Of a DNA stretch of 64,000 bases, positions 1 to 64,000 are shown in pieces. Each line of letters opens with the position of its first letter. The first letter of the stretch is position 1. The notes beneath the pieces were generated by a model that was not told the DNA's origin, ran no database searches, and saw only the letters and a list, made by a program, of their open reading frames with translations. This stretch comes from Nanobdellati archaeon (lineage in GTDB: Archaea; EX4484-52; GLR71), in the NCBI GenBank assembly GCA_019429125.1, contig JAHYJO010000001.1, forward strand, positions 71,088 through 135,087, given 5' to 3'. The translations under genes were made by a program, and so were the position numbers.

Positions 1-41
1 ATAATTAGTCAAGTATAATTAAATTATTATCTGGTGGTCAA

Positions 42-326
42 ATGGTTGTAAACGAGAAAGAAATTAATAGTATCGTAGGTCTTGACACATTTACTGACAA
101 AGGCTTCTATTGCGGAAAAGTTTCAGATGTGGAACTTGACCTTTCAAAGTTTAGAGTAAGGACAATTGTCATTGATGCCGCAAAAGGCTCATATCTTGCA
201 AGTGTTGTGGGTAGTAAGAAAGGTGTCAAGGTGCCATTTCAGATGGTTCAGGCAGTAAATGATATTGTTATAATTAAGCATATAAAACATTCAGTACCTG
301 ATGATATGCCTGATGATGATGAATAA
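42..326 (+). CDS. PRC-barrel domain protein
   Basis: 94 aa ORF; pattern IVGLDTFTDKGFYCGKVSDVELDLSKFRVRTIVID is PRC-barrel-like. Confidence 0.75.
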   Translation: MVVNEKEINSIVGLDTFTDKGFYCGKVSDVELDLSKFRVRTIVIDAAKGSYLASVVGSKKGVKVPFQMVQAVNDIVIIKHIKHSVPDDMPDDDE

Positions 327-367
327 TCTTTTATTATTTTTCTATTTTTTGTGTTTTTAATTTGATT

Positions 368-404
<37 letters not shown>

Positions 405-426
405 TTGATTATAGTATTAATTTATT

Positions 427-1254
427 TTATATTTTTTTTACTACTTTTAAATAGAATTCTTTGTCTTTTGGATGAGTTAGAAGTTCTGAAACTTTTTCTT
501 TTTGTATCCATTTGGCTTCGGGATTGTGAGGGTCTGTAGGTCTAAGTTTTGTCTGGTCTGTCTCAAAGAGAAATATATGGATTGTTTTTAATTCTGTTGT
601 GTCTACTTCTTTAGGGTTTTTACCAATTCTGTATCTTTTATAGCTTCCTAGGTCTTTTATCAGTTTAAGCTCGGTTATTCCTGTCTCTTCTTCAATCTCT
701 CTTATGGCAGCTTGGAGTTTGTCTTCACCGGGTTCTATGTGGCCTTTAGGGAGTGACCAGGAAGTTCCTCTTTGGCTTACTACTACTACTTTGCTGTCGT
801 TTACTACTATTCCACCTGCAGTCTCTGTGTTTTTTGTAGGTATCATTTTTTGATTTATAAGTTCTTCCAGTTTTAATATTATTTCATTAATATTTTTTTC
901 ATTTCTTGTCAGATAATCTGTCTTAACGAAAAAACCATTGTAATTTATTTTGTTCCTAATTAATCTTAATTCATCTAAAAAATATATATCTGATTTCTGA
1001 AATTTTGTATTGTATGTGTCTCCTATATATTCGATAAGTGCTTTATGTGCGCCGTCACATTTTATTTTGTATCCATCAAGCATAAGAATTGAAGATATAA
1101 GTTCTGTTATTATTTCATAATATCTTTCTACAATAAGTGAGGGATATTTTGAACTGTTTAGAGTTGACATCATTTCTTGTCTTTTAGTTGCCATGTTCAT
1201 TAATGATTTGGCCTTTTCTTTGTCTGGTGTTATCTTAATCAATCTGTTTTTCAT
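427..1254 (-). CDS. HEPN-like N-terminal domain fused to NUDIX hydrolase
   Basis: Perfect Nudix box GHIEPGEDKLQAAIREIEEETGI (Gx5Ex7REUxEExGU). N-terminal ~130 aa all-helical with VERYYEIITELISSILMLDGYK...LDELRLIRNKINYNG, resembling HEPN. Confidence 0.8.
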   Translation of the reverse strand: MKNRLIKITPDKEKAKSLMNMATKRQEMMSTLNSSKYPSLIVERYYEIITELISSILMLDGYKIKCDGAHKALIEYIGDTYNTKFQKSDIYFLDELRLIRNKINYNGFFVKTDYLTRNEKNINEIILKLEELINQKMIPTKNTETAGGIVVNDSKVVVVSQRGTSWSLPKGHIEPGEDKLQAAIREIEEETGITELKLIKDLGSYKRYRIGKNPKEVDTTELKTIHIFLFETDQTKLRPTDPHNPEAKWIQKEKVSELLTHPKDKEFYLKVVKKI

Positions 1255-1820
1255 TAAAACACCTTCAAGTATCCATTTAAGACAATCCCATTTATTATGT
1301 TGTTTTTTAGTTCTTCACTGAGTATTCTGAAATTGTTGCAATAGAATATGTTTATTTTCCTTTTTAATCGTTTTTCATATTTATTTAGGTTAAGTTTGGT
1401 TTCTTCGCATAATAAGAATAAATTAATATCACTCTCTTTTAGGTCTTCACCTTTTGATGCTGAACCGAATAGGATTATTACGTCGGGCATACATGTATCT
1501 TTTAGTAATGTAAGCAGACCTGAATTTTGAATGTCAAATATCATGTCTATTTTCTTTAGTGATCTGAATTTTTCGTTTTCTCTATTTGCCCAATATACTG
1601 GGTATTGATGTATTCTGTGTTTTGATTTTATGACTAAATTTTCGGTTATAAGCTCATCTAAATATTTTTTTACAGATGTTGGTGCTATTTTTGAAATTCT
1701 GCTTATTTCTCTTAGTTGGAAACCTGCATCTTTTGGTGCGGGATTATCAAAAAAGACGTTTAAAACAGTCCATCTGTTATATTTTTGTAACATATGTAAT
1801 AATATTGTTACAATTGTCAT
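1254..1820 (-). CDS. wHTH + MNT-type nucleotidyltransferase
   Basis: N-terminal HTH (LREISRISKIAPTSVKKYLDELI); GSASKGEDLKESDINLFLL matches GSx9-10DxD except the last D is N. TAATG overlap with downstream HEPN-NUDIX ORF. Confidence 0.8.
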   Translation of the reverse strand: MTIVTILLHMLQKYNRWTVLNVFFDNPAPKDAGFQLREISRISKIAPTSVKKYLDELITENLVIKSKHRIHQYPVYWANRENEKFRSLKKIDMIFDIQNSGLLTLLKDTCMPDVIILFGSASKGEDLKESDINLFLLCEETKLNLNKYEKRLKRKINIFYCNNFRILSEELKNNIINGIVLNGYLKVF

Positions 1821-1842
1821 ATAAATGTTATGGTTGTGTTAA

Positions 1843-2856
1843 TTATTCTAATCTATATCTTAAAAAACAGATAATTCCACCAAGACCTATTAGTTTTTCA
1901 CCTGCTTCATGTGTTGAGCCGATGACTTCAACTTTACCTGCTGTGTTTTCGACTGCATTAACAATATTTTGTATCTCTTCGTTTTTTATTATACTGTCTG
2001 AAACTATGACTTTATCTATTGCACTCATAGTTGCTGCTTTTTTGACTTCGCTTATTCCATAAGTTACAAGATGGGAGTCTTTGCCAAGAGCTTCCAAGAA
2101 TTTTTCAATTTCTTTTGTCTCTCTTGATATTTCTGAGGATTTTGCAATCAGGTCTACAAAACCACGTTTTATTACTTCATAGATGCCGGTCTCCCCTGTG
2201 ACAGACGATATACCCATTACACATTTATTGTTTAATGACGTGTTTTTTTCTATCAGTTTTGTGATGTTTTCTTTTGTGAATCCGGGGCCTGCAATGATTA
2301 TCTTGTCATATCTTTTTGAGTATTCTTCGAGCGCCTTTATGATCTCTGAATAATATTTGTTGTTTTCATGCGTGTCAAACATTTTTCCTTTGTTTTCGGC
2401 TTCAATTGTTCCAAGCATGTTTACTTGTGTTGCCATCACTTCGCCAAAATCTGCCTTTCTTTCGTCAAGGACTAAAATGAGGATTGTTGTCTTTACGATT
2501 TTTGTGCATTTTTCAAGCTTGTCTATCTCATAATTTTTCCATTGTTTTGTTATAGATATTATGTCATTTGTTTGTATTCTGAAACTGTGATAGCCAAAAC
2601 TTATGTCATCAGGACCTTCCAGTATCTTTCCTTTAAGCCTTAATGATTCTGTCACTTCGTCAAATTCTACAGATTCAATTGATATCTTAAGGTACATTGG
2701 GCGTTTTTCTTTCTTGTCTGTTGTCTCTACAGTGCGGACTGTTTTTGTGCCTATAATGTCACCCTCAGATATAATTTTTGATAAGTTCCAGAGGTCATCT
2801 ATTGTCTCGGCTTTGACTTTTGTCTCTTTTTTTAGATCTTTTGCGAGGATTTTCAT
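1843..2856 (-). CDS. pelA: mRNA surveillance protein pelota
   Basis: 337 aa, eRF1-like N-domain (MKILAKDLKKETKVKAETIDDLWNLSKIISEGDIIGTKTVR), central GPGFTKENI, C-terminal domain. Confidence 0.93.
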   Translation of the reverse strand: MKILAKDLKKETKVKAETIDDLWNLSKIISEGDIIGTKTVRTVETTDKKEKRPMYLKISIESVEFDEVTESLRLKGKILEGPDDISFGYHSFRIQTNDIISITKQWKNYEIDKLEKCTKIVKTTILILVLDERKADFGEVMATQVNMLGTIEAENKGKMFDTHENNKYYSEIIKALEEYSKRYDKIIIAGPGFTKENITKLIEKNTSLNNKCVMGISSVTGETGIYEVIKRGFVDLIAKSSEISRETKEIEKFLEALGKDSHLVTYGISEVKKAATMSAIDKVIVSDSIIKNEEIQNIVNAVENTAGKVEVIGSTHEAGEKLIGLGGIICFLRYRLE

Positions 2857-2953
2857 AAATCATCACTTTTTATATCAATTAATCATCAATATTTAAAAAC
2901 TGATGACAACAAATATATACAGATACAGGTATTTAATTATATAGGTAATATAA

Positions 2954-4150
2954 ATGGCAGTTATAAAGCCCGCACCAACGGAACCGTTCACATTTGTGTT
3001 TGCAGCGGCAGTAGTGATATTTTTTACGTTATTTCTGCTTTTTGGGCAGGAACCTCTAACTGATACAACCTCTGATAATCCCATTACAATATCTGATAAA
3101 GGTGAAATCATATTTTTTGCAGATTCTTTAAATCTTATATCTAATAAGACACAGAGCGCAAGGACTGTTGATTTTGGGGATTTTGATGTGGGTCACATTT
3201 CAAAAGAAAGGATTGTAGAGAGCATTGATTCACTTTTGGTTGAGAAAGGGCTATTTAAATCAGCGTCAAAAGAATTTAGTTTTGATGGCGCAACTCTTGA
3301 AAATGCTCATTTGGTGTTTACTGTTTCTGATACTAATGAGTATGGCAATCTGAGGATATATTTAAATGATAAACCTATTTTTGATAATAAGACTGTCAAA
3401 GGTGCAGAATATACTGTTGAATTTAACAATCTCTTGGCACAAAATTATATCCGTATTGAGAGTCAGTCAAGTGGTATACGATTCTGGGCACCTGCAACTT
3501 ATTTGCTTTCTGATGTGAAAGTTTCTGCTGCATCTTTTGATAATGTTGACAAGATGTACTCATTTATTGTCTATGATTATGAGATGGCTGGTTTTGATGC
3601 TATGTTGAGTTATGAGGTAGGGGCTGGTTCAGTAAGACTTGATGACATGAATGTTGAGATTAATGGAAATGATATCAATAGTGAAAAAAGGCCAATGTTC
3701 GGAATTCTCTATAAGGAAACTTTTGATAGAACTGACGGCGTTATAGCTTCTAAGCCCGATACTAATTACATCAAATTCTTTGCTGATGGTGAGGCAATGT
3801 ATGAGGTTGAGGGTGCACAATTGACAATAACTTATTTTGATTCTGATAAGGCTGCGGTGTCTGAGTATACTGTAGTTATTGATGAAGATACTTATGACAA
3901 GATGGCTAACAAGACAATAGTATTGGAATATTATGCTGATAAAGTGTCAAATGATGCGCTTTTAGATGTCTCTTTGAATGAACAGATGTTCAATCATAAG
4001 ACTGTAGTTTATGAGAACCAGATTGTTTTGAGTCAGGATAATTTCAGGCGTGGCAAGACTAATTTGCTTAAGTTTTCAACTTATGGGATATACAAGATTT
4101 CAGATATTGATATAAGAATAGTTGAAGATAAGAATTTTAAGTTGTTTTAG
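2954..4150 (+). CDS. membrane-anchored hypothetical protein (single N-terminal TM, large ectodomain)
   Basis: 398 aa ORF, N-terminal hydrophobic segment VFAAAVVIFFTLFLLF. Confidence 0.75.
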   Translation: MAVIKPAPTEPFTFVFAAAVVIFFTLFLLFGQEPLTDTTSDNPITISDKGEIIFFADSLNLISNKTQSARTVDFGDFDVGHISKERIVESIDSLLVEKGLFKSASKEFSFDGATLENAHLVFTVSDTNEYGNLRIYLNDKPIFDNKTVKGAEYTVEFNNLLAQNYIRIESQSSGIRFWAPATYLLSDVKVSAASFDNVDKMYSFIVYDYEMAGFDAMLSYEVGAGSVRLDDMNVEINGNDINSEKRPMFGILYKETFDRTDGVIASKPDTNYIKFFADGEAMYEVEGAQLTITYFDSDKAAVSEYTVVIDEDTYDKMANKTIVLEYYADKVSNDALLDVSLNEQMFNHKTVVYENQIVLSQDNFRRGKTNLLKFSTYGIYKISDIDIRIVEDKNFKLF

Positions 4151-4244
4151 GTGTTTTGTTGGGTGATGGAGATATTTACAGGATTGTGTGATTATGTTTT
4201 ATGAGCTGTTTTTTTGTGTTAGTGTTATGATTTGAGGTTTTTGG

Positions 4245-6194
4245 ATGGATGCTGTTATAGATGAGATGGAGCACAAACGGATTGAATTAACACAGAAAGC
4301 GGCTGCTGTGCAGTTTGAAATTAATGATTTGAATACAAAAATTAGTTCAAGAAAAATGCAAATTCAAAATTTTAAAAATCAAGGTAATAATTTGTTAGTA
4401 AATTCTACTTTTCAAAGTATGAAAGCTCTTCAGTACAGGGTTGGTGCAAAAGAACGGATTCTTAAATCTTTGGAAAATGAGATTAATAATCTTCGGAATG
4501 CTGAAGTCAGTGAAGTTAAGGAAGAAGCTAAAGTTGAAGAAGAGGGTATTAAGTCGGGAAATAAATATTTAGCGGGTGCAATGGCTACTCATGGTTATAT
4601 TAAAAATGTTCATGGGCGTTTTAAAGGTTTTAATCTTTTTTTTTATTTAATTGTTATTCTTGCTCTATATATTGATATTTTTAGTGTTTCAAGTACACCT
4701 TTTGGTGTGATGGTTATACCTTTTTTAGGTGTTATTCCTGTATTTATCCTAATTGAACTTTTTTTTATAGTCTGGTTTTTTATTGAGACAAAGGATGCTG
4801 GCAGTCTTGTTCTTATTTCTATAATTTTTGCGTTAAAGAGAATTATACCTATTTTTATGGATGTACCTTTTGAAAGTTATTTAAAATATGTTCCATTTTT
4901 AATTGTTATATTACTAATTAAATATAAATTACCTTATGAAGGTGGGGGTACTTCTGTAAATTTAAGAAGTATTATATGGACAAGTGTACTTTTTGTAATT
5001 TTTGCTATTATAATATCTCTAATACCTATGGTGACATCTTTGCCATCTTATTGGGGTATTGAAACTGCATCTGTAGCGTCTTATGATACAACTGCACCAG
5101 ATAGTTCTTCAACGTCTTCTGCAGTGCCGGGGATATCAGATTTATGGTGTAAGATTGCTCCTATATTTTGTGATACGTCTACAGATACATCTGGTGATAA
5201 TTCTAATATGGTGGGTAGTGGTGGAACTTCGGATGGGACTGTGAATACAGTTGATTTAGCTTTAGCTGTTCCTTTGAAAACTATTTCAACGAGGGTTGAT
5301 GATTTAGTGTCTACTGGTGAGTTTAATTGGGAAATAAAAAATGATGGTTTAAAATCAATTGATAGTGTATTATTTTTGATGGATGGTTCTCAAATACATG
5401 GTAATCATAGTGGTGAAATATATGATTTAGCCAGGGGGTATAATTCTCTATCAGATAGGCTAGAATATTCTGGAATTGACATTGATGATGGATTATTTTA
5501 TAAATCATTGGGCTTGATTCCTCAAGGAAGAATAAGTTCAATAAATGTTGAATTTGGTAGTCCTGAATGTTCACTTACACAATTTAAAGCTCCAGTGTAT
5601 TTATTATATACTTATGAGATTGATTCTAATATTATGCTTACTTTAGGAAGTAAGGATTGGTGGAATAAACTTGATGAGCAAGGTGTTGCACCTAAATTGA
5701 ATCCTACTAAATCAGTTTCGACTGTAGGACCGTTTTCTATATCTATTTATCCTGGTGAAATAAAACAACCGGTTCTTATTGATAAAGATGAATCTTTTAA
5801 AATATTTATTGAAATATCTAAGAATCATCCGGGACGTGCAGCAATAAGTAGTTTTGATATATATCTCTCTCCTAAGCTTGTACCTCAAGATATTGATACT
5901 ACTAGGTGTTCTTTTGTAGGTTCTACTTCTGATTCATCTTCAAATTTGGATTCGTATGTTCTGAGAGATATATTATTTAATCGAATAAATACTGCAGATC
6001 TTAGTTTAAATAATGGATTAAATCAGGATATGGAATATAAATGTTCATTTAAATATGATTCTGCGGATTTTGATAAGGATTTTAGTGGTGGTTCTGTTCA
6101 AAGGTATATAGGTGTACATGTAGAGTATACATATATTTATGATGGTCTTTTTATCTTAAATACTGGCAATTTTACTGATATTGATGTTTGTTAA
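4245..6194 (+). CDS. multi-TM protein with N-terminal coiled coil and extracellular C-terminal domain
   Basis: 649 aa ORF; coiled coil 1-100, TM segments ~130-290, Ser/Thr-rich linker, C-terminal domain similar in style to the downstream lipoproteins. Confidence 0.75.
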   Translation: MDAVIDEMEHKRIELTQKAAAVQFEINDLNTKISSRKMQIQNFKNQGNNLLVNSTFQSMKALQYRVGAKERILKSLENEINNLRNAEVSEVKEEAKVEEEGIKSGNKYLAGAMATHGYIKNVHGRFKGFNLFFYLIVILALYIDIFSVSSTPFGVMVIPFLGVIPVFILIELFFIVWFFIETKDAGSLVLISIIFALKRIIPIFMDVPFESYLKYVPFLIVILLIKYKLPYEGGGTSVNLRSIIWTSVLFVIFAIIISLIPMVTSLPSYWGIETASVASYDTTAPDSSSTSSAVPGISDLWCKIAPIFCDTSTDTSGDNSNMVGSGGTSDGTVNTVDLALAVPLKTISTRVDDLVSTGEFNWEIKNDGLKSIDSVLFLMDGSQIHGNHSGEIYDLARGYNSLSDRLEYSGIDIDDGLFYKSLGLIPQGRISSINVEFGSPECSLTQFKAPVYLLYTYEIDSNIMLTLGSKDWWNKLDEQGVAPKLNPTKSVSTVGPFSISIYPGEIKQPVLIDKDESFKIFIEISKNHPGRAAISSFDIYLSPKLVPQDIDTTRCSFVGSTSDSSSNLDSYVLRDILFNRINTADLSLNNGLNQDMEYKCSFKYDSADFDKDFSGGSVQRYIGVHVEYTYIYDGLFILNTGNFTDIDVC

Positions 6195-6245
6195 ATGTGA
6201 TATTTTGTGAATGATATATAAACAATCTAGCCCTAAATATATATT

Positions 6246-7187
6246 ATGAATAAAGGGATTATGTTTTTGGTTTTTTTTATTTTGGTTATTAGTGGCTGTA
6301 CAGGTGATGGTAATAGTAATGGTGGTTTATCTGTTTCAGGAAATAAAGATACTGAAATACTTGCAATTGATATTCTTTCAATAAATGATTTTGAAATTAT
6401 TCCTTCTGAACAACTTACTCCTGGTAAATCTTTTATACTACGGCTTGAAGCGGAGAATATTGGTAATAATCCTGTAACACTTAAAGTTGATGATTTTGGA
6501 AGTTATGATGGTGATAAGATTCTTTATGATTATTGTTCTGATATATTTAGCTTAGATGACTCTACCACTTCATTTCGATTGAATCCGTCACCTGTTGGTA
6601 TTCATAATGATATTGAGATTAAATCAAATGCTTTGCAGTTTTTTGAATGGAGAATGAAAACATCTGATGATTTAAACACAATGAATGATGCAGGTATTAC
6701 TTGTAATTTTATGTCTCAATTGTCTTATGATGCGGTTGCTTCAACAAATACTTATGTTTATTTTGCAACACCATTTGAGATACTACGAAGTTTTTATACA
6801 AAGCAAAATATGTATCTTTTAGGAAGTAATATTGCAACAAATGGACCTTTGAAAATAAATATAGTGACTGATTATGAACAACCTATTGCAATCGATAATA
6901 ATGCATGGACAATATCTATAAATATTGAAAATGTCGGTGATGGTCTTGCTGAGATTATAAGTCTCAATCTTGTGCAACCTAAAGAAATTAGTTATGATAT
7001 AAATTTTGAGTGCGATCTTAATAAGGCTGAGAATCTTGATATTTATAAAGGGGGTTCTGATTTTATAACTTGTATGTTTACACCACCTCATGAAGATGTA
7101 CTTATTGCTACTGCTTATAAGATTAAGGCTGTGGCAAAGTATACATATACAGTTACTGATAGTATTCAAGTAACTGTCAAGCCGTAA
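6246..7187 (+). CDS. lipoprotein (tandem paralogue)
   Basis: signal peptide with lipobox VISGC-TGDG. Confidence 0.8.
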   Translation: MNKGIMFLVFFILVISGCTGDGNSNGGLSVSGNKDTEILAIDILSINDFEIIPSEQLTPGKSFILRLEAENIGNNPVTLKVDDFGSYDGDKILYDYCSDIFSLDDSTTSFRLNPSPVGIHNDIEIKSNALQFFEWRMKTSDDLNTMNDAGITCNFMSQLSYDAVASTNTYVYFATPFEILRSFYTKQNMYLLGSNIATNGPLKINIVTDYEQPIAIDNNAWTISINIENVGDGLAEIISLNLVQPKEISYDINFECDLNKAENLDIYKGGSDFITCMFTPPHEDVLIATAYKIKAVAKYTYTVTDSIQVTVKP

Positions 7188-7264
7188 ATATTGTTTTTAT
7201 GGAATATAACCAAAAAGTATATATAGGGGGTATAATAAAGTTATTATTGTTAGCTGGTGATATA

Positions 7265-8260
7265 ATGTCTTTGAATATCAGAAAAATGTTTGTGTATGTG
7301 ATGGTTTTTATGACTGTTTTTGTACTTGGTTGTACTGGCAGTGGAAATATGACCTCGGGAGCATCGGATGTTGGTGTTGTGATAACTGAATTTATGTTTG
7401 ATACTCCTGCTGTATATCATAAAGATCAAGTAAATTTATGGCTTGTCCTTGAAAATCAGGGTGCAAAACAGGTTGCAGGTGATACTTCTGTGTTTATATA
7501 TGGACAGACAATATCTACTACTAATAAATCTTGGCAAGTATTTGGTGTACCTTCTTTAGAGCCTAAAACAGAGGATAGTAATATGGATTCTGTAACTTTG
7601 GAGGGTTCATGGAAAATACCGAATTATGATTTCCTTCCACCACAGCCTGATATGGGTGTGCCTGGTGGTGTTGCTACGTTTGAAGCAACAATGGTTGCAC
7701 CTGAATTAGAACAAGGTGAATCAACACAATATACATTTTATACAAGGGTGTGTTATCCATATGAAACAAGCATGTTATCAACTGTTACTTCAAGTTCTAG
7801 GCAAGAAATGAGGATACAGCAGGATACAAGTGCAGTTGAGAATGTAAATACTGCTGGACCTATTCATGTTAATCTTGCAGGACAACAGAACATTGTTGCA
7901 AGAGGCAGTACAATCCCTGTAATTTTCACAATAACTGATGTTGGTGGTGGGTTCTCGACATCTATGGGGACTGTATGTGCTTCAACTCCTAGTAGTATGG
8001 ATCGCGGTAAAGTTGATGTTAAAATTGAGGTTGAAGGTGTAATACTTGATGGTAGTAATACAATGCCTTATGGTGATGCTAATGGGACTCCTAACTGTAA
8101 TAAAACAGTTAAATTAATAAATGGTCAAGCAGAGATGAGATGTTCTATACCTGTTGATCCTAATCAACCTACAAGAGAATATCATATTCGTGCTGTTGCT
8201 GAATATAAGTATTATGTTGGTAGTGATGCACCGATAACAGTTGATTACATTTCGGATTAA
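7265..8260 (+). CDS. lipoprotein (tandem paralogue)
   Basis: ATG at 7265 preceded by GGTGAT; lipobox VLGC-TGSG; CYPYET motif shared with next gene. Confidence 0.8.
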   Translation: MSLNIRKMFVYVMVFMTVFVLGCTGSGNMTSGASDVGVVITEFMFDTPAVYHKDQVNLWLVLENQGAKQVAGDTSVFIYGQTISTTNKSWQVFGVPSLEPKTEDSNMDSVTLEGSWKIPNYDFLPPQPDMGVPGGVATFEATMVAPELEQGESTQYTFYTRVCYPYETSMLSTVTSSSRQEMRIQQDTSAVENVNTAGPIHVNLAGQQNIVARGSTIPVIFTITDVGGGFSTSMGTVCASTPSSMDRGKVDVKIEVEGVILDGSNTMPYGDANGTPNCNKTVKLINGQAEMRCSIPVDPNQPTREYHIRAVAEYKYYVGSDAPITVDYISD

Positions 8261-8353
8261 TCATCTCTCTTTTTTTTTATTTTTTCAATAGTTCTCTTAT
8301 TTTTTTGGTTTTTGTATTTAATCTATTTAAATATGGGTGATACAAGAATTAGT

Positions 8354-9358
8354 ATGAGTTCTAATAGTCATTCTTATATCTATTTATTTGTTGCAGTTGT
8401 GCTTTTTTTATCAGGATGCACTGGTGATACTTATTCAACAGGGAGTTCATCTTCAGGTTTTTCAGGTTATGGTAACGGAATAAAGATACAATCTTTCGGG
8501 TTTTCGTCAGATAAGGTCTATAGTGGTATTCCTGCAGTCCTTTCTGTTGAAATGCAAAATCTTGGTGCAAAAGATACAGAAAATATTTATGTGTATCTTT
8601 ATGGGTTGAGCAGGGGTGAGAATGAGTGGTTCAATGATATTTCTGATATAGATTATAGTGGTGCTGAGATGGCTTCAGGAGACCCTAGGATACTTGTTAT
8701 TGATTCACTTATGGCACCTGTTAAAAGTATGGATTCAAGTGGTGAGTCTGCATATATCTCATGGGTCATGGATGCACCTCGAGATCTGCCTGAGGAACAG
8801 GTGTTTAAGTATTCAGCAGGAGTACGTATATGTTATCCTTATGAAACAACAGCTGTTGCTAAAATTGAGGTTTTAGGCAAAGAAGAATATCTTTCAAGGA
8901 ATAGTAATGGTCGTCTTAAAATGCATCCTATTGTACTTTCTACAACAGCAGGACCTATTGAAGTTGTTATGACAACAGAACAGCCCATGCTGCTTACAGA
9001 GGGGGATAAATTGACATTTAGGGCAAAGCTTGTTGATCGTGGTGGTGGCACAATTACTATGAATGATTGTATTGGTGCGGTTGATTGGGAAAATAATGTT
9101 CTTGACCTTTTTACGCTTCATGATAAGGTTATTATTACATTGGGGGGTAGAGATTGCGAGTTAGGTCTTCGGGAATTATATTTTAAAATTTCAAATTCGG
9201 AGCCACCAACAGCGGACTTTCCTGTAACTTGTAGTGTTCCATCATTTGATACTCCCGAACTTAGTCTTGATCTCGCTATGAAGCTTGATTACAATTACTT
9301 TATTGACAAGAGTGCAGTAATCAGTGTTGAGGGCATGGGTGAAAAAAAACTTGAATAG
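8354..9358 (+). CDS. lipoprotein (tandem paralogue); start uncertain (ORF opens at 8312)
   Basis: lipobox FLSGC-TGDT; CYPYETT and TAGPIEV motifs shared with previous gene. Confidence 0.78.
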   Translation: MSSNSHSYIYLFVAVVLFLSGCTGDTYSTGSSSSGFSGYGNGIKIQSFGFSSDKVYSGIPAVLSVEMQNLGAKDTENIYVYLYGLSRGENEWFNDISDIDYSGAEMASGDPRILVIDSLMAPVKSMDSSGESAYISWVMDAPRDLPEEQVFKYSAGVRICYPYETTAVAKIEVLGKEEYLSRNSNGRLKMHPIVLSTTAGPIEVVMTTEQPMLLTEGDKLTFRAKLVDRGGGTITMNDCIGAVDWENNVLDLFTLHDKVIITLGGRDCELGLRELYFKISNSEPPTADFPVTCSVPSFDTPELSLDLAMKLDYNYFIDKSAVISVEGMGEKKLE

Positions 9359-9851
9359 AGGATTTAATTGTTATAGTGTCATAACTTTGACATTTATGAC
9401 CTTTTTTATTTTTTAGCGTTTTTTCAAAACCTGAATTTGACAGATATTAGTATTTTAATTGATTGCGTTTATTACGTTTTTTCACACATTTTTTAATACT
9501 TTATTTGACAGTTTGTATGCCAAAGTCAAAATATTGTATTATTGTTTGATCTATATCGAAATTCAGATTTAATCTTTAATAAAAATTGATAAAATTCACA
9601 AAAATTAGCCAAATGAATTTGACATTTGGGCTAAAATTCACAAAAATTATGAAAAAAAGAGACATTTAGTCTTATTTTTATCCAAAAATTAGTATATTTT
9701 ACTAAAAAATAAAGAAATTTCATGATTAACTCAAGCAAAAATGCTCAAAAATTGCCAACTGTCAAATAGGTTTTCAGAATTAAATAGAGATTAAACTGTC
9801 AAACTTAGGATAGTATATAAAAAATAAAAAAAGAGAAGGTATGGGGGGTTT

Positions 9852-11927
9852 TTAGATATTATCTAAAATCTGCTTGATATCTTCTTTTCGTTCTTCGCGG
9901 ACTGCTTTTCTTTTTGGTGTTGCTTTCTTGACTTCTGCTTTTTTATCTGTGTCTTTTTTAGTCTCATTTTTTTTAACTGGTTTTTTAGCAGGTGTAATTT
10001 CAGCTTTTTTTGTGTCTTCTTTTTTTACTTCCGCTTTCTTTTCTGTAGTTGACTTTTTTTCAGTCTTGTCAGATTTCTTTTCTTCTTTTTTATCTTTAGT
10101 TTCTTTTTCTTCCTTTTTGTTCTCTTCATCTTTGTCTTCTTTTAGAAGTTCAGGGCCAAAGATAATAAGAAGAATTATTATAATTCCAACAATGATTGCA
10201 GTTAGGATGTTTGTAGGAAATTTTTTGTCTTCTTTGTCTATGTTATTTGTTTTGGTGTCTTGTGATTGTATTGTATCTTTTTTGTCATCTGTAACAGTTA
10301 CTTTTCCTGTTATTGGGGCAACTGTATCTTCTGATTTGAAAGCAAATGCAAGTTCTTTTTCAACAAGTGTTCCTAGATTAGATTTTATAGATACTTTTAT
10401 TTTATATGTACCTTCTGCAGTGTTATATTCTGGAGATGCATAGACATATATTTCTGTTGATTCGCCTGGTTTTAGGGATAGTGTATCTGGGTTGATTGTT
10501 GTCCATTTTGGGCCATCTAAAACTGCTGTGTATTCTGCATCAAATTCACCTTCATTTTTTATTGTCAATGTGTAAAGGTAGCCTTTCATATCTTCAGCAA
10601 ATATGGAATCACTGTCGCTTGTCACACTTGTACCATAACATGTGTCAAATTCTTTTATTGATACAATGAATTCTTTACTGTCTCCAATTCTTTTGGAATT
10701 GATTGTCAATAATATGTTAGTGTCTTTTGTATCTGCTTTTTCGGTTTCGATAATAAGCAATATTTTTTTACTTTCACCAGCACCAAGCGTTAGCTCTGTA
10801 TCAGATACAGATCCTTTACTTGTGGCAATTGTGTATGTATCTTCTTTTTTACCTGTATTTTTTATCTCAACTTCAAAACCAGTTGATGCACCTGGACAAA
10901 TTTTTGTTGTAGTCTTGTCTGCTAAAATTTCTGCGGTGTAACATTTTTCAACTGTTATTGTACCGTATGCAGTATCTTTAGCATTTTCTGAATTGATTTT
11001 TATGCTGTAATCTATATCACCTATATCAAGTCCTTCTGTTGAGATTTCAAGATATGTATCTGCAACTTCTTTTGATTTAAGTTCAAGTTCGTTTTTGTTG
11101 AAGTATGCATTTGGTGTGTCTGTAGATAATGTGAATGTTTCGGTCTTGTAACCTGTATTTTTTGTAGTTACAACTATTTTTGCACTGTCACCTTTACAGA
11201 CTGTTGTTTTTGGTGGGATGTTAAGCACTGCAATACCGTAGCATGCGCCTTCAGAAACAACTTCTATATCTGCTGTTGCTGTTGCGTATGATGTTGTGGA
11301 TTGTGCTTGTATGATTACAGTCTCTTTGTTTTTTGCAACAGGTATGGATAGTGTTTTTGTCTTTTCACTATTTGATTTTATCGTTATTGTATTTGTACCA
11401 AATGTGCCTGTTGAGGATTTTAATATGAATGTCTCTTCAGTTTTTCCTGTGTTTGAGAATGTTATGTCAACTGTCTTTGTATCACCAATACATGCTTCAA
11501 CAAGTTCTGTTTCAGGTGATAGTTCTATACCGTGGCATTTCATGACAATGAAATTTATGGTGTCTTTGTATTTTTTAGTTCTGTCAGAATCGGGTGTTGC
11601 AGTTAATGTTAATGTGTATTGACCATCTTCAGCATTAATTGCTGGTTTTATCCAAAGCGCAAATGTTTTTGATTTACCTGCGTCAAGAGTAATTATGTCA
11701 TTACCTATAGTTATCCAGTTACTGTCTGAGGTTATTTTGTATCGTTGTGTATCAGTACCTAAATTCTTTAGTGTTGCGGTAATCATCGTGTCTTCAACAG
11801 GACATGATGCTGCGGTCTGAGTACTTAACTCAAGAGCTGCATTATTATCAGCACCAAAAACTGGTTGTAATGTTACCAGTATGATTATGATACTTAATGC
11901 GAAAAAAGCGTATTTATTCATTTTCAT
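9852..11927 (-). CDS. surface protein with repeated Ig-like (COG1470-type) domains, C-terminal TM and Lys/Glu-rich cytoplasmic tail
   Basis: signal peptide; repeated 'C.Gd...v....tNtGk..etf.l....' units; TM FPTNILTAIIVGIIIILLIIFG. Confidence 0.8.
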   Translation of the reverse strand: MKMNKYAFFALSIIIILVTLQPVFGADNNAALELSTQTAASCPVEDTMITATLKNLGTDTQRYKITSDSNWITIGNDIITLDAGKSKTFALWIKPAINAEDGQYTLTLTATPDSDRTKKYKDTINFIVMKCHGIELSPETELVEACIGDTKTVDITFSNTGKTEETFILKSSTGTFGTNTITIKSNSEKTKTLSIPVAKNKETVIIQAQSTTSYATATADIEVVSEGACYGIAVLNIPPKTTVCKGDSAKIVVTTKNTGYKTETFTLSTDTPNAYFNKNELELKSKEVADTYLEISTEGLDIGDIDYSIKINSENAKDTAYGTITVEKCYTAEILADKTTTKICPGASTGFEVEIKNTGKKEDTYTIATSKGSVSDTELTLGAGESKKILLIIETEKADTKDTNILLTINSKRIGDSKEFIVSIKEFDTCYGTSVTSDSDSIFAEDMKGYLYTLTIKNEGEFDAEYTAVLDGPKWTTINPDTLSLKPGESTEIYVYASPEYNTAEGTYKIKVSIKSNLGTLVEKELAFAFKSEDTVAPITGKVTVTDDKKDTIQSQDTKTNNIDKEDKKFPTNILTAIIVGIIIILLIIFGPELLKEDKDEENKKEEKETKDKKEEKKSDKTEKKSTTEKKAEVKKEDTKKAEITPAKKPVKKNETKKDTDKKAEVKKATPKRKAVREERKEDIKQILDNI

Positions 11928-12002
11928 ATTAATTCACCACCAAATAGAGTTAAAATATATTTAAGTTGTATAAACTTATAAATATTACTATATTTGTCTG
12001 TT

Positions 12003-13442
12003 TTAGAGTATTATATTGCCCCAAGGAACAAGGTATGTAGTATCTGTGTTTTTGTTCATTGTAGGTTTTGGCTGTGTATTATTGTGTATTCTCTTTAGCA
12101 TGCTTGCGTTCGGCCTTTGAATGTCTGAAAGCTCAAGGGGTTTAATTGTTTTTTTGGTTATTTTGTGAGCTATACTAAGTATGAGGCTTATTGTAAATAT
12201 CGTGAGTAACATGATAATTAGATTTATGTCTGAAGGACCTAGGAATGGTTGAGCTATTGTTTTTTTTAGATAATCATTCTCGCTTACAAAAAGCGTAAGA
12301 GGGATTTCTTTTACAATTCGTTCTTCATTTCTGACATATATTATACCATAGTATCTGCCTAGCTTATCATCAATGCTAAAATAGACTGGCAATATCTTGC
12401 TTTGTCCTGATTTGATAACTTCTGCTTCTGGAAGGAAAATAATTTTGTCTGAGAAATCGCTTGATACAGAAAAAAGATGACTTACATTTTCGTTGTTTGT
12501 TATTGTCAATCTTAATAAATTGCTTTCATATTGGTTTATATCAAGCTCTTTGTTGCTAGTTTCAACTTTTATGTAGTTAAAGTCTGTATCTTCATCTTGA
12601 TTATTGTTGGTGGTCTCTGTGATCTTTTCGATTTTTGTGTTAATATCTTTAATTTTTAGTTCAATATTTTCTATTTTGGTTTCAAGTTCTTTATTTCCTG
12701 ATGGTATCTCTTCGTTTTTTGGTTCTATTATTGTGATTATTACGTCCTTTTTTGGTTCTTTAGGTAATATTTCTGTTTCTTTTGGTATTTGTGCTATATT
12801 TATAATTTTGTGTATTTTTGTGTTTCCAACGATGATTGTTATTACATGGTCTCCAGGTTTATCTATTTTTATAAAAGTTGAATAATAGCCATTTATGTTT
12901 GCGATTATTGTTGTTTTTGGCATGCCGTTAACAAGAATTTCAATTAGTTCATCAGTTGGGTCTACATAGCCGAAAATATGTAGGTTATCGTTAATCTTTG
13001 CTTTTTTTGGATAAATATTCATTGTAAGATCAGGTGTTGGTTTTTTTTCAAGAATTTCAAATTTTTCAGTTCTGCTGTCTTCAGCCTTTAGCACACTTGT
13101 TCCTTTATATATGCGTGTGATTACTTCTGCTGTGTGCGTGCCTATTTCTAGGTCTTTGGTGTCATAGCTATATGTGTATGATTCTGATTTTTCAGAATAG
13201 TACCTTGTGATTTTTGTTTCAAGTCTGCCGTCTATATAGAAACTTAGAGTGACCTTTGATTCGTCTTCTGTTGTTTCAACATCAAAGTCTACTGTAATTT
13301 GTGCCATGTCACCTTTGTATATATTTTTTTGGGATATATCAAGGTCTGATATTGATATATCTGTTATTGCATACGCAGTTCCTGATAGTAGTGCTAATAA
13401 TATAATTGTGCTGAGTATAATATATTTCATAATTTTTACCAC
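12003..13442 (-). CDS. membrane-anchored surface protein
   Basis: signal peptide, Ig-like segments, C-terminal TM (LIIMLLTIFTISLILSIAH). Confidence 0.75.
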   Translation of the reverse strand: MVKIMKYIILSTIILLALLSGTAYAITDISISDLDISQKNIYKGDMAQITVDFDVETTEDESKVTLSFYIDGRLETKITRYYSEKSESYTYSYDTKDLEIGTHTAEVITRIYKGTSVLKAEDSRTEKFEILEKKPTPDLTMNIYPKKAKINDNLHIFGYVDPTDELIEILVNGMPKTTIIANINGYYSTFIKIDKPGDHVITIIVGNTKIHKIINIAQIPKETEILPKEPKKDVIITIIEPKNEEIPSGNKELETKIENIELKIKDINTKIEKITETTNNNQDEDTDFNYIKVETSNKELDINQYESNLLRLTITNNENVSHLFSVSSDFSDKIIFLPEAEVIKSGQSKILPVYFSIDDKLGRYYGIIYVRNEERIVKEIPLTLFVSENDYLKKTIAQPFLGPSDINLIIMLLTIFTISLILSIAHKITKKTIKPLELSDIQRPNASMLKRIHNNTQPKPTMNKNTDTTYLVPWGNIIL

Positions 13443-13566
13443 TTATTGAAGATATATACATTATTAATTTTATAAAGGTATCGTTAAGTTTTAACTAGCA
13501 AGTAGTATAAATATTGAGTTTAACAAACATATAAAATAAAATATAAGAAAAAAAGAGTGTTTTTGA

Positions 13567-16500
13567 TTATTTTTTAATGACTATTGTGCGTATTTTTTCT
13601 CTTTTGAAGTAGACTGCGATTATTATCAACAGTATCAATAGGTAGATAATCAAGTTTGAGCTACCTATTGTTGATAAGATATTGCCAGTTGGCCCGTTAA
13701 TTACAGTTACATTTGTTTGTTCTTTATCTTCTTTGTAGTCTGTAAGCACATATTGGTATATAAGAACATCTTTTGAGTAAAGTGTTGCTTCACCTTGCTT
13801 TATTGCAATGTTGTGTGTTCCTGTAGCAAGGTTTTCAATCTTGTATGTGATTGAAAAACAATCATTTTCATCTAATTCTTGTGTCTTTACAATTTTATAA
13901 TCTATTACAAGATCTACAGTATTTGATTTAGGATTTGTTAGACATCCCTTTAAAGTCATTGTCTGGCCTATGTATAGGCTGTCTGAGAGTTCTATTTCAG
14001 AAATGTATGTTGTTGCGACGTTTTCGTCTGTTGTTTCTGTATTGGTTTCATTTACAATGATTATTGTTGAACTTCTGCTACTGCCTGAACGGCTACTGCT
14101 CCCACCACCATTATTAGTTTCAGTTGTTACAGTTATTGTTCCTGATAGATTATTGTTTGATGTGTTCTGATCATATGGTATGTATGCTGACAGTTTCAAT
14201 GTATGTGTTCCTTCGGAAGCGGTCCATCCAAATTCAACTCCGGTTGTGTTTCCGCTTGCAAGATTATATGTTTTTGTGGTTATTATGTGCCCATTTATTG
14301 ATAATGTGACATTTATTCCGTTCTCGTCGTATAGACCTGCGTTTTCAAGTACGCCTGATATAACTATAGTGTTGCCGGTGTTTGCGCTTGTAGGTGCATT
14401 GAAACTATTAATGCGTACGTCATGGGCATACCTAATATCAAAATTGGTCTTATCTGAAAATTGATGTTCTATTTCTGTAATTGTTATTTGTGGATTAAAT
14501 GTGCCTGTAGTTGTTGCATTCAAAGTCCATGTGATTGTTGTTTCTTGATTTATTTCAAGTATGTCAATGTCTATTGTCTGAGTTGTAATAAATTCAAGAC
14601 CGTCTACGCCTGAGAGTTGTGCCTTTGTGTTTATTGAAGCATCAGTACCTATGTTATTTATCTTTGCAGTTATATTAAACGTTGTACCATAGAGTATTGT
14701 TTTATTAACATCTGATTCTATTGTGATGAATGGTTGCACTGGTTCAGGGAGGTCAAGTATGTTTATCATAACACTTTCTGATGCATTGTATTCTGGTTCA
14801 AAAAGACTTATGATTGTCATATTTATCTGTTTTGGACCTGATGATGTGCTATTAATAATCCATTCTTGTCTTATTGGTGGTATTCCGTTTACAGTTGGTT
14901 CTATGTCTCCAAGCAATACTGGGTTTGTTGATGATGTTTCAAGACCTGTTTCTAAAGCAATCTCTGCTTTTGTTGCAAGTGATGTGCTATTTCCAGTATT
15001 ATAGATTACTGCAGTCACTAAAAATGATCGTCCAAGTGATATGTTGAAAGGCGCTATAGAGCTTACAGAAAGGTCAATGTATAGATGTGTATTTTTTACT
15101 GTTATTGTCTTTTCCTGCGTTATTCCATCAACTGTGATGTATATTGTTCCAGTGCCTGAACTTATGCCTTTAATTTCAAAATCAATCCATGATGCGTTCT
15201 GCTCGGTTGTGTTTGCATATATGGTTGTTATCTCCTTTGAGGATGAACCTACTATTGCTAAGTTTGATGTTGTTGAGATATTTATTGTGGCATTATTACC
15301 ATTTACAATACCTTTGTTGTATATACCTATTGCAACTTGTGTTGTATCATTTTCGACAAGTTCTTCAGGGGATGCAATTCTGAATTCATATATTGGTATG
15401 GGTGTGGATTGGACATAAATTTTTGAAGTTTTAATTTGATTATTATAATCTGCTTCTATATTTATGACATAGTCTCCCCACCATGTAGCTTCCAGTTCAA
15501 GTTCATAAGTATTATTGTATCCTACAATAATTGATATATTATCAGTTGTGTTTCCCGATATAAGTGTTAACCTTTCAGGGATAGTTATTGTTAATATACC
15601 TTCTGCAGTTGAGTATCCATAGTTTTCAAGATTTATACTTATATTGAACCTATCTGTCTGGTTAATAGTTATATTGTCTGTAGATATTTTAATGTATGGT
15701 TTTGTGTCTATTGTGAAAGATGTCATGTTTGATTCTTGGTTTGAGTTTCCATAGTTGTCTTGACATCTTGTATAAAATGTGTATGCACCGTCTGTAAGAG
15801 TTAGTTCTTGCGTATGGATCGTTGTGCCAGTTGTTGTGAATGTGTTTGCCATTGCGCTGTAATCTGTATCTATTGTATCATATTTACAGGTTGCATTTTC
15901 ATTGGTTGTAGCTCCAAGATTGAATGTGTTTACATGTTGATCTTCTGTTGGTGTAAATGTAAGTATTTGTGGGGGTGTTGTGTCTCTGATTTCAAGTTCA
16001 AGATATTTTTCATTGTTTGTTTCATTAGATTCATAAATACTATTTGTAGGGTCTACGATGACTTTAAAGTTGTGTATGCCTAGTTTTCCTAATGTGTCAT
16101 AATTAAATATTATTTCTTCAGAACTAATAGTATTTATAGTGATATCTTTTGTTGCAATTAATACTAGATTATCCCATAATTGTATCTGTGTATTTAGAAC
16201 TTCATCTCCACCGTTTACAACATGAGCTATAAGATTTATTATTAAGCCTTCACTAACGGGACTAGGTATGTTTGATTCAAATGCAGATATATGAAGGTCT
16301 GGTTTGCTTCTTACTTCAAGTGTTATTGCGTCTTTTGCAATATTACCTAAAGTATCATTTGCAATAATCATAATAGTATATTCTGTTGGTATCTCTGGTG
16401 TTGTAAATGTTCCGGTATATATATCACCTGCTTTATTCATAGTGATTGTTCCTGCAATACCATTTATTTTTGTGTATACAGTGTCTACAGCGTTTAAATC

Positions 16501-17967
16501 TGTAATTGTTGCTGTAACTGTTACAGTATTTCCAAGTCTTACTGGGTTTGGCGAAAGGTTACTATTTGTTATGATTGGTGCTTCAGTATCAACATAAAAT
16601 GACCAACTTGTAACAGTAGGGTTTCCAAAATAGTCTTTTACTCTAATTTCTATGTTATGTGTTTCATCAGAAAGGTTTTCTGAGGGTGTGTATGAGGCAT
16701 AATTTCCAGAGGTTATCATAGTTTTTGTTGTACTGTCAAGAGTAAGTTCTAATGTTGACCAATTTATTCCAAAACCTTGATCTGTTATTTTTACTTTTAT
16801 TTCTTGTCTTGGATTTGATATGATTTCATTTATAGTTGGAGTTATTATATCTATATTTGGGGGTGTTGAATCTGCTTCTCTTGAGTCAACATAAACCCAA
16901 TTACTTCCTGATGCAGTATTATTATTTGAATCAGTTGCAGTTATGTTAATATAGTAAGTATTTGTTGAAACAACAGTTCCAGAATTATCTGTTCCATCCC
17001 ATAATTGTACTATTGCATAATCTAAGGATGTACTTGAGAATGTTTGTACAATGTTGCCATATTCATTTTTTTCCCTTATTGTTATAGTGTATTTAACATC
17101 TTGTGTGGATACTGTTGCAGATATTGTTGAGGTGTCTCCCCATGTTGGTATATTTGGATATATTGTTTCTGGATTTGCTGAGACTTCGTATATTCTGAAA
17201 CCTTCTGCAGTTTCATAAATGTTAAGATAATTAAATGCTGAGTCTTGAGCGGATTCTATACATGAACAGTCATCTAAAAGACCAATGACTTCATATTTAT
17301 ATTTGTCTGCGATAGAGGGTGACCATTCTGTTGTTATTTCTGCAACACCATCTTTAATTATTGTGCCATTACTATCTTTTTTTGTTGGTATTGTAACTGT
17401 TATTTCGCCACTTGTATATGCTAGACTTCCATTACTGTAATATACATTAAAGATTACTGTGTTATCTAGATCATATATGTCAAGAGGTACTCCTGGCACG
17501 TAATTTTCTGTCCAAGATGTAATCTTATCTGTAAATGTTACGACATTATCTACTATGTAACTTGAGGATTTAACTGTAGGATTTTCAACATTTACAGTAC
17601 ATGTTCTTTTTTTGAGATTGATTGTATATTGTGGAGTATAATTTGGATCATTTATTAGGAAATTATTTTTGTAAGTAGGGACATAACAACTTCTATACAT
17701 TATAAGGTCATAATATCCATTGTCTAAATCATCATAGACATAATTATTTATTCCTGTATTTTGATTGAAATAAATATTATTTATGTTATTAACTTCAGAT
17801 CTTATGAATGTTGTTTGGTTTAATGATGCGTTTGTGTAGAAGTCTTTAGCATAATATGTAAATTGTTCAGCTGAAACAAGAGTTATTGATGCTGTAAACA
17901 GTATAACTAAGATAATTAGCAATATGTTGAATCTGTTTAATAGTTTTATATTATTTAATATTTTCAT
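13567..17967 (-). CDS. giant surface protein with Ig/CARDB-like repeats and C-terminal TM
   Basis: 1466 aa, signal peptide, several 'DTTPP' Ig-like boundaries, CARDB-like segments, terminal TM LIIYLLILLIIIAVYFKREK. Confidence 0.82.
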   Translation of the reverse strand: MKILNNIKLLNRFNILLIILVILFTASITLVSAEQFTYYAKDFYTNASLNQTTFIRSEVNNINNIYFNQNTGINNYVYDDLDNGYYDLIMYRSCYVPTYKNNFLINDPNYTPQYTINLKKRTCTVNVENPTVKSSSYIVDNVVTFTDKITSWTENYVPGVPLDIYDLDNTVIFNVYYSNGSLAYTSGEITVTIPTKKDSNGTIIKDGVAEITTEWSPSIADKYKYEVIGLLDDCSCIESAQDSAFNYLNIYETAEGFRIYEVSANPETIYPNIPTWGDTSTISATVSTQDVKYTITIREKNEYGNIVQTFSSTSLDYAIVQLWDGTDNSGTVVSTNTYYINITATDSNNNTASGSNWVYVDSREADSTPPNIDIITPTINEIISNPRQEIKVKITDQGFGINWSTLELTLDSTTKTMITSGNYASYTPSENLSDETHNIEIRVKDYFGNPTVTSWSFYVDTEAPIITNSNLSPNPVRLGNTVTVTATITDLNAVDTVYTKINGIAGTITMNKAGDIYTGTFTTPEIPTEYTIMIIANDTLGNIAKDAITLEVRSKPDLHISAFESNIPSPVSEGLIINLIAHVVNGGDEVLNTQIQLWDNLVLIATKDITINTISSEEIIFNYDTLGKLGIHNFKVIVDPTNSIYESNETNNEKYLELEIRDTTPPQILTFTPTEDQHVNTFNLGATTNENATCKYDTIDTDYSAMANTFTTTGTTIHTQELTLTDGAYTFYTRCQDNYGNSNQESNMTSFTIDTKPYIKISTDNITINQTDRFNISINLENYGYSTAEGILTITIPERLTLISGNTTDNISIIVGYNNTYELELEATWWGDYVINIEADYNNQIKTSKIYVQSTPIPIYEFRIASPEELVENDTTQVAIGIYNKGIVNGNNATINISTTSNLAIVGSSSKEITTIYANTTEQNASWIDFEIKGISSGTGTIYITVDGITQEKTITVKNTHLYIDLSVSSIAPFNISLGRSFLVTAVIYNTGNSTSLATKAEIALETGLETSSTNPVLLGDIEPTVNGIPPIRQEWIINSTSSGPKQINMTIISLFEPEYNASESVMINILDLPEPVQPFITIESDVNKTILYGTTFNITAKINNIGTDASINTKAQLSGVDGLEFITTQTIDIDILEINQETTITWTLNATTTGTFNPQITITEIEHQFSDKTNFDIRYAHDVRINSFNAPTSANTGNTIVISGVLENAGLYDENGINVTLSINGHIITTKTYNLASGNTTGVEFGWTASEGTHTLKLSAYIPYDQNTSNNNLSGTITVTTETNNGGGSSSRSGSSRSSTIIIVNETNTETTDENVATTYISEIELSDSLYIGQTMTLKGCLTNPKSNTVDLVIDYKIVKTQELDENDCFSITYKIENLATGTHNIAIKQGEATLYSKDVLIYQYVLTDYKEDKEQTNVTVINGPTGNILSTIGSSNLIIYLLILLIIIAVYFKREKIRTIVIKK

Positions 17968-17979
17968 ATAAATACACCT

Positions 17980-19398
17980 CTAAACTTTTGGTCTGTGGTC
18001 GCCGCCACCGTCGCCATCGTCGCCATCATCCTCTCTATCTTTTTTACCATCGGTTAAGGTTCCAGAGGATCCACTTTGTGGAAATAAATTTGAATTATCT
18101 TTTTCTATTTTGTTTAATTGATCCCATGCGTTTCCTGAATTATATTCACCCTTTACATATCCACATTGATTTTCAATACCTACAAGTAAGTATGTTGATT
18201 CATCCTCTTTACCTTCTAAATTCTTAAATACAACATTATTACGTTTTGTTGTAAAAATTATACCTGGTGGAACTGTGGATTTATCCTTTCTGAAATAATA
18301 TTTTTTAAGAATATGCGTTAGTTGATCTTCATCAGTATAACTTTGTTTTATTGCTAAATCTAATTCTTTTGAGCTATCTTTTGTTAAATAATTAGTAGTG
18401 TCTTCAATTGTATCTTTAGGTACGATTTTTAAGAGCATACCAGTAGGGCCTTTTTTTAGATCTTTATTTTTATAAACAATCTCTGTTATATAATCAGAAT
18501 CCAAAATCAATGAAAAATTGTCATCAATTGAATATGTATTTACAAATGGTATATCTGTTTTTTTATCAGATTCTTCTAAGATTTTCTTTGTTATTTGAGT
18601 GTAATCGTCATAGGGAACTGTATATTTTTTGTCATCCCAATAAATTAGGTTTCCTTTTGGATTAGATAATATTTCTATTATTGCATCTTTAATTGCATCT
18701 GGTATATCTATTTCGCTATCATTTTCAGGAAGATATTGTACTAAATCGTCAATCTCTTCTGTAAGTATTCCTTCTTGTTTTAGGTCTTCAAAGAAAGAGA
18801 GATAAGATCTCCAAAAAGCATTATCAAAGAATGGATTGTGTTCTTGTGTATACTCAGGAAAACTAAATTTTTCTAAGATTTTTTTTATATCGTTTGATGT
18901 AGTTTTTAGTTTTTCTCCTACTGTAAGACTACCAAATGTAAGTAGACCTAATGCTATAATACCTGTTCCTATTTTATAGATAAGAGGTCTTTCTGTTGAT
19001 GTATCAGAAATTAGAAGTTCATCTGGGATGTAATTAATTGGTGTGGTTGTCTTATTAATCAATGTTTTTTCTGAGTCATTATCAACTTGTGTGTATTCTG
19101 GTTGTGAAGATTTAAGTTGTGTATCTATTGTATATAATGCGTTTATTTGTCCTTTAATAAGATTATCTAAATTTTTCAGTTTTTTTGAGTTTGTATCATT
19201 ATTTGGTTCATTTAAAAGTTCTAGAGATGTTTTGATGGTTTCTCTAAGGTATGAGGGACTTAAACTTTTTGGGTTAGTCATATCATATGTGTTATCAAGA
19301 TAATTTGTTAGTGGTGTACCTAAATTATTTAATTCTTCAAGTACTCCATTTAAAAGTTCAATTTTTGTCGTATTATTTTTTAATCCCATAATTTTCAA
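17980..19398 (-). CDS. hypothetical single-TM protein with acidic Gly/Asp C-terminus (start possibly 19389)
   Basis: 472 aa ORF; TM IYKIGTGIIALGLLTFGSLTV; tail DREDDGDDGDGGGDHRPKV. Confidence 0.7.
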   Translation of the reverse strand: MKIMGLKNNTTKIELLNGVLEELNNLGTPLTNYLDNTYDMTNPKSLSPSYLRETIKTSLELLNEPNNDTNSKKLKNLDNLIKGQINALYTIDTQLKSSQPEYTQVDNDSEKTLINKTTTPINYIPDELLISDTSTERPLIYKIGTGIIALGLLTFGSLTVGEKLKTTSNDIKKILEKFSFPEYTQEHNPFFDNAFWRSYLSFFEDLKQEGILTEEIDDLVQYLPENDSEIDIPDAIKDAIIEILSNPKGNLIYWDDKKYTVPYDDYTQITKKILEESDKKTDIPFVNTYSIDDNFSLILDSDYITEIVYKNKDLKKGPTGMLLKIVPKDTIEDTTNYLTKDSSKELDLAIKQSYTDEDQLTHILKKYYFRKDKSTVPPGIIFTTKRNNVVFKNLEGKEDESTYLLVGIENQCGYVKGEYNSGNAWDQLNKIEKDNSNLFPQSGSSGTLTDGKKDREDDGDDGDGGGDHRPKV

Positions 19399-19701
19399 CC
19401 TATGATGATTATATTCTATTTTAATTATTGATGTTTATTTTTATAAACTTTTCTATTACTTTTAGGGGATAACATCTACAATTTATTTGGGTATGGGTTT
19501 GTCTGCTATGTAAATTCCCTTTGTATTAATCCACCCCTGATACAAATTGGTATCTGCATCAATTATACTGACTAGTAATATAATTGTTTTTAATCTTTAT
19601 ATATTTCAAATTTCTGCCTGTCTGTACAAAATTTATGTTTAAAATGTAGTTTTTAAGTATTATTGAATATAATATAATGTAGGTATTAGTTGGAGTTAAA
19701 T

Positions 19702-20700
19702 ATGAAAAAGGCAATGTTCTTTAAATCAATTGAAGGTTCAAGGGTACAGTGTCAGCTTTGTCCTAATAACTGTATTATTTCTGAAGGGGGTATTGGTTCG
19801 TGTCGTGTGCGAAAAAAGGTTGATGGTATTCTTTATTCTCTTAATTATGGTAAAATTGTATCTTTGGCAGTTGATCCTATCGAGAAGAAACCGCTGTATC
19901 ATTTCTATCCTGGTTCTGAGTCTCTGTCTATTGCTACTGTCGGCTGTAATTTTCATTGCAAGTTCTGTCAGAATTGGGAGATTTCGCAGTCTTCTTTTAT
20001 ATTTGGTGAGGATATGACTCCTCAGGATGTTGTTAATCTTGCTTTGTTGAAAGGGGTGAAATCAATATCTTATACTTATACTGAACCAACTATATTTTTT
20101 GAGTTTGCATATGATACTGCAAAGCTTGCACATAGTTGTGGCATTCAGAATGTATTTGTTACAAACGGGTTCATTAATTCTCTTCCTTTTAAGAAGATTG
20201 TACCGTATCTTGATGCTGTAAATATTGATTTGAAATCGTTTAATGATATATTTTATCAGAAACTTTGTAGTGTTAGGGGGGTCAGTCCAGTATTAGATAC
20301 TATACAGTTGGCTTATGGGTTAGGGATTCATATTGAACTTACAAATCTTCTCATTCCTGGATGGAATACTTCATCTGTTCAGATAAAAGCGTTGTGTGAG
20401 TGGGTTTATGCGTTGGATAAGCGCATACCTCTTCATTTCTCAAGGTATTTTCCTGCATATAAGATGACTGTTGAATCTACACCTGTTGCGGTTCTTGAGA
20501 GCGCATATGGTATTGCAAAAAAGGTAGGGCTTGAATATGTGTATGTTGGTAATGTTGTTAATGGTGTGCAAGAGACATATTGTCCTTCTTGCGGTGAGCT
20601 TTTGGTGGATAGAGGGAGAAGGGTTGAACCATTGCAAAAACTAATTAAGGGTGCATGTCCTAAATGTAAATATAAAGTTTATGGAGTGGGGTTATTATGA
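19702..20700 (+). CDS. amrS: AmmeMemoRadiSam system radical SAM enzyme
   Basis: CxLCPNNC, GCNFHCKFCQNWEISQ radical SAM motif, typical C-terminal CPxCG...CPKC zinc ribbon. Confidence 0.9.
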   Translation: MKKAMFFKSIEGSRVQCQLCPNNCIISEGGIGSCRVRKKVDGILYSLNYGKIVSLAVDPIEKKPLYHFYPGSESLSIATVGCNFHCKFCQNWEISQSSFIFGEDMTPQDVVNLALLKGVKSISYTYTEPTIFFEFAYDTAKLAHSCGIQNVFVTNGFINSLPFKKIVPYLDAVNIDLKSFNDIFYQKLCSVRGVSPVLDTIQLAYGLGIHIELTNLLIPGWNTSSVQIKALCEWVYALDKRIPLHFSRYFPAYKMTVESTPVAVLESAYGIAKKVGLEYVYVGNVVNGVQETYCPSCGELLVDRGRRVEPLQKLIKGACPKCKYKVYGVGLL

Positions 20701-21641
20701 AAATGATTAAAAATGTAAATATCTTATTTTGGAGTGTATTTATTTCTATGTTTATTTTTTATCCGTCATTTTCATTTGCTCATGAATCTGATGTTTTTGA
20801 GTCATATTCTATTTTTGTGGATGTAGGTCCTAATTTAATAAAATATAGTTATGACTTTGTATTGGTTTTGGAGGGGGGTAAACATGTCTATGATTTTGTT
20901 TTTGCGCCAGATTCAAAAGATGTGCGTGTGTTGTTAAATAATGTGCCTGTTGATTGTAGTAGTTCTTTTGAGGTAGGTAAGACTATTGTCTTATGTGATA
21001 TGTCTAATGCGCTTTCTGGAAAAAATTATGTGTCTGCAGAATATATAAGTTCTTATTCATTGTTTGATTTTGAAAATATGAAGATGTTTAAGGATTCTTT
21101 TGATATTGGTGGTAATGCTATTTATTTTAAGTTATCAGTAAAACTTCCGTTAGGGTATATCCTTCCTGCTCGGTCGGATTATTTTGTGACTCCAACACCT
21201 GACATTATTTATTCTGATGGACGGCGACATATAATTTCATGGGATTATAATAATGTCTCATCATTTGATGTTTCAGTTATTTTTGAACCATCATCTGGTA
21301 TTGATAGTGGTGTGTCTTATGTATCTTTATTGTTTTATTTATTGTTTGGATTTTTAGTTGTGCGTTATTTCATATATTATCGTGTCAATCGAAAAAAAAC
21401 TGAAATTAAGGAAATTGTATATTCGCATCTTCTTGAAAGTGAGAGTGCAGTTGTGGATGCGCTTCAAGCTAATATGGGTGTTCTTAAACAGAAAGAGTTG
21501 CAGGATATAACTAGCTTTTCAAAGGCAAAATTGAGTAGGGTTATTACTAATCTTGAATCTCGTGGTATTGTTAAAAAGAAACCTTTCGGTAACAGTAACA
21601 AGATATTTTTGATTGTTGCTGATAAAGTCAAAAAGCAATAA
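20697..21641 (+). CDS. membrane-tethered wHTH transcriptional regulator
   Basis: signal peptide, ectodomain, TM (LLFYLLFGFLVVRYFIYY), C-terminal MarR-like wHTH LQDITSFSKAKLSRVITNLESRGIVKKK. Confidence 0.82.
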   Translation: MKMIKNVNILFWSVFISMFIFYPSFSFAHESDVFESYSIFVDVGPNLIKYSYDFVLVLEGGKHVYDFVFAPDSKDVRVLLNNVPVDCSSSFEVGKTIVLCDMSNALSGKNYVSAEYISSYSLFDFENMKMFKDSFDIGGNAIYFKLSVKLPLGYILPARSDYFVTPTPDIIYSDGRRHIISWDYNNVSSFDVSVIFEPSSGIDSGVSYVSLLFYLLFGFLVVRYFIYYRVNRKKTEIKEIVYSHLLESESAVVDALQANMGVLKQKELQDITSFSKAKLSRVITNLESRGIVKKKPFGNSNKIFLIVADKVKKQ

Positions 21642-21777
21642 AGTATGCAATAGGGGTTATTGTTTCATCTTGTTCCACATTGTTTCAAGGAATGTTTATA
21701 TAGGAGTATTATTGATTAGTTCTATGGATTGCTATTAGGTTGGCAATATTTTGTATATTTAAAAATGGTGAAATGAT

Positions 21778-23091
21778 ATGAAACGACAAAATTTAATGAA
21801 ATTGTTTGCGCTTCTTGTCGCAGCTATGTATATGGTAGTTCCTGCAGCTTTTGCAGAGGATGCAGTAACTATGTTAACTAATACTGCTATAAATACTGCT
21901 GTTGGTGATGATGTCGCTGATCTTAATGACATTGCTGTACAAAGTGACGAAGAGGATTCAGCAGAGGCTGGTGTAACTCCTGATTCTCCGTTATACAGGT
22001 TGGATGTTGCGATGGATAATATTGGTCTTATGTTTACATTCAATAAGGCAAAGAAAGCTGAGAAGAAGCTTGAGATTGCTAAGGAAAGGCTTAAGGAAGC
22101 AAAGATGATGGCTATTGCTAATAATTTGGATGCTATGGAAAAAGCAAAAAATCGTCATGATGCGATGCTTCTTTCGGCTGAAGAAGATATTGAAGCAATT
22201 AATGGTAATGAGACTAAAGCATTGATGAGCAATATTAGAATTAAGTCTATGTTAAAATTACATAATCAGGAAGTTGCTGATGTTGAACAGGAACTTACAT
22301 TGAGAGTTCGTGGAAATCTTAAGGATAAACAGCAAGAAAAACTTGATTCATTTATTGAAAGTATGAAAGGCAGTTCTAAGTCTATTGAAGTAAAAGTTCA
22401 GAATAAGGAAGAAAAGATGAAAGCAGTGGTTAAGAGGACACGTAATCTGTCTGATGATGATGTTGATGCTGAATTTGAGAAGATTAATCGTGAAACCTTA
22501 CGGGAACATATGAGTGTTAAGGCTCTTGATGTTATAGGTCAGGCTGAAGATGCAATTGGTCGTGCAGAAGATTTGATTGAAAAAAAATCTGAAGCAGGTA
22601 AGGATGTGACTTATTCAATTGAGCAACTTGACGAAGCTAAAATTATTCTTTTAAAAGCAAAAGAATCTCTTGATAATGATGATGTTGAGGATTCTATTGA
22701 ACAGGCTTTTAAGGCTAAAAGGATGGCTGTATATGCTGCAAGCGGGTTTTCTGTTGAGAAACTTATGAATACGCCTATGAAAGATAATGTGGAATTTAAT
22801 GAAATGAAAGAACAGATTCGTGAAAATATGGAAGAACGAGTACAAGTTCGTGAAAATATTCGTGAGCCGAAAGAAGAAATGATGCGGAATCGTGAAAATA
22901 TTCGTGAGCCAATGAAAGATAATAAGGGTGACAAAGATGTTGATTCTGATGATGACTTTGATGATGACTCTGATGATGAGAATAGTAATAATTCATCTAA
23001 TATATCTTTGAATGCATCTGTGTCAGGTACAGATAATAGTATGTCTGGTTCTGTGTCTGGTAATATCGGCAGTAAAAATTCCGGCCAATAA
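21778..23091 (+). CDS. DUF5667 domain secreted protein
   Basis: signal peptide; GVTPDSPLYRLDVAMDNIGLMFTFNKAKKAEKKLEIAKERLKEAKMM. Confidence 0.85.
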   Translation: MKRQNLMKLFALLVAAMYMVVPAAFAEDAVTMLTNTAINTAVGDDVADLNDIAVQSDEEDSAEAGVTPDSPLYRLDVAMDNIGLMFTFNKAKKAEKKLEIAKERLKEAKMMAIANNLDAMEKAKNRHDAMLLSAEEDIEAINGNETKALMSNIRIKSMLKLHNQEVADVEQELTLRVRGNLKDKQQEKLDSFIESMKGSSKSIEVKVQNKEEKMKAVVKRTRNLSDDDVDAEFEKINRETLREHMSVKALDVIGQAEDAIGRAEDLIEKKSEAGKDVTYSIEQLDEAKIILLKAKESLDNDDVEDSIEQAFKAKRMAVYAASGFSVEKLMNTPMKDNVEFNEMKEQIRENMEERVQVRENIREPKEEMMRNRENIREPMKDNKGDKDVDSDDDFDDDSDDENSNNSSNISLNASVSGTDNSMSGSVSGNIGSKNSGQ

Positions 23092-23141
23092 TAAATTTTA
23101 ATTTAAAGGGGTTTTTATAACTCTCCTTTTTTTCTTTTTTC

Positions 23142-23309
23142 GGCACTGTTCAAAAAGTGAGTTATTTTTAATATTTTTAAAATATTGTTTGTTTATAAAC
23201 TCCGGCAGAAATCCATTTAATATACACATTTTACGTAGAATTACAAAATAAATGAAGGTATTTAATTAACTACATTTTGTTTGAAATCACTCAAAAAATG
23301 AACTGTGCC
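23142..23309 (+). mobile_element. MITE copy 1 (~168 bp), 8-bp TSD cttttttc
   Basis: GGCACTGTTCAAAAAGTGAGT...AATCACTCAAAAAATGAACTGTGCC TIRs; flanking TSD cttttttc at 23134-23141 and 23310-23317. Confidence 0.92.
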
Positions 23310-23460
23310 CTTTTTTCAAAAGATATATAAACTTGTATTGCTATTATTATGTGTGGAACGGTTTTATTTAAACGTTTCATCGGTTATTTTATTGTTCAAT
23401 AAGGTCATTTTGACTTTTTTTTCGATTTATGTTTTTAATTGATAATTATAGGTGATTTAA

Positions 23461-23901
23461 ATTAGTGAATTAAATGTAGACAAGCTTGTAAGTGAAGGTT
23501 GGATTAATGCGTGGCTTGTGTTTGATACTCAGGCTGTTGATAAAACTGTTCTAAAAGGACTTTTATCTGGTCTTTTGAATAAGATGAAACTTATTAAAGA
23601 TGTAAAATTTATTAGTGATTCTCTAACTGAGCCTGAACCAATTGAACCTTCCGAACAGTTTACTAAAAAAGGTATAACTAAAGTCTTCAGTCAGGTGCTT
23701 GAGGTTGAGATTCTTGCAAAAGATTTTGAGACTTTATTGTATTTTGTCATAACATTCGGACCTACAACACTTGATGTTCTTGCTCCGAAATCTATAAAGT
23801 TTGATATGCGCCAGATGCAGAATACGCTTATACTTGTTTCTGAACTGATGCATAGTTATGCGGCGGCCGGTGCTGGTGGCATGGTACTTACAAAAGTATG
23901 A
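23461..23901 (+). CDS. conserved-looking hypothetical protein; likely AUU start
   Basis: ORF track starts at GTG 23518, but frame extends to ATT at 23461 just after AGGTGAT SD and an in-frame TAA; N-term ISELNVDKLVSEGWINAWLVFDTQ. Confidence 0.65.
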   Translation: MSELNVDKLVSEGWINAWLVFDTQAVDKTVLKGLLSGLLNKMKLIKDVKFISDSLTEPEPIEPSEQFTKKGITKVFSQVLEVEILAKDFETLLYFVITFGPTTLDVLAPKSIKFDMRQMQNTLILVSELMHSYAAAGAGGMVLTKV

Positions 23902-23910
23902 TTGGTTTAG

Positions 23911-24834
23911 ATGTTTAAAAATAAATATTATGGGATATGTGTATCTTTTCTTTTACTCTTATTAATATCTGTTCCTGTGTCTGCTTCGCAGATAAGAAAT
24001 CATGATATTGTTATTGCAATTGATGATTTTGGGGTTGCTAAGACCTCTGTTATTGTGGATTATGAATCTTTGACTACTGACGAGATTTATTATTTTGTGT
24101 TTGCACAGATTGATTCTTTTGGTGCACGGGATGATTATGGGATGCTGTTGTGTAATACTAATAGGTATTCATATGGGACTCAGATAACGTGTAAGCCAAA
24201 CATTGTTGAAACTGTAAATTATACTGTATATCTTGATTTTAATATGGTCGGGTTGCAGTCTGTTTCTGCTGATGGTTTCTTTTTCTCTTATGATTATGGT
24301 ATGAAAATTCCAACAAATAATTTTAGCATATCATTTGTGCTTCCTACTGGTACTGCTATGGTCAAGCAGAATTCAGGTATTGCTCCATATTTTCCTGAAG
24401 GCGCAGTTATTGGTAGCACTGATGATGGCAGGCATATTACTGTTACTTGGAGTGTGGATGAACCTGAATTAGGTAGTGATTATTCTTATAAGGTTTTTTA
24501 TGAGAAAGTTGTGGAGATTTATGCAAATCGTTGGTTTTATCCTGTTGTTGCATTTTTGAGTATTTTGCTTGTATTATTGTCGTTTATGTTGTTTAAGTTT
24601 AAGAAAGCAAGAAAGATAAAGACTGTTCTTTCTGTTTTGCATGATAGTGAGCGTAAGGTCATTGAGATTCTTATGGCAAATGAAGGTAAGTGCGACCAAA
24701 GGCAACTTGTTAAAGAAACTGGGTTTTCAAAGGCAAAGATGAGTAGGATGATGCTTGACCTTGAGGAGCGGGGTCTGATTACTAAGACTCGCCGTGGCAG
24801 GACTAATATTATTGAGCTTGTTGAGAAAAAGTAA
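23911..24834 (+). CDS. membrane-tethered wHTH transcriptional regulator (paralogue of 20697..21641)
   Basis: signal peptide, TM FYPVVAFLSILLVLLSFMLFKF, C-terminal wHTH LVKETGFSKAKMSRMMLDLEERGLITKTRRG. Confidence 0.82.
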   Translation: MFKNKYYGICVSFLLLLLISVPVSASQIRNHDIVIAIDDFGVAKTSVIVDYESLTTDEIYYFVFAQIDSFGARDDYGMLLCNTNRYSYGTQITCKPNIVETVNYTVYLDFNMVGLQSVSADGFFFSYDYGMKIPTNNFSISFVLPTGTAMVKQNSGIAPYFPEGAVIGSTDDGRHITVTWSVDEPELGSDYSYKVFYEKVVEIYANRWFYPVVAFLSILLVLLSFMLFKFKKARKIKTVLSVLHDSERKVIEILMANEGKCDQRQLVKETGFSKAKMSRMMLDLEERGLITKTRRGRTNIIELVEKK

Positions 24835-24954
24835 AGATTGAGTTTTTAAGTTTAGAGTTTTTGGTGGTATTTTTATTTATAATGTCACCTTTTGTCACCT
24901 TGATTATATAATAGCGTCCTCTTCCTGTTATGGGATCCAGTTGAGTAATTAGAT

Positions 24955-25167
24955 TCATTTTAGTTTTTGGACAAATGCATGTTCTGTCTTTTGTGGATTG
25001 TTTAGGCCTATTGGGTTCTTATTGTCATCAACACCTATGATTATCTTTCCCCCTCTGGAATTATAGAATGAGGTTACTAATTGTGCTACTTTTTTTGGGT
25101 TTGATAATATCTCTTTGAACTCTATGTCACTGTTTTCTTCTTGATTTAATAGTTGTTTAAAGTCCAT
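24955..25167 (-). pseudogene. N-terminal fragment of Schlafen AlbA_2-type regulator
   Basis: NSDIEFKEILSNPKKVAQLVTSFYNSRGGKIIIGVDDNKNPIGL is AlbA_2-like; only 70 aa. Confidence 0.75.
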
Positions 25168-25189
25168 GTGTCTATATTGTTTCTTGTGC

Positions 25190-25236
25190 TTGCATATAAT
25201 TGGGTTACAACTGGGGTGGTGATTTTAGGGAGTTAG
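25190..25236 (-). repeat. diverged copy of the 58-bp promoter/operator-like repeat
   Basis: cttgcatataattgggttacaactggggtggtgattttagggagtt versus cttgcctgtatataatttagtgaccacttttggtggtgtatttagggagtt. Confidence 0.6.
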
Positions 25237-25265
25237 AAAAATATTAGAAAAAGAAAAAAGAGGTT

Positions 25266-25679
25266 TTATTTCTTTTTTACTGCCTTAGTGACTTTAGGAA
25301 GTGCTATGACGGGGGGTATTCCTGCCATTTCTGAAAGCATTAGTGCCTTTAGTCCTGCAGTCTTGAAAAGATGGTTTATGATTTCTATGTGTTCTGTCTC
25401 TGGCAGTTTTTTGTTCTTTGTCCATTCGTCCATTATTTTTTTGTTGTCTTCGCCTGTGTATATGATTGTACCTTCTATGTCAAGTTTTGCAACTTCTGGT
25501 TCAAATGTACTTTTGAAACTGAACTTTATGTTTAATATGTCGCTTTTTGTGCCAAATGCGTTGATGTTTCCTTCTTTTACATCTTCAATCTTTGGTACTG
25601 TGTTGATTGAAAGCTTCTGGTTTGTGTTTCCAGTTTTGTTAACATTTAATTTATTGTAGTTTATGCTGATTACACCCAT
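25266..25679 (-). CDS. hypothetical protein (137 aa; possible SecB-like fold)
   Basis: intact ORF with beta-rich core and C-terminal helix; family not recognised with certainty. Confidence 0.6.
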   Translation of the reverse strand: MGVISINYNKLNVNKTGNTNQKLSINTVPKIEDVKEGNINAFGTKSDILNIKFSFKSTFEPEVAKLDIEGTIIYTGEDNKKIMDEWTKNKKLPETEHIEIINHLFKTAGLKALMLSEMAGIPPVIALPKVTKAVKKK

Positions 25680-25914
25680 GTTATATCACCTATATTTATT
25701 TTTGGGATTAAGATTTATAAGGGTTTTGATTATTATTTTGTCTTTTTTGGGTTTGTTGGTATTAGGATAGCAGGTTGTTTATAAATAGACTAGGATTGGA
25801 ATCCCGAAAGCTTTATAATGTGTGTTTGAAAGTTGTAATCTCTATCGGTAGCTTTTGGCTAAAACCTAACGATGTATCAGAAGGTTTATATGGTTTTTGA
25901 GTGTATTATTTAGT

Positions 25915-27222
25915 ATGAACTCAATTGAGATACTTGAAATATTGAATGATTGGAACTTTTGGAAAAAGAAGCAATTTGTGGGTGTTCGGCGGTCAGACGT
26001 TTTTGATAAAATAAAAAAACTTATAGAACTTGATGAGATTATCGTGATTAGTGGTGCTCGTCGTACTGGTAAATCAACTGTACTTATGCAGATTTGTGAG
26101 GATTTGATAGTTAATGGTGTTGATTCTTGTGATATTCTTATAATTAATTTTGAGGATCCTCGTTTTAAAAGTATTAATCTTGAATTACTTAATAAAATAT
26201 ATGATGTTTATTTAACTGATGTATCTGTTGGTTCTGGAAAACAGTATGTTGTTCTTGATGAGGTTCAAATTGTTTCGGGGTGGGAAAAATTTGCTCGTTT
26301 TTTGCATGAGAATAAAAAAGTGAAGGTATTTGTTATAGGTTCAAGTTCAAAGCTTTTGAGTTCTGAATATTCAACAGTTCTTTCTGGGCGTTATGTTGAT
26401 ATTGTTATGTATCCTTTATTTTTTAAGGAGTTTGTTGAATTTAATGGTGTGGATATAAAAAATAATTTGGATCTTGTGTCTAAACGCCATGCTGTCAAAA
26501 AATTATTTTTACAATATATGGAATCTGGGGGTTTTCCGAAAACTGTACTTATTGATGATGCTGATAATCGAAAAGTCTTGCTTAATTCTTATTTTCAGAG
26601 TATATTGATGAAAGATATTGTTATGAGGTATAATATTAACGATGTTTTTAAACTTGAAGAATTGACTAAGTATTATTTGTCAAATATATCCTCTTTGCAT
26701 TCTTTTAATAAAATTAAAAATATTATTGGTGGGAGTATTGACACTGTTGAACGGTATTCATCATATCTTCGTAATGCTTATATGTTATTTTTTGTTCGTA
26801 AATTTTCATATACTCTTAAAGATCAAATATTGAATCCTCGAAAGGTATATTGTATTGATATGGGTCTTAGAAATTCAGTATCTTTTTATTTTTCAAAGGA
26901 TTATGGGAAGATTATAGAAAATATAGTGTATCTTAAGTTACTTGAAAATAAAGGTTTTGATATTTATTATTGGAAAGATTCTAAGCAGCGCGAAGTTGAT
27001 TTTTTAGTTAAAGAGAAAGATAGGATTTGTCAAGCCATACAGGTGTGTTGGGATGTTAGTAATCCTGTCACTAAAAAAATAGAGGTTGATGCACTTTTGT
27101 CGGCTCTTTCAACATTTGGTCTTAAAGAAGGTCTTGTTCTTACTGAAGATTATGATGAAGTAGTTGTGATTGATGAGAAAAGAATAACATTTATGTCTGT
27201 TTGGAAATGGTTGTTTTTGTGA
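25915..27222 (+). CDS. AAA_14/DUF4143 family ATPase
   Basis: Walker A SGARRTGKSTVLMQ, YVVLDEVQ Walker B, C-terminal nuclease-like DIYYWKDSKQREVDFLVKEKD. Confidence 0.88.
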   Translation: MNSIEILEILNDWNFWKKKQFVGVRRSDVFDKIKKLIELDEIIVISGARRTGKSTVLMQICEDLIVNGVDSCDILIINFEDPRFKSINLELLNKIYDVYLTDVSVGSGKQYVVLDEVQIVSGWEKFARFLHENKKVKVFVIGSSSKLLSSEYSTVLSGRYVDIVMYPLFFKEFVEFNGVDIKNNLDLVSKRHAVKKLFLQYMESGGFPKTVLIDDADNRKVLLNSYFQSILMKDIVMRYNINDVFKLEELTKYYLSNISSLHSFNKIKNIIGGSIDTVERYSSYLRNAYMLFFVRKFSYTLKDQILNPRKVYCIDMGLRNSVSFYFSKDYGKIIENIVYLKLLENKGFDIYYWKDSKQREVDFLVKEKDRICQAIQVCWDVSNPVTKKIEVDALLSALSTFGLKEGLVLTEDYDEVVVIDEKRITFMSVWKWLFL

Positions 27223-27442
27223 GGAGTTATAATTTATATTGGTAACTGTAGGTATTTATGTTTTTAGTTGTTAATTTTTGATAAAAAAGAGCAGTGTTTT
27301 TTTAAAGCGTTGTTTTCTATCTTTATTTTAAAAAAAAGGCTAATATAGTTTTTTTGAACAATTATGTGTCCATTTGAATCTTTGTTTTATTTTTTAAGGG
27401 TGTATTATAGGTGTTATTTAGGTAAGTGGAACTGTTTTCAGA

Positions 27443-27460
27443 CAACCTTATATATACTGG
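27443..27460 (+). promoter_or_regulatory. BRE/TATA-like promoter of the S-layer gene
   Basis: acaaccTTATATATAct ~100 bp upstream of ATG 27557. Confidence 0.5.
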
Positions 27461-27556
27461 CAGATAATATGTAGTTAATCGGTTCTGTGAGATGTATCAA
27501 TATTCTCTATAGGACGTAGGTTTTTTATTGAACAAATAAAAACTTGGTGAATAAAT

Positions 27557-29704
27557 ATGCAATTAAGAAAAATCGGAACAGCACTTGTTGGTGCTGTATT
27601 GACGAGCGCAACTCTAATGGGTGGCGCTTTGGCTGCTGATTTGGGAACTTTCCCTGCACCATTCGCAACTGATAATGGAATTCAATCCACTATTGTTGTC
27701 GGATCAAGTGGATCAGTACAAGATGTTATAGGCGCAATAAACATTGGCGCAGCTCTAGCACAGGTTGGCGGTACAGTCGCTGGCGGTGTAGGTGCAACTA
27801 CAACAGCTACAGGAGTAAAGACAGATGATTTAAAACTTAATGAAGCTGTAAATGTTTTAGGTACAACTCTTAAAGGCAATAAAATCGCAGGTCTTATTGA
27901 TACAAAAATAACTTTTGATGATGGAACAAAATCAAGAAATTATGATGTTCATGAAGAGATAGGTCTAACACCAACTCTTAAGGTTCTTTCCAGTGTTGAT
28001 GATGCTGATTTTGGAGCAGAGATTGTACTTGCAACTATAAATAAACCAGCTGTAACATACACATATGTTTTTGAAAAGGATTCAAACATGGATATTTCTA
28101 AAATAACAGCTACAAATCCACTTGAAGTTACAATACTTGGTAAGAGACTTAAAATAACTAACGTTGATAATGCATCTAATTCAATAACAGTACAAGAAGG
28201 TATGGAAGTTGCAATGGGTATGGATACTAAAGTAGAAATTGATGGCAAAGTGCTTGAAGTTACTGCAATAGGTCAGGGTACTGCTGCATTCAAAGTTGGT
28301 GTACATACGGCATTTATTAACTATAATTCCGAGTCTCCTGTAACTAAAGAAATTGGAACATCCGGTATTAAAGTAACACTTGATAACCTTCTTTATACAG
28401 ATGATGCAGGTTCAAGACAGGTTCTTGTAACTGCTGGAACATCAACAACTGATACAATAACTGATGGTGATCCAATGACTATGTTTGGTGAAGTTGATGA
28501 TTCAACTGATGCTGTATGGCTTTGGTCTATAGAGGCTTCAGAGACTCCTGGTGAGGAGCTCAGAATTGGTGCTAAACATAACCAGAAATATGATGAACTT
28601 GATGAAGATGTAATAACTCTTGGCAACAAACTATCATTCCCTAATGACTATGCTGCTATATCTCTTGATGCATTAACTGTTTCCGATTTTGGTAGATATG
28701 AACTATATTTTGAAACGGTTGACTTTACTGTTGGTCCAGATGAACAATCTATTACTACAATTGAAAATGTAAATGTTATAACTTTGCGTGCAATTGATGG
28801 AAACGATGATGGATTTAAAGTCAGTGTACCAGGTAGTATTGATGAAGATGCAGATATTGTTTATATCGGTTTGAAGGATACTACTAATGGTGGTCTTATA
28901 TATGGGTTTAAAAACTCAAATAATAAGAACCAGATTGCATCATACGGTGAGGAATCTGCTGCTGAGTTTAACTTGACTTTTGAAGATACAGTTATGGCTG
29001 TTGCAGGTGATAATGAAACAAATCAGGTTACTATTACTGATGCAAACAATGACATAATAGCTCTTAATGTAAGTGCTACATGGAATTCATTACAAAAGAA
29101 AACTGATGCAGAGGCTGATGATGTTGTTATTGCAACTAAATCTAAGGGTACAGAAGAAAATGATGTAAGAATGACTTACGGAACTCTTATTTTGGCACCT
29201 AAAGCAAATGCAGAGAAGGATAAAGTAATCTTCGAAGTACCTGCTGAAGTTCTTAAAGTAACTGTAACTGTTAGTGGACCTGGTTCATCTGTAACTACTG
29301 TTGCTGGTGTTGCTGGTGGATACACTCCTGCTGCACTTCCTGCTACAGGTATTGCAAAGCTTGACAGTGATGCTGAAGCTGCAAAGACTGGTAACTTAAT
29401 CCTAGTTGGTGGTCCTGCTGTAAACAGTATTGTTGCTGAACTTGCTGCTGCTGGTAAGACTCGAACTACTGCTCAGTGGAGAACTGAAACTGATGGTGTA
29501 AGAGATTATAAAGACAGTGCTCTTATACAGGCAGTTGACAGTGCATTCACAAACGGTAAAACAGCTCTTGTAGTTGCTGGTTATGGTGCTGATGACACAG
29601 GTAACGCTGCATACGTTCTACAGAACTATGCTAAGTTCGCTGATCAGCTTGCTGGTAAGTCTGAAGTAACTGTTACAGGTACAACAACTGATGCTGTACA
29701 GTAA
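27557..29704 (+). CDS. S-layer protein
   Basis: MQLRKIGTALVGAVLTSATLMGGALAADLGTFPAPFATDNGIQSTIVVGSS (S_layer_N) and C-terminal NLILVGGPAVNSIVAEL...ALVVAGYGADDTGNAAYVLQNY (S_layer_C). Confidence 0.95.
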   Translation: MQLRKIGTALVGAVLTSATLMGGALAADLGTFPAPFATDNGIQSTIVVGSSGSVQDVIGAINIGAALAQVGGTVAGGVGATTTATGVKTDDLKLNEAVNVLGTTLKGNKIAGLIDTKITFDDGTKSRNYDVHEEIGLTPTLKVLSSVDDADFGAEIVLATINKPAVTYTYVFEKDSNMDISKITATNPLEVTILGKRLKITNVDNASNSITVQEGMEVAMGMDTKVEIDGKVLEVTAIGQGTAAFKVGVHTAFINYNSESPVTKEIGTSGIKVTLDNLLYTDDAGSRQVLVTAGTSTTDTITDGDPMTMFGEVDDSTDAVWLWSIEASETPGEELRIGAKHNQKYDELDEDVITLGNKLSFPNDYAAISLDALTVSDFGRYELYFETVDFTVGPDEQSITTIENVNVITLRAIDGNDDGFKVSVPGSIDEDADIVYIGLKDTTNGGLIYGFKNSNNKNQIASYGEESAAEFNLTFEDTVMAVAGDNETNQVTITDANNDIIALNVSATWNSLQKKTDAEADDVVIATKSKGTEENDVRMTYGTLILAPKANAEKDKVIFEVPAEVLKVTVTVSGPGSSVTTVAGVAGGYTPAALPATGIAKLDSDAEAAKTGNLILVGGPAVNSIVAELAAAGKTRTTAQWRTETDGVRDYKDSALIQAVDSAFTNGKTALVVAGYGADDTGNAAYVLQNYAKFADQLAGKSEVTVTGTTTDAVQ

Positions 29705-29836
29705 ATTGTTTGAATGAGGAGCTTTATGCTCCTCTTTTTCTTTTCTTTTTTAATGTTGATTATTTGTTCTTGAAAATTTTATTTTTTGTGTGGTATGAGT
29801 ATTTTTATAAGTATTAGGATTCCTTATTCTCTAAAA

Positions 29837-30160
29837 AATGTGGATATTTATGATTACATCGACTAAAATATTGATTGCTGAATAAGTATCAACAGATTTA
29901 GCTTTAAGAAATTCCGCAGATAGATTCTTTGATTTTATTGATTCAATTAAACAAGATAATATAATTATTGATTTTAAAACGGTTGAATTTATATCTCAAT
30001 CGTTTGCACATCAGTATTATTTAAGAAAAAAAGTTCTAAAAAAATAATTAATGAAATAAATATGTCATTAAATATAAAAAAATGTTTAAAATTGTTTCAG
30101 AACAAAAACAAAAAAAGCAAGTAATTACTATGAATGCATCTGATGCGATAAGTATTTGAG
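29837..30160 (+). pseudogene. STAS-like (DUF4325-like) domain pseudogene
   Basis: reading across one in-frame TAA and one frameshift: VSTDLALRNSADRFFDFIDSIKQDNIIIDFKTVEFISQSFAHQYYLRKKVLKK/IINEINMSLNIKKMFKIVSEQKQKKQVITMNASDAISI. Confidence 0.65.
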
Positions 30161-30240
30161 AAAGTTAGTTGGTTTTTTAGTGATTGGTGTTGTAGTAATT
30201 AATTATATTATACTTTTGTATATTTTATTTTTCCAATATG

Positions 30241-30285
30241 TCTGCATATAATTTAATGATTACTTTTTGTGATGTGTCTATGATG
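30241..30285 (-). repeat. diverged copy of the 58-bp repeat
   Basis: tctgcatataatttaatgattactttttgtgatgtgtct versus cctgtatataatttagtgaccacttttggtggtgtattt; the hairpin is kept by a wobble pair. Confidence 0.6.
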
Positions 30286-30622
30286 TTTTTTCAATAACTT
30301 CCCAATGTCCACCTTTATCAGGACCTATGCGTTTAAGCCGACCTTTTTCTTTTAGCTTCTTGATGTTTTCTTTTATCTTTCTTTGAGAAATATCCATCAA
30401 TTCAGATAATTCATTTGCTGAAATACCAGCATCTTTAAGTATAAATTTTATAATATTCTTTTGATTTTTGGTTAATTTTTCTCCGACCTTTTCAGTGACC
30501 TTTTCTCCGACCTTACCATTCAATATTGAAAGATTTTTTCGTTTAAAAACAGCCACAAACGTACCAAATACATCTTTAAATTCAGTTTCGGGCTCTTTGA
30601 ATGTTTTTGTTTCTAAATACAT
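30278..30622 (-). CDS. C-terminal wHTH fragment of an AlbA_2-type (ATP-dependent helicase-like) transcriptional regulator
   Basis: EFKDVFGTFVAVFKRKN...VGEKVTEKVGEKLTKNQKNIIKFILKDAGISANELSELMDISQRKIKENIKKLKEKGRLKRIGPDKGGHWEVIE. Confidence 0.75.
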   Translation of the reverse strand: MYLETKTFKEPETEFKDVFGTFVAVFKRKNLSILNGKVGEKVTEKVGEKLTKNQKNIIKFILKDAGISANELSELMDISQRKIKENIKKLKEKGRLKRIGPDKGGHWEVIEKTS

Positions 30623-30628
30623 AATTGG

Positions 30629-30686
30629 GTTTGTTCAACTTGCCTGTATATAATTTAGTGACCACTTTTGGTGGTGTATTTAGGGA
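30629..30686 (-). repeat. 58-bp direct repeat, copy A
   Basis: gtttgttcaacttgcctgtatataatttagtgaccacttttggtggtgtatttaggga; identical to 31881-31938. Confidence 0.97.
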
Positions 30687-30714
30687 GTTTTACTTAGTTA
30701 TGTATTTTTTGAGA

Positions 30715-31230
30715 CTAAATTTTGCTATTAATTATTTCTTTGACTTTTGATACAAACATTACTGTATTGATTCTTAATTGTTCTATCTCATCATTATCAA
30801 ATAGTATGTTTGCGGAATATGATGCAAGTTCTCGTTTGTTTTTTGAGTCTACATAGAATAAGATGTCTTTATAATTAAGAAAAAGTGAGATTAATTCTAT
30901 ATCGTTTCTTGTTAATTCTTTACTGTAAAATTCTTTAATTAGGATACAGAGTGTTGCAAGGTGACTTTTTGAAGAATAGCCTTTACTTAATATTAATGCC
31001 AATGCAGCATGGTAACAGGCATAATAACATCCGGTTATTGCCCAGTCTGGATAATTCAACTGTATTGCATCTTTTATGAAATTGAGATTATGTTTGGCTT
31101 TTTGGAAATGACCTTTTATTTCTCCTTTTGATGATTCTTTTTTAATTATTTTTTTATGTATAAAATTTTCTATTCTTTTTTCAACTAAATGTGGATTATT
31201 AAGCATATTATTTAATTCGTAGATATTCAT
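30715..31230 (-). CDS. HEPN domain protein (toxin-like partner of MNT)
   Basis: GHFQKAKHNLNFIKDAIQLNYPDWAITGCYYACYHAALALILSKGYSSKSHLATL; overlaps the upstream MNT gene. Confidence 0.85.
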   Translation of the reverse strand: MNIYELNNMLNNPHLVEKRIENFIHKKIIKKESSKGEIKGHFQKAKHNLNFIKDAIQLNYPDWAITGCYYACYHAALALILSKGYSSKSHLATLCILIKEFYSKELTRNDIELISLFLNYKDILFYVDSKNKRELASYSANILFDNDEIEQLRINTVMFVSKVKEIINSKI

Positions 31231-31822
31231 CGTAAATGCACGTATAATAGTATATATGGTTGGTTAACGGATAACCTGTCTCAATTGCAGATTGAATGAC
31301 TGGTTCTTCTTTAATTTTAATTTCTTTTTTGAATTTTGGAAGTGTGATCTGAAAATCATTTATTTTCATAGATGTTTGTGTCTCAACATAGTTTTTTGCA
31401 TTTGTTGTATCTATTTTTTTATTTGATATGAGCAAAATATCTATATCGGATTCTTTTGTATAATTATTTTTTGCAGTTGATCCGAAAAGGAACATGATTA
31501 TCGGTTTTTCGTCTAAGGTGTCTATAAATATGTTAATTGCGTCTTTTCTGAGAGTATTTAATTGTTGCATTTTTTCTGTGTCAAAACAGGTAAATAATGC
31601 ATATGTCTCTTTTGTTTTTTTTATTTTGTATCTTTTCATATTCCCTTCTTTTTCAGAACTTAAGATTCTTGAGAGTTCAAGTTTATTTAGGAATCTGTAT
31701 GCACTGTTTTCATTAAGTTCTGTTTTTCTGGCAAGTTCTCTAAGGTGAATACATTGATTCTTATTTTCATAGAAGAATCTAAGGATTCTTTCAATTCCCG
31801 GAGTTATAATATTGTTTAACAT
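31208..31822 (-). CDS. wHTH + MNT nucleotidyltransferase (antitoxin-like)
   Basis: HTH LRELARKTELNENSAYRFLNKLELSRIL; GSTAKNNYTKESDIDILLIS. Confidence 0.88.
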   Translation of the reverse strand: MLNNIITPGIERILRFFYENKNQCIHLRELARKTELNENSAYRFLNKLELSRILSSEKEGNMKRYKIKKTKETYALFTCFDTEKMQQLNTLRKDAINIFIDTLDEKPIIMFLFGSTAKNNYTKESDIDILLISNKKIDTTNAKNYVETQTSMKINDFQITLPKFKKEIKIKEEPVIQSAIETGYPLTNHIYYYTCIYDEYLRIK

Positions 31823-31880
31823 ATTTCAACAATTGTTTAATTGTTTTAAACAGTTATATGTTTGTTGGTTATATCAATAT

Positions 31881-31938
31881 GTTTGTTCAACTTGCCTGTA
31901 TATAATTTAGTGACCACTTTTGGTGGTGTATTTAGGGA
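31881..31938 (-). repeat. 58-bp direct repeat, copy B
   Basis: identical to 30629-30686. Confidence 0.97.
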
Positions 31939-31981
31939 AATGTCTTTTAATATTTAAAATTATACATACCTTATCTATTTT

Positions 31982-33121
31982 ATGGATAAAATAAAGGCAA
32001 AATTGAAGCAGATGCCATCTGATTTTGTTGTGAAAGAGATATTACCTGATAAGCGCATTCTTGATATTAATACCCAATTTGATTATCCAAATGAGGGAAA
32101 TACTTTACATTGTATACTTAAAAAAGAGGATTTTGATCAGTTCCGCGCTGTAGGCATCATTGCATCTGAATTGGGAATTGCTTCAAAAGATGTTGCTATA
32201 TGTGGAACAAAGGATAAGATAGCGCATACAACACAGAGAGTGTCTATTAAAGGGTGTAAGAGTGTTGATATAGATAAACTTGTGTTGGGCGACATAAGTA
32301 TTAAATATCTTGGCAGAGGGCCTGAATTGCGCATTGGTGAGCTTTACGGCAATCACTTTGAGATTGTTTTGAGAGGCATTGATATAGATAAAGAGGAACT
32401 CTCAAAATATCTTCAAAAAATAAAAGACAATCCTAAATTTCCCAATCATTTCGGTGAGCAGAGGTTTGGGTCTATAAGACCTATATCACACATTGTAGGA
32501 AAACATGTAATTCTTGGTGATTTTAAGGGTGCTGTGCTTGATTATATCTGTCTTTGCTTTCCTCGGGAGTCTGAAATGATACAAAAAGCCAGAATTAAGG
32601 CAAAGAGTGACATTAAGGCTGCTCTTGAACTGTTTCCTAAGTCTTCATATTATGAGCGGGTGATGATGTCTCATCTGATTGAGAAACCAGAGGATTATCG
32701 TGGTGCCTTTTTTAGGTTGCCACCCAATCTTCAGAAACTTATGGTGCACGCTTATCAGTCATATCTTTTTAATAGGATTTTAGATAAAGTAATAGCTTCA
32801 GGTTTTGGTAATCGTATGCTTGAGATACCTCTGTTCGGGTTTGGGATGAACATACCAAAAGATCCTAAATTAGTTGCTATAATGCGCGAGGTCCTTAAGG
32901 CAGAGAATATTAGTCTTGGTAATTTTAGGGATGATTCTTCAAGACAATTGGGGTCAAAAGGTGGTCGCAGAAAGGCATTTCAGACTGCAGAACAATTTAA
33001 GGTTGTAGAAATCGGTGACGATGAACTTAATTTAGGAAAAATAAAATGTAAAATATCTTTCTCGCTTCGTAAAGGGACATATGCAACTGTTTTTTTAGGT
33101 AATAATTTTGACTTGTCTTGA
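31982..33121 (+). CDS. truD: tRNA pseudouridine(13) synthase TruD
   Basis: FVVKEI, CGTKDKIAHTTQ, NHFGEQRFGS, YQSYLFNRIL motifs. Confidence 0.95.
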   Translation: MDKIKAKLKQMPSDFVVKEILPDKRILDINTQFDYPNEGNTLHCILKKEDFDQFRAVGIIASELGIASKDVAICGTKDKIAHTTQRVSIKGCKSVDIDKLVLGDISIKYLGRGPELRIGELYGNHFEIVLRGIDIDKEELSKYLQKIKDNPKFPNHFGEQRFGSIRPISHIVGKHVILGDFKGAVLDYICLCFPRESEMIQKARIKAKSDIKAALELFPKSSYYERVMMSHLIEKPEDYRGAFFRLPPNLQKLMVHAYQSYLFNRILDKVIASGFGNRMLEIPLFGFGMNIPKDPKLVAIMREVLKAENISLGNFRDDSSRQLGSKGGRRKAFQTAEQFKVVEIGDDELNLGKIKCKISFSLRKGTYATVFLGNNFDLS

Positions 33122-33124
33122 AAT

Positions 33125-33559
33125 TTATTTGTTTGCTCTAATTATCCATGCTGTATATGTTTCATTGTTGCCTAAATCACAGTCACATCTGCAGTGTTTT
33201 TCGGTATTTGCATCTATGAACGGGTCAAGGTCAGTCGGTTTTTCTGATGGGTAGCATGAACAGTCATAGTTTAAGTCAGGGTGGTTTTGTATTGCAAGAC
33301 ATTGTTCTTTTGCAAAACTATTGTTGTAGCTTGTAAACATTATCCAGCCAGTACCAAGTATAAGTATAATAAATATCGTAATGACTATGGTTTTTGTAAA
33401 GTCTTTTTTTGGTATTTCGTCTTTTTGAGAAGTCTTGTTTTTTGTATCTGTCTCTTTAGTCTCAATTACTTTTTTATTGATATCTTTTTTTTGAGTATTT
33501 TTAAGTTTATTATCATTATCTTCAATTTCTTTTTCGGTGGTATCTTTTTCCCCCATCAT
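33125..33559 (-). CDS. single-TM hypothetical protein with Cys-rich ectodomain
   Basis: 144 aa; TM TIVITIFIILILGTGWIMF; CSC...CRCDC. Confidence 0.65.
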   Translation of the reverse strand: MMGEKDTTEKEIEDNDNKLKNTQKKDINKKVIETKETDTKNKTSQKDEIPKKDFTKTIVITIFIILILGTGWIMFTSYNNSFAKEQCLAIQNHPDLNYDCSCYPSEKPTDLDPFIDANTEKHCRCDCDLGNNETYTAWIIRANK

Positions 33560-33597
33560 GTATCACATAAAATATTGTAAGTATATAAGTATTTGGT

Positions 33598-34299
33598 TTA
33601 TTGGTATATATTAAAGATGGTCTCAAGTTCGTCTTTTTCGACAAAACCTTTTCTTATAGTGTCAAAATTGATTATCATTGCTGGTAAATTATCTATATCT
33701 ATATTGTAGCTATTACGTATTGTGCTTATCAATGGGTCTTTATCATATTCACCGTCTATTGATAGAACTACAAGTTTTCCGTGTTTTTTGTATCCGTTTT
33801 CTTGTTTTGTGTCATCATTGTATTTTTTTACAAATTCGTCAAGTATGTATCCTTGTATTTCTGAAGTTTTATCATCTATCTTGTAAAAATACAGTATAGG
33901 TGTATACTCATCTTTGCATGAATCCTGATAGTTGTGTATATGATTATAAAATTTTATTTCCATCAGGAAATATCTGCGTTTCAGGTATTCAAATTCTGTT
34001 TTTTTGAAATCAGATGCACTACCGTATCGTTGCAGTTCACGGCCAGTCTCGCCAAGGTCTTTACTTATCATTTCTATTCTAGGGGTTAGTATCTTACAAT
34101 CTATGTTTCCTATGTTTTCTAAAAATATCCATTCTATATTATAGCTTTCACTGTTTAGTTCATTGTCTTTTATTATGTTTAATACTTCATTAGTCCTGTA
34201 ATTGTCAAGAACCCAACCTATCATGATACCGCTTGTGAAGATGACTATTGCTGCTATAAGGCTTGTTATAAATATGTGTTTTATGTATTGTTCTTTCAT
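33598..34299 (-). CDS. membrane-anchored protein, thioredoxin-fold-like C-terminus without CxxC
   Basis: N-terminal TM; LVVLSIDGEYDKDPLISTIRNSYNIDIDNLPAMIINF resembles beta3-cisPro-beta4 of a Trx fold. Confidence 0.6.
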   Translation of the reverse strand: MKEQYIKHIFITSLIAAIVIFTSGIMIGWVLDNYRTNEVLNIIKDNELNSESYNIEWIFLENIGNIDCKILTPRIEMISKDLGETGRELQRYGSASDFKKTEFEYLKRRYFLMEIKFYNHIHNYQDSCKDEYTPILYFYKIDDKTSEIQGYILDEFVKKYNDDTKQENGYKKHGKLVVLSIDGEYDKDPLISTIRNSYNIDIDNLPAMIINFDTIRKGFVEKDELETIFNIYQ

Positions 34300-34355
34300 T
34301 TAAAGTCCTCTGTTTTTGATTATGATATTAATTTCATCAGATATATTTAAAAATG

Positions 34356-35603
34356 CTACCATACTCGTTTTGATTTGCGTAATTCAAGAATTAAGGAACA
34401 TATCCAGCTTAGAGTTACAATCCATGAATATACGGTGAGGAATAGTAAAAATGCTATTATAGATTTAGGGGATAAATCTATTTTATTTTCTATAAGTTTG
34501 TGTGCTTTATACATCATGTATAATCCAATTGCTGTTATTATTAATAGTGGTATTGTTATCTTAAAATTTATGGTCAATAATGTTTGTTTTATTGTGAGTA
34601 TATCTATTAGATTAAGTATTGAGGTCTCTGCAATTATTGTTCGTTGATATATGTATTTTAACCAAGTAAATATGCCATTAAAGACAATTGTTGTGGTTAA
34701 GAATACTATAAATATTCCTAGTATATTAAGGGGTAGCATGAATAGTCCTAAGAGCCCGAATTCTTTGTTTAAATGCATGTGTTTGTATTTTCGTGCATTA
34801 TATATGTAACCTCTAAACCATCTGATTCTTTGACGCATCAATGCTTTAAACGTGTCTGGTGCATTCGTGTGTGTTATGCTTCTAATCTCAAATGCGATGT
34901 GTTTATGTTTGTTGTGGAGGCGTAATGCAATTTCTAGGTCTTCAGTTATGTTGTCAGCTTCATCAAAATAACCTTCAGTTTTGAGGTCTTCTGTCCTGTA
35001 TACACTTAAGACACCAGGGGTTACGTACATACAGTTTATGAATGAATATAATGTTCTAAATATTGCTGCATACATGTATTCAAATACTTGAATTTTTTCA
35101 ATAATTTTTTTGTGATTTCTAATTAATATACTGCTTGAGCAACCTGATATTTCTTTCTTTCTGAAATGTTGGACAAGGCGTATTACTGATTCTTTTTCGA
35201 TGTATGAATCAGCATCTACACAGGCGAACAATTCTTTTTTTGATCTTTTTAGTGCAACATTTAATGCATGGCCTTTGCCATGATTTTTTGTGCTTATGAC
35301 TATTACGCCTTCTTTTTTGTATTTTTTTGCGATTTTTGCAGTGTTGTCTTTTGAGCCGTCATCTATTACAAATATTTCGTATCTGTCTTTGGGATAGTCT
35401 ATATTTAATATTGATTCTATTGTTTTTGCTATTGTAGTCTCTTCATTATAGGCTGGGATTGTGAAAGTTATTGAGGGGTAATAGCCTTTTTTAGGTTTAA
35501 TACTTTCTTCAATCTCTTTTTTACTTAGAAAAAGTAGATTTATCCAGATGATTGAAATGTATAATCCTATGAATGAAATTATGAGCATGACGTATTCAAG
35601 CAT
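34356..35603 (-). CDS. glycosyltransferase family 2, membrane-bound
   Basis: PSITFTIPAYNEETTIAKTIESIL, DDGSKDNT, DADS, QRIRWFRGY plus TM segments. Confidence 0.92.
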   Translation of the reverse strand: MLEYVMLIISFIGLYISIIWINLLFLSKKEIEESIKPKKGYYPSITFTIPAYNEETTIAKTIESILNIDYPKDRYEIFVIDDGSKDNTAKIAKKYKKEGVIVISTKNHGKGHALNVALKRSKKELFACVDADSYIEKESVIRLVQHFRKKEISGCSSSILIRNHKKIIEKIQVFEYMYAAIFRTLYSFINCMYVTPGVLSVYRTEDLKTEGYFDEADNITEDLEIALRLHNKHKHIAFEIRSITHTNAPDTFKALMRQRIRWFRGYIYNARKYKHMHLNKEFGLLGLFMLPLNILGIFIVFLTTTIVFNGIFTWLKYIYQRTIIAETSILNLIDILTIKQTLLTINFKITIPLLIITAIGLYMMYKAHKLIENKIDLSPKSIIAFLLFLTVYSWIVTLSWICSLILELRKSKRVW

Positions 35604-35621
35604 ATTGGTTCACTTTTGTTT

Positions 35622-35960
35622 TCAATAAAGTTTTAGATAGCCTGTTATCTTGTCTATCTTTTCATCAGTATCAGGGCCTATGGCAAGTGCTGTGATTGTT
35701 CCTGATGGTACTTCTGTCTTTCCTGCATCGCGTATCAGTGCGGGTTTCATCTTTTCTGCGTTTGCTTTGTTGAATAGGTCTATAATATCTTTTTCGCTAT
35801 CTATTTTTAGGACTACTTTTTTTTGGCCTTGCATTTCCCATATATTTTTGTTTTCTGCTGGTGCTTTCTTGTAGGCTTCAAGGGATGCGTGGCTCGCTTG
35901 GGCTGCCATCTTTCCTTTTCCCATATTCAAATCTTTTCGGATTATGATTGCTTGCTTCAT
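35622..35960 (-). CDS. pth2: peptidyl-tRNA hydrolase Pth2
   Basis: KQAIIIRKDLNMGKGKMAAQASHAS...TALAIGPDTDEKIDKITGYLKLY. Confidence 0.95.
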   Translation of the reverse strand: MKQAIIIRKDLNMGKGKMAAQASHASLEAYKKAPAENKNIWEMQGQKKVVLKIDSEKDIIDLFNKANAEKMKPALIRDAGKTEVPSGTITALAIGPDTDEKIDKITGYLKLY

Positions 35961-36030
35961 AGTATTTATTTTGAAAAACTAACTTTTTAAATGCTATGTT
36001 TATATAGTTATTTTATGTTAATTAATTGGT

Positions 36031-36828
36031 ATGGCTGGTAACTTAAGCAGTTTTATTAATGAGCAGATAGTGTATCCTCTTTTGAATGATAATCCTTATT
36101 ATACACTTGGTGAAACTGTTCTTTATGGGTTGGCATTTCTTTTTTTCGTGTGGTTGGCATCAAAGTTTTTTGAGAAGATGAAGATTGATATTGGTCTTAA
36201 GTTTTTGGTCGGTTGGTCTGGGTGGATACTTATAATGGCTGGAACACGGGTTTTAAAAGATCAAGGTGTTCTTACCTCTCTTATTTTTATTACACCTTTT
36301 AATGATGTCTTTTTTGTATCTATTGCATTTTCATTGATGTTTATTCTTAAGATTTTAGAGAAAAAAGGTGTTGTTGACTTTTATTCTGTTTGGATGCGCT
36401 TGCCTTATGTTTTGTTTATTCCAATATTATTCTATCTGTCTTATTCAAATATTATTGGAGGGTTCTATATATTTTTTATATTTTCGGTGTTTATGAGTTT
36501 ATTGTATTTGGTGCGCAAGAAGTTTTCATATATATTGTCTTTTGAAAATATGGTTGCGATGGCATCTCATATTCTTGATGCATCTGCTACGTTTGTTGCT
36601 ATGTCTTTTTTTGGTGCTTTTGAGAAACACATAGTGCCTAATATATTTATTGGTACATTTGGCCCTATTGCCATGTTTCCTTTAAAAATAATTGTTGTTG
36701 GGTTTGTGCTTTATTATATTGATAAAGAAGTTGATAATGATTATGAAAGGCGATTTTTTAAGTTGATGATATTTTCTTTAGGGCTTGGTCCAGGGCTTCG
36801 CGGACTGATACAAGTTATGGGGTACTAA
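36031..36828 (+). CDS. DUF63 family membrane protein
   Basis: INEQIVYPLLNDNPYYTLGETVLYGLAF...; multi-TM. Confidence 0.85.
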   Translation: MAGNLSSFINEQIVYPLLNDNPYYTLGETVLYGLAFLFFVWLASKFFEKMKIDIGLKFLVGWSGWILIMAGTRVLKDQGVLTSLIFITPFNDVFFVSIAFSLMFILKILEKKGVVDFYSVWMRLPYVLFIPILFYLSYSNIIGGFYIFFIFSVFMSLLYLVRKKFSYILSFENMVAMASHILDASATFVAMSFFGAFEKHIVPNIFIGTFGPIAMFPLKIIVVGFVLYYIDKEVDNDYERRFFKLMIFSLGLGPGLRGLIQVMGY

Positions 36829-36833
36829 ATACA

Positions 36834-36971
36834 GGCTTCAGAATTATGGAACTAAAGTTCCAAGCTTTTAAGTAAGCTGAAAAAGCCCGGGTATCTTTAT
36901 GATACGACCTTAACAAAGGTTGACCATGTGAGCGCATTGACTTTCAGTCAACGCACATGTCTGTTTTTTTT
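36834..36971 (+). ncRNA. putative structured ncRNA ending in a hairpin plus U8
   Basis: outer stem GGCTTCAG/CTGAA(AA)AGCC enclosing GGAACtaaaGTTCC and AGCTTttaagtAAGCT; then GTATCtttatGATAC, CCTTaacaAAGG, CATGTG..CG..TTGACtttcaGTCAA..CG..CACATG, TTTTTTTT. Confidence 0.55.
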
Positions 36972-37018
36972 GTATGTAATTAGAATATGATTTAATTCGT
37001 TAAAAATTAAAAAGTAAT

Positions 37019-37090
37019 GGGTCGAGCCAGATTTGAACTGGCGACCTTCGCCTTGTAAGGGCGACGTCATAGCCACTAGACTACCGACCC
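37019..37090 (-). tRNA. tRNA-Val (UAC)
   Basis: cloverleaf GGGTCGGTAGTCTAGTGGCTATGACGTCGCCCTTACAAGGCGAAGGTCGCCAGTTCAAATCTGGCTCGACCC, loop CTTACAA. Confidence 0.95.
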
Positions 37091-37158
37091 AAAGTAGAAG
37101 TGCTAAGTATCTTTTTTTGCGACAACTTTATATGCTTTTATATTTTTGTGGGTAAATT

Positions 37159-37758
37159 ATGGTCATGCTTACTCTTGAACAAGGTGCAAAGCTTGTAAAA
37201 TATGCAAGATTGTCGATAAAGGATTATCTGTCTGGCGGTGCGTTAGAAGTTAAAGATTTTTCGTTTGCGCGTGATAAACAGGGTGTATTTGTGACTCTCT
37301 TGACATATCCCGAAAAGGAGCTTCGCGGGTGTATCGGGTTTCCTGAACCAGTTTTACCCCTATATGACTCTATATCTAAAGCGGCAGTATATGCTGCGGT
37401 TGATGATCCGCGATTTATTGAATTGTCTTTGGTTGAGTTGGATAAAGTTATTGTTGAAATATCTGTCCTTACGGTTCCTGAAAAGATAGTGTTGTCTGAT
37501 ACAAAAAGGTATGAGGATAAGATAACAATCGGTAAAGATGGGTTGATAATTCGGCGCGGGAATGTTTCAGGGCTTCTTCTGCCACAGGTGCCTGTTGAAT
37601 TTGGCTGGGATAAGAAACAGTTTCTTGCGCAGACTTGTGTCAAGGCAGGGCTTCCTTCTGATTGTTATCTTTTGTCTGGTGTGGGTGTATACCGGTTTCA
37701 GGCGCAGATATTTTCTGAAGAGAGTCCTTATGGTGTTGTAGTTGAAAAAATACTTTGA
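37159..37758 (+). CDS. amrA: AMMECR1 domain protein (AmrA)
   Basis: LRGCIGFPEPVLPLYDSISKAAVYAAVDDPRF, LLPQVPVEFGWDKKQFLAQTCVKAGLP. Confidence 0.93.
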   Translation: MVMLTLEQGAKLVKYARLSIKDYLSGGALEVKDFSFARDKQGVFVTLLTYPEKELRGCIGFPEPVLPLYDSISKAAVYAAVDDPRFIELSLVELDKVIVEISVLTVPEKIVLSDTKRYEDKITIGKDGLIIRRGNVSGLLLPQVPVEFGWDKKQFLAQTCVKAGLPSDCYLLSGVGVYRFQAQIFSEESPYGVVVEKIL

Positions 37759-37761
37759 TTT

Positions 37762-38897
37762 TTATTGAATTAATACATTATTATAGGGATAGTCATAATC
37801 ACTTCCAGATATATTTATCTTGTTAATCTCATTCAGGTTGTTAAGTCCATTTATCTTTATTAGGCCATCTGATATGGTATATAGAAAATCACCAATGTAT
37901 AATGATCTTTTTATCGAGTATTTTGAGCCATAATAATACCAGTTGTTATTGTCTATATTTTCATCTTCATCTGAGTGGGTGATTCTGTCTCTTAATTGTA
38001 TGCCGTTATTTGTGTCAATGTTGAATACGTACGCGCCTTGCCATTTATATTCACCATAAGCCCAACTAGGTATTTCATCTTTATATTGACTTTTGTCAAT
38101 TTCAGCTAAAAGTATTGGTATTACAAGCAGGTTTTTTTCTTTGTCAAACAGGAATGCTTTAGGGTCTTGTAGTGCGTATGAATCTGTGCCACGGTCACCT
38201 ATTTCAAATTTAGATATCTCTATTGGGGTATCTATGTATGTCACGTCAAAAAGCGCAATTTTTACTCCTGTATACCATGCAAAGTCGCCAGTTTTTGATG
38301 CTATTGCTTCTTTACCTATTCCGATTATATGATTTTTATCATATGGATGAAGATAGTCTGAGGATCCTGGTATCTTTAATTTTCCTGCGACTGTCGGTTT
38401 TGTTGGGTCTTTAAGGTCTATTACAAATAATGGGTCGACTTTTTTGAATGTGACCATGTATGCTGTGTCACCCATGAACCTTGCTGAGTATATGCTTTCA
38501 CCAGGTGCTAAATCTTCTACTTTTCCTATTATATTCATTTTTTCATCAAGGACATATAGGTTGTTTATTGTAGTGGGTAGGGTTGGTCTTGATTTTACTA
38601 TCTGTGTCGGTGCTATTTTTTGTGCGATTGCTATTGTTGATTCAGTGTTCGTTTGAGTATCTGTTATTGATGATGTGGATGTCATTTCTTGTTGACTATT
38701 AGATACTACAGTTGCAGTATTTAGAATTGCTGGAACCATTGTTCTTGTCTGTGTTCTAATTCCCATACTCACATTATTTACTCTAACAGTGGTTCCTATC
38801 CTGAAATATTCGTTGTGTTCATCTATCGAAAATTGGTTGAGTGGGGTACCAGGAACTTCTCCCGAATCTTCATAGTTTATATTTCCATCCTTTATTC
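37762..38897 (-). pseudogene. secreted beta-propeller domain protein (PF09826-like), N-terminus missing at MITE boundary
   Basis: frame open from the MITE edge: IKDGNINYEDSGEVPGTPLNQFSIDEHNEYFRIGTTVRVNNVSMGIRTQ...; family motif LNQFSMDE is upstream of any ATG. Confidence 0.75.
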
Positions 38898-39065
38898 TGC
38901 ACTGTTCAAAAAGGGAGTGATTTTAAATATTTTTTAAATATTGTTTGTTTATAAACTCTGGCAGAAAACCCTTTAATATATACATTTCACGCAGAATTAA
39001 AAAAGAAATGAAGGTATTTAATTAACTACATTTTGTTTGAAATCACTCAAAAAATGAACTGTGCC
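38898..39065 (+). mobile_element. MITE copy 2
   Basis: tgCACTGTTCAAAAAGGGAGTGATTTT...AAATCACTCAAAAAATGAACTGTGCC; no clear TSD. Confidence 0.88.
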
Positions 39066-39134
39066 GGTTTTGTTCGGGTGTTATCCCTAAAGAATTTGGT
39101 GATTTTTTGGTTTTTAATTATAAATAAAGGTTAA

Positions 39135-39260
39135 TGCAGGGGAGGGGATTCGAACCCCCGAACTCCTACGAGAGTGGATCTTGAGTCCACCGCCTCTTGC
39201 CGAATGATACCCCTTAATACATTTAAGGTATGTTCTTTGACCAGGCTGGGCGACCCCTGC
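39135..39260 (-). tRNA. tRNA-Leu (CAA) with 41-nt intron in the D-arm (non-canonical position)
   Basis: GCAGGGGTCGCCCAGCCTGGTCAAAG-[41 nt, 39194..39234]-GCGGTGGACTCAAGATCCACTCTCGTAGGAGTTCGGGGGTTCGAATCCCCTCCCCTGCA. Confidence 0.88.
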
Positions 39261-39262
39261 AT

Positions 39263-39952
39263 CTACAAATTTTCAATCTCGGTCTTTAGTTTTGTAATCT
39301 CTGATTGTAAATTGTCAAGGTCTGCGTCAGTTGCTTGGATATTTATGGTTGACGGACTTGAAAATTCTTTTGGAGTTACAAGATTGCTGTCAATGTTCTC
39401 TAGTTTTTCGTCAAATACATTTAACCGTGTTTCTATTTTTTCGACAGCTTCAGATTTAAGCTTTTCGGCTTTGTTTAGAAGAGAAATAGTTTCAAGCATC
39501 TTTTTCATCTCAATACGGGTGTTATGGATATCATCAGTAATCTCTACGTGCCTATCGATTTTTACAAAAAGTGCAGAATTAGCTGCGGAGGTTGGTGCAG
39601 GAGCTCTTTGTGTCGGGACATTTGGTTTCTGTGTCTGTTCAATTGGTTGCTGAGGTCGTGGTTGTTGTGGTATCAGATTTGATTGGGTTGGGTGAGTATG
39701 GTCCATATTCATGTTTTGTGCAAATGCTTGTGGTCTTGGTTGTGGGGGGATGTTTGATTGTGGTAATATAGACTTTGGCTGTATAGGTGGTATAGTTGTT
39801 TGTGCTCTTGGCATTTCTGGTTGTCTTTCCGGATTTTGCATATATTGTGCCTGTCCTGTTGATGTAAGTGGCTGATTTATAGGAGCATGACTGTGATCAA
39901 AATCTATTCCTATTGCCTTTTTTAGCCTTTCAATATTTTCGTTTGAAACCAT
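39263..39952 (-). CDS. Gln/Pro-rich hypothetical protein with C-terminal coiled coil
   Basis: 229 aa ORF; low-complexity middle, helical C-terminal half. Confidence 0.65.
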   Translation of the reverse strand: MVSNENIERLKKAIGIDFDHSHAPINQPLTSTGQAQYMQNPERQPEMPRAQTTIPPIQPKSILPQSNIPPQPRPQAFAQNMNMDHTHPTQSNLIPQQPRPQQPIEQTQKPNVPTQRAPAPTSAANSALFVKIDRHVEITDDIHNTRIEMKKMLETISLLNKAEKLKSEAVEKIETRLNVFDEKLENIDSNLVTPKEFSSPSTINIQATDADLDNLQSEITKLKTEIENL

Positions 39953-40066
39953 AAGTTCACCTTTTATTATCTTATTTATGTTTTGCTTATATATATCTTT
40001 AATCTTTGTGCGGTTTTTATGTGCATCTGATTCAACTTATTAATATATCATTGAATAATTAATCAT

Positions 40067-41986
40067 ATGCCAGAATTGTCAAGTTTTGATTTTAAGATAC
40101 TCGCTGAGGAGCTACAGTTTTTATCAGGGGGGAAGATACAGAAGATATATCATGAGGGTAAGCATCTTCATATGTCTATCTTTGTCAAAAGCGGTGGGAC
40201 TAACATGCTCATAACAGGAGATGGTAAGTTCTTTACGACACCGCATTCATTGAAACATAAGTTGCGACCGACTGGTTTTTGTATGTTTTTAAGGAAACGG
40301 CTTTCAGGGCAGTGGATTGATAGCATAAAGCAAATTGGTTTTGAACGTATAATTATTATTGAGACACAGGATTATAGGATATATCTTGAGCTTTTCAGGA
40401 ATGGTAATACTATAATAACTGACAAAAATGATAAGATTGTGTCTGTCATGTCTGTGCAGATATGGAAAGACAGGGTGCTTAAGGCAAATGAGATATATAA
40501 GATGCCACCTGTGTCAATTGATATTTTGGGTTTAAATATTGATAGTTTTTCACTTGTATTGTCAAAGTCATCAAAGAATATCATATCGTTTCTTGCGCGT
40601 GATATGAGTCTTGGGGGTAACTATGCAGAGGAAGTGCTTACTGATGCGAAAATGGACAAGGATTTGATTGCAAAAAAGTTAGATGCCACACAGACTAAAA
40701 AGATATTTAAGGCAATGTCTTCTCTTTTCAAAAGAAAAAAAGAACCTCGTCTTGTCCTTGAAAAAGAGAAGTATTTGGACATGTCATCTTTTTCTTTGGT
40801 TAAATATGTAAATTATGAAACTAAAATGTTTGACACTCTAAATGAGGTAGCAAGTGAGTTTTATGTGTCACAGATGGAACTTGAGGATGAGAAAGAGACT
40901 ACAATAAAAACAGATAAGGTGATGGGGTCTCTTGAACACAGGTTAAAGACACAGGATGATGCTCTTTTGACTGTCAACAAAAATATTGAGGATTCTACCC
41001 GAAAAGCTGAGATGATATATTCTAATTATAATGTACTGGATGAGATGATTAGGCAGGTAAATGAAGCATGCAGTCTGAAAGGCTGGGACTTTGTGCAGAA
41101 AACTATCAGGTCTGGCAAGATTGACAAGATAAAAAGTATCGATATGAAAAACAAGATAATGGTCGTTGATTTTGGCGAGAAACTGAATATATATCTTGAA
41201 AAGCCATTGAACTATAGCGCTGAAGTATATTACCAAAAAGCAAAAAGGTCAAAGCAGAAGATACCAGGCATTCAAAAATCTATGGGTCTGACTAAAGACA
41301 AGATTGAAAAATCTGAAGTAGAGACGGTTAAAAAACATAAACCTAATGTTAAAAGAGTGCTGAAGAAGAAAGAATGGTTTGATAAGTTCCGGTCTTTTAC
41401 GTCATCCACTGGTTTTCTTGTGCTCGGTGGGAAAGATGCGACTACAAATGAGATATTGGTCAAGAAACACACAGATGCAGAAGACATAATATTTCATGCA
41501 GACATTGCGGGGTCATCATTTGTCGTCATAAAATCCGACGGTAAAAAGGTTGATGATACTACAATTTCTGAGGCTGCGCAGTTTGCGGGGTCATATTCTA
41601 AGGCGTGGAAGATGAAGGCAGGGACGGTTGATGTATTCTGGGTTGCGCCTGAGCAGGTGTCTAAACAGGCACCTACTGGTGAATATATTCAGAAGGGGTC
41701 GTTTATGGTGCGTGGCAAGAAAAACTGGGGGAAACCCGAATTGCGCGTTGCATTTGCGTTGATTGGGGATGAGCTTGTATGTGCACCTGTCGTTACAGTA
41801 TCATCAAAAACTAAGAAATATGTTGCTATTGCGCCTGGGTACAAAAAATCAAAAGAGTTGGCGAAAGAGATAAGGACAAAACTATTTTTAGTCTGTTCAA
41901 AGGCTGAGCAGGAAATATTGAGAGAGATATCTGTTGATGATATACAGAAACATATACCTGCCGGAACTGGGGAAATATTGAAATAG
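40067..41986 (+). CDS. rqcH: ribosome rescue/quality-control protein RqcH (NFACT family)
   Basis: MPELSSFDFKILAEELQFLSGGKIQKIYHEGKHL...; C-terminal NFACT-R GKDATTNEILVKKHTDAEDIIFHADIAGSSFVVIK. Confidence 0.93.
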   Translation: MPELSSFDFKILAEELQFLSGGKIQKIYHEGKHLHMSIFVKSGGTNMLITGDGKFFTTPHSLKHKLRPTGFCMFLRKRLSGQWIDSIKQIGFERIIIIETQDYRIYLELFRNGNTIITDKNDKIVSVMSVQIWKDRVLKANEIYKMPPVSIDILGLNIDSFSLVLSKSSKNIISFLARDMSLGGNYAEEVLTDAKMDKDLIAKKLDATQTKKIFKAMSSLFKRKKEPRLVLEKEKYLDMSSFSLVKYVNYETKMFDTLNEVASEFYVSQMELEDEKETTIKTDKVMGSLEHRLKTQDDALLTVNKNIEDSTRKAEMIYSNYNVLDEMIRQVNEACSLKGWDFVQKTIRSGKIDKIKSIDMKNKIMVVDFGEKLNIYLEKPLNYSAEVYYQKAKRSKQKIPGIQKSMGLTKDKIEKSEVETVKKHKPNVKRVLKKKEWFDKFRSFTSSTGFLVLGGKDATTNEILVKKHTDAEDIIFHADIAGSSFVVIKSDGKKVDDTTISEAAQFAGSYSKAWKMKAGTVDVFWVAPEQVSKQAPTGEYIQKGSFMVRGKKNWGKPELRVAFALIGDELVCAPVVTVSSKTKKYVAIAPGYKKSKELAKEIRTKLFLVCSKAEQEILREISVDDIQKHIPAGTGEILK

Positions 41987-41991
41987 TCGGT

Positions 41992-42558
41992 TTGATAGGT
42001 ATTTCAAAGGCTATTTATTTAAAGTTTTCATTCTATAGTGGTAGTATGTCTTTGCTTGAAAACTATTATCTTTCAAAAGATGAAATTGTGATTAATGAGG
42101 TGAAAGGAGGTAGTAGTTATCATTTTTTATTTCCTGTATTGCCTGAATTTTTACCTTTTGAAGTTGCACTTTATGGTGCTTTAGACAGAAATCTCTATAT
42201 TTCTGATGATGATTTTTATGTTGATCTTAATTCTGATGCGATTTTTGAGTTTTTTGGTAATGGTTTTCTGAAGAACCTATATCTTAAAAAGGATTGTGGT
42301 GTGATATTTTCATCATATAATTCTAATTGTTGTCTTTATAGTAAGAATAATTTTAATATGTCTGAAGAAAAATTTAATCTGTTTTTTAGGGATATGCAAC
42401 ATATTGGTGAGGTGGTTATCGGTAAAGGGTCTGTATTTGAGACTAAGAATGTTTCTGATTATGGGACTGCGTGTATTTTGCGCGATTATTTGTGTCAGTT
42501 ACATAATAAGGCAGTTAATCTTATTTTTGAGTCTTATCTTTCCCAAGACGTTCTTTGA
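41992..42558 (+). CDS. hypothetical protein, 3' end overlaps convergent dys
   Basis: 188 aa ORF following rqcH. Confidence 0.6.
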   Translation: MIGISKAIYLKFSFYSGSMSLLENYYLSKDEIVINEVKGGSSYHFLFPVLPEFLPFEVALYGALDRNLYISDDDFYVDLNSDAIFEFFGNGFLKNLYLKKDCGVIFSSYNSNCCLYSKNNFNMSEEKFNLFFRDMQHIGEVVIGKGSVFETKNVSDYGTACILRDYLCQLHNKAVNLIFESYLSQDVL

Positions 42559-43501
42559 TTGCTGCGCTCAATAATGGTAGTGCTATTGTTGCATCACAGG
42601 TCACATTAACATATTTCGCTTTCTTGTCAAGTTTTCCCCAGGATATTCCTTCTCGTAGTTCTGCACCTGATGAACCGCCTGATTCTGGTCTGTCAGTTGT
42701 TATCTGGATTGCATATGATGCGGCTGTTGGTGCAAATTGAAGCGCTTGCTGGATATAATTTTTTGGTACACCTCCGCCTATGTATAATACACCGTTTGTC
42801 TCTGAAGTCCAGGTTATGTCTATCATGTCTTTTAGGTCATCAAATGCGGAAACGTCAATCTTATTGTCTTGCATGTAACCCCATACTTGAAGACCTATAC
42901 CTGAATCGCTTAGTGCGGGGCAGAAGATAGGAATTTTTTTGTCTGCGCAAACTTTCAGTATTGAATTTTCGTAAGGTACTTCTTTTCCTAGGAGCCAAAG
43001 GAACTCTTTTATGTTCATTTTCTCTTTTGGCATCTTGGCGAATGTTTTTTTGCAGAATTTTTCAAGGCCTTCATAGACTTCATCAGGCATGAATGCGTCA
43101 TAGATTCTGTCTACTCGTATCTTGTTTAGTTCTTCGTCGCTTATCATGTGTGTGCCTTGATAATGATGGTATCCTAGAGCTTCTACAAGGTCATGGGTTA
43201 GGTTTGCGCCTGTCGTTACGATGACATCTACCCAACCGTCTTTTAGCATGTCTATGATTATCTGTTTCTGGCCACCGGGTACCATTGCACCTGCTAGACC
43301 CAAAAATACTGTGCATTTCTTGTTTTTTATCATAATTTCCATTATGTTTGCAGCTTTGGCTATTGTGCCTGCGCCCATGACACCTGATTTATCCATCTGG
43401 TCTACAAGCTCGTTGCAGGTCATGTTTTTTTTTGTTTGTATCTGATGAACTTTCTCAAGGTCTTTGTGCATATTCTTGTGCATATATATCACTTGAAACA
43501 A
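42521..43501 (-). CDS. dys: deoxyhypusine synthase (start may be internal, e.g. 43483)
   Basis: MVPGGQKQIIIDMLKDGWVDVIVTTGANLTHDLVEALGYHHYQG...YIGGGVPKNYIQQ. Confidence 0.95.
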   Translation of the reverse strand: MFQVIYMHKNMHKDLEKVHQIQTKKNMTCNELVDQMDKSGVMGAGTIAKAANIMEIMIKNKKCTVFLGLAGAMVPGGQKQIIIDMLKDGWVDVIVTTGANLTHDLVEALGYHHYQGTHMISDEELNKIRVDRIYDAFMPDEVYEGLEKFCKKTFAKMPKEKMNIKEFLWLLGKEVPYENSILKVCADKKIPIFCPALSDSGIGLQVWGYMQDNKIDVSAFDDLKDMIDITWTSETNGVLYIGGGVPKNYIQQALQFAPTAASYAIQITTDRPESGGSSGAELREGISWGKLDKKAKYVNVTCDATIALPLLSAAIKERLGKDKTQK

Positions 43502-43568
43502 TATCTATAAGTATTATAGATGTTCTATATGTATATAAATGTTAAAAATATTATAAAGGTAATATGTT

Positions 43569-44171
43569 ATGTCAATTCTTAATAATCTCAGCAAAAGGTA
43601 TCGTGAACAGAAAAATCTTATAGATGAGGGTAAATCTAGAAATCCTGAATATGTCCTTAAAAATATTGAGGCTGTGCTTGAGAATGCAAGGTCTTTTCGA
43701 AATCTAAACAGGCCACAGGCGATAAAACTCTCAAATAAGGCGATAGATGATTGTGATGTGGCACTTGTGCTGTATAGGCAAAAAGACAATATTGATATGA
43801 TATTTGAGATAAATGCTCTCAAAAGTGAGATACAGGCATTTTTGACTAATTTTTCTGTTGAGGAGATAGACCGGGCACTGCATAAGTCTGATGGTGATAA
43901 TTATCTTGATGAGGCACGGCAGAAGTTTATCCTTGCACAAAAGATGAAGAATATCAGACGTGTTGAGTCAATAACTTATGCGCTTGGGTCTATTTCTCGG
44001 TATGATGATGCGCTTATTTTTTTCAAACAGGAAAGTATCCCACGCAAGGATATTGCTGAGGCTGAAAAAAACGGAGTTCTTGAATTCTTGCAATTGTTTA
44101 CGGAGGATGAGATTGCCGATGCAAAAAAGCTTGTGCTTAAGAATAAGGATTCTGATTTGTCTGATTTTTAG
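43569..44171 (+). CDS. hypothetical helical protein
   Basis: 200 aa intact ORF, charged helical repeats. Confidence 0.6.
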   Translation: MSILNNLSKRYREQKNLIDEGKSRNPEYVLKNIEAVLENARSFRNLNRPQAIKLSNKAIDDCDVALVLYRQKDNIDMIFEINALKSEIQAFLTNFSVEEIDRALHKSDGDNYLDEARQKFILAQKMKNIRRVESITYALGSISRYDDALIFFKQESIPRKDIAEAEKNGVLEFLQLFTEDEIADAKKLVLKNKDSDLSDF

Positions 44172-44174
44172 GGA

Positions 44175-44256
44175 TTACGGGACTCCGTAAGGTTTTGTAT
44201 TATTTTCTTACGGAAAAGCGTAAGGTTTTTGAATCAAAGTTTACGGAAAAGCGTAA
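44175..44256. promoter_or_regulatory. three 16-bp palindromes (TTACGn6CGTAA) at exact 33-bp spacing, operator-like array
   Basis: TTACGGGACTCCGTAA 44175-44190; TTACGGAAAAGCGTAA 44208-44223; TTACGGAAAAGCGTAA 44241-44256; TATA-like tttttatatata follows. Confidence 0.7.
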
Positions 44257-44301
44257 AGTTTAGGATTTTTATATATATAGATTGTGCATAAATAAATTAT
44301 A

Positions 44302-45132
44302 TTGGTAATTATTATGAATAAAAAGATGATGCTTCTATTTTCGTTATTTGTTCTATCTTTTGTCTTTATTTCTGGGACAGTTTATGCTTTTAGTTTTGGT
44401 GATGTGTATTCTGTCTTATTCGGGTCAGTCTTGTCAGTTTTTGATACTTCTGATACTGTTCCTGTCATAAATGCTGCATATCTTGATAAGCAGAAGTATA
44501 TGCCCGGTGAGCAGATGATTGTGACTGCGTCAGTTTCAGGTGCAAAATATGTCAAGGCATATATTGAGACTGATGTCGGTGTTGATGAGGTTGACATGGT
44601 TTTAGTTACAGGTACAAAAGAAGATGGTACCTGGCAGGTTGCGTGGACGTTGCATGATACTGTTACTAAAGAATATTTTACAAAGATTGTGGCTGTTTCA
44701 AAAGATGATATTGAGGATGAAAAAGTTCTTATTTGGGCTGATCCTACAGTGAGTCATTCATGGGATGAAACTGTATGTGATAATAATTTATGTGTGGATA
44801 CAATTAATAATCGTATTGGGATTGGGATTACTACACCTATTGAAACATTAGATGTTGTTGGAAATATTAAAATCAAAGATGGTACTCAGGCGGATGGAAA
44901 AGTTTTAACTTCTGATGCTGATGGATTGGCTAGTTGGCAAGAGGTGAGTGGGGGGGTAATTCCTTCTATGATTGTTGCTTTAGCAAATGTGACTTGTGAT
45001 ACACGATGTGCAAATGTTGGAAAAACTTGTTGGGGTGCATTTGAGACAAATGGTATTCCTCAGACGTACCCAATTTCTTGTTCATATTCTATGAATCCAA
45101 CAAGCTTTATTCTATCTTGTTTTTGTTATTAA
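44302..45132 (+). CDS. secreted protein with tail-fibre-like motif
   Basis: signal peptide; NRIGIGITTPIETLDVVGNIKIKDGTQADGKVLTSDADGLASWQ; Cys-rich C-terminus. Confidence 0.7.
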   Translation: MVIIMNKKMMLLFSLFVLSFVFISGTVYAFSFGDVYSVLFGSVLSVFDTSDTVPVINAAYLDKQKYMPGEQMIVTASVSGAKYVKAYIETDVGVDEVDMVLVTGTKEDGTWQVAWTLHDTVTKEYFTKIVAVSKDDIEDEKVLIWADPTVSHSWDETVCDNNLCVDTINNRIGIGITTPIETLDVVGNIKIKDGTQADGKVLTSDADGLASWQEVSGGVIPSMIVALANVTCDTRCANVGKTCWGAFETNGIPQTYPISCSYSMNPTSFILSCFCY

Positions 45133-45367
45133 AATATATTAATTTTCATAAGAACCAAACCAATTTGTTATTTTGTCTATTATCTATCGCAATGGAAAAA
45201 TTATATTGGTTTTTTGTTTGTTGTAGTAGGTATTTAACAGGCAATAAATTTATTGTGTATCGAACCGGGTTGAAATAGGTTCCTTTTAATTGTATACTTA
45301 TTTTGGGTTTTATTCAGTTCGAATATTTGATTTTGGGCAATATCTTTTATTTTTAATCTGTTAAATC

Positions 45368-47716
45368 TTGTCTATGCAACTTGATGAAATCTCGTCTAAA
45401 TATCCAGTTCTTGAACCAGTCATTAAGATAATAAAAGAAAAGGAAGGTATTACATCTCTTTTTCCGCCACAGGCTGATGCGGTTCGTGCAGGATATCTTG
45501 ACGGGAAAAATATGCTTCTTGCAATTCCTACTAGTGCGGGCAAGACTTTAGTTTCTGAGCTTGCAGCGCTTAAAGTAGTTCTTGAAACGCGCAAGAAAGT
45601 GCTTTATCTGGTGCCACTTAAGGCGCTAGCTATGGAGAAATATCATGATTTCAAAGAAAAATATGAGTCAATCTGTGTCAAGACGGCGGTTAGTATCGGC
45701 AATTTTGATGGACGTGACCAATGGCTCTCTGAGTTTGATATAATTGTGACTTCAGTTGAAAAGGCGGATAGTCTCTTACGGCACAAGGCGGAATGGTTTT
45801 CTGATATTGGTCTTGTGATAGCTGATGAGGTGCATCTTTTGGATGATCCGTCTCGTGGTCCGACATTAGAGATTGTGCTTACGCGAATTAATGAGATTGC
45901 GTCTGCGCAGGTGATAGCGCTTTCGGCTACTATAAACAATCGTCGTGAGCTTGCAGATTGGCTCAATGCTATTCTTGTTGAATCGGATTTCAGGCCGACT
46001 GTGCTTCATGAGGGGTATGTTTCAGAGGGTAAGGTTGTTTTTTCAGGTAATACAAGACCGTCTTTTTCATTGCCTAAAGTCTCAGACACACTTGATGCAG
46101 TCATTTCTAAAGTTGCAGAGGACAATAAGCAAGGGATTATTTTTGTGTCATCTAAAAAGAGTGCGGAAAAAGTTTCTGAAGATATTGCTAAGATAATTGT
46201 TAAAGTTTTGTCTGCGACTGAAAAGATTAAGCTTTTGGAACTTTCAGAATCAATATTGCGTTGTGTGTCAAGTCCGACAACTCAATGCAGGCGGCTTGCG
46301 CGTGTGGTTAAAAGTGGTTCTGCATTTCATCATAGTGGTCTTATTCATAGCCAGAAAGCGCTTGTTGAAGATGCGTTTAGGTCGGGCATATTGAAATTTG
46401 TGTCTGCGACAACTACGCTGGCTTATGGTATGAATCTTCCTTGTGATTATGTCATTATGCGCGATGTCAAGAGATTTTATGGAACTCGTGGGTATGATTA
46501 CATACCTGTGTTGGAATATAAGCAGTGTGTAGGTCGTGCGGGTCGTGCCAAGTATTCAAAAGAGGGTAGTTCGGTCATTATTACAAAAAATTCTGATGAT
46601 GCCCGCGAGTTTGAAAAGATATTTATTAATGGGCTTCCTGAAAATATTTATTCTAAATTGTCTCTTGAGCCTGTTCTTCGTATTCATCTATTAAGCCTTA
46701 TCGCAACAGGGCATGTGAAGATGGTGTCTGATCTTGAGGCGTTTATCTCAAAGACGTTTTATGCGCATCAGTTTAAGGATCTTCGCGAGCTTTTCTTAAA
46801 GATTGAGGCTATGATGGATATGCTTTCTGAGTTTGGTATGGTTAAATCTTTTGATGGTAAACTTATCGCTACACCTTTCGGGCTTCGTGTTGCTGAGCTT
46901 TATATTGATCCTTTGACTGCGGATATGTTTGCGCGAGCTATAAAGCAGTCATTTGTGATTGCTGATAATATGGATTCGTTAGGTACGGTATCTAAAGATA
47001 AAGTTGTTGATAAGGTGGATGTATTGGGTTTTGTATCAGGGGCAAAGATTCTTGAAGAGAAGTCAAAAGTTCTTAATAATTTTAGCATATTTAATCTTCT
47101 GTCGCAGGCGCTTGAGTTAAGACCTGCGGTTCGCGCTAAAAAGGCTGATGTTGAAATGCTGGAAGAAGTTGTCAGTTCCTGTTCAAAAAATATATTGGTT
47201 AATGTGCCATCGCAATGGGACTGGGAACGGAAGGCATTTTTGGATTCTGTTAAGACTGCGCTTCTTTTTGATGCGTGGATAAAAGAGAATACTGAAGATT
47301 TCATCTGCAAGCATTATTATGTTACTCCTGGTGAATTTAAGATTAAGCTTGATAATGCTGACTGGTTGCTTTATTCAATTTGTGAATTTTCTAAGCTTTT
47401 TGAGTTGAAAGATGTTTTTAGGGTTGTCAGTCGTCTTCGGGTGCAGCTTAAAAATGGTGTGTCTTCTGAGTTATTGAAACTTGTTGTTGTGAAAGGGATT
47501 GGTAGGGTTCGGGCTCGCGCTCTTTATGATAAGGGTTTCAGGTCGGCGTCAGATGTTCGTGGTGGAGATGTTTCTGTTCTTGAGAAGATTGTAGGCAAGA
47601 AGACTGCGATGAAGCTGAAAGGGTTGAATGTTGATGGGGTTGGTGATGATGAACAAAAGGTTGTGTTAAAGTCTGCTAAAAATAAAGGTTTGCAAAAAAG
47701 TCTTTCTGATTTTTGA
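45368..47716 (+). CDS. hel308: Hel308-type DNA helicase
   Basis: AIPTSAGKTLVSELAAL, ADEVHLL, SATINN, QCVGRAGRAKYSKEG, C-terminal HhH. Confidence 0.93.
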   Translation: MSMQLDEISSKYPVLEPVIKIIKEKEGITSLFPPQADAVRAGYLDGKNMLLAIPTSAGKTLVSELAALKVVLETRKKVLYLVPLKALAMEKYHDFKEKYESICVKTAVSIGNFDGRDQWLSEFDIIVTSVEKADSLLRHKAEWFSDIGLVIADEVHLLDDPSRGPTLEIVLTRINEIASAQVIALSATINNRRELADWLNAILVESDFRPTVLHEGYVSEGKVVFSGNTRPSFSLPKVSDTLDAVISKVAEDNKQGIIFVSSKKSAEKVSEDIAKIIVKVLSATEKIKLLELSESILRCVSSPTTQCRRLARVVKSGSAFHHSGLIHSQKALVEDAFRSGILKFVSATTTLAYGMNLPCDYVIMRDVKRFYGTRGYDYIPVLEYKQCVGRAGRAKYSKEGSSVIITKNSDDAREFEKIFINGLPENIYSKLSLEPVLRIHLLSLIATGHVKMVSDLEAFISKTFYAHQFKDLRELFLKIEAMMDMLSEFGMVKSFDGKLIATPFGLRVAELYIDPLTADMFARAIKQSFVIADNMDSLGTVSKDKVVDKVDVLGFVSGAKILEEKSKVLNNFSIFNLLSQALELRPAVRAKKADVEMLEEVVSSCSKNILVNVPSQWDWERKAFLDSVKTALLFDAWIKENTEDFICKHYYVTPGEFKIKLDNADWLLYSICEFSKLFELKDVFRVVSRLRVQLKNGVSSELLKLVVVKGIGRVRARALYDKGFRSASDVRGGDVSVLEKIVGKKTAMKLKGLNVDGVGDDEQKVVLKSAKNKGLQKSLSDF

Positions 47717-47781
47717 GCGTTTTTATTCTGTTTGAAATGAAATATATATATCAATTCGAATTAAATGTATAATAGAGAATT

Positions 47782-50700
47782 ATGTATTTTCAAAAATCGG
47801 GTTGCATTATTGTCTTAATTTTATCTATCTTAATTATGTCTGTCAGTGTATTTGCAGTCGATGGTATTTTGATTTGGACAGCAGATAATGATTGGGATGG
47901 TGGAATATACATCAATATGTTCTCCAATTCTGGCAATTTAGTACTTTCTGGTTTTTTTAATGAGTATAGTGATTGGTTATATCAAAATAAGATTATAGTT
48001 AATAATACAGGGAATGTTGAGGATATTACTGATTATCAAGTTCTTGTAAATCTTAGTTCATCTGATTTTGATTTTTCAGCAACAACATCTAATGGTGATG
48101 ATATAAGATTTACTTGGTTAAATGAAACTTCAGATGTAGAACAGAAAATATATTTTTGGATAGAGTCATGGGACTCAACTGCTGAAGAAGCATTAATCTG
48201 GGTAAAAGTGCCCTATGTTGCATCAAGTACAAATGGGTCTATTTATATTTATTATGGGAATCAGTCTGCAAGTTCTGAAAGTAATTTTTCTTCAATTACT
48301 GAAAATTTCTGGTTAAATCTGACAAGTTACAGTGCAACACCATCTATACAGACACCTTATTCCTTTACTGTTGAATCTGACCGGAATAGTTGGGGTGGTG
48401 GTACATGGAGCACCGGATATAATGGAATTCGGTTCAATTATACAAATACACAGGACATTTTTGTTATGAATTTTACAACGAAATTTACATTATTCAATAA
48501 TCCCGGTTCATATTTGGATCGTTCTGTTTATTTTCTTGATGTTTATACTATAGACAATAATATGATTTTTTCAATGTTTCGATATGGTAATACAATGTAT
48601 ATTTATGACGGTGTACAACCCTGGACTTTTAGTACTATAAGAAATACCGCATACAGTAAAAATATAGGTGCTATGAATACTGGGACTGAATATGATATAG
48701 GTCTAATTTTTGATGGAACTATCTGGTCTGTATATGTAGACAGTGTATTGAAAAGAACAATTACACAGTCGACATTTAAGAATAGTCCTGCCGGATGGCT
48801 GAGTATAACTGGAAGACCAACTACAAATTTTAATGGCGCTTCAGATACTGAAAATCAGATAACAATAAAGTCAGATACTTTTTATCAGAATCAATACACA
48901 TTAACCGAACCAAATACAATAATTTATTCACAAGAAATTCCTCTGATAATAGGTCAGTATACCTCAAACACTATAGACACGCTTAACATCATTTCAAGAC
49001 TCAAGGCGACATGGAACACATCAGACAGCTGGGCATACAAGAAAGAGATAAATATCTCAAACACTGGTGCAGAACTCACAGACTATCAGTTTAAGATAAT
49101 TATTGATAAAGAGATTAGCATGAATGCAGACTATTCTGATCTGCGATTCACAGATAATAACAATTATCAATTGAATTACTGGGTTGAAGAGAATAACATA
49201 GTCCATGCTATCGTCTGGGTAAAAGTAAATCTTTCTGCGTTTACTAATACAACAATTAATGTGTATTATGGTAATCCTTATGCGACAAGTAAAAGTAATG
49301 AGAGTAATATATTTTTATTTTACGATGATTTCTCTAGCAGTTCTTTCATAAGTTATGAGAATGACTGTAAGCCGGATTCTATGAGCACGTCAACAACTCA
49401 ATCCGGCACATATTATACCGCCCCTTATGGGGCGTTTATTGATACTGGGTATAATGGTTTTTGTGGTGATGCTGGGCTTGTGAAAGAGATAACACTTCCG
49501 GATATTTCTGGAAATATTTCTATTGCATTTGCGATAAAAGGTTGGGGTGCGTTTTGGTCAGGTTCAAGAGGGATTATTATTGAGCGTGATGGTTATGATT
49601 ATGGCCCCAAAGCCTGCGATTTAGGTCAGACATATTTTTGGCTTGCGTGTGCAACACGACGCGGAAATAGTTGTGGTAGCCTAACACATCCTGAGACAGG
49701 ACTTTTATATACTCCGCCAATAATTACTGGGAGTTGGCAAGAATTTACTCGAGATATAACTCCTTTTTCTGGAAAGACTTTTAGGTTAAGGATATTGACA
49801 CATGATTATTCTAATATTTATTGTAATTTTGGTGATCATGCTCAAGACTTATGGGTTGATGATATAAAAATAAAAAAAGATACAGAAATTAAACCAACTA
49901 TCTCAACTGTAAGTCCACCTATGTCAGGTGATATCTCCGTCGAATTCAGTGCAGACGGAACTAATTGGCTTGAAATATCAAATAACACAAATTACACAAT
50001 AGGTGGTGGTATCGGTTCAGGCACAGAAATCCGGTACCGCATAAACATGTTGACATTGAATGCTCGCCAATCACCAAAAGTTCATGATATAACTTTAGAA
50101 TATGATTCTGGTTTTAATTCTTGTGGCAGTTTATCTGATGAAAATAGACAGTATCTGTTAAATAATGATGTGTCTGCATCAGGAACTTGTTTTACGATTG
50201 ATGCGGACAATATAACTCTTGATTGTCAAGGATATATTATTAATTATTCACAAAGCGGGGTTGGTTACGGGGTTGAGGTAAATAGTGGTTATGATAATAT
50301 TACTGTTAAAAATTGTAATATTGTGCAAGGGAGTGAAACAGATAATTCATATGCTGTTGATTTATCTTCAAGTTGGGATAGTGTGTTATTAAATAATACA
50401 ATTACAACTGTCGGTGATAATAGTTATGGTATTTATTTTTCAAATTCTAAAAATAATACAGTGTATAATACTTATTTTTCTGTTGTTGATGATGTTGATA
50501 TCTATGTGCGCGGAACTGGAAACTATAAAAATGTTATAATTAATTCAACTTTTGATGTTGATGAGATTTATTTTGAATCTGATAATTCTGGCAGTATTGA
50601 AGTCTTATTTTATTTTAATCTATATGTGAACGATTCAAATGGAAGTTCTATAGAGGGTGTAAATGTGACTGTTTGGCAGATTGATGGCACTTTTGAATTT

Positions 50701-51879
50701 AGTATGCTTACGGATGTTTCTGGAAATATAGAGACACAAATCTTGTCAGATTTTATGCAGAATTATACTGCTAAATATATTAGTGATTATGTTATGAATA
50801 TTACTAAATCTGGTTATGTGCCGATTTCGATGCCTGTTACATCGAGTTTTAAATCCATTAATGTTACACTTTTGGTTAATAATCCACCACAAATAACTAT
50901 TGATTCACCATTGAACAGTCTATATAATCATCAAGCAATCTGGTTTAATATTAGTGTGACTGATGATTGGAATTTAATTGATTGGTGTGGTTATAGTCTT
51001 AATGGTTCAGAGAATGTAACTATGTATGAAGATTCTCTTGATCATTTTTCGTTATTAAATGATACTGTATTTGTTGGATCTTATGACCTTGTATTTTATT
51101 GCAATGATACTTATGGTCTTTATAATAGTACTGATATGATTTATTTTGAAGTATTATATGATTGTATGAGTGATTCGGATTGTTCTCTTGTGGGGGATAT
51201 TTGTATACAGAATGGTTGTGTTGATATAGGTTGTACTGAGTTTTGTACTTATAATGTTGATACTTTGTGTCATTCGGATTGTCATAAGGTAAATGGTTGT
51301 GATTTTTATGATAGTGTCGCTGAAACAGTTTGTAATAATAAACCTTATGGTCAATGGGTTGTTTATGATGCTACTCAGGTCATAAATTGCTGTGAAGGTA
51401 TACCTAAAACATCATATGAACCTGATGTGACTTATGCAGGGCTTAATCCGTTAACGGTTTATCTGGGGGATGTGGCTGATGTTGTTGTGTCTATCAGGAA
51501 TAGGAATGATTTTGAAGATACTTTTACTGTTTCTCTTGAGAGTGCATCAACTCTTAAATATTGGTCATGGTTTGCAACACATAAAAATGATGAGAAAAGA
51601 ATGAGTATGGATATGTCTTTTAAGCCATATGAGCAGAAGTTTGTAAGTCTTAAGGTGTTAGGTGCAACGGACGGTTGCTTTAAAGGCGGTTCTTCTTTAG
51701 GTATTAATGTGATTACTTCGTTTGGTAAGTCTGATAAAGAATATATTGAAGTATGTATGTTACCATCTAAAACATCTAAGTCATTTAGTCGGAATGTTTC
51801 TGGGCTGAACTATATTGGTTTTATTATCTTGATTCTTATGTCTCTTGTAATCTATAATTTTAGAGCTAATAAAGTTTGA
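47782..51879 (+). CDS. large adhesin-like surface protein: two DUF2341 modules, beta-helix segment, Cys-rich region, C-terminal TM
   Basis: DYQVLVNLSSSDFDFSATTSNGDDIRFTW... and TDYQFKIIIDKEISMNADYSDLRFTD...; NITVKNCNIVQ...NNTITTVGDNSYGIYFSNSKNNTV. Confidence 0.85.
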   Translation: MYFQKSGCIIVLILSILIMSVSVFAVDGILIWTADNDWDGGIYINMFSNSGNLVLSGFFNEYSDWLYQNKIIVNNTGNVEDITDYQVLVNLSSSDFDFSATTSNGDDIRFTWLNETSDVEQKIYFWIESWDSTAEEALIWVKVPYVASSTNGSIYIYYGNQSASSESNFSSITENFWLNLTSYSATPSIQTPYSFTVESDRNSWGGGTWSTGYNGIRFNYTNTQDIFVMNFTTKFTLFNNPGSYLDRSVYFLDVYTIDNNMIFSMFRYGNTMYIYDGVQPWTFSTIRNTAYSKNIGAMNTGTEYDIGLIFDGTIWSVYVDSVLKRTITQSTFKNSPAGWLSITGRPTTNFNGASDTENQITIKSDTFYQNQYTLTEPNTIIYSQEIPLIIGQYTSNTIDTLNIISRLKATWNTSDSWAYKKEINISNTGAELTDYQFKIIIDKEISMNADYSDLRFTDNNNYQLNYWVEENNIVHAIVWVKVNLSAFTNTTINVYYGNPYATSKSNESNIFLFYDDFSSSSFISYENDCKPDSMSTSTTQSGTYYTAPYGAFIDTGYNGFCGDAGLVKEITLPDISGNISIAFAIKGWGAFWSGSRGIIIERDGYDYGPKACDLGQTYFWLACATRRGNSCGSLTHPETGLLYTPPIITGSWQEFTRDITPFSGKTFRLRILTHDYSNIYCNFGDHAQDLWVDDIKIKKDTEIKPTISTVSPPMSGDISVEFSADGTNWLEISNNTNYTIGGGIGSGTEIRYRINMLTLNARQSPKVHDITLEYDSGFNSCGSLSDENRQYLLNNDVSASGTCFTIDADNITLDCQGYIINYSQSGVGYGVEVNSGYDNITVKNCNIVQGSETDNSYAVDLSSSWDSVLLNNTITTVGDNSYGIYFSNSKNNTVYNTYFSVVDDVDIYVRGTGNYKNVIINSTFDVDEIYFESDNSGSIEVLFYFNLYVNDSNGSSIEGVNVTVWQIDGTFEFSMLTDVSGNIETQILSDFMQNYTAKYISDYVMNITKSGYVPISMPVTSSFKSINVTLLVNNPPQITIDSPLNSLYNHQAIWFNISVTDDWNLIDWCGYSLNGSENVTMYEDSLDHFSLLNDTVFVGSYDLVFYCNDTYGLYNSTDMIYFEVLYDCMSDSDCSLVGDICIQNGCVDIGCTEFCTYNVDTLCHSDCHKVNGCDFYDSVAETVCNNKPYGQWVVYDATQVINCCEGIPKTSYEPDVTYAGLNPLTVYLGDVADVVVSIRNRNDFEDTFTVSLESASTLKYWSWFATHKNDEKRMSMDMSFKPYEQKFVSLKVLGATDGCFKGGSSLGINVITSFGKSDKEYIEVCMLPSKTSKSFSRNVSGLNYIGFIILILMSLVIYNFRANKV

Positions 51880-51933
51880 ATTTTAATTGATAATTTTTGA
51901 ATTTAGTTAGTGAGAAATTAAAAAAATAGAAGA

Positions 51934-52060
51934 TGGGCTCGAAGGGGTTTGAACCCTCGACTTCCGGCTCTCCAAGACCAATACTTAGGAAAGCAAGTTC
52001 CGAATTTATGAAACGTGGCCATATAAGACCGGCGCTCCAACCAGACTGAGCTACGAGCCC
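51934..52060 (-). tRNA. tRNA-Ile (UAU) with 52-nt intron at canonical 37/38
   Basis: GGGCTCGTAGCTCAGTCTGGTTGGAGCGCCGGTCTTATA-[51970..52021]-AGCCGGAAGTCGAGGGTTCAAACCCCTTCGAGCCC; mature loop CTTATAA. Confidence 0.85.
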
Positions 52061-52138
52061 TTCTATTAAAAGTTATTGCAAAACCAATATAAAGTTTAGC
52101 AACATTTATCTGATTTAATAGACAATTTTATATATATT

Positions 52139-53053
52139 GTGGCGTTTGGCATGCAAAACTCGGTAATTGAATACATAAAAAAAGGATTAATTGGAAGGGA
52201 TTTTGAGCTTATTCAGTTCGAGCGCTATTGTTTTGATATCGCGGCTAAAAAGAAAGATGCATTTATCCTTATAAAAATTCTTTCAAATGTGGATAGTTTT
52301 TCGAGTGCGCAGGCAGATGACCTTAAAAATATGGGTTCGGCAATAGGGGCTTCACCTGTAATCTGTGGTATTCGTGGTCGTAATTTTAAGATTTCTGAGA
52401 ATTATGTATATGAACGTTTCGGTATATATGTAGTACATCCTGAAACATTTTTGAATTCTTTAGATCTTGTTCTTCCTTTTATATTATCTCGGAAAGGAAA
52501 AAATACAGTTTCAATTGATACTGAGCGCCTTCATGACATAAGGATCCATCTTGATCTATCTTTTCAGAAGATGTCTGGTACAATTGGCGTATCTAAAAAG
52601 ACACTTTATCTTGCTGAGAAAACTGGGCGTACCAGTGATTATGTTGTAGAAGCTATTGAGGAATTGATTAATGAAGTGATACGGCGCCCCGTGGATATAT
52701 TTTCATCAGAGATGCATTTTAGGCAGCGCGAAAAGACTATGTTGGAAAAGAAACTTACACAGATGACTTCTAAGTTTGGTTATTCTGATTTTGTGTTTCA
52801 TACTGCACCCGTAAAAATAGTACTTAAAGCTGATGATGATTCGTGCATGTGTGATGCAGAGTCTAAATTTATTAATGAACAGAAGATGTCAGATCTTAAG
52901 AAATTGAGTGAATTTTGTGATTTTTTACCGGTTGTTATTGTTGAGAACACATCCTCTGAATCATCTTGCGGGATTGCATTCGTTGATATCAAAGAGATTC
53001 GGAAGATTCATTCTAAGAAAGAATTGATTGAACTTATATATGGTAGGATTTGA
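52139..53053 (+). CDS. archaeal HTH transcriptional regulator (COG1395-like)
   Basis: N-terminal FDIAAKKKDAFILIKILSNVDSF; HTH IRIHLDLSFQKMSGTIGVSKKTLYLAEKTGR. Confidence 0.75.
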   Translation: MAFGMQNSVIEYIKKGLIGRDFELIQFERYCFDIAAKKKDAFILIKILSNVDSFSSAQADDLKNMGSAIGASPVICGIRGRNFKISENYVYERFGIYVVHPETFLNSLDLVLPFILSRKGKNTVSIDTERLHDIRIHLDLSFQKMSGTIGVSKKTLYLAEKTGRTSDYVVEAIEELINEVIRRPVDIFSSEMHFRQREKTMLEKKLTQMTSKFGYSDFVFHTAPVKIVLKADDDSCMCDAESKFINEQKMSDLKKLSEFCDFLPVVIVENTSSESSCGIAFVDIKEIRKIHSKKELIELIYGRI

Positions 53054-53159
53054 ATATTTAAGGGATGTTTGTTTAGTATTTAGTGTGTTCAGGTGAAATC
53101 TAATTTGTAAGATTTATGATGAATATTTTTTTATATTTTTGATGGATAATATATAGTTA

Positions 53160-53341
53160 TGTTAGAAAATGCGGAACGCTTTTTTAAGGTCTATTCAGGT
53201 ATTCCAATTGACGAAAGAAGTAAGCCTATAGTAATTATTGATGAGGAACTATAAACTGGAAGTTAATTCATGAAGAGATAAGTAATGAAACTGAAAGGGT
53301 AAAGGCAATTTTGAAAATGTTAATTGAGTTGGAAATAATAT
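53160..53341 (+). pseudogene. small protein, one frameshift (gene A of caspase-like operon)
   Basis: MLENAERFFKVYSGIPIDERSKPIVIIDEE / INWKLIHEEISNETERVKAILKMLIELEII*; single-nt deletion near 53249. Confidence 0.6.
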
Positions 53342-53553
53342 GAGTAACGAAAAAGAGATTTTAATAAAAAGGATAGTAATAGAACGTATTAAAACTATGG
53401 CTCCAAATGTTAAGATTGTATTAGGGGTCTAATGGTGGATTTTTAGATAGGAATGGGTTACTTTTAGAAATTAATAATAATACTGATATAAGAAATAAAA
53501 TTATTGAAATTCAATTAAAATATATGCGTGCGTTGAAGGAAGTTTTAGTATAA
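53341..53553 (+). pseudogene. small protein, one frameshift (gene B); ATGA overlap with gene A
   Basis: MSNEKEILIKRIVIERIKTMAPNVKIVLG / SNGGFLDRNGLLLEINNNTDIRNKIIEIQLKYMRALKEVLV*; extra G in GGGG run. Confidence 0.6.
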
Positions 53554-53555
53554 AT

Positions 53556-54195
53556 ATGAAAACTATATTTTTTGTTAGACCTTGTCATGATTCTGTTACT
53601 TCTTATTTGCATTATTATAGTAAACAATTGTTAAACGAATCAGAGGATAGAGGTTTAAAAACAATAAATAAAGACAAAGAGGATGCAAATAGGGAGGTAG
53701 TAAAGAAGGTTATTAATAAAATAAATCCTGATTTTATTATGTTTAATGGGTATGGTAATCCTACAATGATTTGTGAACATAATAATGACGTGATTATTGA
53801 AAAGGATGATAATCATGATTTATTTAAAGACAGGATAATTTATTCTTTATCGTGTAGTTCTGCATTAGAATTAGATAAAACTGTGGGGGGGTAGCAGTAC
53901 TACTTTTATTGGTTATGTTGATGATTTTGCATTGAGGACGGATAATAATTGTCAAGCTACAATTCATAGAGATAATAGGGCAAATTTATTCCTTGAACCT
54001 TCAAATTTATTGGTTGAATCTATTTTAAAAGGAAATTCTGCAAAAGAAGCAGTTCTAAAGGCAAAAACGTTGATGAGAAGAAATATTTCAATATTGAAAA
54101 CAGATCAGTTTCCCGATGTAAAGGATTATCTCCCTTATCTTTTTAATAATTATTTGATTTTGGATATTATAGGTAATGAATCTGCACGTTTGTGA
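53556..54195 (+). pseudogene. caspase/CHAT-like peptidase, frameshifted in a G7 run
   Basis: PDFIMFNGYGNPTMICEHNN...RIIYSLSCSSALELDKTVGG / SSTTFIGYVDDFALRT...; frames join at 53885-53892. Confidence 0.65.
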
Positions 54196-54203
54196 GTTTC
54201 CCT

Positions 54204-55148
54204 TCATTCTAAAACCTTAATACTATCAACTTTACCATCACCATCAATGTCAAGACCTTCAACTACACAGGCCCAGTTGTCTTCGCCGTTGTATTTTTCA
54301 AGGATTGTTTCTGTGAATCTTGTGAGCGCTAATACGGCAGCTTTTGTTCCGTTTGCTCTGTTTCCTGCAAAGATTAGTATACTTTTGGTTGTGTTTATTG
54401 GGTTTACTATTTTTGCGATGACCCCTATGTTGTCTTCATTATAAGTTTTTCCAGTCTTTTTGGATATTATGCCTCTGAATGGAAACGTGTCTATTTTGAA
54501 TTTGACTTGTAGGTAATTGTTTACATCACTTGTTATTAGATTTGTGAGCGGACCGCCTACGATTATCAGATTGGTGTCTATTGTGTCTTTGGATTTTATG
54601 TCAATGTCAAGCGCTGTTGTGAACTTTTCAGGCATAGATACAATCTGTCCTAGAAATAATGCTACGTCTATTGCGTAATGACCGTCTCTTGCGCGCACTT
54701 GATGGGGTCCGTGAGGGTCGGGTGAGCCTACAACTATATGGGCGTTTAATTGTCCGTTGTTTATGAAGGGATAAAGGAATGATTTTTGCTTTTCAGATTC
54801 ATTTCTCATCGGAAAATCTGCAAGTTTCATGTCGCCGGATGGCAGTTCAAGTGCAAATGCGTTGTTTGTTACTGTATAATATTTCGCGAGAGTACCACCT
54901 TGTTCTTTTTTGCTTTTTACTTCAATGAGACCGTTTGCTTCAAGCTGTTTTATGTGGTAGTAAACTTTTTGCTCGTGAATATGAAGATATTTTGCGATGT
55001 CTGCAGGGTATCTCGGTCGCTCTGCAAGAAGTTTTAGGATTTCCCATCGCGTATTGTTTAGAAGACCTTTTAGTTTTTCAGGTTCATCTACAAGAATTGC
55101 ATCTTTTGAGAAGAATTTGCCGTTAATCTCTTTTATTATCTGTGCCAT
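54204..55148 (-). CDS. ArsR-like wHTH regulator fused to S-layer-like C-terminal domain
   Basis: ILKLLAERPRYPADIAKYLHIHEQKVYYHIKQLEANGLIE; NLIIVGGPLTNLITSDVNNYL; DIDGDGKVDSI. Confidence 0.8.
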   Translation of the reverse strand: MAQIIKEINGKFFSKDAILVDEPEKLKGLLNNTRWEILKLLAERPRYPADIAKYLHIHEQKVYYHIKQLEANGLIEVKSKKEQGGTLAKYYTVTNNAFALELPSGDMKLADFPMRNESEKQKSFLYPFINNGQLNAHIVVGSPDPHGPHQVRARDGHYAIDVALFLGQIVSMPEKFTTALDIDIKSKDTIDTNLIIVGGPLTNLITSDVNNYLQVKFKIDTFPFRGIISKKTGKTYNEDNIGVIAKIVNPINTTKSILIFAGNRANGTKAAVLALTRFTETILEKYNGEDNWACVVEGLDIDGDGKVDSIKVLE

Positions 55149-55458
55149 ATTAATCTAATCCTATTTTATTATTTATTTTGTGTATTTTTTTAATATTTTT
55201 GTGTATTTTTTTCTGTGTTATAATTTATGTGAATATACGTGATTTTATGTAAATATTAGTTATGATTTGTTTTTTAGTATTATTATAAGTTTGATTATAA
55301 TAGTCTTCATTATTTGTATATTTGTCGTCTTTTTCTTTATAAATGTTTGGTTTAGTATATAAACCCCATTATAAAACCAGTTGTAATACCCTTAATCACT
55401 TTTGAAAAACCTTTTTATAGCTCGTTTTATTATTATATTTTGTTATTTGGTAAATTAT

Positions 55459-57240
55459 ATGTGTGGGATAGTCGGCTATAAAGGAAAAAGAGAGGCTTAC
55501 AAGATTATACTTGACAGCCTTAAGACTCTTGAATATAGAGGTTATGATTCTTGGGGTGTTGCTGTTATCGGTAATCCTTCAATTTCTGTTGTGAAAGAAG
55601 TAGGCATGATAAGTGATGCTGATTCTTTGATAAATAATACTAAAATTACTAAGGGTACAACGGGTGTTGGGCATACTCGATGGGCGACACATGGTAATGT
55701 TACAGAAGCTAATTCTCATCCGCACTTGTCAACTGATGGCAAGATTGCTGTGGTTCATAATGGTATAATTGAAAATTATCAGTCTCTTAGGGGCGAACTT
55801 AAGAAAAAAGGATATGTGTTCAAGTCTGATACAGATAGTGAGGTAATCCCATATCTTATTGAAGATTTTTTGAAAAGTGAAACCGGTATTTCTTTTGAGG
55901 ATGCTTTCCGTAAGACATTATATCTTCTTGAAGGTACATATGCAATTGTTGCGATAGATAAAGATTCAGAGACTATGTTGTGTGTACGTAAAGATTCACC
56001 TATTGTTATAGGTGTGGGTGATGGTGAATATTTTATCGCGAGCGATGCTCCTGCATTTATTGAACATACAAAAAATGTTATATTTTTAGAAAATGATGAG
56101 CTTGTAGCATTTAATGGTGATATGAAAATTATAGATCTAGTTACTGGTAAAAAATTATCTAAAAAACCACAAGTCATTGATTGGGATGTTGAGCAGGCAA
56201 AGAAAGGTGAATTCAAACATTACATGCTTAAAGAGATTTCAGAACAGAAAGAGACAATAAATAAGGCGATACATCAGGATAATAAAGTAATTCAAGATAT
56301 AGCCGATGCAATAAATGAGTCTTACGGTACATTTTTTATAGCTTCAGGATCGTCTTACCATGCTGCGCTTTCAGCATCATATACATTTTCTAGGATTGCA
56401 AAAAAACATATCAATGTTGTTGATGCATCTGAATTTCCTAATTATGAGCATTTCTTGACTCCGCAGACGCTAATGATTACTGTGTCACAATCAGGTGAGA
56501 CAGCAGATGTACTTGATGCGGTCAAGGTTGCCAAAAAGAAAGGGGTCAAGATAATCTCCATTGTCAATGTCATGGGTTCTTCTCTTATGAGAAATTCTAA
56601 TTATTCGCTTCTTATGAATGTAGGTCCAGAAATCTGTGTCCTTTCAACTAAAAGTTATACGTCGCAACTGTCAATCCTTACACTTTTAGCTTATGCATCT
56701 GTTGGTAAGCTTGATGAAGGTAAAGCACTCTTGAAATGTGTTGCCAATCATGTGGGTGAACTTACAGACCCTAAAGTGCTCCTTGATACTGTTGAGGTTG
56801 CTTCATATCTTAAAGATAAGGAACATCTGTATGTGATTGGTCGTGGGCAGAGCTATCCGACTGCACTTGAGGCAGCACTTAAAATTAAAGAGGTGTCATA
56901 CATCCATGCAGAAGGGTTTGCGGGTGGGAGTCTTAAACATGGTCCTATTGCCCTAATTGAGAAAGGTACACCTTGCATTGTCTTTGCACCAAATGACGAG
57001 ACTAAAAAAGAGGTTTTGAGTAATGCTATGGAAATAAAATCTCGTGGGGGGTACATAATAGGTGTATCTGATATGGATAATGAAATATTTGATTATTTTA
57101 TCAAGGTTCCTGATGTGGGGCATGCGTCGCCAATCTGTGACATCATCCCTATTCAGGTGCTGTCATATTATCTTGCTATACTTCGTGGGTGCAATCCTGA
57201 TAGGCCACGAAATCTTGCAAAGAGCGTGACTGTCAAATGA
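55459..57240 (+). CDS. glmS: glutamine-fructose-6-phosphate aminotransferase
   Basis: MCGIVGYKGKREAYKIILDSLKTLEYRGYDSWG; SIS domains; C-term NLAKSVTVK. Confidence 0.97.
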   Translation: MCGIVGYKGKREAYKIILDSLKTLEYRGYDSWGVAVIGNPSISVVKEVGMISDADSLINNTKITKGTTGVGHTRWATHGNVTEANSHPHLSTDGKIAVVHNGIIENYQSLRGELKKKGYVFKSDTDSEVIPYLIEDFLKSETGISFEDAFRKTLYLLEGTYAIVAIDKDSETMLCVRKDSPIVIGVGDGEYFIASDAPAFIEHTKNVIFLENDELVAFNGDMKIIDLVTGKKLSKKPQVIDWDVEQAKKGEFKHYMLKEISEQKETINKAIHQDNKVIQDIADAINESYGTFFIASGSSYHAALSASYTFSRIAKKHINVVDASEFPNYEHFLTPQTLMITVSQSGETADVLDAVKVAKKKGVKIISIVNVMGSSLMRNSNYSLLMNVGPEICVLSTKSYTSQLSILTLLAYASVGKLDEGKALLKCVANHVGELTDPKVLLDTVEVASYLKDKEHLYVIGRGQSYPTALEAALKIKEVSYIHAEGFAGGSLKHGPIALIEKGTPCIVFAPNDETKKEVLSNAMEIKSRGGYIIGVSDMDNEIFDYFIKVPDVGHASPICDIIPIQVLSYYLAILRGCNPDRPRNLAKSVTVK

Positions 57241-57304
57241 AAAATGTATAAACTATTTATGTGACTGTTGAATAATCTGTTATATTGAAAGTTTTGGTGA
57301 AAAT

Positions 57305-58678
57305 ATGGATATGTCAATTTTTAGGGCCTACGATGTCCGTGGTGTGTATGGTAAATCTTTGACTGACGAAGTTATGGAAAAAATTGGTCTTGCGCTTTCC
57401 ATGCTCATGAAATCAAAGGATATGGGTTCTGAAATTTTGGTAGGGGCTGATATAAGGTCATCTAGTCCTGCTCTTCTGGATGCGTTTGTTCGTGGGGCTA
57501 CTCGCGGTGGGCTTGATGTGGTCAATTGTGGCATAACATCATTTGGGGTTGCTCTTTTTTCTGGCTGGAAACTTAAGAAAGATGTTACTGCATTTATTAC
57601 TGCATCTCACAATCCTTCTGAATGGAACGGTATTAAGTTTTATGATAAGGAGTGCATTGGTTTTTTTGAGGATGTGAATCGCGAGCTTGGTGAGATTGTG
57701 GCTCACGGTGTTTTTGTACAACCTGATTCTGTTGGTAAGGTGTTATCAGTTGATATGTGCGATGATTATGTTAAATATTTGTCTGATGCATTTTCTATTG
57801 ATAAAAATGTAAAGGTTGTGGTTGATTGCGGTAACGGGAGTACTTCTCTTTCTGCACCTAATGTTTTTGCAGTAGTTGATAATATTGATTCGACTGTTAT
57901 CTTTGATAATGTGGATCCTAATTTTTCAGATAGGGGTTCTGATGTTGAGGCTGAAAATCTTCAAAAGCTTAAAAGTAAGGTCTTGGAGACGGGGGCTGCT
58001 TTTGGTGTGGGTTTTGATGGCGATGGTGACAGGGCGGGCATTGTTGATGATACTGGGCAGATACTTAATTCAGATCAGGTGACTTATGCGCTTGCGAAGT
58101 ATATGTTTTCCGGTAATAATGATGTTTTAATAATCAATGTTGAGTGTTCAATGGCAACTGAAAAGCAGGTTGAAAAAATGGGTGGGCGTGTCGTGAGGAT
58201 TCCTGTAGGTCATACATACATGATGCAGTCTGCAAAGGAGGAGAATGCAATACTTGGTGAAGAGACTGCATTTCATTTTGTGATTCCTCAATATTTCCCG
58301 TTTGATGATGCAATTTTAGTGCCATTGAAGCTTGCTGAAATCCTTTCAAAGACTGACATGAAACTTTCAGAGATTGTATCTGAATTTCCGTTGTATCCTA
58401 AACGAAGGGTTGCTCTTGATTGTCCGGATGATATCAAGTTTGATGTAGTCTCTAATCTTAAGGACAATTTTATTGAGCAGTATGGGAATGAAAAAGTCAA
58501 TACTCTTGATGGTGTCCGTGTGGATTTCTCTGATGGGTGGGTTCTTATCAGGGTGTCTAATACTGCACCCATACTTCGTGTGACCAGTGAGGCAATTTCG
58601 GAGCAGAGGATGAATGAGATACTTGAAAATTATTCTTTGATTGTTAAGGATGTGATTGAAACGTTGAGGGGTGTGTGA
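57305..58678 (+). CDS. glmM: phosphoglucosamine/phosphomannomutase
   Basis: FRAYDVRGVYGKSLTDE, TASHNPSEWNGIKF, GFDGDGDRAGIVD. Confidence 0.93.
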   Translation: MDMSIFRAYDVRGVYGKSLTDEVMEKIGLALSMLMKSKDMGSEILVGADIRSSSPALLDAFVRGATRGGLDVVNCGITSFGVALFSGWKLKKDVTAFITASHNPSEWNGIKFYDKECIGFFEDVNRELGEIVAHGVFVQPDSVGKVLSVDMCDDYVKYLSDAFSIDKNVKVVVDCGNGSTSLSAPNVFAVVDNIDSTVIFDNVDPNFSDRGSDVEAENLQKLKSKVLETGAAFGVGFDGDGDRAGIVDDTGQILNSDQVTYALAKYMFSGNNDVLIINVECSMATEKQVEKMGGRVVRIPVGHTYMMQSAKEENAILGEETAFHFVIPQYFPFDDAILVPLKLAEILSKTDMKLSEIVSEFPLYPKRRVALDCPDDIKFDVVSNLKDNFIEQYGNEKVNTLDGVRVDFSDGWVLIRVSNTAPILRVTSEAISEQRMNEILENYSLIVKDVIETLRGV

Positions 58679-58682
58679 TTTT

Positions 58683-60026
58683 ATGCAGGCACTTATTCTT
58701 GCGGCTGGAAAAGGTACAAGGATTATGCCTTTTACTTGTACGCGCCCAAAACCTATGATATCTGTTGCTAATAAATCAATACTTGAGCATAATCTTATTC
58801 AACTTTTAGGGCTTGTGGACGAAGTCATAATTGTTGTGGGATATCGTTCTGATATAATAAAAAATCATTTCGGTGATTCTTTTAAAGGGGTGCGAATTAG
58901 GTATATATCTCAGAAAGATCAGCTTGGAACAGGGCACGCGGTTCTTCAGGCAGAAACGATGATTAAAGGAAAATTTATAATCCTTTATGGAGATGATCTT
59001 TATCATAGGGACGATATCAAAAGATGTATTGGGCATGATTTCAGTGTTTTGGCAAAAGAAGTATTTGATCCAAAACGGTTCGGTGTTTTTACAGTCAAGG
59101 GTAATAAAGTTGTCGATCTTGTTGAAAAACCTGAAAAACCTAAATCTAATCTTGTAAATACTGGCGTGTATGTCCTTGATGATAATATATTTTCCATACT
59201 AAAAAAGATTGATAAATCTAAACGTGGAGAATATGAATTCACTGATGCAGTGCTTGAAATTTCAAAGTCAAATGATGTATTCTGCGAGGTTGTGAAAAAA
59301 TATTGGATTCCTGTGGGGTATCCTTATGATATTCTTCTTGCTAATGAAATAAAGGTTGCTGAAGTGTTTGAGAAATCTAAAGATTCCAGTAAATTAATTG
59401 ATAAAGGTGCTATTATTGAAGATGGCGTAGTCCTTAAAGGTGATGTTGCTGTCGGGTGTGGTACTGTCATAAAGAGTGGTACTTATATTGAAGGTCCGTG
59501 TGTCATAGGTAATGATTCAAAGATTGGTCCAAATGCATATATACGCGCAAGGACTGCAATTGGTAATAATTGTCACATCGGTGCATTTGTTGAACTCAAG
59601 AACACTATTGTTATGAATAATTCTAATGTTCCGCATCTGTGTTATATCGGTGATTCAGTCATTGGTGAGCATGTCAATCTTGGTGCGGGTACAATAGGTG
59701 CTAATTTGCGCCATGATGGAACTAATGTCAAACTAATGTGTAATGGCGGTGTGCTGATAGATAGTGGTCGCAGAAAGCTTGGATGTTTTATTGCAGACTA
59801 TTCTAAGACGGGGGTAAAAACAGTTTTGTCTCCAGGAATTATGATTGGTCCGTTTTCTTGGACTAGTTCTGCTGAAGAGGTTAACAGGAACCTGAAACCG
59901 TTTGAGATTCTTTCGAGAGGTAAGGTATCGGCTATTAATGTATCGCGATTTGATAAACTACTTAAGACAAAACATGACCGTAAGGTTATGGAATCTCTTT
60001 ATTCTTATGTCAAGGTAAAGTATTGA
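58683..60026 (+). CDS. bifunctional sugar-1-phosphate nucleotidylyltransferase/acetyltransferase (GlmU-like)
   Basis: QALILAAGKGTRIMPFTCTRPKPMISVANKSILEH; C-terminal left-handed beta-helix hexapeptides. Confidence 0.93.
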   Translation: MQALILAAGKGTRIMPFTCTRPKPMISVANKSILEHNLIQLLGLVDEVIIVVGYRSDIIKNHFGDSFKGVRIRYISQKDQLGTGHAVLQAETMIKGKFIILYGDDLYHRDDIKRCIGHDFSVLAKEVFDPKRFGVFTVKGNKVVDLVEKPEKPKSNLVNTGVYVLDDNIFSILKKIDKSKRGEYEFTDAVLEISKSNDVFCEVVKKYWIPVGYPYDILLANEIKVAEVFEKSKDSSKLIDKGAIIEDGVVLKGDVAVGCGTVIKSGTYIEGPCVIGNDSKIGPNAYIRARTAIGNNCHIGAFVELKNTIVMNNSNVPHLCYIGDSVIGEHVNLGAGTIGANLRHDGTNVKLMCNGGVLIDSGRRKLGCFIADYSKTGVKTVLSPGIMIGPFSWTSSAEEVNRNLKPFEILSRGKVSAINVSRFDKLLKTKHDRKVMESLYSYVKVKY

Positions 60027-60173
60027 GGGTTTTTAAGTTGGTTTTGATATTTTTATATTTTATTATTTGTTTTCGTATACGCACATAATCATAAAGATTT
60101 ATAAAACTTGGTTACGAATGAATCATTACTTTTTACAGAATTAGATTATACAGTTTCTTAGAAAATATGGAGG

Positions 60174-61820
60174 ATGGAAGATATGAATGGACAGATTGGT
60201 GGACAACCTATAATTGTGGTATCTGAAGGTACTTTTAGAGAAAGCGGAAGGAATGCGCAGATGGCAAATATTGCTGCTGCAAGAGTTGTGGCTGATGCAG
60301 TCAGGACAACGCTTGGTCCAAAAGGGATGGATAAGATGCTTACTGATTCTCTTGGTGAAGTTGTAATCACAAATGATGGCGTGACTATTCTTGAAGAGAT
60401 GGAAATATTGCATCCGGCTGCAAAGATGGTTGTTGAAGTTGCAAGAGCACAAGACGAAGAAGTTGGTGATGGTACAACTACTGCTGCAATTCTTATGGGT
60501 GAGCTCTTAAAGCAGGCTGAAGGTCTATTAGAGCAGAAGATACATCCTACAAGCATTGCTCAGGGTTACAGGCTTGCAAGAGAAAAGAGTCTTGAGATTC
60601 TTGCTAAGATTGCTATAGATGTTGATATAAAGGATAAAGATATGCTTACAAAGATTGCACTTACTTCAATGACTGGTAAATCCAGCGAGTCTGCAAAAGA
60701 GTTTTTGGCAAAGATTGCAGTTGAGTCTGTAATTCAGGTAGCAGTTGAAGTTGATGGAAAGACTGTTGTTGATCTTGAACAGATTAAGCTTGAGAAGAAA
60801 GCAGGTGGGTCTACAGATGATACAACTCTTATTAGTGGGCTTATAATTGATAAAGAAATAGTACATTCAGGCATGCCTAAAAAGATTGAAAATGCAAAGA
60901 TTGCGCTTATCAACAGTGCGATTGAAGTGAAAGAATTAGAGAGTGATGCGCAGATAAGAATTACTGATCCGTCTCAGATGAATGCATTTTTAGAACAGGA
61001 AGAAAAGATGCTTAAGGGGATGGTCGAAAAGATAGTAGTTTCAAAGGCAAATGTTGTTTTCTGTCAGAAAGGTGTTGATGATATGGCACAGCATTATCTT
61101 GCAAAAGCGGGAATTATGGTAATGCGAAGAGTCAAGAAGTCGGACATGGATGCACTTTCAAAAGCTACAGGTGGAAGTATCATATCAAATCTAGATGAGA
61201 TGACTGAAAAAGATTTAGGTTTGGCAGGCATTGTTGAAGAGAAGAAGATTTCAGGCAGTGAGATGATTTTTGTAAGAAAGTGCAAAGATCCAAAATCAGT
61301 GTCAATACTCGTCCGGGGTGGTACTGACCATGTTGTGGATGAAATCGAGAGGGCTATGAAAGATGCTCTTGGTGGTGTTTCTGCATCTATTGAAATGGGT
61401 AAGATTGTTGCTGGTGGCGGTGCTCCTGAAGCTGAGATTGCAAAAGAGCTTAGGAAATATTGTGAATCTGTGGGGGGACGTGAACAGCTTGCAATTGCTG
61501 CTTTTGCTAATGCTATTGAGATAATACCTAAGACTCTTGCTGAGAATGCGGGAATTGACCCTATTAATATACTTGTTGAACTTCGTTCGGCTCATGATAA
61601 AGGTAATCTTTGGGCAGGCATTGATGTGTTTACAAATAATACTCAAGATATGCTTAAACAAGGTGTTGTAGAACCTGTAAAAATTAAGACTCAAGCAATA
61701 AAATCCGCGTCAGAGGCTGCTGAGATGATACTTAGGATTGATGATGTCATTTCTGCATCAAAGCTTGGTGGTGGCGGTGGAATGCCTCCTATGGGTGGTG
61801 GAATGCCCCCTATGATGTAG
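60174..61820 (+). CDS. thsA: thermosome subunit (group II chaperonin)
   Basis: [63 protein letters not shown]-rich C-terminus. Confidence 0.97.
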
Positions 61821-61933
61821 GAGTTAGCATCTTTTCTTTTTTTTATTTCATTTTTTAGTTTTTTAGTTCTGATTGATTTTAAAAATAGTTTAATCTTTTT
61901 GTATTTATTGTTATTAGGGGGAAGATGATAACC

Positions 61934-62102
61934 GGCACTGTTCATTTTTCGAGTGATTTCAAACAGAATGTAGTTAAATTAAAGACCTTTATTTCTTTTG
62001 TAATTCAACGTGAAATGTGTATATTAAATGGATCTCTGCAGGTGTTTATAAACAAACAATATCTAAAAAATATTCAAAATCACTCACTTTTTGAACAGTG
62101 CC
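61934..62102 (-). mobile_element. MITE copy 3 (inverted orientation), 8-bp TSD tgataacc
   Basis: GGCACTGTTCATTTTTCGAGTGATTTC...CACTCACTTTTTGAACAGTGCC; TSD tgataacc at 61926-61933 and 62103-62110. Confidence 0.92.
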
Positions 62103-62216
62103 TGATAACCATTATCTATATATACTCAGTAATGTCAATATATAAAATAGGTAGTTTTTGAGGTATTAATATTTTTGTATTAACCTCATTATCAAAGTAA
62201 TATTGTTGGTGAAATA

Positions 62217-62780
62217 ATGGTTAAAAAAGAAGATTATGAGCAGATATCTGATGATGAAGATTATGAGGTAGTACCTTTAACTCCTCTCAGACGGCTTGAA
62301 AAAAGAATAACCAGTATGGAATCTTCTAAGTCATTTTCAAATATGGAAAGGATGATGGATAAAATATTAGATATGGTTGAGCTTAATCAGAGAATTGTTG
62401 ATGAGATGGTAAAAGCTAATACGTCTCTTCGCGGTGATCTTGCAACACTTATTGGTAAGATTGATTCGCTTCAGGGAAAACTTACAAATTTTATTGATAT
62501 AGTTGAGGACGCAGGTAAAGAAGATGTTGATGAGTCTGAGGCCGTATCTGCACTTCGTGGCATGGTTGTTCCTCTAGTAAAAAGCATAACTGATGCTAAT
62601 GAGAAATTGTTAAAGAGTAATGAGGTGATTGCTGAGAACCTGTCTATAATAGATAAACGACTTAAACGTTCAGGTGGTGTTGTACCATCTATAGGTGGTC
62701 AGATTTCACAAAATCCGTCTCCATATCAGATGCAACAGCAAGCTGTACCTCAACAGAATAATCCTTATGGTGGTGTTTAA
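62217..62780 (+). CDS. coiled-coil hypothetical protein
   Basis: 187 aa intact ORF, heptad-like, Gln/Pro-rich tail. Confidence 0.65.
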   Translation: MVKKEDYEQISDDEDYEVVPLTPLRRLEKRITSMESSKSFSNMERMMDKILDMVELNQRIVDEMVKANTSLRGDLATLIGKIDSLQGKLTNFIDIVEDAGKEDVDESEAVSALRGMVVPLVKSITDANEKLLKSNEVIAENLSIIDKRLKRSGGVVPSIGGQISQNPSPYQMQQQAVPQQNNPYGGV

Positions 62781-62783
62781 TTT

Positions 62784-62999
62784 ATGAAACTTGGACCTGA
62801 GATGCTTGAAAATTTTTTAATTGTATGTATAATGCTGATGACAGTATCTGCCTTTTTGATTTTAGGTGGTGGAATGCTTAGTTCAGAGTATTTAGCAGTA
62901 AGCATAACTAATATGTTGCTTTTGCTTGTAGTTGGGGCAATGTATTTCAATGCAATGATACTTTTAAGGATTTATAAAACAATGATTACTAAGAAATGA
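62784..62999 (+). CDS. small two-TM hypothetical membrane protein
   Basis: 71 aa, two hydrophobic segments, directly after previous ORF. Confidence 0.6.
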   Translation: MKLGPEMLENFLIVCIMLMTVSAFLILGGGMLSSEYLAVSITNMLLLLVVGAMYFNAMILLRIYKTMITKK

Positions 63000-63036
63000 T
63001 ATGGAACAATGAGTATTAAAAAAATGAGTGATAATT

Positions 63037-63537
63037 ATGTCAAAAGAAAATGTAAATCGAAAGGGAATTACTCCCATAATCGCAATAGTTCTTCTTCTTA
63101 TGATGACTGTTGCAGCAGCAGGTCTTGCTTATGAGTTCATAATGAATATGAGTGACAAGCAGACATCAGCTATTGATGATCAAGTGAATGCACAGTCTGA
63201 TAAGATGCGGACTGATTTGAGGATATTACAGGTTCAAAAGAATAGTGGCAATCTTAATTTTATTATCAAGAATATGGGTTCAGTTGTGATTGCAGGGATT
63301 AATGACACTACTACGGATTATATAGTAGATGGTAAAATTAATGCAATAACACCTAGTTTTAGTGGTGATTGTAATACTAAGCCAACTATTGAAATTTCAG
63401 AGACTTGTACTTTAACTGTTACTGGTGAAACCCTTCCTATGGTGGGGACTACAAAGACTTTTGAATTTATACTTAAGAATGGTTATAAATTATCATATGG
63501 GTGTAATGTTGCGTCTAGTACAGATGATTTCTGTTAA
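63037..63537 (+). CDS. type IV pilin (class III signal peptide)
   Basis: MSKENVNRKG-ITPIIAIVLLLMMTVAAAGLAYEFIM. Confidence 0.85.
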   Translation: MSKENVNRKGITPIIAIVLLLMMTVAAAGLAYEFIMNMSDKQTSAIDDQVNAQSDKMRTDLRILQVQKNSGNLNFIIKNMGSVVIAGINDTTTDYIVDGKINAITPSFSGDCNTKPTIEISETCTLTVTGETLPMVGTTKTFEFILKNGYKLSYGCNVASSTDDFC

Positions 63538-63736
63538 GTATTTTATTTTCTGATTTTTTTCATTTTTTCATTTATTTTTCTTTTAATTTTTTTTTATTTT
63601 TATAATTTTATCTTATTATTTTGTTTTTTGGTATTTTTTCTTAAAAACTATATATTCTATTAAAACGAATTATAAATAACTAATTTACTAAATAAAGTTA
63701 ATCATCAAATTCATCAATATAATAAGGGTAGTTTTT

Positions 63737-64000
63737 ATGAAATCAGTAATTGTTCGGAAAAAGGCGCAGGTACAGATAATATCTATGATATTGCTTACTG
63801 GAATTAGTATTGCTGCAGTTTCAGGTGCACTTTGGTGGGGGCTTCCAATGCTTGACAAAAGTAAGACTAATTCAGAAGTAACTCAAGCATTTTCACTTAT
63901 GCAAGATATAAAATCAGCAATTGGTGAAGTATCATCATCTGGTGGCTCACGTGTAATTAATCTGAATCTTGCTGGTGAGATGAGGATTGAAGGTGGTAGT
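63737..64000 (+). CDS. pilin-like protein, truncated by window end
   Basis: ATG at 63737: MKSVIVRKKAQVQIISMILLTGISIAAVSGALWWGLPML...; open to 64000. Confidence 0.7.
   Translation, partial: MKSVIVRKKAQVQIISMILLTGISIAAVSGALWWGLPMLDKSKTNSEVTQAFSLMQDIKSAIGEVSSSGGSRVINLNLAGEMRIEGGS

Follow-up and report, generated by a model that had tools for sequence, protein, structure and literature searches.

Caspase-fold effectors of prokaryotes are known mostly from large multi-domain bacterial systems. In archaea the p20 family of such proteins is rare, with 93 of 11,208 sequences (PMC6426788). The closest tested analogue, in outline, of the three-gene operon described here (A-B-C) is MaOC1, an orthocaspase of a cyanobacterium, which cleaves the antitoxin of an adjacent ParE/ParD-like pair (PMC7935541). 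The orthocaspases, including MaOC1, have a His-Cys dyad, a catalytic domain and small neighbouring genes in common with A-B-C, whereas C falls below the Pfam C14, C25 and CHAT cut-offs and A and B match no ParE/ParD-like family. C also has its clan CD core in common with SAVED-CHAT of type III CRISPR (PDB 8tl0) and Csx29/TPR-CHAT of Craspase (PDB 8d9h, 7y84), a group that supplies the first- and sixth-ranked solved structures. C, however, spans 213-220 aa with neither a SAVED nor a TPR domain, its loci showed no constant CRISPR neighbour, and its partners are two coupled proteins of 60-80 aa. The caspase-bearing NTP-dependent conflict systems with effector-associated domains likewise combine a caspase-like effector with co-occurring partner genes (PMC7159879), but beside A-B-C there is no constant NTPase gene, whether STAND, MoxR, vWA or another. 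A targeted literature search found no description of A-B-C in DPANN or CPR. The parts are of a known kind (a clan CD peptidase and coupled small regulators), but none of the three families, nor their fixed combination, occurs in the libraries searched.

The window copy and its decay

The copy from which this study started lies in the window, by which we mean the whole 64-kb stretch of DNA analysed, in a genome of 1.16 Mb and 32 contigs. The earlier note had described a three-gene operon with one break in every gene, and tblastn recovered exactly these split frames: three consecutive reading frames at 53159-54195, coding for A (~60 aa), B (~70 aa) and C (~212 aa), each interrupted once. The features of the copy are as follows.

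53159..53342, + strand: remnant of gene A, a small partner of ~60 aa; frame break near 53249-53254; homologues of 59-69 aa lie directly upstream of B in intact loci
53340..53553, + strand: remnant of gene B, a small partner of ~70 aa; frame break near 53426; homologues of 66-86 aa
53556..54195, + strand: remnant of gene C, a predicted clan CD caspase/CHAT-like cysteine peptidase of ~212 aa; break in a G7 run; fold taken from an intact homologue
53745..53756, + strand: N-G-Y-G, with Tyr (TAT) at the catalytic His position of C; His is invariant in 34 intact homologues
53850..53855, + strand: Ser-Cys, the catalytic Cys position of C, kept; Cys is invariant in 34 intact homologues
53885..53891, + strand: G7 tract where the frame of C is broken; relatives do not share it
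53054..54203, no strand: entire insertion, bounded by the stop codons of two conserved genes that converge on it; nothing inserted here in two relatives (G005 and G007)

Residues 1-31 of A are encoded at 53159-53251 (frame 2) and the remainder at 53254-53340 (frame 1), residues 1-29 of B at 53340-53426 (frame 3) and the remainder at 53428-53550 (frame 1), and residues 1-112 of C at 53556-53891 (frame 3) and the remainder at 53881-54192 (frame 1). The ATG of B (53340) overlaps the TGA of A, forming ATGA. The flanking genes, at 52139-53053 (+) and 54204-55148 (-), are conserved and convergent. Because the window is otherwise densely coding, with mostly intact genes and 87% of its length in ORFs of at least 100 aa, the damage at A-B-C is local. 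As a separate observation, the - strand at 51930-52062 resembles, by eye, a tRNA gene with a long intron, and ARAGORN with bacterial settings gives no match there.

Joined window C has NGYG at its first catalytic position and SLSC at its second, while 34 of 34 intact relatives have N-x-H-G; the loss of the catalytic His to Tyr, with the Cys kept, thus stands as first read. Window C departs from the family at five of 21 near-invariant sites, the catalytic His among them, and window B at three of seven such positions, compared to at most two in any other member. Sequencing or assembly errors in a copy that is really intact might be suspected, since two of the breaks are associated with G runs, one inside G7 and one next to GGGG. 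Against such errors, the three breaks fall within 1 kb while the neighbouring genes are open, Tyr replaces an invariant His, and near-invariant positions have changed in both B and C; we regard this explanation as highly improbable for the copy as a whole, although any single break may still be a sequencing error. The phase variation proposed in the earlier note, in the form of a programmed or phase-variable frameshift switch at the homopolymer that sits at the break of C, was rejected and has hardly any chance of being right: the tract is missing from three relatives (L010, L063 and L075), no G run of at least six occurs in 39 C genes, intact ones included, A and B are broken independently, and the catalytic His is lost. 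The decay that the same note proposed is borne out by the breaks in all three genes and by the changed near-invariant sites of C. The window copy of A-B-C is a pseudogene copy, neither an assembly slip nor a phase-variable switch.

Pseudo-orthocaspases also have Tyr for His, as in the window copy, but theirs have in addition Ser for Cys and are bacterial, with none found in archaea (PMC6426788). Since the window copy keeps its Cys and is frameshifted, it is a pseudogene and not a retained pseudo-enzyme. The closest relative of window C is a fragment (L010 in G012) with 73% identity over 78 columns; dN/dS between the two is 0.12, compared to 0.07 for an intact pair, a sign that selection was still at work until a fairly recent time. 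Further copies that are broken or reduced to remnants were found in G012 (two), G017, G033, G180, G286 and L079. At L088:1471-1944 (G012:C1), A and B lie in one open frame with no C nearby; this was considered as a natural A-B fusion and rejected, the locus being a degenerate remnant without C. The best explanation of the window locus is that a mobile three-gene module decayed there in recent times. Decay of this kind is ordinary, and the interest lies in the intact operon.

The intact operon and its hosts

Homologues of joined window C were found in seven other genomes among 151 searched, and a scan of 84,980 species genomes with the C alignment gave 36 loci. Intact A-B-C operons, which the earlier note had suggested looking for in other archaea, are present there, and CPR bacteria have them too. 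The genes are complete in the intact loci of the first search, with 60-65 aa for A, 68-84 aa for B and 213-220 aa for C; over the loci as a whole, homologues of A span 59-69 aa and those of B 66-86 aa. The whole operon occupies about 1 kb. The order A-B-C is found in all 36 scanned loci, allowing for contig ends and one unrecognised A: by HMMs, every locus has B immediately ahead of C, and A is upstream of B save in L054, where the contig starts inside the operon, and L078, which has no credible A; in L071 the contig holds only the end of A. Twelve further loci have A-B-C in the same order. The gaps between the genes are mostly -4 (ATGA) and otherwise an overlap or spacing of up to about 40 bases. 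Of 346 relatives, 18 have C; each of these has B as well, and B is otherwise represented by one lone scrap. The fixed order and the genome-by-genome co-occurrence indicate that A, B and C form one unit, and because the three window frames all match this independent intact operon in other genomes, the observation in the window is far beyond chance.

The archaeal hosts in the scan are of DPANN type (Woesearchaeota, Pacearchaeota, Nanoarchaeota, Aenigmatarchaeota and Nanohalarchaeota), together with two Altiarchaeota-labelled bins and one Methanoperedens bin; the other hosts are nine CPR bacteria and one Omnitrophota bin. As in the gene layout of type II toxin-antitoxin systems, the small genes come first, with overlaps or short gaps, in the same operon. 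No neighbour that points to a function is shared beyond three of 39 loci, and no constant defence neighbour of A-B-C was found, many neighbours being housekeeping genes.

Predicted fold of C and its small partners

N-x-H-G, one Cys and the C-terminal half are conserved across the 34 intact C proteins, and N-x-H-G and the Cys are invariant. Naming C by sequence alone gave nothing usable in Pfam, NCBIfam, PADLOC, PHROGs and PDB, and the joined A, B and C of the window have no match in PADLOC at E up to 1. No C member reaches the Pfam cut-off for C14, C25 or CHAT: one of the 34 members matches CHAT (PF12770), at E 0.01 only, none matches Peptidase_C14, the Pfam caspase family, and the best peptidase match is to C25 (E 0.0023, one member). 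C is thus placed, by its sequence, outside the Pfam CHAT and caspase families as now modelled. The AlphaFold2 model of an intact C (pLDDT 96.2, pTM 0.92) matches, by Foldseek, SAVED-CHAT (8tl0; E 7e-6), caspase-4 (3.5e-4), TPR-CHAT of Craspase (5e-4) and gingipain RgpB (1e-3). The caspase/CHAT-like peptidase named in the earlier note is therefore recovered, as a modelled likeness at the level of the fold. In the model, strand 61-65 leads directly to H67 and strand 95-99 to C101, the arrangement of clan CD peptidases; intact C has the caspase-like alpha/beta fold of that clan with His-Gly and Cys after core strands, the His being absent from the window copy (Tyr). From these model matches, C is predicted to be a minimal clan CD cysteine peptidase.

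The searches made gave no identifiable family, solved relative or fold for A or B, and neither matches a known toxin or antitoxin family. The model of B (pLDDT 86.5) consists of a helix, a beta-hairpin and two helices, without a significant PDB match and with a faint prefoldin-like one (E 0.15). An OmpR-type winged helix was considered for B from a PDB profile match (E 0.22) and rejected, as Foldseek gives it no support. A and B share a faint helical motif in their second halves; cross-profile scores exceed those of shuffles, with 6 of 37 and 6 of 34 above the 99th percentile, and the hhalign probability of A against B is 5.5%. These scores hint that A and B may be very distant homologues or paralogues, and because hhalign is weak, we leave the paralogy as a hint.

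A distant C is also encoded by vir519, a tailed archaeal virus whose host is Methanofastidiosa (L143, BK063666.1 30904-38347; genes 3229-3429 and 3426-4172). It matches the profile at E 8e-18 in a set of 11 proteins, keeps GHG and ALSC and has a hydrophobic C-terminal segment. A single gene of 66 aa precedes it with an ATGA overlap and carries the A/B motif. This arrangement is a hint that the ancestral form may have had a single small partner.

The main functional rival to the reading given below takes A and B as a toxin-antitoxin-like pair that C, as a protease, would trigger by cutting one of the two, as MaOC1 does. It has the same gene content in principle, the MaOC1 precedent (PMC7935541) and the resemblance of A and B to very distant homologues with a common C-terminal helical motif in its favour; however, neither protein matches a known toxin or antitoxin family, their homology is weak, and the viral C has one small partner only. 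We judge such a triggered pair rather improbable.

Proposed mobility and function

In a genome of the same genus (G005) and in one of the same family (G007) the two flanking genes abut, so that the site of the window operon is empty. The same site holds an unrelated 790-bp stretch with an orphan 167-aa gene in G006 and a BRO-N + UvrD-type helicase gene in G001, and a BRO-like + AlbA_2 gene lies near the same flank in G002. The intergenic spot that corresponds to window positions 53054-54203 is variable across relatives (L014, L027, L028, L030 and L043). G001 has a possible scrap of the 3' end of C, a weak match with a score of 23 compared to 22 for the best of 300 shuffles. At L027:2885-3034 (G001:C7:8384-8533) the final 50 codons of the downstream flanking gene occur a second time, about 2.4 kb from the full gene, which might be the scar of a duplication or an integration. 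Elsewhere in the window, at 24955-25679, two short ORFs on the - strand, the first with an AlbA_2/Schlafen-like start by eye, resemble another broken gene.

The tree of C mixes archaeal phyla, and CPR, Omnitrophota and DPANN sequences share a part of it that is poorly resolved. G014 and G311 each have three diverged copies of C. The Methanoperedens C (L067) is identical at 174 of 216 positions (~81%) to one of the three G014 copies (G014:C5), and its operon follows directly after PriL and PriS primase genes (L067:2848-5651), an arrangement as on a plasmid or other mobile element; the Methanoperedens occurrence may also be a binning error in a metagenome-assembled genome. No relative was found among plasmids or in IMG/VR, and the case for mobility is accordingly made from phylogeny, empty sites and copy number, without a known vector. 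Together, the patchy spread, the mixed phylogeny, the presence of up to three diverged copies per genome and the many broken copies suggest that the module is mobile and of a conflict or toxin-antitoxin-like kind.

We therefore propose, as a reading that is on balance probable, that A-B-C is such a module, in which a small clan CD peptidase is held or aimed by A and B and, once released by a trigger, stops growth. Intact copies would encode C, a small soluble clan CD cysteine endopeptidase with a CHAT/caspase fold and a His-Cys dyad, on the same message as A and B, which would be translated first and be coupled to C. A and B would most likely bind C or its target, and in this way restrain or direct the enzyme. 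Infection, the loss of the operon or some similar trigger would then free the peptidase, which would cut cell proteins and so stop growth. The module would spread horizontally and be easily lost. It may have a role in self-defence, cell suicide or cell arrest, which the distribution of the loci would fit.

C could instead be a non-conflict regulatory protease of ultra-small cells that matures or degrades a cellular or surface protein, for example one involved in attachment to a host; A and B would then serve as chaperones or adaptors. Many DPANN and CPR are thought to live on other cells, and A-B-C is concentrated in their genomes; purifying selection (dN/dS 0.12, and 0.07 for the intact pair) and the faint, non-significant prefoldin-like match of B would also agree with this role. 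Yet C is present in only 18 of 346 relatives and has been repeatedly lost or multiplied, it turns up as well in single bins of Methanoperedens and Omnitrophota and, in a distant form, in a virus, and no signal peptide is evident in C by eye. We consider a regulatory role of this kind unlikely.

Within the reading of A-B-C as a mobile conflict module, we tentatively suggest, short of calling it probable, that it represents an undescribed, horizontally mobile protease-effector module of ~1 kb common to DPANN archaea and CPR bacteria, both of them radiations of ultra-small cells. A minimal caspase-fold enzyme would here be controlled by two tiny and possibly homologous proteins, with no NTPase or nucleotide sensor, in a much reduced caspase-type system of cell arrest that has a relative in an archaeal virus. 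If true, A-B-C would be among the simplest conflict modules based on a protease, and one that even streamlined genomes have repeatedly kept and lost.
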